Assembly (NCBI RefSeq): GCF_020886695.1
Contig: NZ_AP024485.1
Coordinates: forward strand, 3,043,001-3,107,000
Source: Pseudodesulfovibrio sediminis
GTDB lineage: Bacteria > Desulfobacterota > Desulfovibrionia > Desulfovibrionales > Desulfovibrionaceae
Direction of reading: 5' to 3'
DNA length: 64,000 nt
The notes beneath the pieces are model-generated. The model saw nothing but the letters and a program-made list of their open reading frames with translations. It made no database searches and was not told the DNA's origin. A program made the position numbers and the translations under genes. Each line of letters begins with the position of its first letter. Positions within the stretch are counted from its first letter, which is position 1. Shown piece after piece: positions 1 to 64,000 of the stretch.

Positions 1-64
1 TCAATATGTTCCATCTAGGAAAAGAACATTATCCGGGGATACTTCCCCACTTGGGAGGGCCTAC

Positions 65-2209
65 TTGGGAGACAACGCACGTCGCTTTCGCGTTCTGGCC
101 GTGGACCATGACGAGGACATGCTTACCCTGTACAGGGATATTCTCTGTTTTGAGAGCGAGGAACCCTCTGTGCTCAAGGCGCTCTTTGACGAGGACATCC
201 GGCTCCCGTCCAGAGAAGAGATCAACGAAGACGCAGGACGACCTGTGTTCGAGGTCGTGCCTGCCACCAGCAGGAGTCAGGGCGCCAAGGTCATGCGTCA
301 GGCCATTGAGCTGGATCAGCCCTTTACCATAGCGCTTATCGACCTGGATCTATCCGATAAAGAAAATGCAGAGGCCGGGCTGGAACTGGCTGCGGATATT
401 CGGTCTCTGGACCCGCATATCGAGATCGTGCTCGTGTCCGGACAGCATGACATCCCGCTCAAGACAATCAACAAGCGCGTCCCGCCGCCCGAGAAACTGC
501 TGTTCATACAAAAGCCGTTTCGTTCTCCCGAATTGAAGCAGCTCGCCACATCCCTGTGCTCAAAATGGAATGCGGAAAACCGACTGCGCGATCTGAACGA
601 GACCTTGACCTCCAAAGTCGCGGCCCGTACCTCCGACCTCAATGCGGCCAACCGGCGGCTCCGTCTGGATATTTCCAAACGCGCTGCCGTGCTTCGGGAG
701 CTTCAGGCCAGTGAACAGCGGTATCGTCTGTTGTTCGAGAAGGATATTACCGGCAACTTTGCCGCGGATCGGGGCGGACTCATTCTGGATTGCAATCAGG
801 CCTTTGCCAAGCTGTTCAATTTCTCCTCTCCACAGGAAGCCCTTGGCGAAAATATTTTCATCTTGTGGGACACCATGGGTGCCGATGAATCCCTGCGTGA
901 TCTGGTGTCGGGTTCCGGTCGTCTCTCCAACTGTGAAGTGGTCTTCAAGAAGGGGGCCATCAGAAGACATCTGCTCCTGAGTTGTGATTCCGTGATCAAC
1001 TCGGCAGGGGAAGTGGACGAGTTGCGCTGTTACCTCTTTGATATTTCCGAGCCGAAGCGGCTTGAGGATCAGCTCCGGCAATCCCAGAAGATGGAGGCGC
1101 TTGGTACACTGGCAGGAGGCATCGCGCATGATTTCAACAACATCCTTGGGGTCATTCTGGGGTATTCCGAGATTATTGAGGCCAGCGCCGAGCCTGATTC
1201 CGGGTTGGACAGGCGCATCAAGGAAGTTGCGCGTGCAGGCAGACGCGCCCGGGACCTCGTGACCCAGATTCTGAATTTCTCCCGTCAGGGACCTCAGGAG
1301 CGGCACGCCATGACGCTTACTCCGCTCATCAAGGAGGCCCTCAAGCTTCTGCGGTCGTCCGTGCCTTCCAATGTGGAGATCATCTCTCGTATGGAGACCG
1401 ATTTTGATCATGTCATGGCCGACCCCACCCAGATGCACCAGATCATGCTCAATCTCTGCGGCAATGCTTCTCAGGCCATGCAGGAGACCGGTGGCACATT
1501 GACCGTGACCCTGGCCGACGTGCAGAATGCCGATCCGGTCACGCCCCCCAGTGATCTGGGCAAGCCCGAGCGGTTTGTGCGGCTGACGGTGTCGGATACC
1601 GGTCCCGGTATTGATCCTGATGTGGTGGGACGTATTTTCGATCCGTTTTTCACCACCAAGAAGCAGGGCGAAGGCACGGGTATGGGCCTGGCCATGGTGC
1701 ATGGCATCGTAAAACGCCATGATGGCTATCTCGAATTGGAGAACGTTCCGGGCGAGGGTGCCGCTTTTCATGTCTTCCTGCCCAAGAGCTCCGAGATTGA
1801 ACGGACGGAAACCGACATCCCCGCAGATCTGGTCTTTCGTGAAGGACGGATTCTGTTCGTGGATGACGAGAAGCCGCTCACGGATATCGGGCGCGAGATG
1901 CTCGAATCCTGCGGGTTCGATGTGGTCACTCGCACCTCATCCATCGAGGCGCTGGAAGCCTTCAAGTTCAAACCCAATGATTTCGACCTGATCATCACCG
2001 ACCAGACCATGCCCAACATGACAGGTATGGAGTTTGCGAGGGAAGTGCTCAAACTGCGGCCTGGTCTGCCGATCATTCTGTGTACCGGGTTTTCTGACGC
2101 GGTGTCCTATGATCGGTTGCGGGATATCGGCATTGGCGATTTCATTATGAAGCCGATGCTGAAACAGGATCTTATGGCGTCTATCAGCCGGTTGTTAGCC
2201 AAGGTTTAG
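65..2209 (+). CDS. hybrid sensor histidine kinase with N- and C-terminal receiver domains
   Basis: A 714-residue soluble signalling protein. Residues about 8-155 form a receiver-like domain (IALIDLDL, and LFIQKPF for the conserved Lys). A short coiled stretch follows, then a PAS-like domain (about 217-330), a HisKA domain with phospho-acceptor His near 355 (GGIAHDFNNILG), an HATPase_c domain (DTGPGID, GTGMGLAMVHG) and a second receiver (about 590-712, ILFVDDEK, IITDQTMP). No membrane segment is seen, so it should act in the cytoplasm. The start is TTG at 65, chosen because GGGAGGG lies 5 nt upstream. No output domain is fused and no cognate regulator is adjacent, so the target is unknown. Confidence 0.9.
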   Translation: MGDNARRFRVLAVDHDEDMLTLYRDILCFESEEPSVLKALFDEDIRLPSREEINEDAGRPVFEVVPATSRSQGAKVMRQAIELDQPFTIALIDLDLSDKENAEAGLELAADIRSLDPHIEIVLVSGQHDIPLKTINKRVPPPEKLLFIQKPFRSPELKQLATSLCSKWNAENRLRDLNETLTSKVAARTSDLNAANRRLRLDISKRAAVLRELQASEQRYRLLFEKDITGNFAADRGGLILDCNQAFAKLFNFSSPQEALGENIFILWDTMGADESLRDLVSGSGRLSNCEVVFKKGAIRRHLLLSCDSVINSAGEVDELRCYLFDISEPKRLEDQLRQSQKMEALGTLAGGIAHDFNNILGVILGYSEIIEASAEPDSGLDRRIKEVARAGRRARDLVTQILNFSRQGPQERHAMTLTPLIKEALKLLRSSVPSNVEIISRMETDFDHVMADPTQMHQIMLNLCGNASQAMQETGGTLTVTLADVQNADPVTPPSDLGKPERFVRLTVSDTGPGIDPDVVGRIFDPFFTTKKQGEGTGMGLAMVHGIVKRHDGYLELENVPGEGAAFHVFLPKSSEIERTETDIPADLVFREGRILFVDDEKPLTDIGREMLESCGFDVVTRTSSIEALEAFKFKPNDFDLIITDQTMPNMTGMEFAREVLKLRPGLPIILCTGFSDAVSYDRLRDIGIGDFIMKPMLKQDLMASISRLLAKV

Positions 2210-2260
2210 TATGGGTGGCCTGCGCGGCCGGCTATGAAGAATGAGAGGCACGCATCTGCG

Positions 2261-2585
2261 GTGCGAGAGCCTCTCTTGGGTGCGTGCCGCACCCAAATTG
2301 TTCCAGCCCTTCGCGGGCGGCGGTCTCTTTTTGAGGAGCAAAAAGAGACGCAAAAAGCTCCTTGCACTATCTTGCCCGCCCGGGGTTTGACGGCAAGAAG
2401 CTGATCAACTCGGGACGGCTCCATGCCGGAATAATCAAAGGATGCCCCCTCCGTAACCCGCCGGGGTGAGTTCGTGCATTCGTATTGCCTTACCGGAGCC
2501 GCCGTCCTTTCGTTGTCAGCTTCTAGGCCTTGCAAACAGGGCTAAGCTAGGGCGACTTGAGTAGATTACAGGCGAGATCCAAGGC
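2261..2585 (+). repeat. dispersed repeat block A, copy 1
   Basis: This block recurs as a direct repeat at 2909-3262. Long stretches are near-identical, including the segment with TTTTTGAGGAGCAAAAAGAG and the segment reading into CGGGACGGCTCCAT. It contains small inverted repeats such as GGCACGC...GCGTGCC. Minus-strand ORFs inside it give the same peptide in both copies, but only because the DNA is repeated. The whole interval 2210-3739 holds no gene I can support, only these repeat blocks and a terminator near 3505-3546. Confidence 0.8.
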
Positions 2586-2683
2586 TGCCCAATAAGTTGT
2601 CGATAGCCTAAAATCTACGCCTCGCATACCAAAAGTGCATCTCCTTCAACGACGAGTAATCGGAAGCGAATCTTAGAGCCTGT

Positions 2684-2905
2684 CTCGGGCGACGCAACGG
2701 AGCCCGACCGAGTTTGCGTCGCAGACATCCTGTCGGGCAGTGCAGTCGCCTACAGGCTCTTGGGTGCGCTTCCTCGCTCACACACAAAAAAGCGTTTTTT
2801 GCCTCCTTTTTGCCGCTTCGCAAAAAGCAGGTCGCCGTAAAGGCGAAATCTTTTGAATAAATTTGGATTGAACTCTCACCGCGTAGCGCGCAAATCCTTG
2901 AGATT
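2684..2905 (+). repeat. dispersed repeat block B, copy 1 (internally deleted)
   Basis: It runs from GCCTGTCTCGGGCGACGCA to CCGCGTAGCGCGCAAATC. The same sequence occurs in reverse orientation at 51990-52300. Compared with that copy, this one lacks about 100 bp (the part matching 3274-3405) between the GGTCGCCGTAAAGGCG motif and the A/T-rich end. It contains several potential hairpins and no convincing ORF. Confidence 0.75.
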
Positions 2906-2908
2906 AAA

Positions 2909-3262
2909 AGGCACGCACCTGCGGTGCGAGAGCCAGTTTTTGGGGCGTGCGCCCCAAAGCCCTTCCATGCCCTACGCGGGCGGCGGTCTCTTTTTGAGGA
3001 GCAAAAAGAGACGCAAAAAACTCCTTGCACTATCTTGCCCGCCCGGGGTTTGACGGCAAGAAGCTGATCAACTCGGGACGGCTCCATACCGGGAAAAGTA
3101 CTGGGAAGGTCTCTCCGTTACCCGCCAGGTTGAGCTGGTGCATTCATATCTCCTTACCGGAGCCGCCGTCCCTTCGTTATCAGCTTCTAAGCCTTGTAAA
3201 CAGGGCTAAGCTAGGGCGAATTGAGCAGACTGCATTCGGTACCCAACGCTGCCCACTAGGTC
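2909..3262 (+). repeat. dispersed repeat block A, copy 2
   Basis: Second copy of the block at 2261-2585, in the same orientation about 650 bp away. The core around GAGGAGCAAAAAGAGACGCA and the downstream GGAGCCGCCGTC...CAGGGCTAAGCTAGGGCGA portion are clearly alignable with scattered substitutions, which implies an older duplication rather than a recent one. Confidence 0.8.
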
Positions 3263-3273
3263 GCCGTAAAGGT

Positions 3274-3405
3274 GACAAATCCGCAGGACAGCAGATTTGG
3301 ACGTCGGTTCCTGCCGACGCCCCGAAGGGGTGAGCCCCAGGCCGGGGCGAATCACAATTTTTGAATACATTTCGATTGAACTAATACCGCGTAGCGCGCA
3401 ATCAT
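3274..3405 (+). repeat. dispersed repeat block C
   Basis: It starts with GGTCGCCGTAAAGGTGACAA and ends CCGCGTAGCGCGCAATC. It matches, inverted, the half of 51990-52300 that is missing from the block B copy at 2684-2905. It contains tandem hairpins (AATCCGCAGGACAGCAGATT; GACGTCGG...CCGACGCC; CCCCGAAGGGG). No coding potential is apparent. Confidence 0.7.
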
Positions 3406-3504
3406 GAAGAGCACAGAAAAGCCCCATCCCCTTTCAAAAAATGAATGAAAAGGGAACAATTATACGCATTGATATTGCCTGAAAAAAGAAAGAGCGAACG
3501 CCCT

Positions 3505-3546
3505 AAAAAATACAGCCCCGGTCCAAGAACAATTTCCTGGACCGGG
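3505..3546 (-). terminator. probable terminator for the ABC exporter gene
   Basis: Read on the minus strand, a perfect 8-bp stem (CCCGGTCC / GGACCGGG at 3517-3546) is followed a few bases later by a run of T (A-run 3505-3510 on the plus strand). It lies about 190 nt beyond the stop of the minus-strand gene at 3740, so the assignment is tentative. Confidence 0.5.
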
Positions 3547-3739
3547 CCTATGAGAGAGGGAGAGAGTCCCTATTGGGTAGAATAGTGCCTACATCCAAAA
3601 AAAACGGCTGTAAAGCGAAAAAGAAACACGAACAGGTCTTGTTTCGTGAATATAATTTCGCATTACAGACCAATGACCGTTGAGTGTGCTTTTTGGGCTT
3701 GTGTGGCGTCTAATGCACTGTTTGTCTTCAGTGCCGGAC

Positions 3740-6274
3740 TCAGTCTTCCTTTCCGTGGATAAGCATATGCAGGGCCCCCCTTTTCTCAAGGAGTTCCTCG
3801 TAGTTGCCCTGTTCGACCACGCGACCGGCCTTGAGCACCACGATCTTGTCGTAGTAGGGGAGCATGTCGAGTCTATGGATGACCGCCAGCACTGTGGACT
3901 TGCCTTTCCAGTTGTTGGTCAGGATATTCTGCACACGTCCCTGCGACTTGTTGTCCAGTGCGGCCGTGGCTTCGTCCAGAATGAGAATGGGCGGCGTCTT
4001 GAGAAAGGTCCGTGCCAGGGCGACTTTCTGTCGTTGACCACCGGAGAGGCGGTCGCCCATGGAGCCGACCTGAAAGTTGAGTCCCATTTCGGCCACGGGT
4101 TCCAGCGCACCCTGCATGATCAACGCCTGCATGATGCGGTGGTTGATCTCGTCTTCTGTTCCTTCGACGCCGGTGCGCACGCGTCCGAACAGGATGTTGT
4201 CCTGAATATTCAATGAATCGATATACTCGTCATTGGTGAAGAAACTGAATGCCCCTGGATAATCGGACGTCACGCCTTCCATGAATTCCCGACGAGAGCG
4301 AACGACCCTGTTGGCGAAACCCTTGTCCAGTTCGGCCTGCTTGTGCACGCCGGGGGTATACGCCAGCGCGAGTTTGAAAATGAGGCTGGTTTCCTTTTCG
4401 GAGAGCGGTTCGCCGGAATCGAGTCGGTTGGCGACTTTCTGGTATTCGGTGTATTCGGCTTCCGGAATAGGGCAGTTGGTGAAGTCCTCGTGTTCCGGTT
4501 CCGGTCCCAGTTCATCCGTGACCACGCGGGCCAGGGTCTCACCGAGCACCTGAAGATGTGCCATCAATCCGTGATTCTCCACGAATTCCATGAAACGGGG
4601 GTGCTCGTGCAGGTGTTCCTGGTCGAATCGACCATCCGAAGCCGCGCCAAAGGCGATGTTTTCAGCAACGGTCATGTACCGGCTGTATTTGTCCATGTCG
4701 AAAAATTCGATGTACTCGGCGACATCGGCATACATGCCGTCCTGTCCTTCCTGGAATTCCTGTCGTGAAGCGAGGATGGCATCCTTGAGTGACGCATAGT
4801 TGGTTGCCTCGTCACAGAGCCTGGAGCGCAGGGCAAAGGCGAGTACGTCTGTGAACAGGCCTACCTGCTGGGTGATCTTGATGAGGTCGTCAAGTGAGGG
4901 CTCTTCGCCGCTGTTGCCGCATGCCCCGCCCTGCATGCTCAGGGATTTGCAGGAGTAGAGCAGGTTCTCTTTCACTGTGCCGTCAAAGATGAAGGGATGC
5001 TGGGCCACCATGCCGAGGTTGTAGGAGATGTCCTGCTTGGTCAGCTCCGAGACTTCTCGGCCGCCCACCAGGACATTGCCGCCGGTATACTTGTAGAGTT
5101 GGGCCACGCAGAGCGCCAGTGTGGACTTGCCGGACCCGGAAAAGCCCACCAGAGCCACATGCTCGCCGCCCTTGATCTTCAGGGACACATTGTCAAGCAG
5201 TCGAATGTTGCCGCCCACCACGAATGAGAGGTTGCGGATCTCGATGTCGTTGTCCAGCGCGTAGGGTTCGCGTCCTTCCGCCACCTGTTTGAATTCGGGA
5301 TTGTGATCAAAGGCGCGCATGATCTGTTCGTAGCGCACCGAGCTGTCCTGATAGACCTGCCAGAACTCCATGAGTTCCTTCCACGGGTCATAGAGTTTTT
5401 CGTACGCTGTCAGGAAGGCCACGATGGCACCCACGTCAAAATGTCCCTGAATGGCGTAGTAACCGCCTATGAGAAAGAGGACGAACGGTCCGAGGCTCAT
5501 GAAGAAGTTGTTCACGAACTTGATGCCGAATTTGATGCCGTTTTGTGTGACAGTGGCTTTGTACAGCTTTTCCAGCACTTCGGAGAAACGCCCTTTCTCA
5601 AGGGGAATGGATGCGTTCGAGTGTACTTCGTGCACGCCTGAAACGGCTTCACCGACCAGGCCGGACATGGCCTGTGTGTGGTGGATGCGGCTGCGATTCG
5701 CCCTGCGGAAATGTTTTTGGATGCGAGGCAGGATGAGGAGTTCGATGGGATAAATGGAAATGGAGATCAACCCGATGGTGGGGTTGAGGTGGATCATGTA
5801 TCCGGCCATGGCCAGGAAGGTGAGCACGTTGACGGCCGGGACGGCCACGGCCTGCCCGATGAACGTGGCTACCGGGATGAACTCGGTGATGAGATAGGAA
5901 ATGACATTACCGGGTGATGTGCGGCGATAAAACTGAATCGGGAGAGAGAGCAGGTGCTCATAGAGCCGTTCGCGGACCACTTTGAGGGTCTTCTCGCCGA
6001 TATAGACCTGCATGAGATTGATGCAGTATTTCAGGATTCCGGCCAGGGTCACCGCGCCGATATACAGTGCGCAGTATCGCCACAGGGCCGGGAGGTCCTT
6101 CATGCCGATGGCTTCGTTGATAATCCGTTTCTGCATCTCCAGAGGGAGAACGCGCATGGCAACGGTGACGACGATTATTCCGACTATCGTAATCTGCAGA
6201 GAGAGGTTCTTGTAGAGAACCCACGAGTAGAGGGAGGTTTTTGTAATGCGTTTTTGTTCGTTGGGATGCGGCAT
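3740..6274 (-). CDS. ABC exporter (membrane domain fused to ATPase) with a large insert in the ATPase domain
   Basis: An 844-residue MsbA-type half-transporter fusion. An N-terminal six-helix-type membrane region (about 1-330) precedes an ABC ATPase domain. Walker A (GFSGSGKST) is near residue 378, the Q-loop (MVAQHPFIF) near 425, the signature LSGGQRQ near 741 and Walker B ILILDEATAALD near 760. In ordinary exporters Walker A and signature are about 100 residues apart; here they are about 360. The extra ~250 residues contain two further Q-loop-like phrases (VAENIAFG, IQDNILFG) and acidic helical sequence. All catalytic motifs are present, so this is not an obvious pseudogene. Substrate is unknown, and it is transcribed alone. 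Confidence 0.85.
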   Translation of the reverse strand: MPHPNEQKRITKTSLYSWVLYKNLSLQITIVGIIVVTVAMRVLPLEMQKRIINEAIGMKDLPALWRYCALYIGAVTLAGILKYCINLMQVYIGEKTLKVVRERLYEHLLSLPIQFYRRTSPGNVISYLITEFIPVATFIGQAVAVPAVNVLTFLAMAGYMIHLNPTIGLISISIYPIELLILPRIQKHFRRANRSRIHHTQAMSGLVGEAVSGVHEVHSNASIPLEKGRFSEVLEKLYKATVTQNGIKFGIKFVNNFFMSLGPFVLFLIGGYYAIQGHFDVGAIVAFLTAYEKLYDPWKELMEFWQVYQDSSVRYEQIMRAFDHNPEFKQVAEGREPYALDNDIEIRNLSFVVGGNIRLLDNVSLKIKGGEHVALVGFSGSGKSTLALCVAQLYKYTGGNVLVGGREVSELTKQDISYNLGMVAQHPFIFDGTVKENLLYSCKSLSMQGGACGNSGEEPSLDDLIKITQQVGLFTDVLAFALRSRLCDEATNYASLKDAILASRQEFQEGQDGMYADVAEYIEFFDMDKYSRYMTVAENIAFGAASDGRFDQEHLHEHPRFMEFVENHGLMAHLQVLGETLARVVTDELGPEPEHEDFTNCPIPEAEYTEYQKVANRLDSGEPLSEKETSLIFKLALAYTPGVHKQAELDKGFANRVVRSRREFMEGVTSDYPGAFSFFTNDEYIDSLNIQDNILFGRVRTGVEGTEDEINHRIMQALIMQGALEPVAEMGLNFQVGSMGDRLSGGQRQKVALARTFLKTPPILILDEATAALDNKSQGRVQNILTNNWKGKSTVLAVIHRLDMLPYYDKIVVLKAGRVVEQGNYEELLEKRGALHMLIHGKED

Positions 6275-6442
6275 GGAGGACCCTTTGGTTTCGTGCTTAA
6301 TACCGCTTCCCTATAAACGTATTGATCGATTATTCCAAGTAGAATCATTAATTTGGCTCTTCCAAATAGTGGACATTTACACCGTCTTTATGTTCAAGAT
6401 GAATGTGGTGTGCAGTGGTTCACACCGGATATAGGTACCGAT

Positions 6443-9031
6443 ATGAAAGTTTCCATTCGCATAAAATTCTTTGTTGTGCTCCTGGCCTTCAGCCTGGGGC
6501 CCATATTCATTACGCGTGGGCTCATGAGCAGAGTGTCAGAGGATGCTATCACAAACATGAGTGAGCAGACGCGTAAGGAACTGCTTCATATTGTGTCTGC
6601 CGAACTGGAGCAGAACGCCGTTTCCCTGCTTCTCCTTTTGGAGCGTGGGGGGCAGGTCATGACTCTGGCTGTACGAAATCTGGCCAAGGAGACGGGATAT
6701 GCCTTGAGCCAGGAGCAACCTGAGTTCGGCGTTTTGCCTTATTTTACCATTGATTTTGCCGACCCTGACTATGAGCCTCCGGATGCAGAGAAAAATATTA
6801 AGTATTTCAAGCTGTCCAGGGGAGGCACGCATCGTCCCATAAAGATCAGCCTTGATCACCCTACCGCCTATATTGCTCCCGGGGTGTCGCAGAAAGCTGT
6901 GACAAAGGATCTCTATATGCTGCAACGCATGGAAGAGATGTTCAGGAGCGTGTATGGTGAATTGCCTGACCGCCCGTTTTGGCTCAATGTCGGGTTGGAG
7001 TCCGGTGTACTCATGACCTACCCCGGTCATGGAAACTTTCCGCATATGTATGATCAGCGGACCCAGGATTGGTACAAGAAAGCTTTCTGGGTTGACGGGA
7101 GCTGGGTCGCTCAGGTGAATCCCATTACCCGGACCACTGTGTCCACTGTCTCTTATGCGATTCGTGACCCAAAGGGCGGATTCCTGGGGGCAGCCTCCCT
7201 TGATGTCCCTGTCCATGCCATGTTGCCTGAAGATCAACTGGAGGAACAATGGCAGGGGAAAATCAAGACCGTCATGGTGTATCGTGATCCTGACGGCGAT
7301 GCAGACGGCAAGGGCTTGCCCATATTGGCTCAGCAGGAGTCGAAGACCAATGGTCGTCATCACTGGATGTCCGGCGTGGAGCAGGAGTGGCTCACCTTTG
7401 ATGATCCCGTCGGCTATGAGGTGTTGCTCAAGGCCATGGACATGCAGTCGTCCGGTGTGGTCGAGCTGACGTACAAGGGGGAGGATTCGGTTTGCGCTTT
7501 TGCATCCAATGATGTGTATTCATTTCTTCTTATCGCTCCAAAGACCGTCGTGCTTCGATTGCCCAATGATGTCGCTGATACCATGAATAGCGTCTTTGCC
7601 CAGGTGCGGAGCCTTTCCTTGATTGTTTCGGGCGTCATGTTCCTCGTTACCGGTCTCATCGCCTGGTTCGGTTCCCGGGCAATCACACAGCCGCTGCTTT
7701 CGATGACTCGTGTGGCTCGGAAGTTGGCCGGGGGTGACTTCTCTGCCCGTATTGCACAGAAAACGGGCGATGAACGCGATGACCTTATCGAGTCGTTCAA
7801 CGAAATGGGGCCTCAGCTCGAAAAACTCATGCAGTTTCAGAAGGACATGGAGCTGGCCAAGGAAGTGCAACGGCTGCTCCTGCCACACTCGGAACCTTGT
7901 CTGGCTGGATACGATCTTTCCGGTGGTATTGCCTACTGCGATCAGACCGGGGGCGATTATTACGATTTCGTCGATGCTCTCAACGAAACAGGCAAGGGGC
8001 TGGGGGTCGTCCTCGGCGACGTGTCCGGTCACGGTGTCCCCTCGGCGCTGGTGATGGCTGCGGCCAGAGGACAGCTGCATACTTTGGCCAATGTGTCGCT
8101 GGCTCCGCATGAGCGCATGCAGTCCATCAACGAAGTGCTCAGCCGGGATCTGTTCGGGACAGGGCGTTTCCTGACCATGTTTTATCTGCGGCTCAGGGAG
8201 AATGACCCCAATGTGAAATGGGTGCGGGCAGGGCACGATCCAGCCGTTCGTTTCAACCCGGCCACCGGGGAATTTGGTGAGCTCAAAGGAGAAGGGCTTC
8301 CCCTTGGGGTCATGGAAGAGTATGAATATCAGTCTTATGAGACGACACTGGCCGATGGTGAGGTGCTGGTGGTTGCCACGGACGGCGTCTGGGAAGCCCG
8401 GAACAAAGAGGGCCAGATGTTTGGCAAGGAGAGAATGCTTGCCATTGTCAGGGAGAATGCACATAAAAGTGCTGAGACTATTCGTCTTGCAATAATGGAC
8501 GCCGTGAACGACTATCACGGCGGCAACCAGGAAGACGACATCGCCGTGGTGGTAATAAAAACAGCAGAGAATCGGCAGATCATGAAGCGCGAAAGTATTT
8601 CTTTCAGGATGACCAACAAGGACAATTGCTTTAAGTGCTTCCAGCCCAAGGTGGAAGAGTTCGGCAACGCGCATGGCCTGCATCCGAAGATCGTCTTTCA
8701 TCTCACGCTGGTTCTGGATGAACTCATCACCAATATCATCTCGTACGGGTATGCGGATTTTGATGAGCATCCCATTGATGTATCCATTTCCATTGACGGG
8801 GATATCCTGACCATTCAGGTGGAAGACGATTCAACGCCTTTCAATATCCTTGATGCGCCCCCCCCGGAACTGGACGTGCCGCTTGAAGAGCGGGGCAAGC
8901 CTGTTGGAGGCATGGGCATTCATCTGGTCAAGAATATGGTGCATCACATCGACTACAAGCGGGAAGGCGGCAAGAACGTCCTGACCCTGTCCAAAAATAT
9001 CAGCAAAACGCATTGCCCCCTGAAGGGGTAA
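6443..9031 (+). CDS. Cache-HAMP-PP2C (SpoIIE/RsbU-type) phosphatase with C-terminal RsbW-like HATPase domain
   Basis: 862 residues. A membrane segment at about 8-28 is followed by a long periplasmic Cache-type sensor, a second membrane helix (about 380-402), HAMP (about 405-460), a PP2C/SpoIIE phosphatase domain (from about 490; GGDYYDF, LGDVSGHG, DGVWEARN) and a serine-kinase-like HATPase domain (from about 725; LVLDELITNIISYGY, GGMGIHLVKNMV). In partner-switching systems the PP2C domain dephosphorylates, and an RsbW-like kinase phosphorylates, a STAS protein. A STAS gene follows 19 nt later. An in-frame start at 6353 exists, but the ATG at 6443 begins directly before the hydrophobic segment and is preferred. 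Confidence 0.88.
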   Translation: MKVSIRIKFFVVLLAFSLGPIFITRGLMSRVSEDAITNMSEQTRKELLHIVSAELEQNAVSLLLLLERGGQVMTLAVRNLAKETGYALSQEQPEFGVLPYFTIDFADPDYEPPDAEKNIKYFKLSRGGTHRPIKISLDHPTAYIAPGVSQKAVTKDLYMLQRMEEMFRSVYGELPDRPFWLNVGLESGVLMTYPGHGNFPHMYDQRTQDWYKKAFWVDGSWVAQVNPITRTTVSTVSYAIRDPKGGFLGAASLDVPVHAMLPEDQLEEQWQGKIKTVMVYRDPDGDADGKGLPILAQQESKTNGRHHWMSGVEQEWLTFDDPVGYEVLLKAMDMQSSGVVELTYKGEDSVCAFASNDVYSFLLIAPKTVVLRLPNDVADTMNSVFAQVRSLSLIVSGVMFLVTGLIAWFGSRAITQPLLSMTRVARKLAGGDFSARIAQKTGDERDDLIESFNEMGPQLEKLMQFQKDMELAKEVQRLLLPHSEPCLAGYDLSGGIAYCDQTGGDYYDFVDALNETGKGLGVVLGDVSGHGVPSALVMAAARGQLHTLANVSLAPHERMQSINEVLSRDLFGTGRFLTMFYLRLRENDPNVKWVRAGHDPAVRFNPATGEFGELKGEGLPLGVMEEYEYQSYETTLADGEVLVVATDGVWEARNKEGQMFGKERMLAIVRENAHKSAETIRLAIMDAVNDYHGGNQEDDIAVVVIKTAENRQIMKRESISFRMTNKDNCFKCFQPKVEEFGNAHGLHPKIVFHLTLVLDELITNIISYGYADFDEHPIDVSISIDGDILTIQVEDDSTPFNILDAPPPELDVPLEERGKPVGGMGIHLVKNMVHHIDYKREGGKNVLTLSKNISKTHCPLKG

Positions 9032-9050
9032 ATTGCATACGGAGGCTCCA

Positions 9051-9383
9051 ATGGCACTGACTCAAGCAGCGGAAAACGGCATCACCATCCTTACCGTGGA
9101 TGGCAATCTCGACGGCGAAGGCACGCAGGCTCTGGAAGAGAAGGTTCTGGGTCTGCTCGAATCTGGTGAAACCAAAATCCTGTTCGATTTTTCAAGTCTT
9201 GATTATATCAACAGTTCGGGATTGCGTGTGCTGGTCCTTGCCTATCAGCGGCTGAAAAAGGCATCCGGCACGGTGGCCATTTGCGGCGTGAAGGATTATA
9301 TTCAGGAAGTGTTCGAAGTCTCGGGATACGACAAGATCTTCCCGCTGTATCCGGCACAGACGGATGCCATCGGCAAAATGTAG
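9051..9383 (+). CDS. STAS-domain anti-anti-sigma factor-like protein
   Basis: A 110-residue protein that is essentially one STAS domain. It has the typical phosphorylatable serine region (DYINSSGLRVLV, residues about 50-61) seen in SpoIIAA/RsbV-type antagonists. The ATG at 9051 is preceded by GGAGG at the right spacing. It sits 19 nt after the phosphatase/kinase gene and is followed by a terminator, so the two form a two-gene operon and very likely a partner-switch pair. No sigma factor or anti-sigma gene is nearby, so the output is unknown. Confidence 0.9.
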   Translation: MALTQAAENGITILTVDGNLDGEGTQALEEKVLGLLESGETKILFDFSSLDYINSSGLRVLVLAYQRLKKASGTVAICGVKDYIQEVFEVSGYDKIFPLYPAQTDAIGKM

Positions 9384-9408
9384 ACCGTACCGATACGACC
9401 GATTCTCC

Positions 9409-9440
9409 GGCCCTGCTCCTTATGAGCAGGGCCTTTTTTG
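9409..9440 (+). terminator. Rho-independent terminator after the STAS gene
   Basis: A 10-bp perfect stem (GGCCCTGCTC / GAGCAGGGCC) with a four-base loop runs straight into a T tract. Confidence 0.9.
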
Positions 9441-9537
9441 TTTTTCCTACTCCGACAGTCGAGCTTTGAATAAAATATTTGACCATGAGTAAAAAAGGTT
9501 GCATATCGTATGTCAGACTTCATACCGAGGAGGATCA

Positions 9538-10476
9538 ATGCCTGGAGCATATGCACATTTGACGATGGTCAATAGGTTTAAAACCCCTCAAGCCCTGGAT
9601 GGCATTCCGGGCTTTACCGGGGAAATGGCGTTCCCTGTGACGCAGTGGCTGAAATTTCTGGAGTTGGGCGCAGTCAGCCCTGATTATCCGTACCTTAAGC
9701 TGCTCAATGACGAAGCCGAACATTGGGCCAATGCCATGCACCACCATAAGGTTGGAGATCGGTTGAAGGCGGGCATCAGGTATGTTCGCGATCTGGACGG
9801 CGTGGCCAAGTCGAAGTGCTTTGTCTGGCTGCTGGGGTTTGCCTCGCATATCGCCATGGATGTCACCATCCATCCCGTGGTCAACCTCAAGGTGGGCAAG
9901 TACGAGGACAACAAGACCGATCATCGCATTTGCGAGATGAATCAGGATGTCCATATCTTTCGGGAGCTGAATCTGGGTGCCATGGCGGAAGCCGAGATCA
10001 TCCGTGCCAGGATAGCCAATTGCGGGGCACAGGACGACACGAACAACCTTGATCCCGACGTGAAGGAAGCCTGGACGCACATGATTGTGGAGACCTCCGA
10101 TGCGCAGGAGCGGAAGAAATACCCGCTCAATGTGGGGGGGTGGCATGGCAACTTCGTGTCCATGCTCGACAATGTCGAGGACACATCCCGGCTTCCCGCC
10201 TTTGCGCGCCATGTCCTGTCCGGTTTGGGGGTGGGATATCCGAGAGAGGACGAGTTGCAGGAGACCTTTCTCCTCAATCTAAAGGTGCCTGGCAACAGGC
10301 GCATGGCCTATGACGATATTTTCGATAAGGCCCAGGGAAACGTGGCCATGCTCTGGTCGCTCATCGGCCGTGGATGCTACGGCGTTGATGATGATTTTGA
10401 GAGCAAAATTCATAACTGGGACCTGGATTCCGGTAAGGTGCAAGAAGATGAATCCTGCGTGTTTTGGAGGGATTGA
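9538..10476 (+). CDS. zinc-dependent phospholipase C family protein
   Basis: 312 residues. It begins MPGAYAHLTM and carries GAVSPDYPYL, a His-rich stretch AMHHHK and a second block HIAMDVTIHPVVN followed by DHRICEMNQD. This His/Asp layout is typical of the bacterial zinc-dependent phospholipase C-like family, where these residues bind metal. The start is set by GAGGAGG just before ATG 9538; an upstream in-frame start at 9499 has no ribosome site. No signal peptide is evident. It is followed after 1 nt by a lipoprotein gene, so the two are probably co-transcribed. The real substrate is not shown by the sequence. Confidence 0.75.
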   Translation: MPGAYAHLTMVNRFKTPQALDGIPGFTGEMAFPVTQWLKFLELGAVSPDYPYLKLLNDEAEHWANAMHHHKVGDRLKAGIRYVRDLDGVAKSKCFVWLLGFASHIAMDVTIHPVVNLKVGKYEDNKTDHRICEMNQDVHIFRELNLGAMAEAEIIRARIANCGAQDDTNNLDPDVKEAWTHMIVETSDAQERKKYPLNVGGWHGNFVSMLDNVEDTSRLPAFARHVLSGLGVGYPREDELQETFLLNLKVPGNRRMAYDDIFDKAQGNVAMLWSLIGRGCYGVDDDFESKIHNWDLDSGKVQEDESCVFWRD

Positions 10477-10477
10477 T

Positions 10478-10891
10478 ATGAGAAAAGTTGCAGTGTTGTC
10501 GGCCTTGATAGTTGTCTCCCTGTTCGCGTTTGGCTGTGCGTGTCAGGCTGATGAGGATATGCGCAGTCTGGCCACAAAGTTGAACTCGCTGACCACGGCG
10601 GCGCAGGGCTATGAAACCTACATGAAACCGGACCCCGCCATGAGTGATCAGGCGTTCCTTGAGGCGGCCACAGCCAATGATCCCTCGCTGCTGACTCCTT
10701 TTGCCGACTACAAGCTCGACGTGGAACGGCAGGATGGATTCGTCAGTATTCTGGTCTGCACCCCGGACGGCAGCAAGGCGCTTCTACAGGATGTGGGATG
10801 CACCGGGGAATTCGACTTGCCTTTATGGGAAAATGATGAGCCTATTCCGTGTGATATGGTCCCTTCGGCCTTTTCGCTGTGTCCCCAATAG
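10478..10891 (+). CDS. small lipoprotein of unknown function
   Basis: 137 residues with a lipoprotein signal: MRK followed by a hydrophobic stretch and a Cys-containing lipobox (FAFGCACQ, Cys near 20). The mature part is acidic and has no motif I recognise. It is adjacent to the phospholipase-C-like gene (TGA, 1 nt, ATG) with GGAGG upstream, and ends before a strong terminator, so it is the second gene of a bicistronic unit. Confidence 0.75.
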   Translation: MRKVAVLSALIVVSLFAFGCACQADEDMRSLATKLNSLTTAAQGYETYMKPDPAMSDQAFLEAATANDPSLLTPFADYKLDVERQDGFVSILVCTPDGSKALLQDVGCTGEFDLPLWENDEPIPCDMVPSAFSLCPQ

Positions 10892-10930
10892 CGGGGACGG
10901 CGGGGCTGCCGGTCATACGTTTTTTCAATA

Positions 10931-10960
10931 AAAAGCCGCTCCATGGAGCGGCTTTTTTTA
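10931..10960 (+). terminator. Rho-independent terminator after the lipoprotein gene
   Basis: A self-complementary stem AAAGCCGCTC / GAGCGGCTTT around CATG is followed by a T run. The A run on the 5' side means it could also work on the minus strand. Confidence 0.88.
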
Positions 10961-11048
10961 TGCTTTGAAAGTGGACACCACAGATCATTCGGGGTAACAA
11001 ATAAAAAGTCTCAAATTTATCTAGACTTTAATCACGGTTGGCGGATGT

Positions 11049-13730
11049 ATGGTGAAACAGACTCTATTTGCGGGGATTCCCGATGTTCTGGATGAGCAGA
11101 AATATGCTCATGGGGGAAACGTGCGGCGACTGGCCGAAACTGCCGGATGCCTGCCCGAGGAGATTCTTGATTTTTCTGCCAACGTGAATCCGCTTGGTCC
11201 GCCGCCGTGGCTGGGACAGGTGGTTGGGCAGGCGTTGCAATCCGTGGATGCCTACCCGGACCCGGACTGTTATGATCTGCTCATGGCCGCGTCGGAATTG
11301 TACAAGGTCTGGCCGACACAGGTCATCGCCGGCAACGGCGCGTCCGAGCTGCTTTTTGCCATCGCGGGCATGGGCCAGCATCGACAGGCGATCATCCCTT
11401 CGCCCACCTATGTTGATTATGCACGGGCATGCAAGGCGCATCGACTGCCCATTGTCGAAGCGGGCATGACCGAGGACTTTCAGGTGGATTTCCCGGCCAT
11501 GGCCTCGTTGTTGACCACCCCATCGGTGGTCTTTCTGTGCAATCCGAACAACCCCACGGGGACGACCATTTCTCCGGCCGACCTGAGGGAAGTGGCGACC
11601 ATGTTTCCGCAGTCGCGGTTCGTGGTGGATGAATCCTTTGGCGAGTTCATGCCCGAGGACACGGACCGGCTGATCCGTAATCGCCCCTCCAATGTGATCA
11701 CCGTCTTGTCGCTGACCAAATTTTACGCCATCCCCGGTATTCGGTTGGGGCTGGCTTTTGGCGACCCGGATGTGATCCTGCGACTCAAGCAGCGGCTCCC
11801 GGCCTGGTCCGTGAACCTCCTTGCCCAGAAAGTGGGCGAGCGGTGTCTTCGGGACAAGCAGTATGCTGCCGTCACCCGTGAAGAGACCGGGTTGTTACGC
11901 GAGAACCTTGCCTCGGGCCTGCGGCATATTCCGGGTATCAAGGTCATGCCCGGCGTGGCCAACTACCTGCTCTGTCGCATGGACCGTATCGGTCAGGACG
12001 CCACCGGGCTTCAGCAGCGTCTGCTGAAGGAGCACCATATCTCCATCCGCCTGTGCGGTAACTATACCGGACTGGACAACAACTGGTTCCGTGTGGCCGT
12101 GCGTGACAAGGATGACAACGAGCAGCTCATCCGGGCCATGGAAGCGGTCAGCGGGACCGCGCGCGGACCGGTTGTGAAACGCGCGAGGAAAACTCCCGCG
12201 CTCATGATCCAGGGAACCAGCTCCAATGCGGGCAAATCCGTTTTGGCCGCAGCGTTCTGCCGGATCATGCTTCAGGACGGGTACTCCGTGGCGCCGTTCA
12301 AGGCGCAGAACATGTCGCTCAATTCGTTTGTCACGGATCAGGGCGGCGAGATGGGACGCGCGCAGGTGACCCAGGCCATGGCCTGTCGCCTCAAACCGGA
12401 TGTGCGCATGAACCCGGTACTGCTCAAGCCCGGCTCGGATACCGGCTCTCAGGTCATTGTCATGGGGCAGCCTGTGGGGCACATGGCCGTGCGGGAATAT
12501 GTGGAGTACAAGCCGCGCGCCTGGGAGGCCGTTAAAACCGCCTACGACTCACTGGCCAACGAGCATGACATTATCGTGCTGGAAGGCGCTGGCAGTCCGG
12601 CGGAAGTGAATCTGAAACACCACGACATCGTGAACATGGCCATGGCCAGATTCGCCAACGCGCGCGTGCTGCTTACGGGCGACATCGACCGGGGCGGCGT
12701 GTTCGCGTCCATGGTCGGGACCATGCACCTGCTCACGCCCATGGAGCGCGATCTGGTGGAGGGTTTCCTCATCAATCGGTTCCGGGGTGATGCCAGCCTC
12801 CTTGATCCAGCCTTTGGACAGATGTTCGAGCACACGGGCAAGCCGGTCATGGGCACCATCCCGTACATCCATTCCCTCGGCCTGCCCGAAGAGGATTCGG
12901 TCTCCTTCAAGGAAGGATTCAGGCCGGAGCATACCTCCTTCCCGGACGACGAGTGTGTGGAGATCGTGGTGCTGGATCTGCCGCGTATCTCGAATTTCAA
13001 CGATATTGATCCGCTGCACGCCGAGCCGGATGTGAAGATCCGTGTGGTTTCCGATGCGCGTGACGTGGGCACACCGGACGCCATCATCATTCCCGGCTCC
13101 AAGTCCACGGTGCCGGACATGAAGACTCTCAAAGGGACGGGCATGGCCGCAGTGTTGCGGGAACTCGCCAATGACGGGCACCGTACCCGTATTGTCGGTA
13201 TCTGCGGTGGTTTTCAGATGCTCGGCCAGACCGTGGATGATCCGTATGGGCTGGAGTCGGAGACCACCCGCGTGGAAGGCTTCGGCCTGCTGCCGGTGCA
13301 GACGTCGCTCCTGCCGGACAAGACCCTGACCCGAACCTGGGGTGTCCATTCAGGGTCCGGCCATCCTGTGCACGGCTATGAAATTCACCATGGACAGACA
13401 ACGCCGCTGGCAGACGACCTGCGTGTGGCGTTGCGTGACAACGCAGGGGAGCCGTTGGGTTATATGCGTGCCGATGGCCGCGTGGTCGGTTCGTATCTGC
13501 ACGGCCTGTTTGATGCGGACGAGTTCCGGCGTTGGTTCATCAACCAGCTGCGCATGGACAAGGGGCTGTCGCCTCTGGATGGCGTACAGGTCACGTTTGA
13601 TCTGGAGGACGCGCTGGATAACCTGGCCTCTGTGGTGCGGGAAGCCGTGTGCATGGACAAGGTCTACAAGGCGCTCGGTTTTTCCGGCTGCTGCAATCAG
13701 GCTAGCCTGTTCTACCGGATGGGCGGCTGA
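11049..13730 (+). CDS. cobD-cobQ: threonine-phosphate decarboxylase (CobD/CobC) fused to cobyric acid synthase (CobQ)
   Basis: An 893-residue fusion of two cobalamin-biosynthesis enzymes. Residues 1 to about 365 are a class I/II aminotransferase-fold domain like L-threonine-O-3-phosphate decarboxylase ([32 protein letters not shown]-Lys near 223 in [11 protein letters not shown]). From about 380 a full CobQ follows: P-loop-like [25 protein letters not shown], and a class I glutamine-amidotransferase domain with nucleophile Cys near 719 ([11 protein letters not shown]) and His in GSYLHGLFD. CobQ amidates the corrin ring, and CobD makes the aminopropanol arm attached in the next step, so the fusion joins neighbouring reactions. 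No cobalamin riboswitch is visible upstream. cobT lies about 20 kb away. Confidence 0.92.
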
Positions 13731-13753
13731 TCCACGACAGGGAGAAACCGTTC

Positions 13754-15418
13754 CTAGGTCACTCCTTCGGAGTCGGAGGAGGTCGCCACCGTGCAGGTGT
13801 TTTTGCCCTTGGACTTGGATTCGTACATGGCCTGATCCGCGCTCTTGAGCAGTTCGGTCCCAGCGTCATTGTGGTCGGGGTGCACCGCCACGCCTATACT
13901 GGCTCCGATTTGTACCTGGGCGGCCTTCAGCGGGAACGGGCGACACAATTCCTTGACGATCTTTTCTCCCACCATGGCGGCTTCATCAACGCTTTTGATT
14001 TCACTCAGGATAATCGCGAATTCGTCGCCACCCAGTCGGGCAACGGTGTCGGTTTTGCGCACGGTGTTTGAGAGGGTGTCGCCGACCTTGATCAGCAGTT
14101 CATCTCCGGCTTCGTGTCCGTGGGTATCGTTGACTGCCTTGAACCCGTCCAGATCGATGAAGAGTATGGCGAGTTTGCGTTCGTACCGTTTGGCATGGGC
14201 TATGCCTGTGGTCAGCCTGTCAAAAAAGTTCTTGCGGTTGGGCAGGCCGGTCAGCGAGTCGAACAGGGCCATGGATATCAACTGCGTCTGATAAATCTTG
14301 CGTCGCGAAATGGCCATGGCCAGATGCCATGAGCCAAAGGCGATGAGCAGAAACAATCCGCCGCCGCCCAGGAAGAGCTTGAACATGAGGGTATGAGTAT
14401 ACCCCTGCATGACCTCAGCCGGAACATGGGAGAGCAGTACCCAGAAATACTGCGGCTTGTCTGTAGCGGTGTGTGTGACTTGGTCAGCAGGTATGTTCTT
14501 GCTGGCTTGGACAGCTTCTTCAATTGGGTAAATTGTTTTGAAGGTGAACAGACCATTTGTTGTTTGAATCTGTCCGGCTCCCATTTCGAGAATCCGCTGC
14601 CATTCGGTGGGATAGTCTCTGGCAAAGGTTGCGTTGGCCCGGTCTTTAAACATGAACCCCCATTCCTTGTCTTTTTCTGGACCAAGGAGCCAGTACCCAT
14701 CAGAATTCAGGAGTGCCTTGGAGCCTTGGGAATTTGAGCCGGACCTGACAATTCGTCCCAGCAACTTGCGGGCGGCATAATTGATCAGAACGATACCTCT
14801 TTTTTTTCCGTCAGAGTCGAAGACCGGAGTACCTATCCTTATCATGGGATTCAGGGGGCGTTCCACATGACCGCCTTCCACATTGAGATCAAGCGGGGAA
14901 ATAAAAAGATCTTGTTGGTTAAGGGCGAAACACTCCTTGAAGTAGTATCGATTGCCCTTGTTTTGCAATTTGTCTTTCGTCACAGCCATGGCCTTGCCGC
15001 TGTAATTTACGCGAACTGTCTCCATTCCGTTTTCATCCAGAAAGCGGATCTGGTCATAGATGTGTTTGCTTTCAGCCAGACGAGCGTATTCGCGTTCTAT
15101 ATCCGGGATCATACTCCTGGTACCGGAGTCGAGATGCAGGATGAGTTCGTTTTGTCGTGCAAGAAACAGTACGTCACTCACAATGTGGTCGAATTCATTG
15201 TAAATGGTGGCTTGTTGAAGTTCGATGGAAGTCGTTTGGCGAGACTTGATATCCGAGAGGAATGTCTTCAGATTGGATTGGTACATGACTGCGACGCTGC
15301 CGCCCAGTACGGCACCGATGGACAGGAACAGGATAAGAAAAAGGTTCATGGCCCTTTGGACGATTTTCACGTTGTCCGGTATACCGTTGGGTTGTGTCTT
15401 GCTGACGTTTTGGGGCAT
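13754..15418 (-). CDS. membrane diguanylate cyclase with periplasmic Cache-type sensor
   Basis: About 554 residues. An N-terminal membrane helix (about 15-40) and an extracytoplasmic Cache-like domain are followed by a second helix near 340-360 and a GGDEF domain (about 385-545). The active-site motif is intact (ARLGGDEFAI) and a product-inhibition site RxxD (RKTD) lies five residues before it, so it should make cyclic-di-GMP with feedback control. ATG 15418 is preferred because GGATGG lies about 8 nt upstream; ATG 15430 and a much longer frame to 15571 are possible. It converges on the cobD-cobQ gene and is monocistronic. Confidence 0.88.
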   Translation of the reverse strand: MPQNVSKTQPNGIPDNVKIVQRAMNLFLILFLSIGAVLGGSVAVMYQSNLKTFLSDIKSRQTTSIELQQATIYNEFDHIVSDVLFLARQNELILHLDSGTRSMIPDIEREYARLAESKHIYDQIRFLDENGMETVRVNYSGKAMAVTKDKLQNKGNRYYFKECFALNQQDLFISPLDLNVEGGHVERPLNPMIRIGTPVFDSDGKKRGIVLINYAARKLLGRIVRSGSNSQGSKALLNSDGYWLLGPEKDKEWGFMFKDRANATFARDYPTEWQRILEMGAGQIQTTNGLFTFKTIYPIEEAVQASKNIPADQVTHTATDKPQYFWVLLSHVPAEVMQGYTHTLMFKLFLGGGGLFLLIAFGSWHLAMAISRRKIYQTQLISMALFDSLTGLPNRKNFFDRLTTGIAHAKRYERKLAILFIDLDGFKAVNDTHGHEAGDELLIKVGDTLSNTVRKTDTVARLGGDEFAIILSEIKSVDEAAMVGEKIVKELCRPFPLKAAQVQIGASIGVAVHPDHNDAGTELLKSADQAMYESKSKGKNTCTVATSSDSEGVT

Positions 15419-15919
15419 CAGGTTAACCATCCTTCCATGATGTTTTGATGTCGTGAATACTGACGGATATGTATTTCCCAATAGTCCTGTGTTTATCAGT
15501 AGTTGAAAACTAGACCTGTTTTCGGAATAAACCAATGATTTTATCCGGTGGGAGATATGATTTGGGCGCACTGTTAAGAATAAGGCACAGAATCTGCGCT
15601 TTGTTGGCCATGAGGATGCATGCGTAGTAACGCGCGCGCAATCCCTTCGGCATCCCTGTTTTACTGTTCTCTTCCAGAAATCAGGCCGGATATGCTGAAA
15701 CTGTATTTGTAGACTGCCTCGGTCGACATTTTTTTCACAAACTGAGGTTTGAGTCTTGACTTGTGGGTCAAAAACAGGTTTTTAGGTGGGCCGCGAGGTT
15801 CTCTGGCCGTTTGCGGATGGAATTGCACCACTCAATGAAAACGTGTATCCATCCGTGACAACGTTATTTCATAACAGGCCATATAGAGACCGCCGAAGCG
15901 GCCATCCAAGGAGGATCAC
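15419..15919. other. intergenic region between divergent genes, no gene seen
   Basis: About 500 nt between the divergent diguanylate cyclase and CBS/ACT genes. It should hold both promoters. A possible TTGACT box near 15754 exists but without a convincing -10. A short hairpin (CCGCCGAAGCGG, near 15890) precedes the CBS gene's ribosome site. No riboswitch, tRNA or small ORF could be supported. Confidence 0.4.
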
Positions 15920-16576
15920 ATGTACGTTGGACTGAAAATGCTGCGCGACTTTGTCAAAGTCACCCCCCAGACCTTGGTCAAGGATGCTCAAAAAGAGCTC
16001 GAGACCAATAAACTCTGGATGCTCTTGGTGGTGGATGACGACGGCAAGTTGCTTGGCTACGTGCGCAAGGAAGACATTTTCGCCGCGCTGCCGTCCATCA
16101 TGACCTCTCTGGAGAAACACGAGATCAATTATCTCATGAGCAAGCTCACCGTGGAGAAGATCTACCGCACCGATATCAAGACCGTGGCCCCCGAGACGGA
16201 AATCGAGGGTGCCGCCGACATGATGTTCGAGATGGATCTTGCCGGCCTCGCAGTCGTCGACACGAACGGAGAGCTGATCGGTTATATCAACCGGAACGTC
16301 ATGCTCGACGTATTGGCCGAGGAGATGGGATACCGCGAGGGCGGCAGTCGACTGACCATTGAAGTCGAGGACCGCTCCGGCGTACTGTATGAAGTCGCCG
16401 GTGTCATCGCCAATATGAAGATGTCCATCATCTCCACCGGGACCTTCTTTTTTAACGGACGCAGAGTAGTGGTCGTCCGTATAGATACCGAAGACCCGTC
16501 CACCGTTGCCACGGCACTGGAGGACAGGGGCTACAAACTGGTCACTCCCGACGATTTCAAGGGGGAGTGGACCTAA
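15920..16576 (+). CDS. CBS-domain pair plus ACT-domain protein
   Basis: 218 residues. Two CBS motifs (about 1-65 and 75-130; VDDDGKLLGYVRKED and VDTNGELIGYINR) are followed by an ACT domain (about 143-210; LTIEVEDRSGVLYEVAGVIA). CBS pairs usually bind adenosyl ligands and ACT domains bind amino acids, so this is likely a small-molecule sensor. It starts at ATG 15920 after GGAGG. It opens a run of genes for amino-acid-type transport and acyl-CoA ligation on the same strand, so it probably senses the transported substrate or its metabolite. Confidence 0.85.
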   Translation: MYVGLKMLRDFVKVTPQTLVKDAQKELETNKLWMLLVVDDDGKLLGYVRKEDIFAALPSIMTSLEKHEINYLMSKLTVEKIYRTDIKTVAPETEIEGAADMMFEMDLAGLAVVDTNGELIGYINRNVMLDVLAEEMGYREGGSRLTIEVEDRSGVLYEVAGVIANMKMSIISTGTFFFNGRRVVVVRIDTEDPSTVATALEDRGYKLVTPDDFKGEWT

Positions 16577-16690
16577 GGGCTCACCAGCCGACTCGGCAGC
16601 ATATGGACCAGTAACGGTGTTCAGGAATTCACCGTCTGGCCGTGCATACGTCGTTTATGACGGTGTGTTCTCAACCATAATTGCAGGATT

Positions 16691-17488
16691 ATGGCATATC
16701 TTGACGTCAGTGACGTAACACTCACCTTCAAGGGCATCGCAGCTCTTATGGGGGTGTCCTTCACCGTGGAACAGGGGACGATCGCATCCCTTATTGGTCC
16801 AAACGGTGCAGGCAAAACCTCCATGCTCAACTGTATCAGTGGTCGCTATATCCCCGATGGCGGGGCTAAGGGACCTTGCTCAATCACCCTCGACGACGAA
16901 TGTCTGCTTTCTCTTCCGGCGCACAAACGCACGGAGCTCGGACTTTCGCGCACCTTTCAAAACATCGCCCTGTTCAAAGGCCTTTCGGTTCTGGACAACC
17001 TCATGGTCGGTCGGCACAGCCAGATCAACTACGGGTTGTTTTCCTCCATTTTCTATTGGGGAAAGACTGTCAGGACAGAGGACAAACACCGCCGTCGTGT
17101 GGAAGATGTCATCGATTTTCTCAATCTTTCACCCTATCGGCATCATCATGCGGGACGCCTTCCCTATGGTGTGCAGAAACGGGTGGAACTCGGCCGCGCA
17201 CTCGCCGCGGAACCCAAGCTCATTTTACTCGATGAGCCCATGGCTGGCATGAACCTCGAAGAAACCGAGGACATGGCTCGATATATCCTGGACATAGCCG
17301 AAGAGTGGGGCGTGACCGTCCTGCTCGTGGAGCACGACATGGGAGTTGTCATGGACATCTCCGATAAAGTCGTGGTGCTCGACTTCGGGTCCAAGCTAGC
17401 CGAGGGCACACCGGATGAAGTGCAGGCAGATCCCAGCGTCATCGCTGCCTATCTGGGCACCGAAGAAGAGACGTTCACCAGGAGATGA
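16691..17488 (+). CDS. livG: branched-chain amino acid-type ABC transporter ATPase, LivG-like
   Basis: 265 residues. An ABC ATPase of the LivG type: Walker A IGPNGAGKTSM near 35-45, a LivG-like insert after it, LSRTFQNIALF as Q-loop, a signature region LPYGVQKRVELGRAL, Walker B LILLDEPMAGMN and the switch His in VLLVEHDMG. The signature reads YGVQK rather than LSGGQ, which is usual for LivG. It is the first importer gene of this cluster, 114 nt after the CBS/ACT gene, and pairs with the LivF-like ATPase at 22901. Confidence 0.9.
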   Translation: MAYLDVSDVTLTFKGIAALMGVSFTVEQGTIASLIGPNGAGKTSMLNCISGRYIPDGGAKGPCSITLDDECLLSLPAHKRTELGLSRTFQNIALFKGLSVLDNLMVGRHSQINYGLFSSIFYWGKTVRTEDKHRRRVEDVIDFLNLSPYRHHHAGRLPYGVQKRVELGRALAAEPKLILLDEPMAGMNLEETEDMARYILDIAEEWGVTVLLVEHDMGVVMDISDKVVVLDFGSKLAEGTPDEVQADPSVIAAYLGTEEETFTRR

Positions 17489-17545
17489 GACAAATAGGTC
17501 CGGACCCTGATCAGGGGACGAGAACACTCAAAATACGGATTGCAC

Positions 17546-19459
17546 ATGCCGAAATCATATAAGACAACATTGCCCCGTCTGCTCATCAAGCAGGCCGAGG
17601 AGCGCGCCCGGAAGACCGCCCTGCGTGAAAAGGAATGGGGTGTCTGGCAGGCCGTTACCTGGCAGGAAAACCTCAAGATCACAGCGGAATTCGCCTGTGG
17701 GCTGGAGAAGCTGGGGCTGACCAAGGGCGACATCGTCATTCTCATCGGCGACAACCGCCCGGAATGGATCTGGGCCGAGCTCGCCATTCAGGCTCTAGGC
17801 GGCATCGCACTGGGGCTGTATCAGGACTCACCTGCCGAAGAAATCGAATATATTTTTGCGCTTTCAGAATGCAAACTCGTGGTTGCCGAAGACCAGGAGC
17901 AGGTGGACAAGATGTTGTCGTTCCGCGACAACCTGCCTCACCTGAAGCATATCATCTATCATGATCCCAAGGGCTTGGTCGCTTATGAAGCGGACGTGGA
18001 CGGGCTGCAGGATTTCAAGGCCATTCGCCGTCTGGGACGTGAAGCCCAGTCCGATGTGGTGGGCCGATACAAGGAGCTGGCTCGCAAGCTCGATCCCAAT
18101 GACGCCTGTCTCATCGCCACCACGTCTGGCACCACGGGACGGCCCAAGCTGGCCATGCTCTCCCACGTCAACCTGCTCTCCATGGCCCATAATCTGGGTC
18201 AGTTTGACCCCAAATCCGCCAGGGACGAGTTCGTCTCCTTCCTGCCGCTGGCATGGATGGGCGAACAGATGATGGCCGTGGCGTCAGCGCTGCTGTTCGG
18301 CTTCTGCGTCAATTTTCCGGAGACCCCGGACACGGCCTCTGCCGACTCCCGCGAGATCGGGCCGCATTTTATCTTCTCCCCGCCGCGCGTGTATGAATCC
18401 ATTGCGGCAAAGGTGCAGGGCGACATAATGGAGACTACGCCCATTAAGCGGTTCCTGTATCACCTCTTCCTGCCCATCGGGTATGAATATGTGGACACGG
18501 TCTTTGCGGGCGAAACCCCGTCAGCCTGGCTCAAGTTCAAGTATTTCATCGCGGACAAGGGGCTGTTTCGCGCTCTGCGCGATCGCCTTGGGTTCTCGCG
18601 CATGCGCAGCGCCACTACCGGCGGTGCGGCGCTCGGCCCGGATATCTTCCGTTTCTTCCACGCCCTTGGCGTCCGGTTGAAGCAGATCTACGGCCAGACC
18701 GAGATCGCGGGTATTTCCTGTATTCACAAGGATGGCGAGGTCGACTTTACCTCGGTTGGCGCGCCGATTCCCGAGACCGAGGTCAGGATCACGGAAGAGG
18801 GCGAGATCATCTCCCGTTCCCCGGCGGTTTTTCTCGGCTACTACAAAAACGAGGAAGCGACACGGGAAACGGTCTCCGAAGACGGTTGGCTGCTGTCCGG
18901 CGACGCCGGGTATTTTGACGACAATGGCCGACTGGTGGTCATTGATCGCCTCAAGGACGTCATGCACCTCAACGACGGCACCCAGTTCTCGCCGCAGTTT
19001 CTGGAAAACAAGATCAAGTTCTCCCCATTCCTGCGCGAATCCGTGGTGCTCGGCGGCGGGCGCGATTATGTGTCAGCCATCCTGTGCATCGACATGGCCA
19101 TCGTGGGCCACTGGGCAGAGACACAGATGGTCACCTACACCACGTATCAGGATCTGGCGGCCAAGGATGAGGTCTATCAACTCATCAAGGATGAGGTCGC
19201 CAAGACCAACGCGACCCTGCCTGCCGAAACGCAGATCAAACGGTTCTGCCTGCTGTACAAGGAACTCGACCCGGATGACGGCGAACTGACCCGCACGCGC
19301 AAGGTGCGGCGCAAGACCATCAACGAGCGATACGGCTCGCTCATCGAGGCGCTCTATACAGATGCCTGCGCCATGAATCTGGAAACCGAAATCACCTACC
19401 AGGATGGCCGGGTGCGAGAGATATGCGGTGCTATCCGCATTGAGGACATGGAGGCCTAA
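17546..19459 (+). CDS. AMP-dependent long-chain acyl-CoA synthetase-like ligase
   Basis: 637 residues. An adenylate-forming enzyme with the AMP-binding signature TSGTTGRPKLAM (near 193-204), IYGQTEIAG for adenine binding and SGDAGYFDDNGRLVVIDR near the hinge. Family members activate carboxylic acids to acyl-AMP and then acyl-CoA. It lies between the LivG and LivH genes and its stop abuts the GTG of livH, so it is embedded in the importer operon. That suggests activation of an imported acid or of an amino-acid-derived carboxylate. Start at ATG 17546; a TTG two codons upstream is possible. The substrate cannot be read from sequence. Confidence 0.88.
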   Translation: MPKSYKTTLPRLLIKQAEERARKTALREKEWGVWQAVTWQENLKITAEFACGLEKLGLTKGDIVILIGDNRPEWIWAELAIQALGGIALGLYQDSPAEEIEYIFALSECKLVVAEDQEQVDKMLSFRDNLPHLKHIIYHDPKGLVAYEADVDGLQDFKAIRRLGREAQSDVVGRYKELARKLDPNDACLIATTSGTTGRPKLAMLSHVNLLSMAHNLGQFDPKSARDEFVSFLPLAWMGEQMMAVASALLFGFCVNFPETPDTASADSREIGPHFIFSPPRVYESIAAKVQGDIMETTPIKRFLYHLFLPIGYEYVDTVFAGETPSAWLKFKYFIADKGLFRALRDRLGFSRMRSATTGGAALGPDIFRFFHALGVRLKQIYGQTEIAGISCIHKDGEVDFTSVGAPIPETEVRITEEGEIISRSPAVFLGYYKNEEATRETVSEDGWLLSGDAGYFDDNGRLVVIDRLKDVMHLNDGTQFSPQFLENKIKFSPFLRESVVLGGGRDYVSAILCIDMAIVGHWAETQMVTYTTYQDLAAKDEVYQLIKDEVAKTNATLPAETQIKRFCLLYKELDPDDGELTRTRKVRRKTINERYGSLIEALYTDACAMNLETEITYQDGRVREICGAIRIEDMEA

Positions 19460-20347
19460 GTGGAATATTATCTGCAACTTATCGTTAACGGTCTGGTTGT
19501 CGGGAGTATTTACTCTCTGGTGGCACTCGGATTCGTCATCATCTACAAGGCCACCAAGGTCGTGAACTTTGCCCAGGGCGAGCTGGTCATGGTCGGTGCG
19601 TACATGTGCTTTGCCCTGACCGTTCAGTTCCATATCCCGTTCATCTGGGCCTTCTTCATCACGCTCGGCTTTTCGGTGCTGCTGGGGCTGGCCATCGAGC
19701 GCATGGTGCTCCGACCACTCATCGGCGAGGAGCATATCTCCGTCATCATGGTCACGGTGGGCATGAGCTCGGTGCTCAAATCCCTGGTCCAGCTTTTCTG
19801 GGGCACGCAGATCAAGGTCTACCCTCAGGTACTGCCGACCGATCCCATCATGATCGCAGGGCTGCCGGTTGCTCCGGTCTACATCGCGGCGTTCTGCCTG
19901 TCAGTGGTCCTGTTCCTGATTTTCTCCGTTTTCTTCAAATATTCGCGCACCGGCATTGCCATGCGTGCCACGGCCTTTGATCAGCAGGCCGCCCAATCCA
20001 TGGGAATCGGCATCAAGAACATCTTTGCCATGAGCTGGTGCATCGCCTGCATCGTGTCTGCCGTGGGCGGCGTGATCCTCGGCAACATCAACGGCATCAA
20101 CTCCCACATCGGCCATCTCGGTCTCAAGGTCTTTCCGGCGGTTATCCTCGGCGGTCTTGATTCCCTGCTCGGTGCAGCCCTTGGCGGGTTGATCATCGGC
20201 GTGCTGGAAAATGTCTGTGACGGGGCGGCGCGGCAACTGCTCGGCCTCGGAGGATTCAGGGAAGTCGCGGCCTTTATCGTGCTTGTCGTCATCCTCATGA
20301 TCAAACCCTATGGTCTCTTCGGGACCAAGGAAATCGAGAGGGTGTAG
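19460..20347 (+). CDS. livH: branched-chain amino acid-type ABC permease, LivH-like
   Basis: 295 residues, nearly all membrane helices (about eight). LivH-family features include the start MEYYLQLIVNGLVVGSIYSL, VVNFAQGELVMVGAY and GLDSLLGAALGGLIIGVLE. It forms the inner-membrane channel with LivM. The start is GTG directly after the stop of the ligase gene, with GGAGG upstream, which shows translational coupling. Confidence 0.93.
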   Translation: MEYYLQLIVNGLVVGSIYSLVALGFVIIYKATKVVNFAQGELVMVGAYMCFALTVQFHIPFIWAFFITLGFSVLLGLAIERMVLRPLIGEEHISVIMVTVGMSSVLKSLVQLFWGTQIKVYPQVLPTDPIMIAGLPVAPVYIAAFCLSVVLFLIFSVFFKYSRTGIAMRATAFDQQAAQSMGIGIKNIFAMSWCIACIVSAVGGVILGNINGINSHIGHLGLKVFPAVILGGLDSLLGAALGGLIIGVLENVCDGAARQLLGLGGFREVAAFIVLVVILMIKPYGLFGTKEIERV

Positions 20348-20349
20348 TC

Positions 20350-21396
20350 ATGCAGGGTAAATGCGGTCTCTTTTTCACTTCGTACAAAGGCGAAGCCCAG
20401 ATATTCCAGTCGGGCTTTCAGAAGATCATGATTGTTCTGTTGATCATGGCGTTATGTGTGGCTCCGTTCGCACTCAACTCCTATCTGGTCTCGGTCATGA
20501 ATCAGATATTCATTGCGGTTATCGCCGCGGTCTCGCTGAACCTGCTCACGGGCATGTGCGGTCAGATTTCACTGGGCCACGGCGCGTTCCTTGGCGTGGG
20601 GGCCTACGCTGCCGGGCAGTGCACCCTCCACGGCGTACCGTTTCCGCTGGCCATACTGGCCGGTGGGCTGGTCACGGCCATGGTGGGCATGGTCTTCGGC
20701 ATCCCGTCGCTCAGGCTCAAGGGAATCTATCTGGCCATCGCCACCCTGGCGGCCCAGCTGGTGCTGGAATATTTCTTCCTGCACGGTGGTGCGCTGACAG
20801 GCGGTTCAAACGGGCTGCTGCTTGAATCGCCGCAGATCTTCGGGTTCACGTTCGACACTGAAGGGCGCATGTATTTCCTGCTCTTCTTTTGTGCGGCCAT
20901 GGCGCTGCTCATGGTCTCCAACATCATGCGCAGCAAGCATGGCAGGGCATTCATCTCCATCCGGGACTTTTATCTGTCAGCCGAGATCGTGGGCGTGAAC
21001 CTGTTCTGGTACAAGCTTATCGCCTTTGGCGTCAGCTCGTTTCTGGCTGGCGTGGCTGGCGGTCTGTGGGGGCACTATACCGGCTATATCTCTGCCGAGC
21101 AGTTCAATATCGGGCTGTCCATCTCCTATCTGGCCATGGTGGTCATCGGCGGGTTGGGCAGCGTTATCGGGTCGGTCTTCGGCGCGATCTTCATCACGCT
21201 GCTGCCCGAGGTGCTCAACGGCGTTGCCAACGGTCTGGGAGCCTTCTTCCCGGACGTGACCCAGTATATCGTGGCTCTGCGCGAAGGCGTGTTCGGCCTC
21301 GTGCTCATCCTCTTCCTGATTTATGAACCGGAAGGGCTGGCGCATCGCTGGAAATTGATCAAGGCGTACTGGAAGCTGTATCCGTTCGCCCATTAG
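20350..21396 (+). CDS. livM: branched-chain amino acid-type ABC permease, LivM-like
   Basis: 348 residues with about nine membrane helices. LivM-family sequence is recognisable (SLNLLTGMCGQISLGHGAF, IRDFYLSAEIVGVN, LGSVIGSVFGAIFI). It starts 2 nt after the livH stop and is the second permease subunit. An N-terminal soluble tail of about 25 residues (Cys- and Phe-containing) precedes the first helix. Confidence 0.92.
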   Translation: MQGKCGLFFTSYKGEAQIFQSGFQKIMIVLLIMALCVAPFALNSYLVSVMNQIFIAVIAAVSLNLLTGMCGQISLGHGAFLGVGAYAAGQCTLHGVPFPLAILAGGLVTAMVGMVFGIPSLRLKGIYLAIATLAAQLVLEYFFLHGGALTGGSNGLLLESPQIFGFTFDTEGRMYFLLFFCAAMALLMVSNIMRSKHGRAFISIRDFYLSAEIVGVNLFWYKLIAFGVSSFLAGVAGGLWGHYTGYISAEQFNIGLSISYLAMVVIGGLGSVIGSVFGAIFITLLPEVLNGVANGLGAFFPDVTQYIVALREGVFGLVLILFLIYEPEGLAHRWKLIKAYWKLYPFAH

Positions 21397-21489
21397 GCAC
21401 AATCCTGCACAGAGGTGCGGGTTCACCATAGAAATGACGCCCGATCGTTGCGGGAGGGCGTGGAACTTCAATCCCTTAGGAGATCGATA

Positions 21490-22719
21490 ATGAGGGTAGG
21501 TAAAATCATAACTGCGGCTTGCATCATGCTTCTTGCCGGGCTGATGCTCTTTGGCTGTGGAGGCGAAGAGCAGAAACCGGCTGAAACCAAAACCGATTCA
21601 CACAGTGAAGCCAAGGACGCGTCCCCGATTCTGGTGGGCGGTCTTGTTGACATGTCCGGTCCCACTTCGTCCGTGGGCGTCCCCTACGCCGCGGGCCTCA
21701 AGGCCGGCGTCAAATACGTCAACGACAACGGCGGCATTGACGGTCGCCCCATCGAATTTGATCTGCAGGACACTGCGTACAATGTCCAGACAGGTTTGTC
21801 CCTGTACAAGAAAATGGTCAACGAGAAGGTTGTCTGCATTCAGGGATACGGCTCGGCCGTGACCGAAGCGCTGACCCGCAGTCTGGCCAAGGACAAGATT
21901 CCCGATCTGTCCGCATCCTACTCGGCCCACCTGACCGATCCGGCCAAGGCTCCGTACAACTTCTTCATTGCCGCCGACTACTCCACGCAGGCCCGTGCTG
22001 CCATCAAGTACTTCCGCGACACCTGGACGGAAACACGCGCTCCCAAGATCGCGTTCATCTATCCTGACCACCCCTATGGTCTGGCTCCCATCAAGGGCGC
22101 CAAGGCCTATGCCGAAGAACTCGGCTTCGAGCTGGTGGGCGACGCCAACGTCTCCCTGAAGGCCATCGACGCCACCACCGAGCTGCTTCCCCTCAAGGAT
22201 GCCGCCCCGGACTTCTGCTGGATCGGCGGAACCACACCGTCCACATCCGTTATCCTGAAATCCGCCAAGAACATCGGCATGGACACCGTCTTTTTCACCA
22301 ATATCTGGGGATCGGACGAGAACCTGTACAAGCTGGCCGGTGACGATGCCAACGGGGCCTACTCCAACCAGGCCGCCGCTGTTTACGGAGACGACGTGCC
22401 CGGCATGAAGGCGATCATGGAGATCACCAACAACGAACCGCAGATGACGCACTTCACCCGTGGATTTGTGTCCATTCTGGTCATGGCCGAAGGCCTCAAG
22501 CGTGCTGGCGCCAACGGTCCCATCACCGGCGAAGCCGTCAAGACCGCACTGGAAACGTTGCGTGACTTCGATCCCATGGGATTGGCTCCGCTTATCTCCT
22601 ACTTCCCGGATGATCACCGCCCGAATATGGCTGTCTTCCTGTACACCATCAAGGACGGCAAGCTGACCTTCGTGAAAGAGCAGATTCTGGAACGCCGCGC
22701 CGACTGGCTCGGTCACTAA
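21490..22719 (+). CDS. livJ: ABC transporter substrate-binding lipoprotein, LivJ/LivK-like
   Basis: 409 residues. It has a lipoprotein signal with Cys23 (LMLFGCGG), a charged linker rich in Glu/Lys, then a type I periplasmic binding fold (GGLVDMSGPTSSVGVPYAAG, VNDNGGIDGRPIEF, GYGSAVTEALTRSLAKDKIP). It captures the ligand for the LivHMGF transporter. ATG 21490 is chosen because TAGGAG lies just upstream and the lipobox then sits correctly; an upstream ATG at 21415 would bury it. A strong hairpin follows the stop. The ligand may be an amino acid or an aromatic or aliphatic acid, given the two ligases in the operon. Confidence 0.92.
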   Translation: MRVGKIITAACIMLLAGLMLFGCGGEEQKPAETKTDSHSEAKDASPILVGGLVDMSGPTSSVGVPYAAGLKAGVKYVNDNGGIDGRPIEFDLQDTAYNVQTGLSLYKKMVNEKVVCIQGYGSAVTEALTRSLAKDKIPDLSASYSAHLTDPAKAPYNFFIAADYSTQARAAIKYFRDTWTETRAPKIAFIYPDHPYGLAPIKGAKAYAEELGFELVGDANVSLKAIDATTELLPLKDAAPDFCWIGGTTPSTSVILKSAKNIGMDTVFFTNIWGSDENLYKLAGDDANGAYSNQAAAVYGDDVPGMKAIMEITNNEPQMTHFTRGFVSILVMAEGLKRAGANGPITGEAVKTALETLRDFDPMGLAPLISYFPDDHRPNMAVFLYTIKDGKLTFVKEQILERRADWLGH

Positions 22720-22734
22720 AAAACAATAGAATTC

Positions 22735-22762
22735 GGTCGGGGGTGGCGAATCACCCCCGACC
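22735..22762 (+). promoter_or_regulatory. strong intercistronic hairpin after livJ (possible mRNA stabiliser)
   Basis: A perfect 11-bp GC-rich stem (GGTCGGGGGTG / CACCCCCGACC) starts 15 nt after the stop. It lacks a T tract, so it is more likely a 3'-end-protecting or processing hairpin than a terminator. Such hairpins often follow binding-protein genes and raise their mRNA level over downstream genes. Confidence 0.6.
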
Positions 22763-22900
22763 CCGTGTTCCAAAGATATTTTTGCGCCTCGCCGTCTAGC
22801 CAGCTCAAGAAGCTCGCATGGAGTTCCAGCGGCGCGACACACAGTTTTGGAGATGCTCTGACCTCTTTTCAAGAGGGGGCTTGAGCCGCCGGAGGCAAAT

Positions 22901-23701
22901 TTGAGTGATGTTTTAAAAGTCGAGAACCTCGAAGTCGTCTACAACGACGTTGTCCTTGTCCTGAAAGGGTTGTCCCTGGCCTGCCCGGAGGGGGAGATCA
23001 CGGCCCTGCTCGGTGCCAACGGTGCCGGAAAATCCACCACGCTGAAGGCCATCTCCGGCCTGCTGGAGACCGAGGACGGCGAGGTTACGGACGGCTCCAT
23101 CCTGTATAAGGATGAGGCTATTCAGGGGACCATACCGGAAAAGATTGTGCGCAAGGGCATCTTCCAGGTCATGGAAGGGCGGCGCATTTTCGAAGACCTG
23201 ACCGTGGAGGAGAACCTCAAGTGCGGGGCGTTTACCCGTCCTCGCAGCGAGATCGCCGAGTCCATGGAAAAGGTGTACGACTATTTCCCCCGACTCAAGG
23301 AGCGGCGCAAGCAGCTTGCGGGCTACATGTCCGGCGGCGAACAGCAGATGTGCGCCATTGGCAGGGCTGTCATGGCCAAGCCCGATCTGTTGCTGTTGGA
23401 CGAACCCTCCCTGGGGCTGGCTCCGCTGCTGGTGGAAGAGATTTTCGCGATCATCAAGAAGTTCAATGCTGAAGAGGGCGTGACCATCCTGTTGGTGGAG
23501 CAGAACGCCCGGGCCGCGCTTTCCGTGGCCAAACAGGCGTACATCATGGAGAATGGCCGCGTGGTCATGGATGGCACGGCCAGCGACCTGCTCAATAACC
23601 CCGATGTTCAGGAATTTTATCTCGGCATGGGCCACGGCGGTGACAAAAAGAGCTATCGTGATGTAAAACACTATCGTCGCAGAAAGCGGTGGCTTGGATA
23701 A
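22901..23701 (+). CDS. livF: branched-chain amino acid-type ABC transporter ATPase, LivF-like
   Basis: 266 residues. Canonical ABC ATPase motifs: Walker A LLGANGAGKSTTLKA, QVMEGRRIFEDLTVEENL, signature MSGGEQQMCAIGRA, Walker B LLLLDEPSLGL and switch His replaced by the LivF-typical Q (LLVEQNARAAL). The start is TTG 22901, supported by GGAGG 5 nt upstream. The basic C-terminal tail of about 25 residues is longer than usual for LivF. It works with the LivG-like ATPase. Confidence 0.92.
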   Translation: MSDVLKVENLEVVYNDVVLVLKGLSLACPEGEITALLGANGAGKSTTLKAISGLLETEDGEVTDGSILYKDEAIQGTIPEKIVRKGIFQVMEGRRIFEDLTVEENLKCGAFTRPRSEIAESMEKVYDYFPRLKERRKQLAGYMSGGEQQMCAIGRAVMAKPDLLLLDEPSLGLAPLLVEEIFAIIKKFNAEEGVTILLVEQNARAALSVAKQAYIMENGRVVMDGTASDLLNNPDVQEFYLGMGHGGDKKSYRDVKHYRRRKRWLG

Positions 23702-23817
23702 CGATTGTCCTTGGCGGGGCATCAGCACAGCCCTGGAGATTGATTATTTGAGTGGATGTGGAGGCGGTTTTTTGCGAGACTGTGTTGGTAAGAATTTCAC
23801 CGATTGCGGAGGTGGCT

Positions 23818-25056
23818 GTGTACTACAGTGAATATGAGACCGAACCGCGCGAAAAGCGCATGGCCCGTAAATGGAAAGCTGTCAGGAATGTGCTGGCCGA
23901 GGCCGAAAATTCTTCAGGCGAATTTCAGGCACGTCTCAGGAAATTGAATGCCTGCGCCAGGGATTTCAAGTCATTTGACGACTATGGGGCTATTCCGCCT
24001 CTGCGCAAAAAAGACCTTATCGACTGGCAGGCTGAGCACGGCATCGGTTGGTTCCTCAATTGTTCCCCCGGAGAACTCGGGCGCATCTATCAGTCCCCTG
24101 GCCCGCTCTTCGACCCCGAAGGCGTGGAGCCTGATTACTGGGCGTGGTCAGAAGGGTTTTTTGCTGCCGGTTTCCGTCCCGGAGACCTCGCGCAGATGAC
24201 GTTCTCCTATCACATGACTCCGGCTGGCCTCATGCTCGAAGAGCCGCTGCGGGATATAGGCTGCGCTGTCATTCCCGCTGGTCCGGGCAACACGGAGAAG
24301 CAGATCGAATTCATGACCCAACTGCCGGTCACCGCGTTTGTGGGCATGACCAGCTATCTCAAGGTTATCGGCATGAAGGCCCGGGCGGCCGGGCTGGATC
24401 TCAGGCAGGACTTCAAGCTCGAAAAGGCCTATGTGGCTGCCGAACCCTTGTCCGAAGCCCTTCGTGCCGAGGTTGAGGACATGTTTGGCATTACTATCCG
24501 CCAGGGGTACGGCACCGCTGATGTGGGGTGTATCTCCTACGAATGCATGGAGCTTGGCGGCATGCACCTGTCCAACTACCGGCATGTGGAAATCTGTGAT
24601 CCGGTTACCGGGGTTCCCCTGCCTGACGGGGAGCTTGGCGAGGTCGTGGTCACGCCGTTTTTTAATGATTATCCGCTGGTGCGCCTTGCCACGGGTGATC
24701 TGTCGTCCATGGACACATCCATGTGCGCCTGTGGCCGGACAGCCCGTAAGCTCACGGGATGGAAGGGGCGCGCTGATGATACAGTCAAGGTCAAGGGACA
24801 GTTCATCTATCCCGGACAGGCCGGTGCGGTCTTTGCCCAGTATTCTGATGTTTCCGGTTGGCAGATACAGGTAAAGAGTGTAAAGGGCATGGACGCGCTT
24901 GTCGTCGTGGTTGAGACCGCGCAGGCGTTCGATGAAGAGACTTTCGTCGCTGATTTTCAGGCGACCATGAAATTGAGACCTGTCGTCGAGATCGTTGCGC
25001 CCGGCACCCTGCCGGAAGGAGCACCCCGTCTCGTCGATGAGAGGACTTTTGATTAG
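23818..25056 (+). CDS. phenylacetate-CoA ligase (PaaK)-like AMP-forming ligase
   Basis: 412 residues from GTG 23818, chosen because GGAGG lies 5 nt upstream and the N-terminus YYSEYETEPREK then matches the short start common in PaaK-like enzymes. An in-frame start at 23752 would add 22 residues. Recognisable parts are MTFSYHMTPAGLMLEE, QGYGTADVGC and LVRLATGDLS. PaaK-like ligases activate aryl acids such as phenylacetate to CoA thioesters. Together with the LivGHMJF transporter and the other ligase it suggests use of aromatic or branched-chain amino-acid-derived acids. A terminator follows. Confidence 0.85.
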   Translation: MYYSEYETEPREKRMARKWKAVRNVLAEAENSSGEFQARLRKLNACARDFKSFDDYGAIPPLRKKDLIDWQAEHGIGWFLNCSPGELGRIYQSPGPLFDPEGVEPDYWAWSEGFFAAGFRPGDLAQMTFSYHMTPAGLMLEEPLRDIGCAVIPAGPGNTEKQIEFMTQLPVTAFVGMTSYLKVIGMKARAAGLDLRQDFKLEKAYVAAEPLSEALRAEVEDMFGITIRQGYGTADVGCISYECMELGGMHLSNYRHVEICDPVTGVPLPDGELGEVVVTPFFNDYPLVRLATGDLSSMDTSMCACGRTARKLTGWKGRADDTVKVKGQFIYPGQAGAVFAQYSDVSGWQIQVKSVKGMDALVVVVETAQAFDEETFVADFQATMKLRPVVEIVAPGTLPEGAPRLVDERTFD

Positions 25057-25090
25057 CCGGCTTTTGGCCGGGTTGCGGTCCTAATTGGAT

Positions 25091-25122
25091 GGGTCGGTGC
25101 CAAGAGCACCGGCCCTTTTTGT
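25091..25122 (+). terminator. terminator of the Liv/ligase operon
   Basis: A GC-rich stem (GGGTCGGTGC / GCACCGGCCC, with G-T pairs) and a short loop are followed by TTTTTGTTT. Confidence 0.8.
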
Positions 25123-25241
25123 TTGTATGGGGGCGGCTCGGCTTGCGACTGCTGCGTTCCTGTGGCGTTGCCATGGTCGAGAATGTCCGTTCGCGCCTGT
25201 TCTTTTCTACGCTCCGAGATCCTTCTCGGGGAGCGTTCCTT

Positions 25242-25889
25242 TTATTTCTTGATGGCGATCATGTTGAAACGGGTGAGTTTGATGGATCGCCGTGTGCCCG
25301 GCCCTGTCTTCAGCAGCTGCACTGCGGCCTGTTCGGTATATAGGGTGGAGGCGGAAAGCCCATCTACCGGCAGAATGACCTCCAGCGTGCGTTGTCCTGC
25401 GGCCGTGGCGGTGTGCATGACGGCTCCATGTGCGGCTGTGCCACAGATGATGACCCTTTTTATACCCTGTTCGCGGATAAAGGCATCGAGCACGGTGCCA
25501 TGAAATTTGTTCACACTGGCCTGGACGATGAGGTCTTTCTTTCTGGGTTTGACTTCCGGCAAAATGGTGTCTGGCGTGCCTCGGCTTGTGAGGCTGTAGA
25601 TAACGGTCACACCTGCTGCTCGGATTTTTTGCAGAAATGTGGCTATGCTGGAAACGGTCTCCAGACAGCGAGGGCGCCGTTTGGCGTTGCACGTCAATTC
25701 TTCAATGTCGAGAATGAGCAGGGCGGTGTCGGTGGGATTGACGATGACTTCGACCAGTTCGGGAGGAGCGGGAGCCTCGGCCTGCGACCAGATCGTGACG
25801 ATGTCGTCGTGGGCGCGCGTGGGGATGGCTGAGGCTGTCATGATCAGGCTGATGAGTGCCAGCACGATGAAGCCGTATTGTTTGCTCAC
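25242..25889 (-). CDS. exported isochorismatase-fold protein lacking the usual catalytic Cys and Lys
   Basis: 215 residues from GTG 25889 (AGGAG upstream); a longer frame to 25958 has no ribosome site. The N-terminus is a signal peptide (hydrophobic LALISLIMTASA, then a likely AHA-type cleavage region). The rest is a cysteine-hydrolase fold: the first catalytic Asp is kept (LLILDIEEL). The Lys position reads Gln in VQASVNKFHGT, and the Cys position reads Ala in CGTAAHGAVMHTA, where active members have Cys. The AH preceding it resembles isochorismatases, which carry Gly there. The function may be a different hydrolysis or just binding. It is monocistronic. Confidence 0.75.
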   Translation of the reverse strand: MSKQYGFIVLALISLIMTASAIPTRAHDDIVTIWSQAEAPAPPELVEVIVNPTDTALLILDIEELTCNAKRRPRCLETVSSIATFLQKIRAAGVTVIYSLTSRGTPDTILPEVKPRKKDLIVQASVNKFHGTVLDAFIREQGIKRVIICGTAAHGAVMHTATAAGQRTLEVILPVDGLSASTLYTEQAAVQLLKTGPGTRRSIKLTRFNMIAIKK

Positions 25890-26050
25890 GGTATGCTCCT
25901 TCTGAAAGATGATAGACGGACGCATACTATCAGAAATGGCGTTTTCTGGCACCTGCAATGTGCTTCCCCTGTCAGGCGGGGTCTATTGCGAGGTCTTTTT
26001 GATTGTGCCTTGGCTTGGCGATGGCTGTGGATGACGACTGGTCGGGCATA

Positions 26051-26100
26051 GAAAAAGCCCGGTTCCATCACGTATTATTATACGGGGAATCCGGGCTTTG
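26051..26100 (-). terminator. terminator of HesB-like gene 1
   Basis: On the minus strand AAAGCCCGGATTCC...GGTTCCGGGCTTTTTC-like sequence forms a long stem with a T tract. It matches in design the hairpins after the three other HesB-like genes. Confidence 0.75.
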
Positions 26101-26145
26101 GGTATCAACGCAGCACAAGGCCGCTTTAAGGATCAGAGGGAACGA

Positions 26146-26460
26146 TTACTGGGCGCAACCGCCGCCGCAGCTGCCGCAACCGCCTCCGCCACCGACTTCG
26201 TTGACGGATTTGATGGTGAAGCCATACTTGGAAAGGTCAATGGTTACCTCGCCGGCTGCTTCGGCCAGTTCTTTGTTGATGACGAAGGTGAAGGCGTCGA
26301 TTTCGACTGTGTTGTCGTCATCGCGTGCCTCGTCCAGAGCCAGGGTGAGCTGCATTCCAGCGCAGCCACCCCCACCAAGATGGACGCGGACCGGTTGGAT
26401 TTCCTTGTCAGCAAAATATGTGGTGAGTTCCTGCTGTGCAGATTCAGTGACTGTGATCAT
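26146..26460 (-). CDS. HesB/IscA-like iron-sulfur protein 1
   Basis: 104 residues, an A-type carrier-like fold: MITVTESAQQELTTYF, then the conserved Cys in GGGGCAGMQLTLALDE (Cys33 region) and a glycine/cysteine-rich tail (CGSCGGGCAQ). Classical IscA proteins bind iron or Fe-S clusters through one internal Cys and a C-terminal C-G-C pair; here the C-terminal Cys are spaced CxxC...C. It is the last of four tandem minus-strand paralogues, each with its own ribosome site and terminator. It may have a role in Fe-S handling or redox, but none is demonstrated by sequence. Confidence 0.85.
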   Translation of the reverse strand: MITVTESAQQELTTYFADKEIQPVRVHLGGGGCAGMQLTLALDEARDDDNTVEIDAFTFVINKELAEAAGEVTIDLSKYGFTIKSVNEVGGGGGCGSCGGGCAQ

Positions 26461-26580
26461 TGGGTTTTCTCCTAATTGAATGAGTTTCTTTAAGTATATA
26501 AGTAGGAATCATTCCTTGTAAAGAGGTGGCAGTGAAAAAATATGAATTTAGTAAAAAAAGATGCATGAGCAGAGTGCGTT

Positions 26581-27240
26581 GCAAGGCGCAAAAAAAGCCC
26601 AGGCCCGTCGCGTATTTCCATACGCAAGGGTGTGGGCTTTATGAAGCATACCTGAGGCATGCGATCTTGTAAGCCTCGAAAAACGCAGTCGATTCTTTTT
26701 CAACACGAGATCAGGCTGCGTAGCAGCTGTACGATTGGTGATCTGGGAGTGGGCTAATTGGCGAGAAGTAGTGAGCTGCAAGGCGCAAAAAAAGCCCAGG
26801 CTCGCCGCGTATTTCCATACGCAAGGGTGTGGGCTTTATGAAGCATACCTGAGGCATGCGATCTTGTAAGCCTCGAAAAACGCAGTCGATTCTTTTTCAA
26901 CACGAGATCAGGCTGCGTAGCAGCTGTACGATTGATGATCTGGGAGTGGGCTAATTGGCGAGAAGTAGTGAGCTGCAAGGCGCAAAAAAAGCCCAGGCCC
27001 GCCGCGTATTTCCATACGCAAGGGTGTGGGCTTTATGAAGCATACCTGAGGCATGCGATCTTGTAAGCCTCGAAAAACGCAGTCGATTCTTTTTCAACAC
27101 GAGATCAGGCTGCGTAGCAGCTGTACGATTGGTGATCTGGGAGTGGGCTAATTGGCGAGAAGTAGTGAGCTGCAAGGCGCAAAAAAAGCCCAGGCCCGCC
27201 GCGTATTTCCATACGCAAGGGTCTGGGCTTTTTGAAGCAA
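26581..27240 (-). repeat. 197-bp tandem repeat, three full units plus a partial fourth
   Basis: The unit start GCAAGGCGCAAAAAAAGCCC recurs at 26581, 26778, 26975 and 27172, an exact 197-bp period with only a few substitutions between units. Each unit begins with the terminator-like hairpin of the HesB-like genes and continues with about 140 bp of unique sequence including CGAAAAACGCAGTCGATTC. A 74-residue minus-strand reading frame is carried in each unit but has no ribosome site. The units look like amplified 3'-flank of HesB-like gene 2. They fill the gene-free stretch 26461-27266. Confidence 0.9.
27178..27232 (-). terminator. terminator of HesB-like gene 2
   Basis: On the minus strand AAAGCCCAGACCC...GGGCCTGGGCTTTTTTT forms a long stem with an inner GCGTA/TACGC arm and an eight-base U tract, 35 nt after the stop. 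It is the fourth copy of the hairpin present in each 197-bp unit. Confidence 0.85.
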
Positions 27241-27266
27241 CGCAGCAGATCGCTACTTATCGCCAA

Positions 27267-27608
27267 TTAGCAGTTGCAGCCGCCGCTGCCTGCGGAACCA
27301 CAGGTGCCAGATGAAGCGCAGCCACAACCGCCGCCACCACCGACTTCATTTTCGGATTTGATGGTGAAGCCGTATTGGGAGAGGTCAATGGTGACCTTGC
27401 CGGCTGCTTCGGACAGTTCCTTGTTGATGACAAAGGTGAAGGCGTCGAGTTCGACAGTGTTGTCGTCATCGCGGACTTCATCCAGGGCCAATGTCAGCTG
27501 CACTCCGGCGCAGCCGCCGCCACCGAGGTGGACACGGATGGGCTGCATTTCCTTGCCTTCAAAATATGCGACGAGTTGCTGGGTTGCCGGTTCTGTGACT
27601 GTAATCAT
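27267..27608 (-). CDS. HesB/IscA-like iron-sulfur protein 2
   Basis: 113 residues, clearly paralogous to gene 1 (MITVTEPATQQLVAYFEG, GGGGCAGVQLTLALDEVRDDDNT, YGFTIKSENEVGGGGG). The tail is rich in Gly/Ser/Cys and ends GSGGCNC. The internal Cys codon is UGC at the position that is UGA in paralogue 4. It has an independent ribosome site (AGGAGAA) and its own terminator. Confidence 0.87.
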   Translation of the reverse strand: MITVTEPATQQLVAYFEGKEMQPIRVHLGGGGCAGVQLTLALDEVRDDDNTVELDAFTFVINKELSEAAGKVTIDLSQYGFTIKSENEVGGGGGCGCASSGTCGSAGSGGCNC

Positions 27609-27777
27609 GTACTGTTCTCCTGATGTGGTTTGTTTTCATGTAGTATAGATATGAACGATGAGTTGTAAAGAGGTGATCTATTGAAAATCCCATAAAATCG
27701 AGATCGGTTCAAAGCGGTTGTTTGCGGCGCTGTTCATGCCTTGACTGATTTGCGAGAAGTCGTGAACGATGCGACGC

Positions 27778-27829
27778 ACAAAAAGCCCATGATCATTGCG
27801 TGTTAGGGTGCGCAATGGTCCGGGCTTTT
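27778..27829 (-). terminator. terminator of HesB-like gene 3
   Basis: On the minus strand AAAAGCCCGGACCATTGCGC...GCAATGATCATGGGCTTTTTG forms a stem-loop with a T run about 70 nt after the stop. It is homologous in layout to the terminators of the three sister genes. Confidence 0.75.
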
Positions 27830-27900
27830 GAACGCTGCCGATGAGCTGCTTTTTGACTGTATCGGAGTCTCTGCTCCAACAGATTCCTGATCGCGGTGGA

Positions 27901-28242
27901 TTAGTGGCCGCAGCTGCAGCTGCCCGAGCCACAGGGCTCGATGGCAAAGTCGGAGCTGGTATCTTTCACGCCACCGATAGGTCTGTCGGAGGTAACGACA
28001 AAACCGTTGTAAGTCATGTCAATGGTGACGTTGCCGATCTCGGCCTGGAGGTCCTTGTCGATAAAGAAGGTGAATCCATCAGTCTCGAAGACTTCGTCTT
28101 TGTCCGTGGGTGTATCCACCGTAAGCGTGAGTTGCTTGCCCTTGCAGTCACACTCGTCCGGGTAGATGCGAATGGGCTGCGCCTCTTTGCCTGCGAAATG
28201 CATAAGGAGTTGCTTGGTTGCAGATTCTGTTGCTGTGATCAT
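27901..28242 (-). CDS. HesB/IscA-like iron-sulfur protein 3
   Basis: 113 residues from ATG 28242 (AGGAG upstream); the open frame extends to 28386 but without a ribosome site. It starts MITATESATKQLLMHFAGKE. The GGGGCAG loop is replaced by DECDCKGKQLTLTVD, which gives two Cys two residues apart. The tail ends CGSGSCSCGH. It is more diverged than genes 1 and 2 and closer to gene 4 (shared TDKDEVFE and GNVTIDMTY-type phrases). Confidence 0.85.
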   Translation of the reverse strand: MITATESATKQLLMHFAGKEAQPIRIYPDECDCKGKQLTLTVDTPTDKDEVFETDGFTFFIDKDLQAEIGNVTIDMTYNGFVVTSDRPIGGVKDTSSDFAIEPCGSGSCSCGH

Positions 28243-28414
28243 ATTCTTTTCTCCTGAAGGGGTTTGTTTCGCATGTATGTATAGACATATATTGTATCTT
28301 GTAAAGAGGCGGCCTATAAAAAGGCGTGGAGAAGGGCAATGCAACAGCAGGTGCGTGTGTACAAGTGCGTCACGGAGTGGCCGCATTCAGGAAAGATGCA
28401 GCGCTTGAGGATGT

Positions 28415-28463
28415 AAAAAAGCCCAGGTCCATCGCGTGGTTAACCACGCAAGGGCCTGGGCCT
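28415..28463 (-). terminator. terminator of HesB-like gene 4
   Basis: On the minus strand GGCCCAGGCCCTTGCGTGG...CCACGCGATGGACCTGGGC is followed by TTTTTT. It is the same hairpin design as after the sister genes. Confidence 0.8.
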
Positions 28464-28499
28464 TCTGATGCAATTGCAGCGAATAGCTGCTGTCGCCAA

Positions 28500-28847
28500 T
28501 TAGCAGTTGCAACCGCCGGAGCCTGCGGAACCACAGGAACTGGCAGAGGAGCAGCCGCAGCTTGCGCCTTCGCCGCCGCCAACGGGATTTTCGGACTCAA
28601 CGACAAAACCGTAGTAGGTCATGTCAACTTTGACATTGCCGGTTTGAGTCTGCAGTTCTTTGTCGATAAGGAAGGTGAATCCACCAGCCTCAAACACTTC
28701 GTCTTTGTCGGTAGGCTCATCCAGAGCCAGTGTCAGGCGAGGGCCTGATCAGCCGCCGGCTGCGAGATATACGCGCACCGGGGAGGTGTCTTTATCCTGA
28801 AAATAGCCTTCCAGTTGCTTCTGGGCAGCTTCGGTAACTTCAAACAT
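28500..28847 (-). CDS. HesB/IscA-like selenoprotein (in-frame UGA read as selenocysteine)
   Basis: Read from ATG 28847 (AGGAGG 8 nt upstream), the frame runs MFEVTEAAQKQLEGYF to codon 33, which is TGA (28749-28751). It then continues without a break as SGPRLTLALDEPTDKDEVFE to a tail ending GSGGCNC, 115 residues in all. In paralogues 1 and 2 the same position is the conserved Cys (GGGGCAGMQLTL; here AAGG-U-SGPRLTL). A 5-bp stem with loop UGGAU follows, its loop starting about 26 nt after UGA. HesB-like selenoproteins are known from selenoproteome surveys. If UGA is read as stop, only a 32-residue fragment or a false 65-residue downstream ORF is annotated. The alternative is a nonsense mutation. 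Confidence 0.82.
28714..28751 (-). promoter_or_regulatory. candidate bacterial SECIS element and UGA of the HesB-like gene
   Basis: The UGA is at 28749-28751. Hairpin GGCUC-UGGAU-GAGCC lies at 28728-28714 on the minus strand, with G as second loop base and the loop about 26 nt downstream of UGA. That fits the bacterial SECIS rule (apical loop roughly 16-37 nt away, G in the first two loop positions). A 6-bp stem UCAGGC/GCCUGA also starts right after the UGA. The Cys-encoding paralogue 2 does not keep the GGCUC/GAGCC pairing. Confidence 0.6.
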
Positions 28848-29017
28848 GGTATTAGTCCTCCTAATTGTGGTCGGGAAATGAAGAGGTAAGTTCAATAGTA
28901 GTAATTGTCAAATCGAAAAGTGCACATTCTCCTTTGCGGAAGTTGACCACCCCCCGTAGATGGGCTAATTTCCTAGGTTCCCTGAATCGCAAAAAAAAAG
29001 CCACGTGAGGCTCAATC

Positions 29018-29560
29018 ATGAAAGAATGCGGCACTATTTTGTCCGAAAAAGAGATGGACAGGACGCTTGAGCGTCTGGCCTTTGAAGTCTACGAACGTCA
29101 TGGTGACGATGAATCGCTCGCGATACTCGGCATCCAGCGGCGCGGCGCCGACCTGGCCGAGCGAGTGAAAATACTGCTCGATGAACGTCTTGGGCGCAAA
29201 GTCCCTCTGGGCAAGCTCGACATCAACCTGTACCGCGACGACTGGACCACCAATCTGGAGCTGACGCCGACCATCAGTTGTTCGGAGATCGGCTATGACG
29301 TGGAGGGCCGGTCCATCGTGCTGGTGGACGACGTGCTGTTTTCTGGTCGTACCATCCGGGCAGCGCTGGAGGCGATCCTCGACTATGGCCGCCCCAAGCG
29401 CGTAGAGCTGTTGGTGCTGGTGGATCGCGGGAACCGGGAGCTGCCTATTCAGGCCGATTATGTGGGCAAGAAGCTCAATACCATGGACAAAGAACATGTG
29501 AACGTGCTCGTGACCGAGCGCGATGGCGAAGACCGCGTTTGCCTTGTCAGGAGTGAATAG
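29018..29560 (+). CDS. pyrR: PyrR bifunctional pyrimidine regulator / uracil phosphoribosyltransferase
   Basis: 180 residues, a PyrR-type phosphoribosyltransferase with the PRPP loop VLVDDVLFSGRTIRAAL (about residues 105-121), an N-terminal LAILGIQRRGADLA region and VLVDRGNRELPI. In Gram-positives PyrR also binds pyr mRNA to control attenuation; outside them the enzyme or a transcription role is less certain. It is the first gene of a three-gene run (stop followed after 1 nt by the next GTG). No pyr biosynthetic gene is nearby. Confidence 0.9.
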   Translation: MKECGTILSEKEMDRTLERLAFEVYERHGDDESLAILGIQRRGADLAERVKILLDERLGRKVPLGKLDINLYRDDWTTNLELTPTISCSEIGYDVEGRSIVLVDDVLFSGRTIRAALEAILDYGRPKRVELLVLVDRGNRELPIQADYVGKKLNTMDKEHVNVLVTERDGEDRVCLVRSE

Positions 29561-29561
29561 G

Positions 29562-30098
29562 GTGTCCTACACTCGCATCGAACGAGACGAAGTTCCTTTG
29601 CCGTGCATCACGCTGGTGGGCATGGCTTCAGCCGGCAAGTCCACGCTGGGCAGCCTGCTGGCCGCCCGTCTGGGATGGGGGCAGCTCGACACTGACCGGT
29701 ATCTCGAATCCTACTACGCCCAACCGCTTCAGGGCATCATGGACGCCTATGGGCTGGAGCAGTTCCTGCGCATCGAGGAGCAGCTTGTCTCCGAATTGAA
29801 TCTGACGCGCACGGTCATTTCCACAGGCGGATCGGTTATTTATGGGCCAAAGGCCATGGAACAGCTCAAGAAGCTGGGATCGGTGGTCATGCTGGATATT
29901 GATGAGGCCACCTTTATCGAGCGCGTGGGCAGCGGTGAAAACCGTGGGCTGGCCATTGGCCCCGGCAAGACCATGGCCGAGCTTTACAACGAGAGACAGC
30001 CGCTGTACCGTGCCGCCGCTGACATTCTGGTCAGCACGGACAAGAACACGCCCGAAGAATGCGTGGACATCATCCTCAATCAAATAGATTTCATATGA
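29562..30098 (+). CDS. shikimate kinase-like P-loop kinase (possible homoserine kinase)
   Basis: 178 residues from GTG 29562, preferred over ATG 29523 because AGGAG precedes it and it follows the pyrR stop by 1 nt. Shikimate-kinase fold: Walker A GMASAGKSTLG, LDTDRYLE, STGGSVIY, and a lid region with an RQPLYRAAAD motif. In shikimate kinases the phrase is usually GGG and R-x-x-Y; here it reads GGSV, so substrate recognition may differ. From memory, a shikimate-kinase-like protein serves as the homoserine kinase in Desulfovibrio, so this is a candidate for that role. It overlaps the next start by ATGA. Confidence 0.75.
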   Translation: MSYTRIERDEVPLPCITLVGMASAGKSTLGSLLAARLGWGQLDTDRYLESYYAQPLQGIMDAYGLEQFLRIEEQLVSELNLTRTVISTGGSVIYGPKAMEQLKKLGSVVMLDIDEATFIERVGSGENRGLAIGPGKTMAELYNERQPLYRAAADILVSTDKNTPEECVDIILNQIDFI

Positions 30099-30697
30099 AA
30101 AAACTCACTCCCAAGGCGGCTTTCCGCAAGTTGGCCGCCATATACGACAAGATGGTCGACCGATATAATGAAGTGGCCGAACCCATCAACATGCAATGCG
30201 ACGGGTGTCATGACAACTGTTGTCTCTCCTTTTTCCAGCATCACACCTACATCGAGTGGGCGTATATGTGGGAGGGGTTGAATCAGCTCCCCGCGGACCA
30301 GTTGGAAGCGATCAAGGCCAAGGCCGAGGAGTATGTGACCCAGGGCCAACAGGCGTTGGCGCAGGGGCAGCGGCCGCACATCATGTGCCCGCTCAACATC
30401 GACGAGAAGCAGGGCATCTGTGGTCTGTACAAGCACCGGCTCATGATCTGCCGCATGCACGGAGTTCCCAACAAGCTGGTCAAGCCCACGGGGCAGGAGA
30501 TCAACTTTCCCGGCTGCTATCGGTGTCAGGAACTGACCGCAGGGCTGGACGTCATCCCCACTGTGGACCGCACGCCCATGTACAAGGATCTGGTCATGCT
30601 CGAAATGCAGTTTGTGGGCAATAATCTGCGCCAGATGCCCAAGGTCGATCATACCATCGCGGAGATGATCGTGTTGGGACCGCCGAGGTTGCGGTAA
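30095..30697 (+). CDS. cysteine-cluster (YkgJ-like) protein
   Basis: 200 residues. Cys-rich motifs are typical of the YkgJ/zinc- or iron-chelating family: CDGCHDNCC near 35, CPLNIDEKQGICGLYKHRLMIC region, and CYRCQ. The ATG overlaps the previous stop (ATGA), so it is translationally coupled to the kinase gene. No catalytic function is known for the family; metal binding is an inference from the Cys pattern. A terminator follows. Confidence 0.8.
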   Translation: MKKLTPKAAFRKLAAIYDKMVDRYNEVAEPINMQCDGCHDNCCLSFFQHHTYIEWAYMWEGLNQLPADQLEAIKAKAEEYVTQGQQALAQGQRPHIMCPLNIDEKQGICGLYKHRLMICRMHGVPNKLVKPTGQEINFPGCYRCQELTAGLDVIPTVDRTPMYKDLVMLEMQFVGNNLRQMPKVDHTIAEMIVLGPPRLR

Positions 30698-30728
30698 ACA
30701 CATCCCTCTGGCCGAGTTGTGAAAATAC

Positions 30729-30766
30729 AAACGGACGTTCCCTTTAACAGAGAGCGTCCGTTTTGA
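30729..30766 (+). terminator. terminator of the pyrR group
   Basis: A stem AAACGGACG / CGTCCGTTT with a 17-nt interior is followed by TTTTGATTT. Confidence 0.75.
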
Positions 30767-30841
30767 TTTGTATGGCCGGTTGATGGTGCCGAGGGGCGGT
30801 TCAGTCTGGATTGTTTCCTGTCAGGGGTGTACTGGTGAGGC

Positions 30842-31096
30842 ATGAAAAAATATTCCACATCCATCCTTGCCCTGGTCCTGTTGGCGGGAGCGATTATGCT
30901 GGCGGGGAGTTTCCCGTCCCGGTTGGCGTGTGAGGCCCAGGCCGCTTCAAGCGTTTACCATGGAAACAGGAATTCCCACATCTTTCATCAGCCCGCTTGC
31001 AGGTACTTCAACTGCAAGAACTGCACGGTGGTCTTTTCCTCGCGAGAGCAGGCGCTGAATGCCGGGTTCCGGCCCTGTAAGATCTGCAAGCCGTAG
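30842..31096 (+). CDS. small exported Ada-type zinc-finger-like protein
   Basis: 84 residues with an N-terminal signal (hydrophobic ALVLLAGAIMLAGSF, predicted cleavage after AQA). The mature part reads HGNRNSHIFHQPACRYFNC, then NCTVVFSSREQAL and RPCKICKP. This is the pattern of the metal-binding knuckle found in the Ada N-terminus and in small secreted nuclease-associated proteins (H...C...C...C..C). It probably binds zinc in the periplasm or outside. It converges with the gene at 31102. Confidence 0.65.
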   Translation: MKKYSTSILALVLLAGAIMLAGSFPSRLACEAQAASSVYHGNRNSHIFHQPACRYFNCKNCTVVFSSREQALNAGFRPCKICKP

Positions 31097-31101
31097 CCAG
31101 G

Positions 31102-31458
31102 TCAGACCGTCTTTGAGAGACCGGCCTTGGCAAAGGTGAATTGTCCGGCCTGAAGGAGCGCGATCTCGTTCTCCTTGGTTGCAATCTGGCGGTACTTCTC
31201 TTCGTCGGGCAGGGCGGAATTCCAGACCTCGGCTATCTCGCCGCGGACCACATTGATGCGCTGCTCTATCTGCTCAAGGGAAAAAGAGCCGTTCCTGATA
31301 GGCTCGATGGCCGCTTCCTCGAATGCGGTAATGGCCTCGTCCGACAGTTCTATCATGTCGCCGAGAATCTTATCCGCCTGCTCATGCGCCAACTCATTGA
31401 GGTGCATCTCAAAGCTGTATTCGCCCGTAACAAGGGTCTGATCCATTTCTATATACAT
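31102..31458 (-). CDS. hypothetical acidic helical protein
   Basis: 118 residues, no signal or membrane segment, mostly amphipathic helices rich in Glu (LAHEQADKILGDMIEL, EQIEQRINVVRGEIAEV). I do not recognise a family. The stop lies 5 nt from the convergent stop of the preceding gene, and it has its own upstream region facing the methyltransferase gene. Coding is supported by an uninterrupted frame with normal composition. An AGG-rich ribosome site before the ATG is reasonable. Confidence 0.6.
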   Translation of the reverse strand: MYIEMDQTLVTGEYSFEMHLNELAHEQADKILGDMIELSDEAITAFEEAAIEPIRNGSFSLEQIEQRINVVRGEIAEVWNSALPDEEKYRQIATKENEIALLQAGQFTFAKAGLSKTV

Positions 31459-31635
31459 GAACCCTCCGTGGTTCGTGTGCAGAAATCATATCGACCAGTG
31501 TGTGGAATTTCTAAAGGGTCTTGAGTTGTGGAGGGTGTTTTTGTATACCTCACGGCATGTGCTCCTGAACAGATCATATGGACTTCGGTTGTGTGTTGAT
31601 GAAAAACACCCTCTAACCATGTCATGGAGCATGTA

Positions 31636-32478
31636 ATGAAAAATAGAATATACGATATAGTCGGCGTGACACCTGAAGCCGACTCCTTGTGGCAGGGTGA
31701 GCACAAGATCCCATGGAATGACCCTGCCTTCAGTGCACGAATTCTTGCGGAGCACCTCTCCCAGGAACACCATCTTGCCAGTCGAAAAAGAACGTTCATC
31801 GAAGCCCAGGCTTCGTGGATACGTTCCCGATTCTTGAACAGCGGGCCTGCCGCTATTCTCGACCTTGGCTGCGGGCCGGGGTTGTATTCCCGTCTGCTGG
31901 CCGATCAGCGACATCAGTATCTCGGCATTGATTTCAGCCCTGCATCCATCGAGTATGCGACTCAGGAATACGGCACGTCCGATCAGTGCGTGTTTCGACT
32001 TGGGAATGTGGTCGAGACTGATTTCGGCGGGCCTTTCGATGTGATCATGATGGTGTACGGTGAGTTGAACGTGTTTGCGCCCAGCCAGTGTCGGCAAATT
32101 TTGGCCAAGGCCCATGCTGCGTTGGCTCTCGGTGGAACATTGCTGATCGAACACCAATGCCTGCACGCGGTCAAAGGCGTCGGCGAGGCTCCCAATTCCT
32201 GGACCCGGGCCGAATCCGGCGGACTCTTTGCTGATGAGCCGTATGTCTGTCTCACGGAAAATCACTGGTTTGAAGAGGAGGCTGTTGCTCTGCAATGCTT
32301 CCATGTGCTGACATCCGGTCAGGACAAGCCTGTCAGCTACCGTTCAACGACAAAGGCGTGGAGTGACGAGGAAATGACTGCGTTGTTGATTGAATCGGGT
32401 TTCAGTGAAGTGCGCCATCACAGGGATTGGCCTGTGCCGGATGATGGTCTGGCGCTTGTGTCTGCGGTTAAAGAATAA
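31636..32478 (+). CDS. SAM-dependent class I methyltransferase
   Basis: 280 residues. The SAM-binding motif I is ILDLGCGPGLYSRLLA (about 76-91), followed by LGIDFSPASIEYA and VIMMVYGELNVF. Start at ATG 31636, preceded by GGAG; ATG 31624 is possible. No partner gene indicates the substrate: upstream and downstream genes point the other way. A terminator follows after 5 nt. Confidence 0.82.
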   Translation: MKNRIYDIVGVTPEADSLWQGEHKIPWNDPAFSARILAEHLSQEHHLASRKRTFIEAQASWIRSRFLNSGPAAILDLGCGPGLYSRLLADQRHQYLGIDFSPASIEYATQEYGTSDQCVFRLGNVVETDFGGPFDVIMMVYGELNVFAPSQCRQILAKAHAALALGGTLLIEHQCLHAVKGVGEAPNSWTRAESGGLFADEPYVCLTENHWFEEEAVALQCFHVLTSGQDKPVSYRSTTKAWSDEEMTALLIESGFSEVRHHRDWPVPDDGLALVSAVKE

Positions 32479-32483
32479 AAGAG

Positions 32484-32515
32484 AGGCCTCCGGGATAGTT
32501 TTCGGAGGCCTTTTC
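32484..32515. terminator. bidirectional terminator between methyltransferase and WcbI-like genes
   Basis: A 9-bp stem AGGCCTCCG / CGGAGGCCT is followed by TTTT, with an A run on the other side (AATAAAAGAG). It lies between two converging genes. Confidence 0.8.
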
Positions 32516-32523
32516 AGTTGCGA

Positions 32524-33357
32524 TCAGATTTCGATATAATCGCCCTGCAGGAAGCCGATGAAGTCCGAGATCCCGGCCCTGCGCGCAAAGACATAACTCG
32601 ACACCCATCGGGCGAAGTTCATCTTTCGGCCATATATGGTGTAAAGACGATCCGTTTCGACAAAATCCCAGCCAAAGAACTCGGCGACCTTGGGGTTGAT
32701 GGGCTGATCGAATTCGGCAAATGGTTCCGGCAGCGCATCGAATACAGAGGGTGCCGGCGGCGTGAATCCCAGCGCCTCCAGAATGCCTGTTGCAACATGG
32801 TTCATGAGCAGTGATCCGGGATGGTTGACGGTATGAAAAAGCTGTGTTTCCCGGTAGTTTTTCGTGATGACATCCAGATATTTGATAGGGGTGTGTGTCT
32901 CCCGTTCCCGTTCGGTCGCGATGGTTTCGGTCACCAGTGAGAGCAGGTCGAACCGGGTGGAAACATCCGTGTGCATGTACAGCAGGATGACCTCTTCCAC
33001 CGGTAGGGCTGTTTCGATGAGCTCGTCAAGGAGCACACAGCGGTAATCAAATCCGGGTTCGTTTGACCATGTGGGCCAGTAGCCTTTGAAGAACATGTTC
33101 GGGATGCACAGGCTGCGTGTGGATTGCGGTAGATTGGCGAGCAAGGCGTCAGACGCCAGTTCGCCCCATTTATCCCCGAGGTGCTGGTAGAGAAACAGCG
33201 AGCAGTTGTTCAGCGCATAGTCTGGCACCGGTTCGTGAACATAGTTCGTATAGAGCAGACATTCGTACCGGGCATGGAATTCCGGACACGCCGTGAGTCG
33301 CTCCAGGAGCGGTTCGCCCTGGCAGTTGGCGTGTACGATGCAAAGTTCTTTTTCCAT
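32524..33357 (-). CDS. WcbI-like polysaccharide biosynthesis protein
   Basis: 277 residues from ATG 33357; the open frame extends to 33594 but overlaps cobT. The N-terminus LCIVHANCQGEPLLERL carries the N-C-Q motif typical of the WcbI family of capsule-related putative acetyltransferases. A C-terminal part is rich in aromatic residues. No capsule gene is nearby. A second, longer protein with the same N-C-Q start lies at 60508. Confidence 0.65.
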   Translation of the reverse strand: MEKELCIVHANCQGEPLLERLTACPEFHARYECLLYTNYVHEPVPDYALNNCSLFLYQHLGDKWGELASDALLANLPQSTRSLCIPNMFFKGYWPTWSNEPGFDYRCVLLDELIETALPVEEVILLYMHTDVSTRFDLLSLVTETIATERERETHTPIKYLDVITKNYRETQLFHTVNHPGSLLMNHVATGILEALGFTPPAPSVFDALPEPFAEFDQPINPKVAEFFGWDFVETDRLYTIYGRKMNFARWVSSYVFARRAGISDFIGFLQGDYIEI

Positions 33358-33499
33358 GACATCCCGTGTGTGAAAGGAGCGTGTGCAGCACTTCGGATAG
33401 CACGTATCAAAATGGCCTTCAATGCCCGGCGGTTGTTTACAGAAATCAGGCGACCGTGTATCTCTCCGAAACCGATAAACACACTGAGGAACTACTGAT

Positions 33500-34567
33500 A
33501 TGAAGAATGATTTTGAAGCTGTTGTGGCCGCCATCGCGCCTGTTGACCAGACCTTGTCCAAAGCGGGACAGGCCCATCTCGATGATCTGACCAAACCCCA
33601 GGGAAGCCTTGGGCGTCTGGAGGATCTGGCCCTGCAGATGTATCTTGTTCAGGAGGGCGGTCCGCTCTCTTCGGACCCCATGCGTATTTACACCGTGGCC
33701 GGGGATCACGGCGTCAATGCCGAGGGCGTCAGTGTGTACCCGCAGGAAGTCACCCGGCAGATGGTACTTAATTTTCTGAACGGCGGTGCGGGGATCAACG
33801 TGCTGGCGGAAACCGTGGGCGCACAGCTCTATGTGGTCGATGCCGGTTGCTGTGGCTCCACCTTTGACGAACATCCCAGCCTTATTCAGGCCAAGGTCGC
33901 CCCTGGTACGGCCAATCTTGCCGTGGGTCCGGCCATGACGCAGGAGCAGTGCCTGCAAGCGCTCATGCTCGGTGTCTCCCTGGCGGACAGGGCGCATGCG
34001 GACGGCGTCAAAGTGCTTGGCACAGGCGAAATGGGCATATCCAACACCACCCCGTCCACGGCACTGTATTGTGCCTACCTTGGCTTGAAGCCGGAAGCCA
34101 TGACAGGGCTGGGTACCGGTCTGGATGCGGATGGCGTGTCAGCCAAGGCCAAAGTCATTTACAAAGGGCTTGAGGCCAACAAGGCAGTGGTCGAATCCGG
34201 GGATGCTCTCGATATCCTGACCGCGCTCGGTGGTCTTGAAATAGCTGCTTTGGCGGGCTTGATCCTGGGTGGTGCCAAAAATCGCCAGCTTATCTGTGTT
34301 GATGGATTCATTTCTACCGCGGCCTACCTCGCCGCCTGGAAGCTCTGTCCGGCAGTCAAGGAGTACTGCATCATCAGCCACTCCTCTGCCGAGGGCGGGC
34401 ATGTGAGCGCGGTCAAGGCCATGGGGCTGAACCCCTACCTTGATCTCGGGTTCCGGCTTGGGGAAGGCACCGGTGCCGCCTGTGCCATGTTCCTGGTCAG
34501 GAGTGCCGTAAACATGTTCAATAATATGGCTACATTTTCGGATGCAGGCGTGTCCGAAGCCGAATAG
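33500..34567 (+). CDS. cobT: nicotinate-nucleotide-dimethylbenzimidazole phosphoribosyltransferase
   Basis: 355 residues, the usual CobT length. Family sequence includes LTKPQGSLGRLEDLALQ, VAGDHGVNAEGVS, GAGINVLA, GEMGISNTTPSTAL and EGTGAACAM with the catalytic Glu near the C-terminus. CobT makes alpha-ribazole phosphate from a lower-ligand base, so this cell assembles the nucleotide loop of cobamides, together with the cobD-cobQ fusion at 11049. It is monocistronic and ends at a bidirectional terminator. Confidence 0.95.
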   Translation: MKNDFEAVVAAIAPVDQTLSKAGQAHLDDLTKPQGSLGRLEDLALQMYLVQEGGPLSSDPMRIYTVAGDHGVNAEGVSVYPQEVTRQMVLNFLNGGAGINVLAETVGAQLYVVDAGCCGSTFDEHPSLIQAKVAPGTANLAVGPAMTQEQCLQALMLGVSLADRAHADGVKVLGTGEMGISNTTPSTALYCAYLGLKPEAMTGLGTGLDADGVSAKAKVIYKGLEANKAVVESGDALDILTALGGLEIAALAGLILGGAKNRQLICVDGFISTAAYLAAWKLCPAVKEYCIISHSSAEGGHVSAVKAMGLNPYLDLGFRLGEGTGAACAMFLVRSAVNMFNNMATFSDAGVSEAE

Positions 34568-34620
34568 ACGAAGGTGGTGCCGATCCGCGTTGTCTCGCCG
34601 ATCGGCATGCACGAAGCGCA

Positions 34621-34664
34621 AAAAAAATAGGCTGGTCAGTTTACTGACCAGCCTATTTTTTTTG
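34621..34664. terminator. bidirectional terminator between cobT and the hemC group
   Basis: A 13-bp perfect stem (AATAGGCTGGTCAG / CTGACCAGCCTATT) with loop TTTA has a T tract on one side and an A tract on the other. Confidence 0.92.
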
Positions 34665-34680
34665 CGTGCCATGCACGCGC

Positions 34681-34878
34681 CTAAGCATCACCAAGGTCTC
34701 CAGTGACAGCCTGGATGACATCGCCCTTGGCGTTATAGGTTCCGGTGGCTTCGACCTTGACGAGCTCGCGGGCCATTTCCGGATTTTCCAGAACCTCACG
34801 CTGCAGCCGAACCTTGCGGATGTTCTTGATGCTTTCCGCTTGGTTTGTTCCTTGAACTTCAAATCCAGCAACTTCCAT
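34681..34878 (-). CDS. small conserved-looking protein of unknown function
   Basis: 65 residues from ATG 34878, chosen because a near-perfect AAAGGAGGTAAGG ribosome site precedes it. The frame is open upstream to 35034, but that part overlaps the previous gene's end. The protein is soluble, with a basic stretch IKNIRKVRLQREVL and an acidic C-terminus. I recognise no family. It lies downstream of hemC and the helix-hairpin-helix gene on the same strand and ends before the shared terminator. The very strong ribosome site suggests high expression. Confidence 0.7.
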   Translation of the reverse strand: MEVAGFEVQGTNQAESIKNIRKVRLQREVLENPEMARELVKVEATGTYNAKGDVIQAVTGDLGDA

Positions 34879-35012
34879 AATCCTTACCTCCTTTAAAGGG
34901 GTATTGAGTATTGTTCCTGCTGTTTTTATCGGCTTGTATTCAGAAATCTTTAGGGGGAGCGATACATCGCGGGAATTCCGGTCCCCTGCAAGACGCACCT
35001 TCTTAACCTTTC

Positions 35013-35273
35013 TTAATCTTTCCATGTCCACCACTTGAGCTTTTCCGGTTCATGATTTTCAGTTGAAGCGAAATAGACGGCACAGCGAAATACGTAGAGC
35101 ACGCACCGGTCAATGTGCGTTCCGGCCTGATCCATGAGCTGTTGATACATGGCCTCGGGGTTTTCCCCGACCAGCTCGGGCACGGAAGTGTACCCGAGAC
35201 TGAGCAGGTCTCTGGACAGGCTCGGTCCCACTCCGGGGATCACCTGGAGACGTTTCAGAGCAGCGCTGTCCAT
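35013..35273 (-). CDS. helix-hairpin-helix protein, Cdd1-like
   Basis: 86 residues from ATG 35273 (AAGGA upstream), beginning 7 nt after the hemC stop. A helix-hairpin-helix motif IPGVGPSLSRDLLSLGY is followed by VPELVGENPEAMYQQL and a Cys/Trp-containing C-terminus (DRCVLYVFRCAVYF). This matches the small Cdd1/pathogenicity-locus family, whose function is unknown. A non-specific DNA contact is possible from the HhH. It is co-transcribed with hemC. Confidence 0.72.
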   Translation of the reverse strand: MDSAALKRLQVIPGVGPSLSRDLLSLGYTSVPELVGENPEAMYQQLMDQAGTHIDRCVLYVFRCAVYFASTENHEPEKLKWWTWKD

Positions 35274-35280
35274 CCGGTCC

Positions 35281-36213
35281 TTACTTGGATTCCCTGGCGT
35301 AGACTTCGTCGAGAATTGCCTTGCCGCCCGCTTCAAGCACCTGTCCGGCGAGAATCATGCCGACATCCCAGGCGTTGTCCACATGGCCTTCCACCATCTT
35401 GCGGATGGGACGGGAGCCGTCCACGTCGGCCACGAAACCGGTCAGGCGAATCTGGTCGCCCTCGATCTCGGACCAGGCCGCGATGGGCACCTGGCAGCCA
35501 CCGTCCAGCCCGGTCAGGAAGCCGCGTTCGGCCATGACCTGATATTTTGTCTGGGTGTGGTCCAGGAAGGCGAGCATGTCGCGCACTTCCTGATTGTCGG
35601 CGTGGAACTCGATGCCGAGCGCGCCCTGAGCCACGGCGGGCAGAAAGTCCGGCGGCCCGAGGATTTCCATTTTGGGCGCGGAGAGCTTGAGGCGGTTGAG
35701 ACCGGCGGTGGCAACCACGATGGCGTCGAATTCGCCGTTGAGGAGCTTGTTGACGCGGGTGTCCAGATTGCCGCGCAGGGATTCGATCTTGAGATCGGGG
35801 CGCAGGGTGGCGAGCTGGGACTGGCGACGCAGGCTGGAAGTGCCGACCACGGCGCCCTGAGGCAGTCCCTTGAGACCGTCGTATTTGACGGACAGCAGGG
35901 AGTCGGTGGATTCTTCGCGTTCGGGGATAATGCTTACTTCAAGGCCTTCGGGCAGCTCGGTGGGGACATCCTTCATGGAGTGGACCGCCAACTGGGCGCG
36001 GCCATCCAGAAGCGCCTCCTCGATCTCTTTGACAAAGAGTCCCTTGCCGCCGACCTTGGCCAGCGGAACGTCCAGAATCTTGTCGCCCTTGGTCTTGATC
36101 TTGAGCAGCTCCACGGTCAGGCCGGGGTGCTCGGTTTCAAGACAGTCCTTGATATGATTGGCCTGCCAGAGCGCGAGTGCGCTGCCTCTGGTGGCGATGG
36201 TCAGTTTCTTCAT
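35281..36213 (-). CDS. hemC: hydroxymethylbilane synthase (porphobilinogen deaminase)
   Basis: 310 residues, the usual HemC length. Conserved sequence: [62 protein letters not shown], and the dipyrromethane-cofactor Cys in [10 protein letters not shown] (near 238). It assembles four porphobilinogens for haem, sirohaem and corrinoids, which fits an organism making sirohaem and B12. The frame is open to 36342 but ATG 36213 matches the family start. Confidence 0.95.
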
Positions 36214-36238
36214 GCGTAACCTTGGTCTGTTGAAATAT

Positions 36239-36490
36239 CTATCCGCAGCTGGAACAGTCGCCGCCGGAGCAACCGGAACATCCGCTGGGGGCCGAGGGGG
36301 CTGCGGCATTGCTGCCGGAGTCGCCACCGGTGTCAGGGGCAAACCCGCCCACCTTGGACCGGACCGCGCTCATGAGCTTACCGGTGTTGGCGGATTGACA
36401 CTTGGGGCAGGGGGGGCATTCGTCTCTGTCGAAGACGAGTTCCTCGAATTCATTGTCACAATCACTGCATTTGTATTCAAAAATGGGCAT
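36239..36490 (-). CDS. FmdB-family zinc ribbon protein
   Basis: 83 residues. It starts [11 protein letters not shown] and has two CxxC pairs (CSDC; CPPCPKC), the FmdB-type zinc ribbon. A Gly/Ser/Ala-rich linker leads to a Cys-rich tail ([14 protein letters not shown]). It lies 25 nt upstream of hemC, so is likely the first gene of that group. A shorter paralogue with an in-frame UGA near its end is at 55237. FmdB proteins are small, of unclear function, sometimes described as regulatory. Confidence 0.85.
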
Positions 36491-36729
36491 AAAACGCTCC
36501 AGAACTAGTTTGGCCAAGTCGTCTTGGCGAAGGGTCTCAATAGCTGAAAAGGTCCGGGCTGGCAATGTTCCGGTCCGGGCGCTGAAGGTATGATAATACC
36601 GTGTATCGCGCTGTCCAGAGCCGGCGCTCCCAATAGAACACTTTACAGAGGCAGCGAGAGATGGAAGAGTGTATTTTGATGAGAGTGTCAGTGTGGATTC
36701 CATAGATACAATCACCGGACCGGTAGACA

Positions 36730-37677
36730 ATGAGTGATGATCTTTCTTTTCTTGATTTGGGCAGCATTCCTGATGGAGATGCACCGCAACCGCCATCCGG
36801 GTGGAAGTATCTCACCAGGGGGGGAGCGCTCAAATGCGTGTTCTCCACGACCGTATCCGTAAAGATGGGAATGGGAGCCAGCGCGAGTTCCCATATGAAC
36901 CAGACGTTCTGGTTCATCCGACAGGTGAGCAATGACATGTTCGAAGGGCAGCTCATCAACAACAGACACCTGCCGGCGGGCGAGGTCGAGACCATCCCTC
37001 TTGAAATTCTTATTCACAACTATGTTCCCGAAATCGCCTATTATGTCGGCCTGGTTTTGCCGGCCATGAAGGAGCAGGGGCTTTCTGACGGGACAGACTT
37101 GGACGAGCACAACCTCACCTCGTTGTTCGGCCTCGGCTTGATCTATGCCACACGCAATCAGATGAAGCTGGCGCAGAGCGTAATCAGTGAGATTGTGGAA
37201 GTGCAGGGAGACTTTGCCGGGCGCGGGCAGTTCCTGTTCAATGAATTCGGCATCGCTCTCAGAAAGAACGGTCTGGTGCCCGAAGCCGTGGAGTGTTTCA
37301 GGCGGGCGTCGGAGTTCGTCCATGACGATGAAAATCTGTACTACAATCTGGCGCGTGCCTGTTATGAAAATGACGACTGGCATGGCTGTATCGAGAATCT
37401 GGTCCAGTCGCATCGCCTCAATCCGCGACTGGAAGTGACCCGAAATCTTCTGGAGGTCGTGGTCGGGCTGGAAGAAAACGAATATCGGCTTTCGCAGTAT
37501 GGCAAACCTCCGGTGCCGCCGGATGTGGCCTCTCGCGCTCGTGAGGTGCTGGCCTCCGATACGGTCAAGCTGCCTCTGGATGAAGGCCCGGTCATGCGTA
37601 TCGAACCCGGTCGCGCCCGTTCAGGCGGTCCTCCGGTCGGCACGGTGCATGTGAAACGGCACGGGAGTGACGAATAA
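36730..37677 (+). CDS. TPR-repeat protein, tandem paralogue 1
   Basis: 315 residues. An N-terminal domain of about 110 residues (LKCVFSTTVSV, FWFIRQVSNDMFEGQ, IPLEILIHNYVPE) has no family I know. Helical tetratricopeptide-like repeats follow (LFGLGLIYATRNQMKLAQ, FGIALRKNGLVPEAVECFRRA, YYNLARACYENDDWHGCIENL). The C-terminus is proline/arginine-rich. It is probably a scaffold or binding protein. It has a paralogue 333 nt downstream, and each has its own terminator, so they are separate transcripts. Confidence 0.75.
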   Translation: MSDDLSFLDLGSIPDGDAPQPPSGWKYLTRGGALKCVFSTTVSVKMGMGASASSHMNQTFWFIRQVSNDMFEGQLINNRHLPAGEVETIPLEILIHNYVPEIAYYVGLVLPAMKEQGLSDGTDLDEHNLTSLFGLGLIYATRNQMKLAQSVISEIVEVQGDFAGRGQFLFNEFGIALRKNGLVPEAVECFRRASEFVHDDENLYYNLARACYENDDWHGCIENLVQSHRLNPRLEVTRNLLEVVVGLEENEYRLSQYGKPPVPPDVASRAREVLASDTVKLPLDEGPVMRIEPGRARSGGPPVGTVHVKRHGSDE

Positions 37678-37712
37678 ATGGTGTAACGGTTTTCCCCCAT
37701 GCAGCAGGGATG

Positions 37713-37747
37713 AAGACGCGGAAGATCTCTTCCGCGTCTTTTTTTTC
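37713..37747 (+). terminator. terminator of TPR paralogue 1
   Basis: A 12-bp stem AAGACGCGGAAG / CTTCCGCGTCTT is followed by eight T. The remaining stretch to 38010 has no gene; it should hold the promoter of the second paralogue, but no clear box is visible. Confidence 0.92.
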
Positions 37748-38010
37748 TTTGTGCGGATTGACACTAAAGGACTTTGTCGCGGTCACCGATAAGAGAGCAA
37801 GGTTTAGGGGTGGAAAGTCGTTCCCGGCCGCAGCGTCGGGAGGTGTATTGATCGTAAACGCGTTTGGTGTCAGCGGGAGCCCATGGCGCACGCACGGGAA
37901 ACGGAAACCTGACCGGACCATCCACGGGTTGGCGGATTTGCTCCAGGGAAGAGCCAAGTCTGCCGAATGGATGCTGTCCGGGGTGACTGTCCTCTGCAAA
38001 GGGTTTGACT

Positions 38011-38970
38011 ATGATACTGGACAGACATGTCTCTTTGGACAATGCCCGACGGCCGCACCGTGGCCTCAGACGAATCGGGTCCATACCAGTCTGCTGCATT
38101 TTTTCGACCACAAAGACGTTGGCCATTCGCCGGGGAACAACCCTGCGCGGCCACGGCCAGAGACATTACTGGCTCATCCGGCAGGTGGGCGAGACGACCT
38201 ATGGCGTCCGTGGTGTGGACGGAGAGTTTCTGCCTTTTGGTGCCGAGTCACTCATTGCCGAGGAGGAGCTGCTGGGGAACTATACTCCCGAGGTGGAAGT
38301 TTTCGAGAAGCAGATGCTGCCCTTGGTCAGAAAACATCAATTCCGGCTCGATGAATCCATGGACCGAAGCCTGTCCGGCATGCGTGATCCGTTGTGCGTG
38401 GACGAGGCCAATGTGCGTGGGCTGTTCACGCTCGGCATGAAGTATATTCAAAACCGCAAGACGTCCCGTGGTCGCAAGTGCATCAATGAACTGGTACGGC
38501 TGGAAAGCGCGTACCCGGGAAAGAACCAATATCTTTTCAATGAGTTCGGCATCAAGCTGCGCAAGATCGGTTTTCTCGAAGGAGCGGTCGTCTGCTACAG
38601 GCGTGGTTTGCGATTCACGTCAGAAGATGATCACCTCTACTACAATCTCGCCCGTGCCTACTACGAACAGGGGCAGTGGTGGGATTGCATGGGCGTTCTC
38701 AGCGACTGTTTCGAACACAATCCGGCCCTGCCGCTGGCCCGGAATCTGGTGGAACTCATCATCGCCCTGGGTGACAATCCCGGTTTACGCGCCCGGCATG
38801 GAAAGTCGCCGGTGCCCGAAGGGGTGGTCCGTCGTGCCGCGCTCCTCAGTGAGGCCGTGGCTGAACACGAACCGGATGCGGAACTCCTCATGCGGGAGCG
38901 GGAAAAACGCCGGGCCGAGTTGCAGGAGGAATACCTCTGGCTGCCGGGACGGGACGCTGTGGGCATGTAG
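38011..38970 (+). CDS. TPR-repeat protein, tandem paralogue 2
   Basis: 319 residues from ATG 38011, with AAAGGG upstream. It matches paralogue 1 in both halves: CIFSTTKT and YWLIRQVGETTYGVRG in the N-terminal domain, then FNEFGIKLRKIGFLEGAVVC and YYNLARAYYEQGQWWDC in the repeats. The first 30 residues are unlike paralogue 1 and strongly basic (RRPHRGLRRIG), and the C-terminus is acidic with EREKRRAELQEE. Divergence is substantial, so the duplication is old. Function is unknown. Confidence 0.72.
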   Translation: MILDRHVSLDNARRPHRGLRRIGSIPVCCIFSTTKTLAIRRGTTLRGHGQRHYWLIRQVGETTYGVRGVDGEFLPFGAESLIAEEELLGNYTPEVEVFEKQMLPLVRKHQFRLDESMDRSLSGMRDPLCVDEANVRGLFTLGMKYIQNRKTSRGRKCINELVRLESAYPGKNQYLFNEFGIKLRKIGFLEGAVVCYRRGLRFTSEDDHLYYNLARAYYEQGQWWDCMGVLSDCFEHNPALPLARNLVELIIALGDNPGLRARHGKSPVPEGVVRRAALLSEAVAEHEPDAELLMREREKRRAELQEEYLWLPGRDAVGM

Positions 38971-38978
38971 AAAACGAC

Positions 38979-39016
38979 AACAGCCGTAGCGAATCATCGC
39001 TACGGCTGTTTTTTGC
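38979..39016. terminator. bidirectional terminator between TPR paralogue 2 and lon
   Basis: A 14-bp stem AACAGCCGTAGCGA / TCGCTACGGCTGTT with a four-base loop is followed by TTTT GC TTTTTTT. It lies between converging genes. Confidence 0.9.
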
Positions 39017-39036
39017 TTTTTTTCAGGATGCAGGAG

Positions 39037-41571
39037 CTAGCACTTCTTGGCCAGATCCCAAACCTCATCCACTTTTTCAATGGTGGTTATCTTGATGCGT
39101 TTCCTGAGTTCGTCAGGCACCTCGGCCAGATCTTTCTTGTTCTGGGCCGGGATGAGGACTTTCTTCATGCCACGGGACACTGCGGCCAGAATCTTTTCCT
39201 TGATGCCGCCCACAGGCAGGACCCGACCGCGCAGGCTGATCTCACCGGTCATGGCGAGGTCCGGGCAGATGGGCGTGTTGGTCAGTGCGGAAATGAGAGC
39301 CGTGACCAGGGTCACACCGGCCGATGGGCCATCCTTGGGCGTGGCACCTGCCGGGACGTGGACGTGAATATCCAGTTTGTCCGTGAAGTCGCAATCGATA
39401 CCGTACTGGTCGGCATGCGCGCGGGCAATGGAAAGGGCGGCTTGCGCCGATTCCTTCATGACATCGCCGAGCTTGCCGGTGAGGATCAGCTTGCCCTTGC
39501 CGGGCATGGTGGTCACTTCGATATGGAGAATCTCGCCGCCTACCGGAGTCCAGGCCAGGCCCACTGCCACGCCCGGAGGCAGGGTGACTTCCTTTTCGTC
39601 ATCCAGGAAGCGGGGCGGCCCGAGCAGGGTGTAAAGGTTCTTGGTCGTGACCTTGAACGGTCCCTTTTCGCCTTCGGCCTTTTTACGGGCCATCTTGCGG
39701 CACAAGGTACCTATCTCACGTTCCACGTTGCGCAGCCCGGCTTCGCGGGTGTATTCGCGCACCACTTTGGAAACCAGCTTGTCACTGATCACCAGTTCCG
39801 CTTCCTTGAGACCGTTTTCCACGGTTTGCCGGGGAAGGATGTAGCGGCGTGTGATGACGGTCTTTTCCTGCTCGGTGTATCCGGGGATACGGATGACTTC
39901 CATGCGGTCCAGAAGCGGGCCGGGCACAGAGTCGAGCATGTTGGCCGTGCACACGAACATGACCTTTGACAGGTCGAACGGGACGTTCAGGTAATGGTCG
40001 GTGAACGAGAAGTTCTGTTCCGGGTCGAGCACTTCGAGCAGCGCCGACGAGGGGTCGCCCCGGAAATCGGAACCGAGCTTGTCGATCTCGTCCAGCATGA
40101 TCACCGGGTTGCGGGTGCCGCATTGCTTGATGGCCTGGATGATGCGGCCGGGCATGGCGCCGATGTAGGTGCGGCGGTGACCGCGGATCTCGGCTTCGTC
40201 ACGCATGCCGCCAAGGGACATGCGGTGGAATTTACGACCCAGAGAGCGGGCGATGGAGCGTCCCAGCGAGGTCTTGCCGACACCGGGAGGGCCCACGAAG
40301 CACAGGATCGGCCCTTTCATCTTGGGGTTGAGCTTGCGCACGGAGAGATATTCGAGGATGCGCTCCTTGACCTTTTCAAGATCGTAGTGGTCCTCGTTCA
40401 GGATGGTCTCGGCCTTCTTGATGTCCAGCCGGTCTCGGGAGACCTTTTTCCACGGCAGCTCCACCATCCAGTCGAGGTAGGTGCGGATGACCGTGGCCTC
40501 GGATGACTCGGCGTGCATGGAGTCGAGCCTGCGCAGTTGCTTGAACGCCTCTTTCATGACGTCCTTGGGCATGCCGGATTTCTCCAGTCCGCGGCGCAGT
40601 TCGTCCATTTCTTCGGATTCGTCCGCGTCATCACCCAGCTCGCGCTTGATCGCCTTGATCTGTTCGCGCAGGTAGAAGTCGCGTTGCGCCTTGTCCATGC
40701 CCTCTTTGGCCATGGTCTGGATCTTGTTCTGCATGCTGGCCACTTCAACTTCCTTGAGAAGCTGCTCGTTGACCAGTTCCAGACGTTTCATCGGCTCATG
40801 GCATTCGAGAATCGTTTGGGCGGCTTCGACCTTCATGCGCAGATTGGAGGCGATGAGGTCGGCCAGTCTGCCGGGATCGTTGACATTGTTGAGTACGGAC
40901 ATGATGTCCTGAGAAGAAATGCCGCGCAGGGTCAGGATCTTCTCGGACTGCTCGCGAGAGGAGCGGACAAGGGCTTCCTGCTCAGGGGTGAGCGGATCGG
41001 CCTCTGCCTCAATGAGCGGCTCAAGTTCCGCAATATGGTACGGCTCGTTCGCCGTGAACTTCTTGACTTTGGCGCGGGCAAGCCCCTGTACCAGAACCTT
41101 GAGGCGGCCATCGGGCATTTTCAGCATGCGCATGATCATGCCCACGGTGCCTGTCATGTACAGTTCGTCCTCTTTGGGGTCTTCCACTGCCTCGTCTTTC
41201 TGGGTGAGGATGAGGATGTACCGGTCCTTGCCCAGCGCGGCGTCCACGGCCTGGACGGATTTCTCCCGACCCACGAAGAGCGGCAGGATCATGTAGTTGA
41301 AGACCACGATGTCGCGGACCGCCAGCACCGGGAGCACCTGCGGAATATCCGCGGGGTTGTGTGCGGCCATGTCGTCATCACCGAATAATGTCGCACTGCC
41401 GGCGGGACCGGTCAGGGCTTCAATGATGTCAGGCAACTCTTCGCCAGCTTTCGGCCCCTTTTCCGTGGGCTGTTTCGGTTGCTGGGACGGTGCCTTATCT
41501 TTAATCGAGTCCGACTTCTTGCGTTTTATGCGCGTAGGCCGGATAGGGGATTTCTTGTTTTTTTTGCTCAA
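39037..41571 (-). CDS. lon: ATP-dependent protease Lon (endopeptidase La)
   Basis: 844 residues. A LON substrate-binding domain (from about 85, [18 protein letters not shown]) is followed by the AAA+ module (Walker [12 protein letters not shown] near 420, Walker [12 protein letters not shown]) and the Ser/Lys protease domain ([11 protein letters not shown] with the catalytic Ser near 750, and a downstream Lys). An extra N-terminal tail of about 80 residues is basic then acidic ([17 protein letters not shown]). It degrades misfolded and regulatory proteins in the cytoplasm. It is 132 nt downstream of acyP on the same strand and may have its own promoter. Confidence 0.96.
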
Positions 41572-41703
41572 GGGATTGACCTCGTGTTCATGTGCAAATT
41601 TGAAGTGTTACCCCAAATAAGTCGTCAATTTAGGTTGGCAAGTATATTATTTTTGTAAAAAAGCTGTTTTTAACGGCTTTTTTGAGAAAAGCGAAATATG
41701 TGC

Positions 41704-41973
41704 TTATCGGCGAATTTCAAAATGGGTGAAATCGTCGGTGTCATCCGTCCATGTGGCGTCGATGGCGGTCACCCGCGCCAGAGGCGGACCGTCCCATAGA
41801 CGGGCCTCGAAACGTTTGAGGCGTGTTTCGTCACCCTCTGCCACAGTCTCCACGTCGCCGCTTGGCAGGTTGCGCACCCAGCCGGTGACGCCTGCCTCCC
41901 TGGCCATGTCACGGGTCCATGCCCTGAACCAAACCCCCTGAACCTCGCCGTGGACAATGGCGCGAAACTGCAT
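41704..41973 (-). CDS. acyP: acylphosphatase
   Basis: 89 residues, the family's usual size. It has the active-site loop GEVQGVWFRAWTRD with the catalytic Arg, and Asn in GWVRNLPSGDVE. It hydrolyses acyl phosphates. Its ATG overlaps the radC stop (ATGA), so it is translationally coupled. Confidence 0.93.
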   Translation of the reverse strand: MQFRAIVHGEVQGVWFRAWTRDMAREAGVTGWVRNLPSGDVETVAEGDETRLKRFEARLWDGPPLARVTAIDATWTDDTDDFTHFEIRR

Positions 41974-42656
41974 CAGATCCTCCCGTGGTCGCTGAAACTG
42001 TAGTAATCACAGTCTGTAACAACGATATGATCCAGTACCTTGAGGTCCAGTTTTTCAGCGGCTTCGACAATGGAGCCGGTAAGGAGCATGTCCTCACCTG
42101 ACGGCCTGATGCTGCCGCCCGGATGGTTGTGAATGAGGATCAGGCTGGCTGCTTCCTGGCGCAGGGCCAAAGCCATTATTTCGCGGGGAAAGACCGCGGT
42201 GGCGTTCACGGTTCCCGTGGCGATCTGTTCCCAGGAGATATACCGGTTCTTGTTGTCGAGATAGACGACCCAGAACTCCTCGATGCCCTTGCTGCCCAGA
42301 CGGGCCATGGCGGCTTTGGCGACATCTTCCACGCCTTCAAAGGAATTGCCGCGTCTGGCCGAAGCTTGGTTGAGTCGGGCATACAGCTCCTGCAACAGCG
42401 CCCACTGCGCCTTGACGCCGTCAGCCACGCCCTTGACGCCGTCCAACTGGTCCGGGCGGGCCATGATGGCTTCCTTGAGGGAGCCGAAGCGGGCGATAAG
42501 TTCCTTTGCCAGAGGCTTGGTGTCCCGTCGGGGCAGGACCGTGGCCAGGACCAGTTCCATGATTTCGTAGTCAGCCAGCCCCCGGCTGTTGTTGACCAGC
42601 TTTTCCTTGAGGCGTTTTCGGTGCCCGAGGTAATGGGGCTTGGCTGAATCTGTCAT
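41973..42656 (-). CDS. radC: RadC-family JAMM-domain protein
   Basis: 227 residues. An N-terminal helix-hairpin-helix-like part (about 1-90) is followed by the RadC JAB/JAMM domain with the metal motif HNHPGGSIRPSGED (His, His, Asp). It is historically named a DNA-repair protein; its true activity is unclear. It sits between holA and acyP in a tight minus-strand run. Confidence 0.93.
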   Translation of the reverse strand: MTDSAKPHYLGHRKRLKEKLVNNSRGLADYEIMELVLATVLPRRDTKPLAKELIARFGSLKEAIMARPDQLDGVKGVADGVKAQWALLQELYARLNQASARRGNSFEGVEDVAKAAMARLGSKGIEEFWVVYLDNKNRYISWEQIATGTVNATAVFPREIMALALRQEAASLILIHNHPGGSIRPSGEDMLLTGSIVEAAEKLDLKVLDHIVVTDCDYYSFSDHGRI

Positions 42657-42668
42657 GGCAGGAACCTG

Positions 42669-43661
42669 TTAGTAGCGTTTGGCCGGGCGTTTAGGTTGAA
42701 ACAGATCGATGAGTCCGGCCATGAGGATATCGAGCGCTTCTTCATACTTGCGTTCACCGGTCTTGAGGGAAAGCTCTGCCTCCAACGCGAGGTCGATCAT
42801 GCGGGCCACGCCTTCGGCTCCGAGCTGTCGTGCGATGGGTGCTTTCTTTTTGAGCATGTACGGATTCCCCTTGGGTTGTTCTCCGTGGGCGAGCATCCAG
42901 TACATGCGGGCCTGACTGGCCAGAAATCCGATGAGGTTGAAAAGCATCTGGTCCTTGGCTGACTTGGAGTGGTCGTTAATGACCCGCTTCCACACGGCGG
43001 CCTCGGCACCGGGGCGCCCCAGCGCGTCCATGAGGTCGAAGAACGCCATCTCGCCGGTCTGGGCCACAAGATTGACGAACTCCTTGCGGACAATCTTCTC
43101 GTCGCCCGCCGCCAGCTCGATCTTGTCCAGCTCCAGTCGGACTGCCACGGCGTCCGTGGGCAGGGCGTATGTCAGCGCCTGTCCCGCTCCCGGTTCGAAC
43201 GTCAACCCGGCCTTGGCCGCCCACGCCTTGACGTAGTCGGTCAGAGAGCGCTGGTCGAGCCCTTGTGACTCCCATATCCAGCCGTCTTTTTTGGCCTTCT
43301 TGAATAGTCCTCGCCGGGCGAGCGCCGGGGGAACAGGAGCCTTTTTGCTCTTCCATTCCCCCTCAAGGCAAAAGATCGGAAAGATGTCGCTGCCCAGTCC
43401 CTTGACGCCCGCATCGAGTTTGTCCCACTGGTCCGCTTTCAAGGTGTGCGCCCGGCGGACGATGAGTGCCTTGGGCTGCGGAAACAGGGATTTGATAGTT
43501 AGATCGGTCCAGAACGTGGCTGGCAGCGGTTCGTCGTCATCGCCCCAGAACGCCTTTTTTTCCCAGTCGTTCTGGCCGGATGCCGTGAGACGCTCGTCTA
43601 CCTGAGCCTTGATAAGCTGCGGGTCCGGGCAGATGAGGAAAAGATATTTCGGGCGGGGCAC
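42669..43661 (-). CDS. holA: DNA polymerase III subunit delta
   Basis: 330 residues, HolA-like length and layout: an N-terminal strand MPRPKYLFLICPDPQLIK, then PQPKALIVRRAHTLKADQW and a helical C-terminal collar domain (LFNLIGFLASQARMYWML). It is the clamp-loader delta subunit that opens the beta clamp. It follows lptE by 10 nt, the same neighbour order as in many proteobacteria. Family sequence identity is low, as usual for HolA. Confidence 0.8.
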   Translation of the reverse strand: MPRPKYLFLICPDPQLIKAQVDERLTASGQNDWEKKAFWGDDDEPLPATFWTDLTIKSLFPQPKALIVRRAHTLKADQWDKLDAGVKGLGSDIFPIFCLEGEWKSKKAPVPPALARRGLFKKAKKDGWIWESQGLDQRSLTDYVKAWAAKAGLTFEPGAGQALTYALPTDAVAVRLELDKIELAAGDEKIVRKEFVNLVAQTGEMAFFDLMDALGRPGAEAAVWKRVINDHSKSAKDQMLFNLIGFLASQARMYWMLAHGEQPKGNPYMLKKKAPIARQLGAEGVARMIDLALEAELSLKTGERKYEEALDILMAGLIDLFQPKRPAKRY

Positions 43662-43671
43662 TGTCGGTTTC

Positions 43672-44169
43672 CTAGTAGTTTTGGGTCATGCGGTCGGCCA
43701 GTCTGCGTATGCCGAGCTTGGTGACTTCCTTGTCTGCCTGGGATTCGTCGCCGGAAAAGAAAGGCCACTGCTGGTCTATGACGCCGGAGCGCCACAACTC
43801 CGAGTCATCCATGGTGGAAATGATGACGGCTTCGAACTGAAAAACGGCCACGGAACTCAATGTCTCGTCGCTGGAACCGCTGACCGCCGTGGGGCGATTG
43901 TAGCGGTGGATATTGATGTCGATGACAGCGTCCGCGGTCGCTCTGGTGTCGGACCACTGAATGGAACCGCGATTGTTCAGCTCATCCCGCAACAGTTTTC
44001 TGAGGCGGGGCTCCAACCAGGAGATGGTGGTGGGGTTGGAGACTTCGCCGATGGCGAGGACTCGGTATTCTTTCGGCAGGACCGAGGATTCGCCTTCACC
44101 AAAGGAGTAGCCGCTGCAACCGGCCAGGGCGAACACCGCAAGCAACAGGATATATCGATAAAAGGGCAT
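43672..44169 (-). CDS. lptE: LPS-assembly lipoprotein LptE
   Basis: 165 residues. A lipoprotein signal with Cys near 18 (LAVFALAGCSGYSFG) is followed by the LptE-like SVLPKEYRVLAIGEVSNPTT and LEPRLRKLLRDELNNRG. LptE plugs the outer-membrane LPS translocon LptD. ATG 44169 follows GGAG and is preferred over upstream in-frame codons. Elsewhere leuS lies directly upstream of lptE; here leuS is 5 kb away on the other strand, see findings. Confidence 0.82.
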   Translation of the reverse strand: MPFYRYILLLAVFALAGCSGYSFGEGESSVLPKEYRVLAIGEVSNPTTISWLEPRLRKLLRDELNNRGSIQWSDTRATADAVIDINIHRYNRPTAVSGSSDETLSSVAVFQFEAVIISTMDDSELWRSGVIDQQWPFFSGDESQADKEVTKLGIRRLADRMTQNY

Positions 44170-44359
44170 GTGTCTTCTCCGTAGATTCATATTGGAGGAG
44201 ATGGTAATGGGAAATGGTGGAAAGGTCCACTTTGTGCAGCAGAAAGGAGCAGATGGCGTATGAATGCTGAGTTGCAGGGTGTTTGCGGGTATTAAAAGAC
44301 TTTTGTTTACCTCGTCTCCTTGGTAATACCGAGTGCTGCAAAACAACTGGGAGAGAACC

Positions 44360-44896
44360 ATGTCAGGTCAAACCGTGCTTGTAGTGATTGATGTGCAGAA
44401 TATCATGTTCGAGACACCGGGGTATACCCCGTTTGAAGGGGAGCGGGTGCTCGGAAATATCCAGACTCTCATAGCCCGGGCTCGTGAGCACGGGGTGCCG
44501 GTCCATTACATTCAACACACGACCGAGGGTATGGGAACGGAGTTCGAAAAGGATTCCCACAATTGGTTGATCAGGCCGGAGATCGCGCCCAAAGATGGTG
44601 ATCGGGTCTCGATGAAAACCTCCTATGACGCTTTCTGGAAGACGGACTTCGACGCTAATCTGAAGGAAATGGGTGCCGACAGGCTCATCTTCTGTGGGCT
44701 GCAGACCGAGTGTTGCGTGGATACGACTGTGCGCAGCGCGCTTGCCCACGGCTATGATTCCGTGCTGGTCGGCGATGCGCATACGTCCTATGACAACGGT
44801 GTCATTACCGGCGAACAGATAGTGGCCCATCACAATCAGACCTTGAACAGACGTTTCTGTCAGGTGATTCCCACGCAGGATGTGTGCTTCGACTGA
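44360..44896 (+). CDS. isochorismatase-family cysteine hydrolase
   Basis: 178 residues, cytoplasmic. Complete catalytic triad: Asp in VLVVIDVQN, Lys in SMKTSYDAFWKTDFD and nucleophile Cys in CGLQTECCVDTTVRSA. Substrates for this family range from nicotinamide to carbamoyl compounds and cannot be assigned. It starts at ATG 44360 after GGGAGAG. It stands alone in a small plus-strand group between two blocks of minus-strand genes. Confidence 0.88.
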   Translation: MSGQTVLVVIDVQNIMFETPGYTPFEGERVLGNIQTLIARAREHGVPVHYIQHTTEGMGTEFEKDSHNWLIRPEIAPKDGDRVSMKTSYDAFWKTDFDANLKEMGADRLIFCGLQTECCVDTTVRSALAHGYDSVLVGDAHTSYDNGVITGEQIVAHHNQTLNRRFCQVIPTQDVCFD

Positions 44897-45167
44897 GTCG
44901 GTCTTCCGGGACGTGTACGCGTGAGCGGTGTCGTTGTCGCTCCTTTGCCAGCGTTTTCAACCGCTGCTGTTTTCTGTTTTGCCTCCATATGATTGCCTTT
45001 GTGTTCGTTCTTTTCAGGGATTAATTTCATTCACCCCCTAAACAAACGTTAAATACCGTCGATACGATTCATGAACAGCCGGAATAAGCCCTGTTGTTCA
45101 CGATATGGAAATCAGGGGTTGGGAGACCCCCCAAACCCGCATGGAAGCGGGGAGGGAGAGAAAGCAT

Positions 45168-45914
45168 ATGGCCAAGGACGGCGGTATTCTTTTTTCGGTA
45201 ATTATCCCCTCCACCGGCAACAGGCCCAAGGCCTTGCAAAAAGCGGTAACTTCGCTGGAAGACGCCGCCCGATTTGCCGGATTGGAAACGGGGCAAGTGG
45301 AAATTCTGATAGGTTTTGACGGTGTTCGGGGCAAGGCCCCCACATCCGCATACCCGGTGCGGGTGTTCAATCTGCCCAGGGACAACGATTGGGGCAATGG
45401 CATTCGCAACATGTTGTTGAAGATCGCCACCGGGGAAAAGGTCATTTTTCTGGATGATGACAATGTCCTCAAACAGTACGCCCTCAATCTGTACCTCAGG
45501 CATTTCGATGCGGAGATGATCATCGGACGCATCGACACCCAGTTGGCCTTTAATACGCCATTTCTGCCGGTCTTCGATTCCGGCTCGCTGGTTCGCCAGG
45601 GCAATATTGATCCGCTCTGCCTGTGTCTGTCCCGTCGGCTGGTGGTCGACCGGTGCGGCGGCTGGCAGTATTGCGGCAAGTATGAGGCCGATTATCTGAA
45701 TATCCTCAACTGGCATCGGCGTACTCACAGCGTCACCGTACTCGAAGACGTGGTTGGCGTGTACGATGCCGGGCGGAGTCTGGACAACAGCGCCCTTTCC
45801 AGACGGCAGATGGATATGCTGGATCGACTCGCTTCCGAGCGCAACGTGAGTGTGCCCGAGCTGAAACGGCCTGTCACGGAGTCCCTGACCTTTGCTCAGC
45901 CGGTCCAGGCGTAA
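45168..45914 (+). CDS. family 2 glycosyltransferase-like protein
   Basis: 248 residues from ATG 45168, with GGGAGAG upstream; the frame is open to 45105. GT-A-like N-terminus ILFSVIIPSTGNRPKALQKAV, and the metal-binding DxD-type motif VIFLDDDNVLKQY (about 95-107). The usual acceptor-binding part is short and there is no membrane segment. It likely transfers a sugar from an activated donor; acceptor unknown. No glycan cluster is around it. Confidence 0.75.
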   Translation: MAKDGGILFSVIIPSTGNRPKALQKAVTSLEDAARFAGLETGQVEILIGFDGVRGKAPTSAYPVRVFNLPRDNDWGNGIRNMLLKIATGEKVIFLDDDNVLKQYALNLYLRHFDAEMIIGRIDTQLAFNTPFLPVFDSGSLVRQGNIDPLCLCLSRRLVVDRCGGWQYCGKYEADYLNILNWHRRTHSVTVLEDVVGVYDAGRSLDNSALSRRQMDMLDRLASERNVSVPELKRPVTESLTFAQPVQA

Positions 45915-46069
45915 CCCGAGTGAAATCTCTGTCTTGTTAACAGTGTCCATGCCGCCGTTTCGACCCCTGTGAGAGGTCGGAGCGGCGGTTATGTGATATA
46001 CCCTCTTTTATTTTCCCCCCTTTGCGGGTATGCTTCCGTCCTCGCGTTGTATTTCTGGGGGAGACAGTG

Positions 46070-46843
46070 ATGACAGAGATCAAAAAACCGCACATCCGGC
46101 AATGGATTCGGAAAATACTGTTCATTCAGGTGGGAGTGTCAGCGGCCCTTATTCTGGGGTCGCTCGGCGTTGCGTTGTTTGTTGCGGACAGCTCACTCGC
46201 GGTGGCTTCCGCGCTGGTGTCTGCCGTGTTGATTCTCGGCCTTTCCCTTCTTTGCTCAAGTCGATTTACCCGCCTGCTTCAGGAATCCCGCCTCGCCATC
46301 ACCCAGTTGACCACCATTGACGATCTGACCGGTCTGCCCAACAGACGACGTTTTTTCGATTATCTGGACCAGGAGGTGAGCCGTGCCGGGCGATATGGCA
46401 ACCCGCTATCCCTGATCATGATCGACATCGACCATTTTCAGAAAGTCAATGATACCTTCGGGCATCCCCTGGGCGATATGGCGCTGTCACAGGTGGCTCG
46501 GCTGCTTGACGCCAATGTGCGTACCTCGGATATCGTGGCCCGTTACGGCGGAGAAGAATTCATGGTCCTGCTTCCGGAGACCACGGCAGACCAGGCCGCA
46601 GTGGTGGCCGAAAAGCTCCGCATGGTCGTGGAAGTGAACGACATCAGCCTGGAAGGGCCGCAGGTCAAGGTGACCGTCAGTTGCGGTGTCGCCGATCTGG
46701 CTTCGATCACGAACACGAAACGCACGCTTCGGGATGTCTTTATTCTGTCCGTTGACAAGAGCCTGCGTAGGGCCAAGAACAACGGACGGAATCAGGTCTC
46801 GATGTTCATCCCCGCCACCAACAAACAGCTGCCGCTTGTTTGA
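46070..46843 (+). CDS. membrane-anchored diguanylate cyclase
   Basis: 257 residues. Two N-terminal membrane helices (about 18-40 and 45-65) with almost no loop are followed by a GGDEF domain with active site RYGGEEFMVLL (near 158) and an RxxD inhibition site (RTSD) five residues before it. It should make cyclic-di-GMP with product inhibition but has no ligand-binding sensor domain. ATG 46070 follows GGGGGAGA. Confidence 0.9.
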   Translation: MTEIKKPHIRQWIRKILFIQVGVSAALILGSLGVALFVADSSLAVASALVSAVLILGLSLLCSSRFTRLLQESRLAITQLTTIDDLTGLPNRRRFFDYLDQEVSRAGRYGNPLSLIMIDIDHFQKVNDTFGHPLGDMALSQVARLLDANVRTSDIVARYGGEEFMVLLPETTADQAAVVAEKLRMVVEVNDISLEGPQVKVTVSCGVADLASITNTKRTLRDVFILSVDKSLRRAKNNGRNQVSMFIPATNKQLPLV

Positions 46844-47068
46844 GTAAAAAACATTGCCTTTGGCGCTCAAGTGACTATCTACCGGTAGCGACACGGAGGC
46901 CGTTGACGGCAAATTTCAGCCTCTGTATTTGTATCATATTGATATAAATATTCTTTATTATAAAAACTTTCCTCTTTCCCCGTAGGACCTTTTACGATAA
47001 GAAATGGGTCCGCATTCGACGCGGCGTGTCCCGCGCTCCAGGGAAAACAATTATCGAGGTACGTAAAC

Positions 47069-48277
47069 ATGGGTTTGTGCAAGATTGAAGAAGCCATTGA
47101 GGATATCCGCCAGGGCAAAATGGTCATCATGGTGGACGACGAAGATCGTGAAAACGAGGGAGATCTCATCTGCGCCGCAGAAGCTGTGACGCCGGAGTTG
47201 ATCAACTTCATGGCAACCTATGGGCGCGGCCTCATCTGCCTGCCAATGAGCAACAAGATGGCTGACGATCTCGGTCTGGAGCTCATGACCAAAAAGAACG
47301 AGTCCGGGTTCGGCACCAACTTCACTCTTTCCATCGAAGCCCGTGTGGGCGTGACCACCGGTATCTCTGCCGCAGACCGTGCGACCACTGTCCTGGCTGC
47401 CGTTGCTGACGGCGCCGGTTCTGATTCCATCGTCACTCCCGGTCATATTTTTCCGCTTCGCGCCAAGGACGGCGGCGTGCTCGTGCGCACCGGCCAGACC
47501 GAAGGCGGCACTGACATCGCACGTCTCGCCGGGTTCAAGCCCGCAGCCGTTATCTGCGAGATCATGAATGAAGACGGCACTATGGCCCGCATGCCGGACC
47601 TGGAAATCTATGCCAAGAAGCATGATCTCAAGATTTGCTCCGTGGCCGATCTCGTGGCCTACCGCATGAAGTTCGACGGCAAGTCCGTTACCAAGGTCGG
47701 CGAAGCCAATCTGCCCACTCGCTGGGGTGATTTCAAATCCGCCGCCTTCCATTCCGAGGCCGACGGCAAGACGCACATAGCGTTGTACATGGGTGATATC
47801 ACCCCTGACGAGCCCACATTGGTTCGCGTACACTCCGAGTGCCTGACCGGCGACGTGTTCGGCAGCCTCCGCTGCGATTGCGGCCCTCAGCTGGCCGACG
47901 CCATGTGCATGATCCGTAACGAAGGCAAGGGCGTGCTCGTCTACATGCGTCAGGAAGGCCGTGGCATCGGCCTGGGCAACAAGATCAAGGCGTACCATCT
48001 GCAGGATCAGGGGTTCGATACTGTCGAAGCCAATGTCAAGCTCGGTTTTCCGCCGGATATGCGTGAATACGGCACCGGCGCCCAGATTCTGGTGGCGCTC
48101 GGCGTCTCCAAAATGCGCCTGATGACCAACAATCCCAAGAAGATGGTCGGTCTGGAAGGGTACGGGCTGGAAGTCTTTGAGCGTGTGCCCATCGAAGTGG
48201 ACGCCTGTGCGGTCAACGAACGATATCTGAAGACCAAACGTGACAAAATGGATCACATGATCAAGGTTGACAAGTAA
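47069..48277 (+). CDS. ribBA: bifunctional DHBP synthase / GTP cyclohydrolase II
   Basis: 402 residues. The RibB half (about 1-205) has [16 protein letters not shown] and [14 protein letters not shown]. The RibA half (about 210-400) has the zinc Cys set [15 protein letters not shown] and the motif [11 protein letters not shown]. It makes the two committed precursors of riboflavin. It heads ribBA-ribH-nusB. No FMN riboswitch is visible in the 225-nt AT-rich leader. ribD and ribE, its usual upstream partners, are about 5 kb away in opposite orientation. Confidence 0.96.
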
Positions 48278-48356
48278 GACTCGTCAAAATTTGACTTTTA
48301 GTGATCGCGTAACATATTACACCGCTATATATTTCATACAGTAGGGAGAAGACACC

Positions 48357-48824
48357 ATGTCTGTAAAAACTATCGAAGGACAGCTGAATTCAAAAGGGCT
48401 GAAAATAGCCATCGTGGCCGCACGTTTCAACGACTTCATCGTTGACCGGCTCATTTCCGGTGCAGTGGACTACCTTGTTCGCCACGGTGGTTCCGAGGAA
48501 GATCTCACTCTGGTCCGACTACCCGGTGCCTTCGAACTCCCCATTGCCGCTCAGAAGCTGGCTCGCTCCGGCGACTATGACGGCGTGGTCGTGCTCGGCG
48601 CGGTCATCCGTGGCGCCACCCCGCATTTCGATTACGTGTGTAACGAATGCGCAAAGGGCGTTGCCCAGGCCTCCATGGAGTCCGGCGTGCCCATGGGTTT
48701 CGGCCTGCTCACCTGCGATTCCCTGGATCAGGCCATCGAACGCGCCGGTTCCAAGGCTGGCAACAAGGGTGTGGAAGCCGCATCCGCCTTGCTCGAAACG
48801 ATCCGGGTCCTGGAGCAGCTCTAA
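48357..48824 (+). CDS. ribH: 6,7-dimethyl-8-ribityllumazine synthase
   Basis: 155 residues, the usual size. Conserved [54 protein letters not shown]. It condenses the RibBA and RibD products to lumazine. It is 79 nt after ribBA and 3 nt before nusB. Confidence 0.96.
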
Positions 48825-48827
48825 ATC

Positions 48828-49271
48828 ATGGCAAAGAAAAAGGGCAACAGGCCCGGCATTCGCAGAGTGGGACGCACTCTGGCTTTTCAGGTGCTATACT
48901 CCACGCATTTTCTTGACGCGGAAGAACCGGCAGACGCGGAAACGCTGTTTGCCCTGAACCCGCTTGTCATTGAGCAGGAGTCGGAGATCGCCAGAGAATT
49001 CGCCCATGACCTGGTCATTGGCGTGGATGAAAAGCGCGCGGAAATTGATCAGGCCATTCAGGATCACTCCCAGCACTGGAAGATCAATCGTATCGCCATG
49101 GTGGAAGTTTCCATCCTGAGACTCTCGCTCTATGAAATGATGTTCACGGATATCCCGGTGAAGGCGGCCATCAACGAGGCCATCGAGCTGACCAAGACAT
49201 TCGGTGACGACAAGTCACGTTCGTTTGTCAACGGTATTCTGGATGGCGTTGCCAAGTCTTTGAAAAAGTAA
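48828..49271 (+). CDS. nusB: transcription antitermination factor NusB
   Basis: 147 residues. The basic N-terminus KKKGNRPGIRRVGRTLAFQ is followed by the helical NusB core with HWKINRIAMVEVSILRLSLYEM and VFVKAAINEAIELTK-type sequence (here IPVKAAINEAIELTKTF). It binds boxA RNA with NusE in rRNA antitermination. It follows ribH closely, a neighbour order common in proteobacteria. Confidence 0.95.
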   Translation: MAKKKGNRPGIRRVGRTLAFQVLYSTHFLDAEEPADAETLFALNPLVIEQESEIAREFAHDLVIGVDEKRAEIDQAIQDHSQHWKINRIAMVEVSILRLSLYEMMFTDIPVKAAINEAIELTKTFGDDKSRSFVNGILDGVAKSLKK

Positions 49272-49421
49272 GCAAACCATATTTAGAGGTTGTCAGGACA
49301 ATTCAAAAAGCACTGCACGATGACAAAGGTATTCCGGATCATGCCCAGCCATGGCCGAGGGTATATGTCGTCGCCATGACTGCATTTGGACATTGCTCCG
49401 ACAACCGACGAGGATTGAATC

Positions 49422-51923
49422 ATGGCTTTAGGGAAATATAATCCTGAATCTATTGAAAAGAAGTGGCAGGAGATCTGGAAAGAATCCGGCTGCTTCGAGG
49501 TTGAGACCGAACCCGGCAAGCCCAAATATTATGTGTTGGAGATGTTCCCCTATCCCTCCGGCAAAATCCACATGGGCCATGTGCGCAACTACTCCATCGG
49601 TGACGTGGTTGCTCGTTTCAAGGCCATGCAGGGTTTCAACGTGCTGCACCCCATGGGGTGGGATGCGTTCGGCCTGCCCGCCGAGAATGCGGCCATCAAG
49701 CATGAGACGCACCCGGCAGAGTGGACCCATCAGAACATCAGCGAGATGCGCGAGCAGCTTCAGCGACTGGGATACTCCTACGACTGGCGGCGCGAACTCG
49801 CTTCCTTCCGTCCCGAGTACTACAAGTGGGAGCAGAAGTTTTTTCTCAAGTTCCTGGAAAAGGGCCTTGCCTACCGCAAGAATTCCCCCCAGAACTGGTG
49901 CCCGGACTGCAACACTGTGCTCGCCAACGAGCAGGTGGAGGACGGGTTGTGCTGGCGCTGTGATTCCGAAGTCGAACAGAAGGACATGGAGCAGTGGTTC
50001 CTGCGCATTACCGATTATGCCGACGAGCTGTTGGCTGATCTCGACACATTGGAAGACGGCTGGCCCGAGCGCGTGCTGACCATGCAGCGCAACTGGATCG
50101 GCAAGTCCTATGGTGCGGAGCTGACTTTTCAGGTCAAGGACATGGACCAGACCATCGACGTCTTTACCACCCGCCCGGACACGCTGTTCGGTGCGACCTT
50201 CATGTCCATTGCCGCCGAGCATCCCATGGTGGATGTCCTCACCGCCGATGCCGACAACAAGGCTGACATCGATGTGTTCGTCAAGAACATCAGGGACATG
50301 GACCGCATCAAGCGCGGCGCAGACGACCTCGAAAAAGAGGGCATCTTCACAGGCAAGTATTGCGTGAACCCGGTCACGGGCAAGGATATTCCCATCTACA
50401 TCGCCAACTTCGTGCTCATGGGGTACGGAACCGGCGCGGTCATGGCGGTCCCGGCTCACGATCAGCGTGATTTCGAATTTGCCACCAAATACGCATTGCC
50501 CATGCAGGCCGTCATCAATCCGCCCGAACTGCAGGAAAAGGGCGAGATCCTGAACGCTGCTGATCTGGACGCCGCCTACACGGCTCCCGGTTTCATGATC
50601 AACTCCGGCGATTTTGACGGCATGGAGAACGAAGCCGCCAAGAAGGCCATTGTCGAGCATCTGGACCAGTCCGGTAAAGGCAAGATGGCCGTCAACTATC
50701 GCTTGCGTGACTGGAACGTCTCGCGTCAGCGCTTCTGGGGCGCTCCCATCCCGATCATCTACTGTGAAGATTGCGGTGCCGTGCCCGTGCCCGAGGATCA
50801 GCTCCCGGTGCTGTTGCCCGCGAACGCTCAGGTGCGCAAGGATGGTAAATCGCCGCTCCCGCAGATGGAAGAATTTGTGAACTGCGAGTGTCCTACCTGC
50901 GGCAAGGCCGCCCGCCGCGAGACCGACACCTTTGATACCTTTTTCGAGTCCTCCTGGTACTACATGCGCTTTTGTGATCCCCGCAACACCGAGGAAGCCC
51001 TCGGCGTAGAGCATCTGGATTACTGGATGAATGTGGATCAGTACATCGGCGGCATCGAGCATGCCATTCTGCATCTGCTCTATTCCAGATTCTTTACCAA
51101 GGCCCTGCGCGACTTCGGGTTCGTGTCGGCCAGCGAGCCGTTTTCCAACCTGCTTACGCAGGGGATGGTGCTCAAGGATGGCGGCAAGATGTCCAAGTCC
51201 AAGGGCAACGTGGTCGATCCCAATTCCATGATCAATGAATATGGAGCGGACGCTACCCGTTTGTTCATCCTGTTCGCATCGCCTCCGGCCAAGGAGCTGG
51301 AGTGGTCTGATCAGGGTATTGACGGCGCATTCCGTTTCCTTTCCCGTCTCTGGCGTCTGGTGGAGGAAGTGGAGGAGGTGCTGACTCCGGTCATGCCTAC
51401 ATCCGCCAACAAGCCGGAGTCCGATGCGGCCAAGAAGCTGCGCTTCAAGGAGCACGAAACAGTCAAACGCGCCACCCGTGACATCGAGAACGATTTCCAG
51501 TTCAACACGGTCATCGCCGCTGTCATGGAGCTGGTCAACGAGATGTATCACGTCAAAGATGAGCTCAAGGATGCCGATCCTGCGGCCCTGTCTTCGGCCA
51601 TTGCCACGGCAGTGACCCTGCTTGATCCCATTGCTCCCCATATTTGCGAGGAGCTGTGGCAGGCCATGGGGCACGACACTCCCCTGACCAGTCAGAGCTG
51701 GCCCACCTATGACGAGTCTGCACTGGTCAAGGATGAGGTCACCCTGGTCGTTCAGGTCAACGGCAAGGTGCGTGGCAAGTTCCAGGCTCCCAACAACGCC
51801 CCTAAGGATGAGGTGGAAAGCATCGCGCTCGGCCTTGAGAATGTGGTGAAGTTTGTTGAAGGGAAGACTGTACGGAAGGTTATTGTCATTCCGAATAAAT
51901 TGGTGAATATCGTCGCTAATTAG
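49422..51923 (+). CDS. leuS: leucyl-tRNA synthetase
   Basis: 833 residues. HIGH-type motif PYPSGKIHMGHVRNY (about 42-56), a CP1 editing domain (TTRPDTLFGATFMSIAAEHP), KMSKS near 588 (DGGKMSKSKGN) and a C-terminal anticodon-binding domain. A zinc-type CPDC...CWRCD set lies in the connecting region. It charges tRNA-Leu. It follows nusB after 150 nt and ends at a strong terminator. Confidence 0.97.
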   Translation: MALGKYNPESIEKKWQEIWKESGCFEVETEPGKPKYYVLEMFPYPSGKIHMGHVRNYSIGDVVARFKAMQGFNVLHPMGWDAFGLPAENAAIKHETHPAEWTHQNISEMREQLQRLGYSYDWRRELASFRPEYYKWEQKFFLKFLEKGLAYRKNSPQNWCPDCNTVLANEQVEDGLCWRCDSEVEQKDMEQWFLRITDYADELLADLDTLEDGWPERVLTMQRNWIGKSYGAELTFQVKDMDQTIDVFTTRPDTLFGATFMSIAAEHPMVDVLTADADNKADIDVFVKNIRDMDRIKRGADDLEKEGIFTGKYCVNPVTGKDIPIYIANFVLMGYGTGAVMAVPAHDQRDFEFATKYALPMQAVINPPELQEKGEILNAADLDAAYTAPGFMINSGDFDGMENEAAKKAIVEHLDQSGKGKMAVNYRLRDWNVSRQRFWGAPIPIIYCEDCGAVPVPEDQLPVLLPANAQVRKDGKSPLPQMEEFVNCECPTCGKAARRETDTFDTFFESSWYYMRFCDPRNTEEALGVEHLDYWMNVDQYIGGIEHAILHLLYSRFFTKALRDFGFVSASEPFSNLLTQGMVLKDGGKMSKSKGNVVDPNSMINEYGADATRLFILFASPPAKELEWSDQGIDGAFRFLSRLWRLVEEVEEVLTPVMPTSANKPESDAAKKLRFKEHETVKRATRDIENDFQFNTVIAAVMELVNEMYHVKDELKDADPAALSSAIATAVTLLDPIAPHICEELWQAMGHDTPLTSQSWPTYDESALVKDEVTLVVQVNGKVRGKFQAPNNAPKDEVESIALGLENVVKFVEGKTVRKVIVIPNKLVNIVAN

Positions 51924-51945
51924 TTCGCGTTACACGCTTTTTTAT

Positions 51946-51988
51946 GAGAGGCCGGGAGGACGTTGTCCTTTCGGCCTCTTTTTTTTAG
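51946..51988 (+). terminator. terminator of leuS
   Basis: Stem GAGAGGCCGGGAGGAC / GTCCTTTCGGCCTC (with one bulge) is followed by TTTTTTTT. Confidence 0.88.
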
Positions 51989-51989
51989 A

Positions 51990-52300
51990 TTTGCGCGCTA
52001 CGCGGTGAGAGTTTAATTCAAATTTATTCCAAAGGTTTGATTCGCCCCGTCCTGGGGCTCACCCCTTCGGGGCGTCGGCAGGAACCGACGTCCAAATCCG
52101 CTGTCCTGCGGATTTGTCGCCTTTACGGCGACCTGCTTTTTGCTAAGCGGCAAAAAGGAGGCAAAAAGCGCTTTTTTGTGTGTGATCGAGGAAGCGCACC
52201 CAAGAGCCCGTAAGCGACTTCACTGCCCGACAGATTGTCTGCGACGCAAACTCGGTCGGGCTGCGCTGCGTCGTCCGAGACAGGCTCTAGGGTTCGCTTC
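51990..52300 (-). repeat. dispersed repeat, blocks C and B joined (inverted copy)
   Basis: Reverse-complement match to the repeats near the start of the window. Its left half matches block C (3274-3405) and its right half matches block B (2684-2905). Together they make what looks like the complete element, ending in TTTGCGCGCTACGCGGTGAG. It carries several hairpins (CCCCTTCGGGG, TCCGCTGTCCTGCGGA, CTTTTTGC...GCAAAAAG) and no credible gene. It fills the gene-free gap 51924-52330. Confidence 0.78.
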
Positions 52301-52330
52301 CGATTGTTCTACGTTCCTTAACGAATAAGA

Positions 52331-52648
52331 CTATCGTTGGTATTGGGCGCTCCCAAAACCGAGAATGGGATAGAATATCCACGGAAGCAGAAACAGACCT
52401 GCGGCAAACGGCATGGGCTGTTTGAATCTTTTGGTAATATCCAAAGAAATAATGATGAAAACGATGATGTTGATGAGCGGGATGAGAAAGAGGACAAACC
52501 AGTACCATTCCCTTCCCGCGATACGAACCAGAACCCACAGGTTGTAGACCGGGATCAGACAGGCCCAGCCGGGCTCGCCAGCTTTAGCATATGTTTTCCA
52601 GAGCCCTGCAAAGACCGCGATGATTATAATCAGTGAAATTAAACTCAT
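52331..52648 (-). CDS. small membrane protein, DUF5684-like
   Basis: 105 residues from ATG 52648 with GGAG upstream. Three hydrophobic segments (LISLIIIIAVFAGLW; FVLFLIPLINIIVFIIISL; FAAGLFLLPWIFYPILG) and the phrase KAGEPGWACLIPVYNLWVLV, seen in a family of small membrane proteins near signal-peptidase-like genes. Function is unknown. It ends directly next to the dispersed repeat and lies downstream of ribE on the same strand. Confidence 0.65.
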   Translation of the reverse strand: MSLISLIIIIAVFAGLWKTYAKAGEPGWACLIPVYNLWVLVRIAGREWYWFVLFLIPLINIIVFIIISLDITKRFKQPMPFAAGLFLLPWIFYPILGFGSAQYQR

Positions 52649-52721
52649 GATATACTCTCCTAACGTGTTATTGATTTTTCTATCTGTAGCCCCGGCAGGT
52701 GAGTTGGTCAACGGCGAACGC

Positions 52722-52751
52722 AAAAAAAAGACACGTCCGAAAACGTGCCTT
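52722..52751 (-). terminator. terminator of the comEB-ribD-ribE operon
   Basis: On the minus strand a 9-bp stem AAGGCACGT / ACGTGTCTT with loop TTTCGG is followed by TTTTTTTT, 25 nt after the ribE stop. Confidence 0.9.
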
Positions 52752-52775
52752 GAAAAAACGAAAAGAAGTGGCGAA

Positions 52776-53435
52776 TCAGAAACCGTGCTCCCGCAGGTAG
52801 TCCATGGTGATGCCGGTTTTGGCCGTGCCCGACTCTCCGTCACTTACCCAGGGGGCGACCATGCGCTCCACATATTTCCCGATGATGTCGGTCTCCATGT
52901 TGACCTTGGTGCCGGGGGTCCAGCCGCTGATGGTGGTGACCTTCTGGGTCTCCGGGATGATGTTCACCTCCAGCCATGTGGGGGTGCAATCGTTTACGGT
53001 CAAAGAAATGCCGTCCAGAGTTACGGAGCCTTTGGGAATGACATACTTGCCGGTCGCGGCATCAAAGGCGAGACGGTAGATTTTGGATTCTCCGGCAGGG
53101 CGCACTTCAGCCACCTCGGCCAGGCAATCCACATGGCCGGAAACAATATGCCCGCCAAAGCGGTCGCCCATGGCCATGGCGCGTTCCAGATTGGCTTCGG
53201 ACCCGACCTTGAGGTTTCCGAGGCTGGTGACGCCCATGGTTTCCTTGCTGGAATAACAGGTGAACCAGTTGTCGCCGAGGGTTTCCACCGTAAGGCATAC
53301 GCCATTCACGGCAATGGATTCGCCAAGTTCGATGTCGGGCAGATCAAAGAGCGCACGAATGCGGAAACGTGTCTCTGAGCCACGATTGTCTGCGGCTTCG
53401 ATGCGGCCCATGCCCATGACCAATCCTGTAAACAT
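52776..53435 (-). CDS. ribE: riboflavin synthase alpha chain
   Basis: 219 residues. Two lumazine-binding repeats: MFTGLVMGMGRIEA with SIAVNGVCLTVETL in the first, and GGHIVSGHVDCLAEV with SVTLDGISLTVNDC in the second. It dismutates two lumazines to riboflavin. It is the last gene of comEB-ribD-ribE, 78 nt after ribD. Confidence 0.95.
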   Translation of the reverse strand: MFTGLVMGMGRIEAADNRGSETRFRIRALFDLPDIELGESIAVNGVCLTVETLGDNWFTCYSSKETMGVTSLGNLKVGSEANLERAMAMGDRFGGHIVSGHVDCLAEVAEVRPAGESKIYRLAFDAATGKYVIPKGSVTLDGISLTVNDCTPTWLEVNIIPETQKVTTISGWTPGTKVNMETDIIGKYVERMVAPWVSDGESGTAKTGITMDYLREHGF

Positions 53436-53513
53436 AAAAGTACCTCGCGCTGTTTGGCGAAGTTGTAGCAGGGAGCCGGGTAAGTGTAAATCGGGGGGGC
53501 TTCCTGCGGTGCG

Positions 53514-54626
53514 TTATTTTTTGCGCAGTGTCAGCATGATGTCCACGCCGGTGGATTCGACCTGCGCAATGCGAAAATCGCAGGTGTCTGCCATGGTCAC
53601 ATTACTGCGCCCCGAGTACGCTGCCGGTGCGGTCTCGTCGCCAAGGATGCGTGGCGTGACAAAGTGGACCAGTTCGTCAACGAGTCCCTGTTCAATCAAG
53701 GCCATGGCGAACCGACCGCCGCCTTCACACAGGGTGTAATGGCAACCTCGGTCATAGCGCAGCCGCTCCAGGCCGATGGACAGATTGAGTCCGCCCTGCG
53801 GACCGGGCAGGGGCCAGACCGAAGTGCCGCGTTCCCGCAATATGTCGGCGGCTTCGCTTCGGGCCGCGTCTTCCGTGGTCATGAAAATGGCCTGTGACGG
53901 CCGTTCCCGCAGCAGGGTGAAATCCGATGGCCGTTCCGGCAGACGGGACGTGACCACAATGCCCAGCGGCTGGGTGAAATTGGCAGGGAGGGCGTCCTGC
54001 CGACAGGTCAGGCTGGGGTTGTCTGCATAAAAAGTATTGCCCCCGACCACGACTGCACCGGCTATGCGACGCAATTGATGGACACGGGCGAACGATTCCG
54101 GCCCGGAGACCGGCTCGGGTTTACGGCGGCTGGAGGCAATTTTACCATCCAGCGTAGCGGCCATCTTGATGATGTTGAAAGGGGAATTGGAGGTTTGCCA
54201 CAGTAGAAAGTCCGCGATCAGATCGCAACAGGCCTGTGAACAGACGTTGATCTCCACCTCGATACCGGCATTCTGTAATGCTTCCACCCCGCCAGCGGCT
54301 ACCGGGTTGGGGTCGAGCGCGCCGATTACCACCTTGCCGATTCCTGCGTCGATGATCGCTTCTGTGCAGGGCGGGGTCTTGCCGTGATGATTGCACGGCT
54401 CAAGGGTCACGAACATGGTCAGCCCGGCGGGATCCACGCCCTTGGCGCGGGCATCGGCCAGGCACTCGCGCTCGGCGTGCAGCTTGCCGTATTGCGTGTG
54501 ATATCCTTCGGCCACAATGGTGTTGTCTTTTACCAGTACCGCCCCGACGCAGGGATTGGGCGCTGTCGCCCCTCGCCCTTTATAGGCAAGTTCCACGGCT
54601 CGGGTCATGAAACGTTCATTCGACAT
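53514..54626 (-). CDS. ribD: bifunctional diaminohydroxyphosphoribosylaminopyrimidine deaminase / uracil reductase
   Basis: 370 residues. N-terminal zinc deaminase domain (RFMTRAVELAYKGRGATAPN, HAERECLADA, LEPCNHHGKTPPC) and C-terminal reductase domain (KMAATLDGKIASS, GRFAMALIEQGLVDELVHF). It carries out the second and third steps of riboflavin synthesis from the GTP branch. It starts 8 nt after comEB. Confidence 0.95.
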   Translation of the reverse strand: MSNERFMTRAVELAYKGRGATAPNPCVGAVLVKDNTIVAEGYHTQYGKLHAERECLADARAKGVDPAGLTMFVTLEPCNHHGKTPPCTEAIIDAGIGKVVIGALDPNPVAAGGVEALQNAGIEVEINVCSQACCDLIADFLLWQTSNSPFNIIKMAATLDGKIASSRRKPEPVSGPESFARVHQLRRIAGAVVVGGNTFYADNPSLTCRQDALPANFTQPLGIVVTSRLPERPSDFTLLRERPSQAIFMTTEDAARSEAADILRERGTSVWPLPGPQGGLNLSIGLERLRYDRGCHYTLCEGGGRFAMALIEQGLVDELVHFVTPRILGDETAPAAYSGRSNVTMADTCDFRIAQVESTGVDIMLTLRKK

Positions 54627-54634
54627 GGTTTGTC

Positions 54635-55093
54635 CTAGATGAAGTCGCCTTCCATGAAGACATAGTTAACTCTTGCCTCAGCGAGCATCTGTTCGGAGAG
54701 TTCGTCCGGGTAGTTTTCGGCGAAATAGATATTCCGCACTTCGCAGTTGATGAGCATCTTGGTGCACAGGATACACGGTTTCGTTGTGCAGTAGATGTCG
54801 CATCCCTTGAGGTCGAGGCTGTGGGTGGCGGCCTGGATGATGACATTCTGCTCGGCGTGCAGTCCACGGCACAGCTCGTGGCGTTCTCCGGAAGGAATAC
54901 CGAGTTTGTCGCGGATGCAGCCCACCTCTTCGCAGTGGGCAACATTTGAGGGCACGCCGTTATAGCCTGTTGCCAGGATACGTTTGCCGCCAACGGCGAT
55001 GGCGCCGACGGCGCGTCGGGTACATGTGGAGCGCTGGGCCACCAGGTGGGCGATGCGCATGAAATATTCGGGCCAGGGCAGTCTGCTTTGCAT
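54635..55093 (-). CDS. dCMP deaminase / ComEB-like cytidine deaminase
   Basis: 152 residues. Zinc deaminase motifs [11 protein letters not shown] and [10 protein letters not shown], plus [20 protein letters not shown]. dCMP deaminases supply dUMP for thymidylate. It heads the operon with ribD and ribE; this neighbourhood is common in Desulfovibrio-type genomes (from memory). Confidence 0.9.
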
Positions 55094-55212
55094 GGGAGTT
55101 CCTTACGCGTTCCAAGGGTAAGATGAATAGTCCCGCTTATCACTTCTCCGTGTGAAAGGAAACGGCTGATATGCGCTATTCGTTGCCGAACTCAGTGGGC
55201 TCGACGTGTGTG

Positions 55213-55248
55213 TTCGCTCCGACCGGAGCGAAGAGTCTAGAAGCTTCA
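55213..55248 (-). promoter_or_regulatory. candidate bacterial SECIS element and UGA of the FmdB-like gene
   Basis: The UGA is at 55246-55248. Thirteen nt later a perfect 8-bp stem UUCGCUCC / GGAGCGAA encloses the loop GGUC (minus strand, 55232-55213), with the loop starting 22 nt after UGA. The GGUC loop matches the core of the well-studied E. coli fdhF SECIS loop that SelB binds. No U tract follows, so it does not look like a terminator. The hairpin extends past the TAG stop at 55237-55239. Confidence 0.72.
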
Positions 55249-55452
55249 GCCACCACCGAAACAATCGCTGCCCATATTCTGCATGGAGGGGAGGCCGGAA
55301 GCACCGCCGTCGACCTTTGCAGCGCATGCGCTGATGCATTTTTCGGTCTTGTCCGATCCACACTTCGGACAGGCTGCTTGCTGATCCTGGCCGAGTAGCA
55401 GCTCTTCAAAATCGTTCTTGCATTCCTGACAGACGTATTCGAAAATCGGCAT
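55237..55452 (-). CDS. FmdB-family zinc ribbon selenoprotein (UGA near C-terminus)
   Basis: Read through UGA at codon 69, it is 71 residues: MPIFEYVCQECKNDFEELL, CxxC pairs (CQEC; CPKC), then ISACAAKVDGG, and the end DCFGGG-U-SF. Read as stop, the protein is 68 residues and loses only USF. Sister FmdB proteins usually end in a Cys/Gly-rich tail, so a Cys is expected at the UGA. The SECIS-like hairpin just downstream supports selenocysteine. ATG 55452 is preceded by AAGGA. It diverges from the sigma-54-type gene at 55738. An ordinary UGA stop remains the alternative. Confidence 0.72.
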
Positions 55453-55539
55453 AGATAGATCCTTTGTGTTTGCGTGTCCCTATCGATAAATTAAATGAGC
55501 TGTGCAAGGGGATGTTGTCAAGTCGGCGCGCTTGCACTT

Positions 55540-55556
55540 TGCACAAAATGTGTGCA
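55540..55556. promoter_or_regulatory. palindromic upstream activator site 1
   Basis: TGCACA-AAATG-TGTGCA, a perfect 6-bp inverted repeat with a 5-nt spacer. It resembles the NtrC-type site (TGCACC-N5-GGTGCA). Its centre is about 118 bp upstream of the predicted sigma-54 transcription start, and 33 bp from the second site. Confidence 0.7.
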
Positions 55557-55572
55557 TTTATGTGAAGCAGAG

Positions 55573-55589
55573 TGCACAAAATATGTGCA
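55573..55589. promoter_or_regulatory. palindromic upstream activator site 2
   Basis: TGCACA-AAATA-TGTGCA, nearly identical to site 1 and exactly 33 bp (about three DNA turns) away, so both lie on the same helix face as expected for cooperative binding of an enhancer-binding protein dimer pair. The likely ligand is the ZraR-like regulator at 59108. Confidence 0.7.
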
Positions 55590-55639
55590 TTTTTTGCGCT
55601 TTGTGACTTTTTGTTTAAGTAAATTGGTGTGTTATGATT

Positions 55640-55655
55640 TGGCACAGCAAATGCT
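55640..55655 (+). promoter_or_regulatory. sigma-54 (RpoN) promoter
   Basis: TGGCAC-AGCAA-ATGCT. The invariant GG (55641-55642) and GC (55653-55654) are exactly 10 nt apart, with the -24 half a full match to TGGCAC and one mismatch in the TTGC half. Predicted start about 55666, 70 nt before the ATG at 55738. Confidence 0.78.
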
Positions 55656-55737
55656 TTATGCAGTAGCAAGAAGAAACACACTCATCTTCCTCTTTGCATG
55701 AAACATTTTACCCCCACCCCGCTTGAGGAGCTTTATT

Positions 55738-56274
55738 ATGAACAAAAAGAATATCACCATTACCGTTTCAGCCGCAGTCCTGGTTCTTGCCATGGCCGCA
55801 CTTGCAGTTGCTGGACCAGGGTATGGTCACAAAGCCGGACAGCGCATGGGCTCCAATCTCTATTCGCAATTGACCCCTGAAAAACAGGCTGCTGTCGACG
55901 GTATCTATAAAAAATATTCTCCCAAATTCACTGAGTTGCGGAGCCAGATGCTGACCAAGCGCGCAACCCTGCAGGCTATGGTCAACGGCGGCCAGGCGGA
56001 CGAAAAGAAAATAGGCAAACTGATCACTGCTATTTCCTCCCTGCATGAGCAGATGCTCGACACGCGTAACGCCATGGCTGATGAGCTTGAGGCGGAAACC
56101 GGCCTTGTCGGTTTTGGGCGCGGTGGAAACTACCCCGGCCCTGGCATGGGCTTTCAGGGTCGCGGACAGGGCGGCTTTGGCGTGGATTGCCCCGGATTCG
56201 GTCAGGGATTCCAGGGCCGTGGTCAGAATTGTTTTGGTGGCGACTGCCCCGGCTACGGCATGGGACGCATGTAA
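55738..56274 (+). CDS. ZraP/CpxP-like periplasmic protein with Cys-Gly repeat tail
   Basis: 178 residues. A signal peptide (hydrophobic SAAVLVLAMAALAVAGPG) is followed by a helical Spy/CpxP/ZraP-like domain (LTPEKQAAVDGIYKKY, RSQMLTKRATLQAMVNGG). The tail repeats GFQGRGQ-x-x-FG-x-DCPG-x-G twice. ZraP is a zinc-binding periplasmic chaperone controlled by ZraSR, and a ZraSR-like pair lies downstream. GAGGAG precedes ATG 55738. Expression is probably by sigma-54 with two upstream sites. Confidence 0.82.
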   Translation: MNKKNITITVSAAVLVLAMAALAVAGPGYGHKAGQRMGSNLYSQLTPEKQAAVDGIYKKYSPKFTELRSQMLTKRATLQAMVNGGQADEKKIGKLITAISSLHEQMLDTRNAMADELEAETGLVGFGRGGNYPGPGMGFQGRGQGGFGVDCPGFGQGFQGRGQNCFGGDCPGYGMGRM

Positions 56275-56432
56275 GTAACACTTTCCGATAACCCCGGAAA
56301 ACAGGACTCTGCGGGACGTGTGACCCTGGTGGTGACTCGTCCCGTAATGCTGCAATCCAGCGGGGAAGCGCTGGAAAAACCGTTCTGAGAAATCGGAAAA
56401 CAACCAAACATCGCCCCTTGAGGAGAAACTGG

Positions 56433-57254
56433 ATGTTGCGAAAAATAACGTCACTGACCGCTCTCATTTCATTCCTCGTCACCATCGTCACCAGCGTGGT
56501 GCTTTATATAGTCCCGGAAGGCCGCGTGGCCAACTGGGCAGATTGGCAATTGTTCGGCCTGACCAAAGGACAGTGGGGTGATACCCATCTGACTGTCGGC
56601 ACACTTTTCTTTATCGCGTTGCTACTGCATGTCTTTCTGAATCTGAAGCCGCTCATGGCCTACATGAAGAACAAGGCCCGCGAATTGGTCGTCATGACCG
56701 TTCCCATGATTATCAGCATCCTCTTGACCGTAGCCGTTTTCGCCGGAACCCTGCTGGGGCTGTCCCCCATGCAGGATCTCCTCGATCTGGGCACGGAGAT
56801 CAAGGCCGACGCTACCGAGATGTACGGCAACCCTCCCTACGGGCACGCTGAAACCAGCCCGCTCATGAAGTTCTGCGGCTTCCTCGGATTTGACGTGACC
56901 CAGGCTGTCGAGGCGCTGCATGCGGCTGGATATGACAGCTCCATCAATGAAAGATCCCTGATCAAGGACATCGCCCGCTCCAAGGGAGTGAGCCCGCAGC
57001 AGGTCTTCAATGATATCCGTATGGGACAGGACGCCGATCCTTTTGACACCATGCCGCTGAATCCGCCCGAAGGTACAGGCAAGGTGAATATTTCAACGAT
57101 CTGCATGACCTATGGTCTGGACAAGGACACGGTCTTTGAACGACTTGAGGCTGCGGGCATAGCGGCTGACGACACCAGTACATTCAAGGAACTGGCAGAA
57201 AAACACAAAATCTCTCCCAAAGAAATATATATGATTGTGAAGGGGAGTAAGTAG
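56433..57254 (+). CDS. DUF4405-like membrane protein with duplicated C-terminal domain
   Basis: 273 residues from ATG 56433 (GAGGAG upstream). Three membrane helices (about 8-28, 48-66, 80-105); the second carries two His 15 residues apart (THLTVGTLFFIALLLHVFLN), as in DUF4405 cytochrome-like proteins, so haem binding is possible. The C-terminal part looks duplicated: VEALHAAGYDSS...KGVSPQQVFNDI and FERLEAAGIAADD...HKISPKEIYMIV. It lies between the ZraP-like gene and the kinase gene, 6 nt before the latter. Confidence 0.75.
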   Translation: MLRKITSLTALISFLVTIVTSVVLYIVPEGRVANWADWQLFGLTKGQWGDTHLTVGTLFFIALLLHVFLNLKPLMAYMKNKARELVVMTVPMIISILLTVAVFAGTLLGLSPMQDLLDLGTEIKADATEMYGNPPYGHAETSPLMKFCGFLGFDVTQAVEALHAAGYDSSINERSLIKDIARSKGVSPQQVFNDIRMGQDADPFDTMPLNPPEGTGKVNISTICMTYGLDKDTVFERLEAAGIAADDTSTFKELAEKHKISPKEIYMIVKGSK

Positions 57255-57260
57255 GCTCAT

Positions 57261-59111
57261 ATGGAAGTTGCCCGTCGGGAAGGAAAAGAAAAAAGTCCTC
57301 TGGTTGCCCTGGTCCTGGCGCTTATCGTGCTGGGCTTGGGAAGCCTCTATTTGACATGGCAGTCCATTGCGCAGCAGCGCAAGATTGTCGAGGACCACAT
57401 GATCATGACCGGCAACTCCATTCTGCGCGGTGTGGATAACAACATTCTCCGCATCGCGCGAACCCTGCGTATGGGCCAGCAATCGCCCAAGCTTTTCCAG
57501 GCCATGGCGGAAGAGCTCTTTACCGAGCTGTCCAAGTCCGAAGATATCGTTTTCATTTCCCTTTTCGGAGCCGATGGCAAGCCGCTCGTTGCCTCTGTGA
57601 CCGATCAGCAGCCTCCGGTGTTCAAACTGCCTGATTCCGTGACTCAGGACATTGAGCCGGGCCGGGCCTGGCATGTCATGGCCGAGGTCGGCAAGAAAGG
57701 GGTGCTTATTTCCGGTCTGCGTACCCGCCCCGGTATCGCTACTCTGTCCGGCAGGCCGGGAGTGCCTCCCGAAGAAACTCAGGGTGATCATTCTCTGGAG
57801 CAAGGCTCTCGACGGCCATTCCGACTGGGGCAAGGCCTTGGGGCCGCTGCGGTGAACGAGAGCCAGGAGCCGCCGGTGTTTCTGGTGGTGGGGCTCAATG
57901 CGGAAAAGCATATGGCCCAGTATCGTCAGTATAAACGCGCGGCCACGTACCAGACAGGATATGTTTTCCTGGCGGCCGTGGTCCTGTGGTCGTTGGTCTT
58001 CGCCTATCTCAGACGGCGCGGTGCCAGCCGCAAGCTGGTTCGACTGGAGCGGTTTCAGAATACTCTTCTCGACAACATGCCGGACGGCCTCGTTACGTTG
58101 GCTGAAGACGGCGAGATTCTGGCGGCCAACTATTCGGCCAAGACACTCCTTACCCCGGAAGGGCGGGAGGGAGCACCCGAGATCATCGGGTCCAATTGGA
58201 GAGACTTTCCCTTTGGCGGCGCGTCGGAAATGTCCAGAATGTCCATCCCGTATGGCTGGCAGCAGTATGATTACCAGGGGCGTCAGCTCGAAATATTGTC
58301 TCTGCATCTTCAGACATACGACGAGGATGCCGCGCCGGAATTGGGACAGCGTCTTGTGCTGCTCCGTGACCGTACTCAGATACGTTCGCTGGAAGAAGAC
58401 CTGAACGAGGCCAAGCGGTTGGCGGCCATCGGATCTTTGGCCGCAGGCGTCGCACACGAAGTGCGCAACCCGCTTTCTTCCCTGCGCGGTTTCGCTCAGC
58501 TGTTCGCCACCAAGCTCAAAGGGCAGGCCCCGCTTGATCAATATGCCACCACCATGGTGCAGGAGGCGGATCGCCTTAACCGCGTGGTGACCGATCTGCT
58601 GTATCTGGCCAAGCCGCGTACGCTTGACCCCAAGCACATCGACCTGGCCAAGGTCGGGGATTCCATCCGCCAGCTCATGCGGTTTGATTTTGAAGGCAAG
58701 CAGATCGAACCGGAGTTCGATTTCGGTCCTGACCCGCTGTACGCCGATCAGGATGCTCTCAGGCAGGTGCTGCTCAATCTTATTTCCAACAGTCTGGACG
58801 CCATTGAAGGGTGCACCGATTGCCCCAGGCCGGGCCATATCCATCTTACATCGGAGCGCGGTGACGGCGGTGTCTGGATTATCGTGGCTGATGACGGGCC
58901 GGGAATGGACCCGGAACTCAGTGATGACGTATTTAAGCCGTTTGTAACGGGCAAAAAGACCGGCACAGGCCTTGGTTTGGCCATTGTGCAGAACATCATG
59001 CGTGCTCACAAGGGGCGTGCCGTTGTTCAGTCCCTGCCGGGTGAAGGCATGGAAGTGCAACTCTTTTTTCCCGATATGCCGGATGACGATCAGGAAGGTA
59101 TTGACATATGA
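57261..59111 (+). CDS. membrane sensor histidine kinase, ZraS/AtoS-like
   Basis: 616 residues. A membrane helix (about 13-33), a periplasmic sensor region (about 35-225), a second helix (about 230-252), a PAS-like domain (about 265-370), then HisKA with phospho-acceptor His near 401 (AAGVAHEVRNPLSSLRGF) and HATPase_c (ADDGPGMDP, KTGTGLGLAIVQNIM). Its stop overlaps the start of the sigma-54 regulator, so the two are a cognate pair. The ligand may be zinc or envelope damage by analogy; it is not shown. Confidence 0.9.
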   Translation: MEVARREGKEKSPLVALVLALIVLGLGSLYLTWQSIAQQRKIVEDHMIMTGNSILRGVDNNILRIARTLRMGQQSPKLFQAMAEELFTELSKSEDIVFISLFGADGKPLVASVTDQQPPVFKLPDSVTQDIEPGRAWHVMAEVGKKGVLISGLRTRPGIATLSGRPGVPPEETQGDHSLEQGSRRPFRLGQGLGAAAVNESQEPPVFLVVGLNAEKHMAQYRQYKRAATYQTGYVFLAAVVLWSLVFAYLRRRGASRKLVRLERFQNTLLDNMPDGLVTLAEDGEILAANYSAKTLLTPEGREGAPEIIGSNWRDFPFGGASEMSRMSIPYGWQQYDYQGRQLEILSLHLQTYDEDAAPELGQRLVLLRDRTQIRSLEEDLNEAKRLAAIGSLAAGVAHEVRNPLSSLRGFAQLFATKLKGQAPLDQYATTMVQEADRLNRVVTDLLYLAKPRTLDPKHIDLAKVGDSIRQLMRFDFEGKQIEPEFDFGPDPLYADQDALRQVLLNLISNSLDAIEGCTDCPRPGHIHLTSERGDGGVWIIVADDGPGMDPELSDDVFKPFVTGKKTGTGLGLAIVQNIMRAHKGRAVVQSLPGEGMEVQLFFPDMPDDDQEGIDI

Positions 59112-60499
59112 CAGATGAACGTATTGTCCTCGTAGTAGATGATGAACCGAGTCATAGAATGATGGTTCGAGCCGTGCTCGAAGATGACGGCTGGACTGTT
59201 CTTGAAGCGGGGTCCGGCGAGCGCGCGCTCTCGATGCTGGCGGAAGAAGCGGAGTCCGACACCTACCCAAGCGTGGCCCTGGTGGACATGAAGATGCCCG
59301 GTATGGACGGCATGCAGCTTTTGAAGGAGTTGCAGGTCCGGCGGCCCATCATGCCCGTTGTCCTGCTGACCGCATTCGGTTCCGTGGGCAGTGCCGTGGA
59401 CGCCATGAAAAAAGGGGCCTTCGACTATCTGACCAAGCCTGCGGACAACGACGAGTTGATCGCGGTTATCAGCAAAGCCTTTGAGTACCACAAACTGCTC
59501 AATGAAAACATCCGCCTCAAGCTGGAAGTCTCTGGTGAAGCGGATTTTATCGGTGCCAGCCCCGGGATTGAACGGGTCCGCGATCTCATCGGTCAGGCCG
59601 GTCCTTCCGAGGCTACGGTACTGGTCCTTGGGCCGTCCGGGACGGGTAAGGAGCTTGTGGCAGAGGGACTGCATCGCGCGTCCAACCGAGCCGACAGGCC
59701 GCTTATCAAGGTCAACTGTGCCGCTCTGCCGGATGATTTGTTGGAATCCGAGCTGTTCGGGTACGAAAAGGGCGCCTTTACCGGGGCCGTCAAAGACAAG
59801 CCCGGTCGGTTCCAACTGGCGGACGGCGGGACGCTCTTCCTTGATGAGATCGGTGAGATTCCCGGTGCCCTGCAGGCCAAGCTGTTGCGTGCGTTGCAGG
59901 AGAAAACCATTGAGCCGCTGGGGTCCGTTTCTCCTGTGCAGGTGGATACGCGCATCATTGCGGCCACCAACAGGAATCTCAAGAAAGAGGTGGATGCAGG
60001 GCGGTTCCGTGAAGACCTGTATTACCGGCTGGCCGTGCTTGAGATTCGCATCCCGCCTTTGTGCGAGCGCAAGGAAGACCTTCCTCTGCTGGTCAGTTTT
60101 CTGCTCAGGCGGTTGGGCAATAAAAACAACAAGATCATCCGTACAGTGACACCCGCATTTCTGGATGCCCTGTCCGATTACGATTGGCCCGGCAATGTCC
60201 GTGAGCTGGAAAATGTGCTGGAACGGGCGCTCATCCTGTCGCGGTCGGATGCCCTTGGAACGGATCTGCTTCCGTCCCAGATCACTGGTGCGCGTGAAGC
60301 GGAAATCCATATGGATATTTCTCCTTCCATGACGCCGACGCCGCCTGCTCCGGCCAACCTGGAAGAGGCGGAGAAACAGGCCATCATCCAGGCGCTGGAA
60401 GAGAACGGCAACCACCGAGAACGCACGGCCGAAGCCCTTGGCATCAGCCGTCGTACCCTGCAATACAAGTTAAAGAAGTACGGCCTGACCCGTCGATAA
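59108..60499 (+). CDS. sigma-54-dependent response regulator, ZraR/NtrC-like
   Basis: 463 residues. Receiver domain (about 1-120, phospho-Asp in VALVDMKMPG), AAA+ sigma-54 activation domain (about 143-370) with Walker A GPSGTGKE, GAFTGAV and Walker B DGGTLFLDEIGEIPG, and a C-terminal Fis-type helix-turn-helix (ENGNHRERTAEALGISRRTL). It overlaps the kinase gene by 4 nt. It should bind the two TGCACA palindromes upstream of the ZraP-like gene and open the sigma-54 promoter there. No sigma-54 site was found for its own operon. Confidence 0.93.
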   Translation: MTDERIVLVVDDEPSHRMMVRAVLEDDGWTVLEAGSGERALSMLAEEAESDTYPSVALVDMKMPGMDGMQLLKELQVRRPIMPVVLLTAFGSVGSAVDAMKKGAFDYLTKPADNDELIAVISKAFEYHKLLNENIRLKLEVSGEADFIGASPGIERVRDLIGQAGPSEATVLVLGPSGTGKELVAEGLHRASNRADRPLIKVNCAALPDDLLESELFGYEKGAFTGAVKDKPGRFQLADGGTLFLDEIGEIPGALQAKLLRALQEKTIEPLGSVSPVQVDTRIIAATNRNLKKEVDAGRFREDLYYRLAVLEIRIPPLCERKEDLPLLVSFLLRRLGNKNNKIIRTVTPAFLDALSDYDWPGNVRELENVLERALILSRSDALGTDLLPSQITGAREAEIHMDISPSMTPTPPAPANLEEAEKQAIIQALEENGNHRERTAEALGISRRTLQYKLKKYGLTRR

Positions 60500-60507
60500 A
60501 GCGTGCG

Positions 60508-61683
60508 TCAGTTCAGGGCAAAAGCCTTGATTGCGTCAAGACGTCTCAGATAATCCGCCTGGTAGGTCGGCCCATTGGCCGTGAACTGCTCGGCGGTTTT
60601 TCTGTGAGCGTCGCACCACTGGGTCAGCTCTGGGTTCTTGAAAATTCGGCCATATGCTTTGATCATGTGCAGGGTGTTGTGACAGACCGGCATGAGGTGC
60701 CCCATGCGGGCCAGCAAGGGGGTGTAGTCCGACTGCAGGTCCAGAAAGAATCCGGCCACGGTTTCGGCCCAGAGGTAATTGCCGCCGGAGGCCAGTTTTT
60801 CCAGCATGCCGCTCTCATCGAACCGGCTCGGCTGCCATGGCCGTGACCATGCACGCGGTATTGTTTCAGTCTCCGCATAGGAGATCTCGCCTGAATCGAG
60901 AAACGTCGACACCGTGCGGGCCAGTCGTGGCCACATGGACCCGATGTGTTCCACATCGCGGCTGGCGTGCAGCCCGACCACTCGGTCGTTTTCCTCTTCC
61001 AGTTTGATCTTGAGAAAAGGGCAGTGCGCTTCGATGCGCTGTTCGCCCTCTGCCCAGATACCGCCGAAGATGCGGTTCATGTCCACCAGATGTACATTGT
61101 TCAGCTCCCGCTGCCATACCCGGAAATGGGCCGGAGCCTCGCGGGAGAGCGCATGCCATTCCATCAGATAGGAATACGGGTCCGGGCCGAATGCCGGGAA
61201 ATGGTGCAGCCGCGAAACCACCACAATGGGCACGTCGGAGAACCGGCTGCGGACAGTGGCCAGATATTCGCCATATCGCTTGAGGTACGTGGCCGGGTTG
61301 GGCTTGAACATGCCGCACTCGGCCTTGATCCACGCCTCCAGTTCAGGCTTGCCGAACCAGGCTGTGGGGTCCATGAAAAAGACGTACTTGTCGCGGTGAT
61401 GGACAAAGAGCGGGACATTCTCGTGGAACAGGCTCATGATAATACATTCGGGAGGCGCTTCGTCCCGGGAAATCATGCAGAACTGATTGTCGAGGCTGCG
61501 GTCATGGAAGAAGGTGTCCAATCGGTGCTTTTGGGCCAGCTTGTTCAACTCGGCAGGGATGGCCCCCGGGTGACTGGAGTAGGTGAGCGGCGAGGCGAGT
61601 ACGCGATAGCGTACGTCGTGTCCGTGGTCAGCCATGGCCCGCGAGAGGAAATCCATTTGACAGTTGCCGAGAAAATACAGCAT
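60508..61683 (-). CDS. large WcbI-like protein
   Basis: 391 residues from ATG 61683, with AAGGAA upstream; the frame is open to 61728. The N-terminus MLYFLGNCQMDFLSRAM has the WcbI-type GNCQ motif, as in the 277-residue protein at 32524. A C-terminal half is helical (LWAETVAGFFLDLQSDYTPL). The family is linked to capsule polysaccharide modification. No polysaccharide genes surround it, and it converges on the sigma-54 regulator gene. Confidence 0.6.
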   Translation of the reverse strand: MLYFLGNCQMDFLSRAMADHGHDVRYRVLASPLTYSSHPGAIPAELNKLAQKHRLDTFFHDRSLDNQFCMISRDEAPPECIIMSLFHENVPLFVHHRDKYVFFMDPTAWFGKPELEAWIKAECGMFKPNPATYLKRYGEYLATVRSRFSDVPIVVVSRLHHFPAFGPDPYSYLMEWHALSREAPAHFRVWQRELNNVHLVDMNRIFGGIWAEGEQRIEAHCPFLKIKLEEENDRVVGLHASRDVEHIGSMWPRLARTVSTFLDSGEISYAETETIPRAWSRPWQPSRFDESGMLEKLASGGNYLWAETVAGFFLDLQSDYTPLLARMGHLMPVCHNTLHMIKAYGRIFKNPELTQWCDAHRKTAEQFTANGPTYQADYLRRLDAIKAFALN

Positions 61684-61745
61684 TTTGTTCCTTGTACTTC
61701 GTTGTGTATCACCGTGATAGACCTTCATTACCCGTCAAGGCTCCC

Positions 61746-62372
61746 ATGCGCAAACTGACTGTCGAAACCTTTGTACTCGGCCCGGACGAGACCAACTGCT
61801 ACCTGCTCAGCGCCGAGGGCAAGGCGATCGTCATTGACGTGGGTATCGACCCGACCCGGCTTATTGACCGGATCGACGAGCTGGGGCTGGAGCTGGAAGC
61901 CATCTACCTGACCCATTTTCATGTGGATCATATCGGCGGGGTCAAGGAAGTCCTTGAGAGGTTCACTGTCCCTGTTTTTGCCAATGACAATGATGAATTC
62001 CTCAAGGAGCTGTCGCTGGAGGCCATGGGGCTCCGTGAACTGATGGAGTATATCGACTTCGAGTACACGGTCATCATGCCCGGCAGGCGAAAGGTGCTCG
62101 GTCAGGACATGCTCGTGCTGGACACGCCGGGGCACACACCCGGCAGCCTGAGTTATTTTTTCCCGGCAGCAGGGTGCGCCTTTGTGGGGGATCTTATCTT
62201 CATGATCGCCGTGGGGCGGACAGATCTGCCGCGCGGCAGCTCTTCGGAGCTTCTCGCCTCCATCCGCTCCCGCATCTTCATTTTGCCCGACGATACCCGC
62301 CTGTATTCCGGGCACGGTCCCATGACCACCGTGGTTCACGAGAAAGAGAACAATCCGCATTTTATTATATGA
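61746..62372 (+). CDS. metallo-beta-lactamase-fold hydrolase, glyoxalase II-like
   Basis: 208 residues from ATG 61746. Zinc motif LTHFHVDHIGG (HxHxDH), then DTPGHTPGSLSYFF and LYSGHGPMTT. These match glyoxalase II/persulfide-dioxygenase-like hydrolases. The substrate is unresolved. It is divergent from the WcbI-like gene by 62 nt, and a porin gene follows after 59 nt. Confidence 0.85.
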   Translation: MRKLTVETFVLGPDETNCYLLSAEGKAIVIDVGIDPTRLIDRIDELGLELEAIYLTHFHVDHIGGVKEVLERFTVPVFANDNDEFLKELSLEAMGLRELMEYIDFEYTVIMPGRRKVLGQDMLVLDTPGHTPGSLSYFFPAAGCAFVGDLIFMIAVGRTDLPRGSSSELLASIRSRIFILPDDTRLYSGHGPMTTVVHEKENNPHFII

Positions 62373-62431
62373 TGAACTTTGGTGCGGTTCCTTCTTGCGC
62401 AAAAAACGGTGAATCTGATACCGCATAAGGT

Positions 62432-63673
62432 ATGAAAAGAATACCAGCCTTGCAGTGTCTCGTCCTTCTGCTCTTGATTCTCATGACCGTTCCCTGCCTT
62501 GCAGCAGAGGAGGAACCCTCCGAATTCGGCACGCTCACCGGGCAGGCGCGCATGTATTATTTCACCCAGCGCAACAAGACCACCGGGGAGGATTTCGACA
62601 ACATCCGCGAGTCTCTGGCCGTGGGTGGCTTCCTGAAATATGAGACACCCTGGCTGGCCGAGTACTTCGGTGCCGGGGTCGCCGGATACACGACCATACC
62701 CTTTCTTGACATGTTCAACGAACGGGATGAAGGCGGCACCGGGCTTCTCTCTTCCACCAATCAGGGCTTCATCGCCCTGGGCGAGGCCTACTTCAAGGCG
62801 CGGTACTCCCAGACCGAAGGGCGTATTTGGCGTCAACGCATAGAGACGCCGTTCATCAACGGCAATGACAGCCGCATGGTTCCACAGACATTTGAGGCGT
62901 ATGGCGTGAAGTCTTCGGATATCGAAGATGTAGAACTCAGTGTTTACTGGGTGGACAAGGAAAAGGCGCGTGACACCGAACTCTTTGTGTCCATGTCGGA
63001 GATGGCCGGATTGCAGGGGACCAGCACCGGCGTATTCATGGTCGGCGCTGACTGGCAGGCCATGGAAAATCTGCCGACACGGTTTTGGAATTATTACGCC
63101 CCTGACATGGACAATACGTTTTTTGCTCAGCTCAAATACACCTTCGGGGAAGCCGAAGCAGTGCACTACGGCATTCTGTTTCAGGGAGTTGACCAGCGGA
63201 GTGTGGGGGATGAACGGCGCGGGGAATACAACACCGGAGAAGCGGGGGTTCTCGGGACAGTCGGTTTCGCCGGATGGACGTTTGATGTCGGCGGCACTGT
63301 TGTGGATAACTCCGCCGGTATCAGAAACTCCTGGGGAACCTATCCCTTCTTCAACAACATGATGAGCTATGCCTTCAACCGCGCCGGGGAAAAAGCGCTG
63401 CTGTTCGGCGTTGCCTATGACTTCGAGCGTCTTGGTGCCAAAGGGTTTACGGTCAATATCAAGACCGGCTTCGGGTATACCCCGGATTCCGGGCGCAGTG
63501 CCTCCTTTGATCGCAACGAGTATAATCTGAATCTGGGGTACCAGTTTGATGGCGATCTGAAAGGATTATCCATCCAGAACCGTTGGTCCTATCAGGATGC
63601 GGACAATGATTTTGGCGGCACGGACGGGTATCAGGTCAGGTTGCGGCTTCAGTATAATTTTCAGCTTATGTAG
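62432..63673 (+). CDS. outer-membrane porin (OprD-like)
   Basis: 413 residues. A signal peptide (VLLLLILMTVPCLA) is followed by a beta-barrel-type sequence of alternating hydrophobic residues, with EFGTLTGQARMYYFTQRN near the N-terminus and a last strand ending in RLRLQYNFQLM. OprD-family porins pass small solutes such as basic amino acids or organic acids. The C-terminal residue is Met rather than the usual Phe, which is a small departure. It is followed by a 167-nt gap. Confidence 0.72.
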   Translation: MKRIPALQCLVLLLLILMTVPCLAAEEEPSEFGTLTGQARMYYFTQRNKTTGEDFDNIRESLAVGGFLKYETPWLAEYFGAGVAGYTTIPFLDMFNERDEGGTGLLSSTNQGFIALGEAYFKARYSQTEGRIWRQRIETPFINGNDSRMVPQTFEAYGVKSSDIEDVELSVYWVDKEKARDTELFVSMSEMAGLQGTSTGVFMVGADWQAMENLPTRFWNYYAPDMDNTFFAQLKYTFGEAEAVHYGILFQGVDQRSVGDERRGEYNTGEAGVLGTVGFAGWTFDVGGTVVDNSAGIRNSWGTYPFFNNMMSYAFNRAGEKALLFGVAYDFERLGAKGFTVNIKTGFGYTPDSGRSASFDRNEYNLNLGYQFDGDLKGLSIQNRWSYQDADNDFGGTDGYQVRLRLQYNFQLM

Positions 63674-63840
63674 ATTGGGTAATTTCAACATGTTGCCTCT
63701 GCAATTGTGTTGTTTGCAGGGGCTTCCTTTGAGGAAGCACAAATTAAACGGGTGTTTATCAGAAACCCCTTTTTCTTATTCGATTTTTCTTCTATGATTC
63801 TATGTACGGCTTGCTTCATAAACCTGTAGGAATTGAAAAT

Positions 63841-64000
63841 ATGGCACAAGAAACCGTCTCTACTGAGCGGGAGATTCACGTTGCTCCCGAGACTCTTGAT
63901 GCAGCCAAGGCGCTGCTTACCAGGCGTTTCAAATATATTCACAAACCAGATGACTCCATAAAACAGCTGGCTCGGCTCGGTGCCGATCGGGTTGCCGTTG
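63841..64000 (+). CDS. unidentified gene, 5' part only
   Basis: Open from ATG 63841 to the window edge (53 codons), starting MAQETVSTEREIHVAPETLD and continuing LLTRRFKYIHKPDDS. A TAGGAA ribosome site lies 8 nt upstream. The N-terminal part is acidic then basic. I do not recognise a family from this fragment, and the rest of the gene lies outside. Confidence 0.5.
   Translation, partial: MAQETVSTEREIHVAPETLDAAKALLTRRFKYIHKPDDSIKQLARLGADRVAV

Follow-up and report, generated by a model that had tools for sequence, protein, structure and literature searches.

The 64,000-nucleotide window analysed here (the whole stretch of Pseudodesulfovibrio sediminis DNA, contig NZ_AP024485.1, positions 3,043,001 to 3,107,000) contains a short open reading frame whose TGA codon is followed in frame by two further codons and a second stop, which raises the question of whether this TGA terminates translation or specifies selenocysteine (Sec). 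The ORF (55246–55452, minus strand) comprises 68 codons and ends ...SDCFGGG at the TGA (55246–55248), downstream of which the gene reads AGC TTC TAG. The comparisons presented below make it very probable that the gene encodes a selenoprotein, i.e. an FmdB-type zinc ribbon in which UGA is decoded as Sec and translation ends at UAG. The predicted gene (55240–55452, minus strand, final stop excluded) would code for 71 residues with Sec at position 69, and the true stop would be the UAG at 55237–55239 (minus strand), following Ser-Phe.

The protein was assigned to the FmdB family on the basis of its similarity to TIGR02605 (FmdB zinc ribbon; 54.2 bits, cut-off 31.3) and PF09723 (49.6 bits, above the cut-off). 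The four ribbon cysteines (C8, C11, C28 and C31, arranged CxxC...CxxC) are invariant across 28 sequences from the genus. An AlphaFold2 model based on these sequences contains a confidently predicted ribbon (residues 1–40, block means 85–88), while the tail was modelled with low confidence (43–46) and is probably disordered.

A predicted SECIS-like hairpin (55213–55232, minus strand) lies wholly 3′ of the UAG. Its 8-bp stem, UUCGCUCC/GGAGCGAA, begins 14 nt after the UGA and encloses a GGUC loop, which starts at nt 22 and which we take to resemble known SelB-binding sites. The preliminary description of this locus had reported a 68-residue zinc ribbon running through TGA and Ser-Phe to TAG, a stem and loop with these dimensions and distances, and the absence of a U tract; re-examination bore out all of these details. 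No T run follows the hairpin on the coding strand, and a scan of the minus strand between positions 55050 and 55760 called no terminator-like sites. The fold energy of the hairpin does not stand out from that of shuffled sequences (z −0.92), of which 37 of 200 fold equally well, and, not being significant for the window copy, was set aside as evidence; that the fold stands above chance follows from the cross-genome comparison of TGA and GG-loop hairpin counts. A covariance model built from the 28 genus sequences, the window copy among them, assigned 41.4 bits (E 3e-8) to the hairpin, and the next best match within the window reached 16.7 bits.

Decoding of UGA as Sec depends on dedicated machinery, and the preliminary description had named the sel genes as a point to be checked. 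The source genome (3,764,150 bases, one contig) contains selA (606 bits), selB (390 bits) and a tRNA-Sec gene (78.7 bits, gathering score 47), each above its cut-off. It also carries three formate dehydrogenase-type genes with a single in-frame TGA each: two alpha genes above the cut-off and a relative that matches more weakly (130 bits). The predicted apical loops of these genes, read from the folds, start approximately 19–23 nt past the UGA, as compared with 22 nt in the FmdB gene, and their predicted sequences differ from GGUC. Among relatives, selB was found above the cut-off in 34 of 36 genomes of the genus (both misses are 82% complete), in 27 of the 28 genus genomes with the FmdB tail, and in 29 of 31 tail-bearing genomes sampled outside the genus. 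The tail-bearing genomes in which it was missed (G023, G048 and G109) are assemblies of about 470, 430 and 230 contigs, respectively. Correlation of selB with the presence of the tail was rejected as an argument; it says little because the gene is already present in 126 of 149 genomes of the family.

The same architecture, i.e. an FmdB ribbon, a TGA and a short extension, was distinguished in at least 64 genomes: 28 of the 36 in the genus and at least 36 elsewhere, the latter representing at least 16 more genera and three families of one order. Genomes outside the genus were surveyed, non-exhaustively, with the covariance model across the class (348 genomes) and with profile searches (348 and 80 genomes). 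The class-wide covariance search yielded matches at E 0.01 in 41 of 348 genomes, 13 of them outside the genus; nine of these 13 carry the FmdB tail, one contains a tail on another protein (L180), and three matches (L181, L184 and L187) were discarded as chance. A filter for TGA followed by an extension of at most three codons flagged ten of 98 ORFs, including three Cys-rich-tail genes lacking the hairpin (L248, L258 and L262), which were not counted. Twenty FmdB loci from Acidobacteria/Acidobacteriaceae (one Candidatus Sulfotelmatobacter) or Nitrospira/Nitrospirae carried other tails and were of no help. Within the genus, all 36 genomes have FmdB-family matches, and the first stop of the 28 tail-form genes is always TGA. 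The genomes with the tail form include G010 (L085). The covariance model found nothing in the other eight of the 36 genomes (G001, G002, G005, G012, G013, G016, G027 and G029). Although seven of these eight have selB, all lack the tail form, which is thus dispensable. In a tree built from residues 1–46, with four differently tailed ORFs as the root, the Sec/Cys set required seven label changes, compared with a minimum of 29 for shuffled labels; as the largest pure clade contains only 27 members, a single origin is not claimed.

The loci examined contain 231 distinct FmdB-like ORFs, whose stop codons were compared. All 64 ORFs with the Gly-rich tail, each checked, stop at TGA, as compared with 44 of the 167 others (TAA 62, TAG 61, TGA 44), a contrast to which no probability is attached because the ORFs are related to one another. 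Homologues ending at this codon with an ordinary stop, which the preliminary description had regarded as grounds for abandoning a selenocysteine, were searched for among these 64 ORFs and none was found. The frame continues past the TGA for two codons in 45 of the 64 genes and for one codon in 19, and then meets a stop in every case (TAG 34, TGA 15, TAA 15). Consequently, the earlier placement of Sec three residues from the C terminus holds for the 45 genes, and in the other 19 the residue would be second from the end. In the genus the extension consists of two codons in 26 of 28 genes and of one codon in two, followed by TAG, TAA or TGA, and 20 of the 26 two-codon extensions encode Gly-Ile or Gly-Val. 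Across these 26 genes the extension varies least at its second codon positions (entropy 0.47 and 0.39 bits) and is variable at the third (1.07 and 1.12 bits), a pattern of constraint like that of coding DNA. The predicted tails conform to C-x(4-11)-Sec-(1-2 residues)-stop, with Gly-Gly or Gly-Phe-Ser ahead of Sec. The residues immediately before Sec are Phe-Ser/Arg/Thr/Gly (36 of 64), Gly-Gly (27) or Gly-Lys-Gly (one).

The hairpin was compared across relatives with a GG-anchored scan, which admitted uninterrupted pairs and loops starting 16–33 nt past the stop; it replaced an automatic fold that had picked other stems for L030, L031 and L049. Hairpins with a GG loop and a stem of at least 5 bp were detected in 48 of the 64 tail genes, as opposed to two of the 119 FmdB genes whose tails are of other kinds, a control set with 32 genes ending at TGA; shuffled 3′ regions gave 126 of 3200. 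At a threshold of 4 bp the number of tail genes rises to 55, and all 55 hairpins begin beyond the second stop, so that they fall entirely within the 3′ untranslated region. The loop of these 55 hairpins begins with GGUC in 43 genes and with GGUU in five. Where the loop is GGU[C/U] (51 genes), the two arms of the same gene pair at a mean of 5.73 of 6 positions, while arms swapped between genes pair at a mean of 3.97 and a maximum of 4.43 (2000 swaps). At stem positions 2 to 6, C-G, G-C and U-A pairs all occur. The predicted hairpin is thus conserved with compensatory change, a point on which the preliminary description had made its proposal depend. Nine tail genes have no uninterrupted 4-bp GG-loop stem; six of them contain a stem of 7 bp that closes a different loop at nt 19–21, and no clear stem was seen at nt 19–21 in L182, L324 and L330. 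One gene (L185) entered the count through a GG stem of 4 bp at nt 26, and its better stem is of 7 bp with the loop CGGGC.

Exchange of Sec for Cys, another check that had been proposed, was found in one genus (g43). Its G077 orthologue (L182) ends ...GCGGCKPSGG-TGA-Gly-Val-TAA, while the orthologues of G122 (...GCGGCKPGSG-TGC-Gly-TAG) and G104 (...GGCGGCSSGG-TGC-Gly-Gly-TGA), represented by loci L265 and L333, have a Cys codon at the same position. Over 73 aligned residues the proteins of G077 and G104 share 74% identity, and a tree of the ribbon alone places all three in a single clade (support 0.977). Both species with Cys keep selB. The preliminary description had also ascribed Cys in this tail to sister FmdB proteins. 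This applies to another FmdB-like gene of this genome, the paralogue L094, but Cys at the Sec position itself was found in orthologues of another genus only. The paralogue resembles the Sec gene in its ribbon and Gly/Cys-rich tail, but it ends at TAG and no such hairpin was found with it.

The surroundings of the gene bear on the role of its product. Divergently transcribed from it is a zraP-like gene (55738–56274, plus strand), whose product matches PF13801 (Metal_resist; 46 bits, above the cut-off) and scores 45.5 bits against the NCBIfam ZraP model, under the cut-off of 200. It is followed on the same strand by genes encoding a DUF4405 protein (56418–57254), a ZraS/AtoS-like sensor histidine kinase (57261–59111; ZraS 219.9 bits, cut-off 479; AtoS 218.5 bits, cut-off 646; both below) and an AtoC/ZraR-like sigma-54-dependent response regulator (59108–60499; PF00158, PF00072 and PF02954), which likewise remains below the cut-offs for AtoC (449 bits, cut-off 714) and ZraR (414 bits, cut-off 760). 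Downstream of the Sec gene lies a cytidine/deoxycytidylate deaminase-like (ComEB-like) gene (54635–55093, minus strand; TIGR02571 110 bits, below the cut-off of 219). In 22 loci of the genus, examined with flanks of 1.5 kb, the Sec gene is accompanied by comEB in 21 cases, by the divergent zraP-like gene in 21 and by a homologue of the DUF4405 gene in 20. Among 22 loci of other genera, a zraP homologue is present in eight, all in two genera, and no zraP neighbour was found within 1.5 kb in the other 14; kinase-similar sequences occur in eight of the 22, five of these beside zraP.

The region between the divergent genes contains repeated TGCAC/GTGCA half-sites (55533–55589), which, being kept in much of the genus, are probably an operator. 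Fourteen of the 36 genus genomes contain an exact 24-nt array, which in 13 of them is located directly upstream of the Sec gene. At the fourteenth locus (L343 of G005, G005:C4 near 361104) the zraP- and comEB-like ORFs are kept and no FmdB ORF of at least 50 residues lies between them, so that the FmdB gene looks to have been lost there. Upstream of zraP, the sequence TTTGGCACAGCAAATGCTTT (55638–55657) fits, by eye, what we take to be the sigma-54 consensus GG-N10-GC, in agreement with the presence of a sigma-54 regulator in the operon.

Comparative evidence strongly supports decoding of the UGA by SelB; it comprises the conservation of the UGA, the short extension with its coding pattern, covariation in the hairpin, the presence of Sec machinery and the Cys/Sec exchange. 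The product would be a zinc ribbon whose Gly-rich tail is flexible and ends Gly-Gly-Gly-Sec-Ser-Phe. On the mRNA, the GGUC-loop hairpin approximately 20 nt downstream would hold SelB with Sec-tRNA(Sec) while the UGA is decoded, and translation would terminate at the UAG two codons further on, which would leave the hairpin in the 3′ untranslated region. The likeliest task of the selenol would be soft-metal binding or redox sensing tied to the neighbouring ZraP-like and two-component genes; the selenol and the tail Cys would together form either a metal site or a selenenylsulfide. We infer this metal or redox role from the neighbouring genes, the tail Cys and the replacement of Sec by Cys. We know of no function established for the FmdB family, and the conserved ZraP-like link would provide it with a testable role.

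A different role for the same selenoprotein is conceivable, in which the tail serves selenium-dependent regulation through short and long forms, not metal or redox chemistry. The extension is indeed minimal, and with Sec second or third from the end the short form would differ little from the long one. However, substitution of Cys for Sec in two species points to the chemistry of the residue, a tail Cys is kept 5–12 residues ahead of Sec in 63 of the 64 genes (L047 lacks it), and a metal-resistance gene is the neighbour in the genus. We therefore consider this alternative unlikely, a judgement that concerns the role only and falls within the selenoprotein reading.

It is very improbable that the UGA merely terminates translation and that the hairpin serves as a transcription terminator or mRNA-stabilizing stem. 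GC-rich hairpins are common past stop codons, and five of the 55 GG-loop hairpins are followed by at least five T within the next eight bases, as a terminator would be. The window copy and the other hairpins without such a run (50 of 55 in total) do not conform to this, and separate terminator-like stems with T runs occur further downstream in 19 of 63 genes. A terminator would also not account for the narrow limits within which the loop sequence and its distance from the UGA are kept, nor for the rarity of the hairpin in FmdB genes with other tails; an ordinary stop leaves the codon-like extension unexplained, as well as the fact that the first TGA is never exchanged for TAA or TAG. It is scarcely credible that the UGA is read as an ordinary amino acid or passed by leaky termination, with the extension made without selenium, since this would fit the conservation of the extension as codons but gives no reason for a G-rich loop to stand at a fixed distance, and the genomes use Sec and both orthologues with a replaced UGA (2/2) have Cys.

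As a selenoprotein, the window protein has relatives in earlier surveys. The FmdB family is listed among selenoproteins on the basis of two GOS metagenome sequences with a CxxU motif (PMC2398784, in the portion of the article available), and reviews, likewise available in part, list an FmdB selenoprotein (TIGR02605) with the motif U/CxxU or UxxU (PMC9312934, PMC13188914). The GOS and window proteins belong to the same family, and both have a predicted bacterial SECIS element. In the window protein, however, the four ribbon cysteines are kept and Sec is added in the Gly-rich tail, and the CxxU/UxxU motif is absent from the 28 genus sequences; the CxxU of the GOS proteins presumably lies in the ribbon. 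The UXX-star and GUXX-star families (NF041114, NF041211 and NF041212) have, to judge by their names, Sec a few residues ahead of the stop, as in the FmdB tail; the accessible part of PMC13188914 gives the motif GxGU for NF041211 and suggests a metal-ligand role for UXX-star. None of the three models was among the matches listed, to E 10, for the window protein and three genus relatives (for one of the four proteins, the best 25 of 32), and none matched two relatives from other genera to E 0.01.

Tails of this kind were also seen on other proteins. The SO_0444 family of Cu/Zn efflux transporters (NF033936) has the selenoprotein motif UxC, according to the available part of PMC13188914. In a genus relative (G026), an ORF at L188:3-326 ends ...RRGG-TGA-Gly-Ala-TGA, with GGTC downstream in an apparent hairpin, by eye. 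The 108-residue fragment scores 102.7 bits against NF033936, below the cut-off of 300, and reaches model position 349 of 351; this family is a permease, unlike the FmdB zinc ribbon, but the L188 tail resembles the FmdB Sec tail. Similarly, an ORF at L180:339-665 (minus strand; G194) ends ...SSGGG-TGA-Gly-Gly-TAA and is followed by GGTC in an apparent hairpin, by eye; its product matched nothing in NCBIfam or Pfam at E 0.01. These two cases suggest, and do not prove, that the tail is portable between proteins. A more far-reaching conjecture, which we consider unlikely, is that the Gly-rich Sec tail with its 3′ UTR SECIS constitutes a portable selenolate tag on unrelated proteins, which takes over soft metal ions from zinc-ribbon chaperones in the cytosol and hands them to exporters, under ZraPSR-like control.

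If read in this way, the FmdB genes add a selenoprotein subfamily, present in at least 64 genomes of one bacterial order, with Sec at a position for which none was known in FmdB, and ordinary gene calling would truncate these proteins by 2–3 residues. Codon constraint does not act on the hairpin, which stands outside the coding region, so its natural variants would form a clean data set on the needs of SelB. No earlier description of the FmdB tail Sec was found in the literature searched or in the NCBIfam scans. The deep-Sep study tested Salidesulfovibrio onnuriiensis IOR2, and the word FmdB does not appear in its main text as available (PMC12013277). In the accessible parts of PMC11227280 and PMC4807772, the symbol fmdB denotes a different protein, formylmethanofuran dehydrogenase subunit B.
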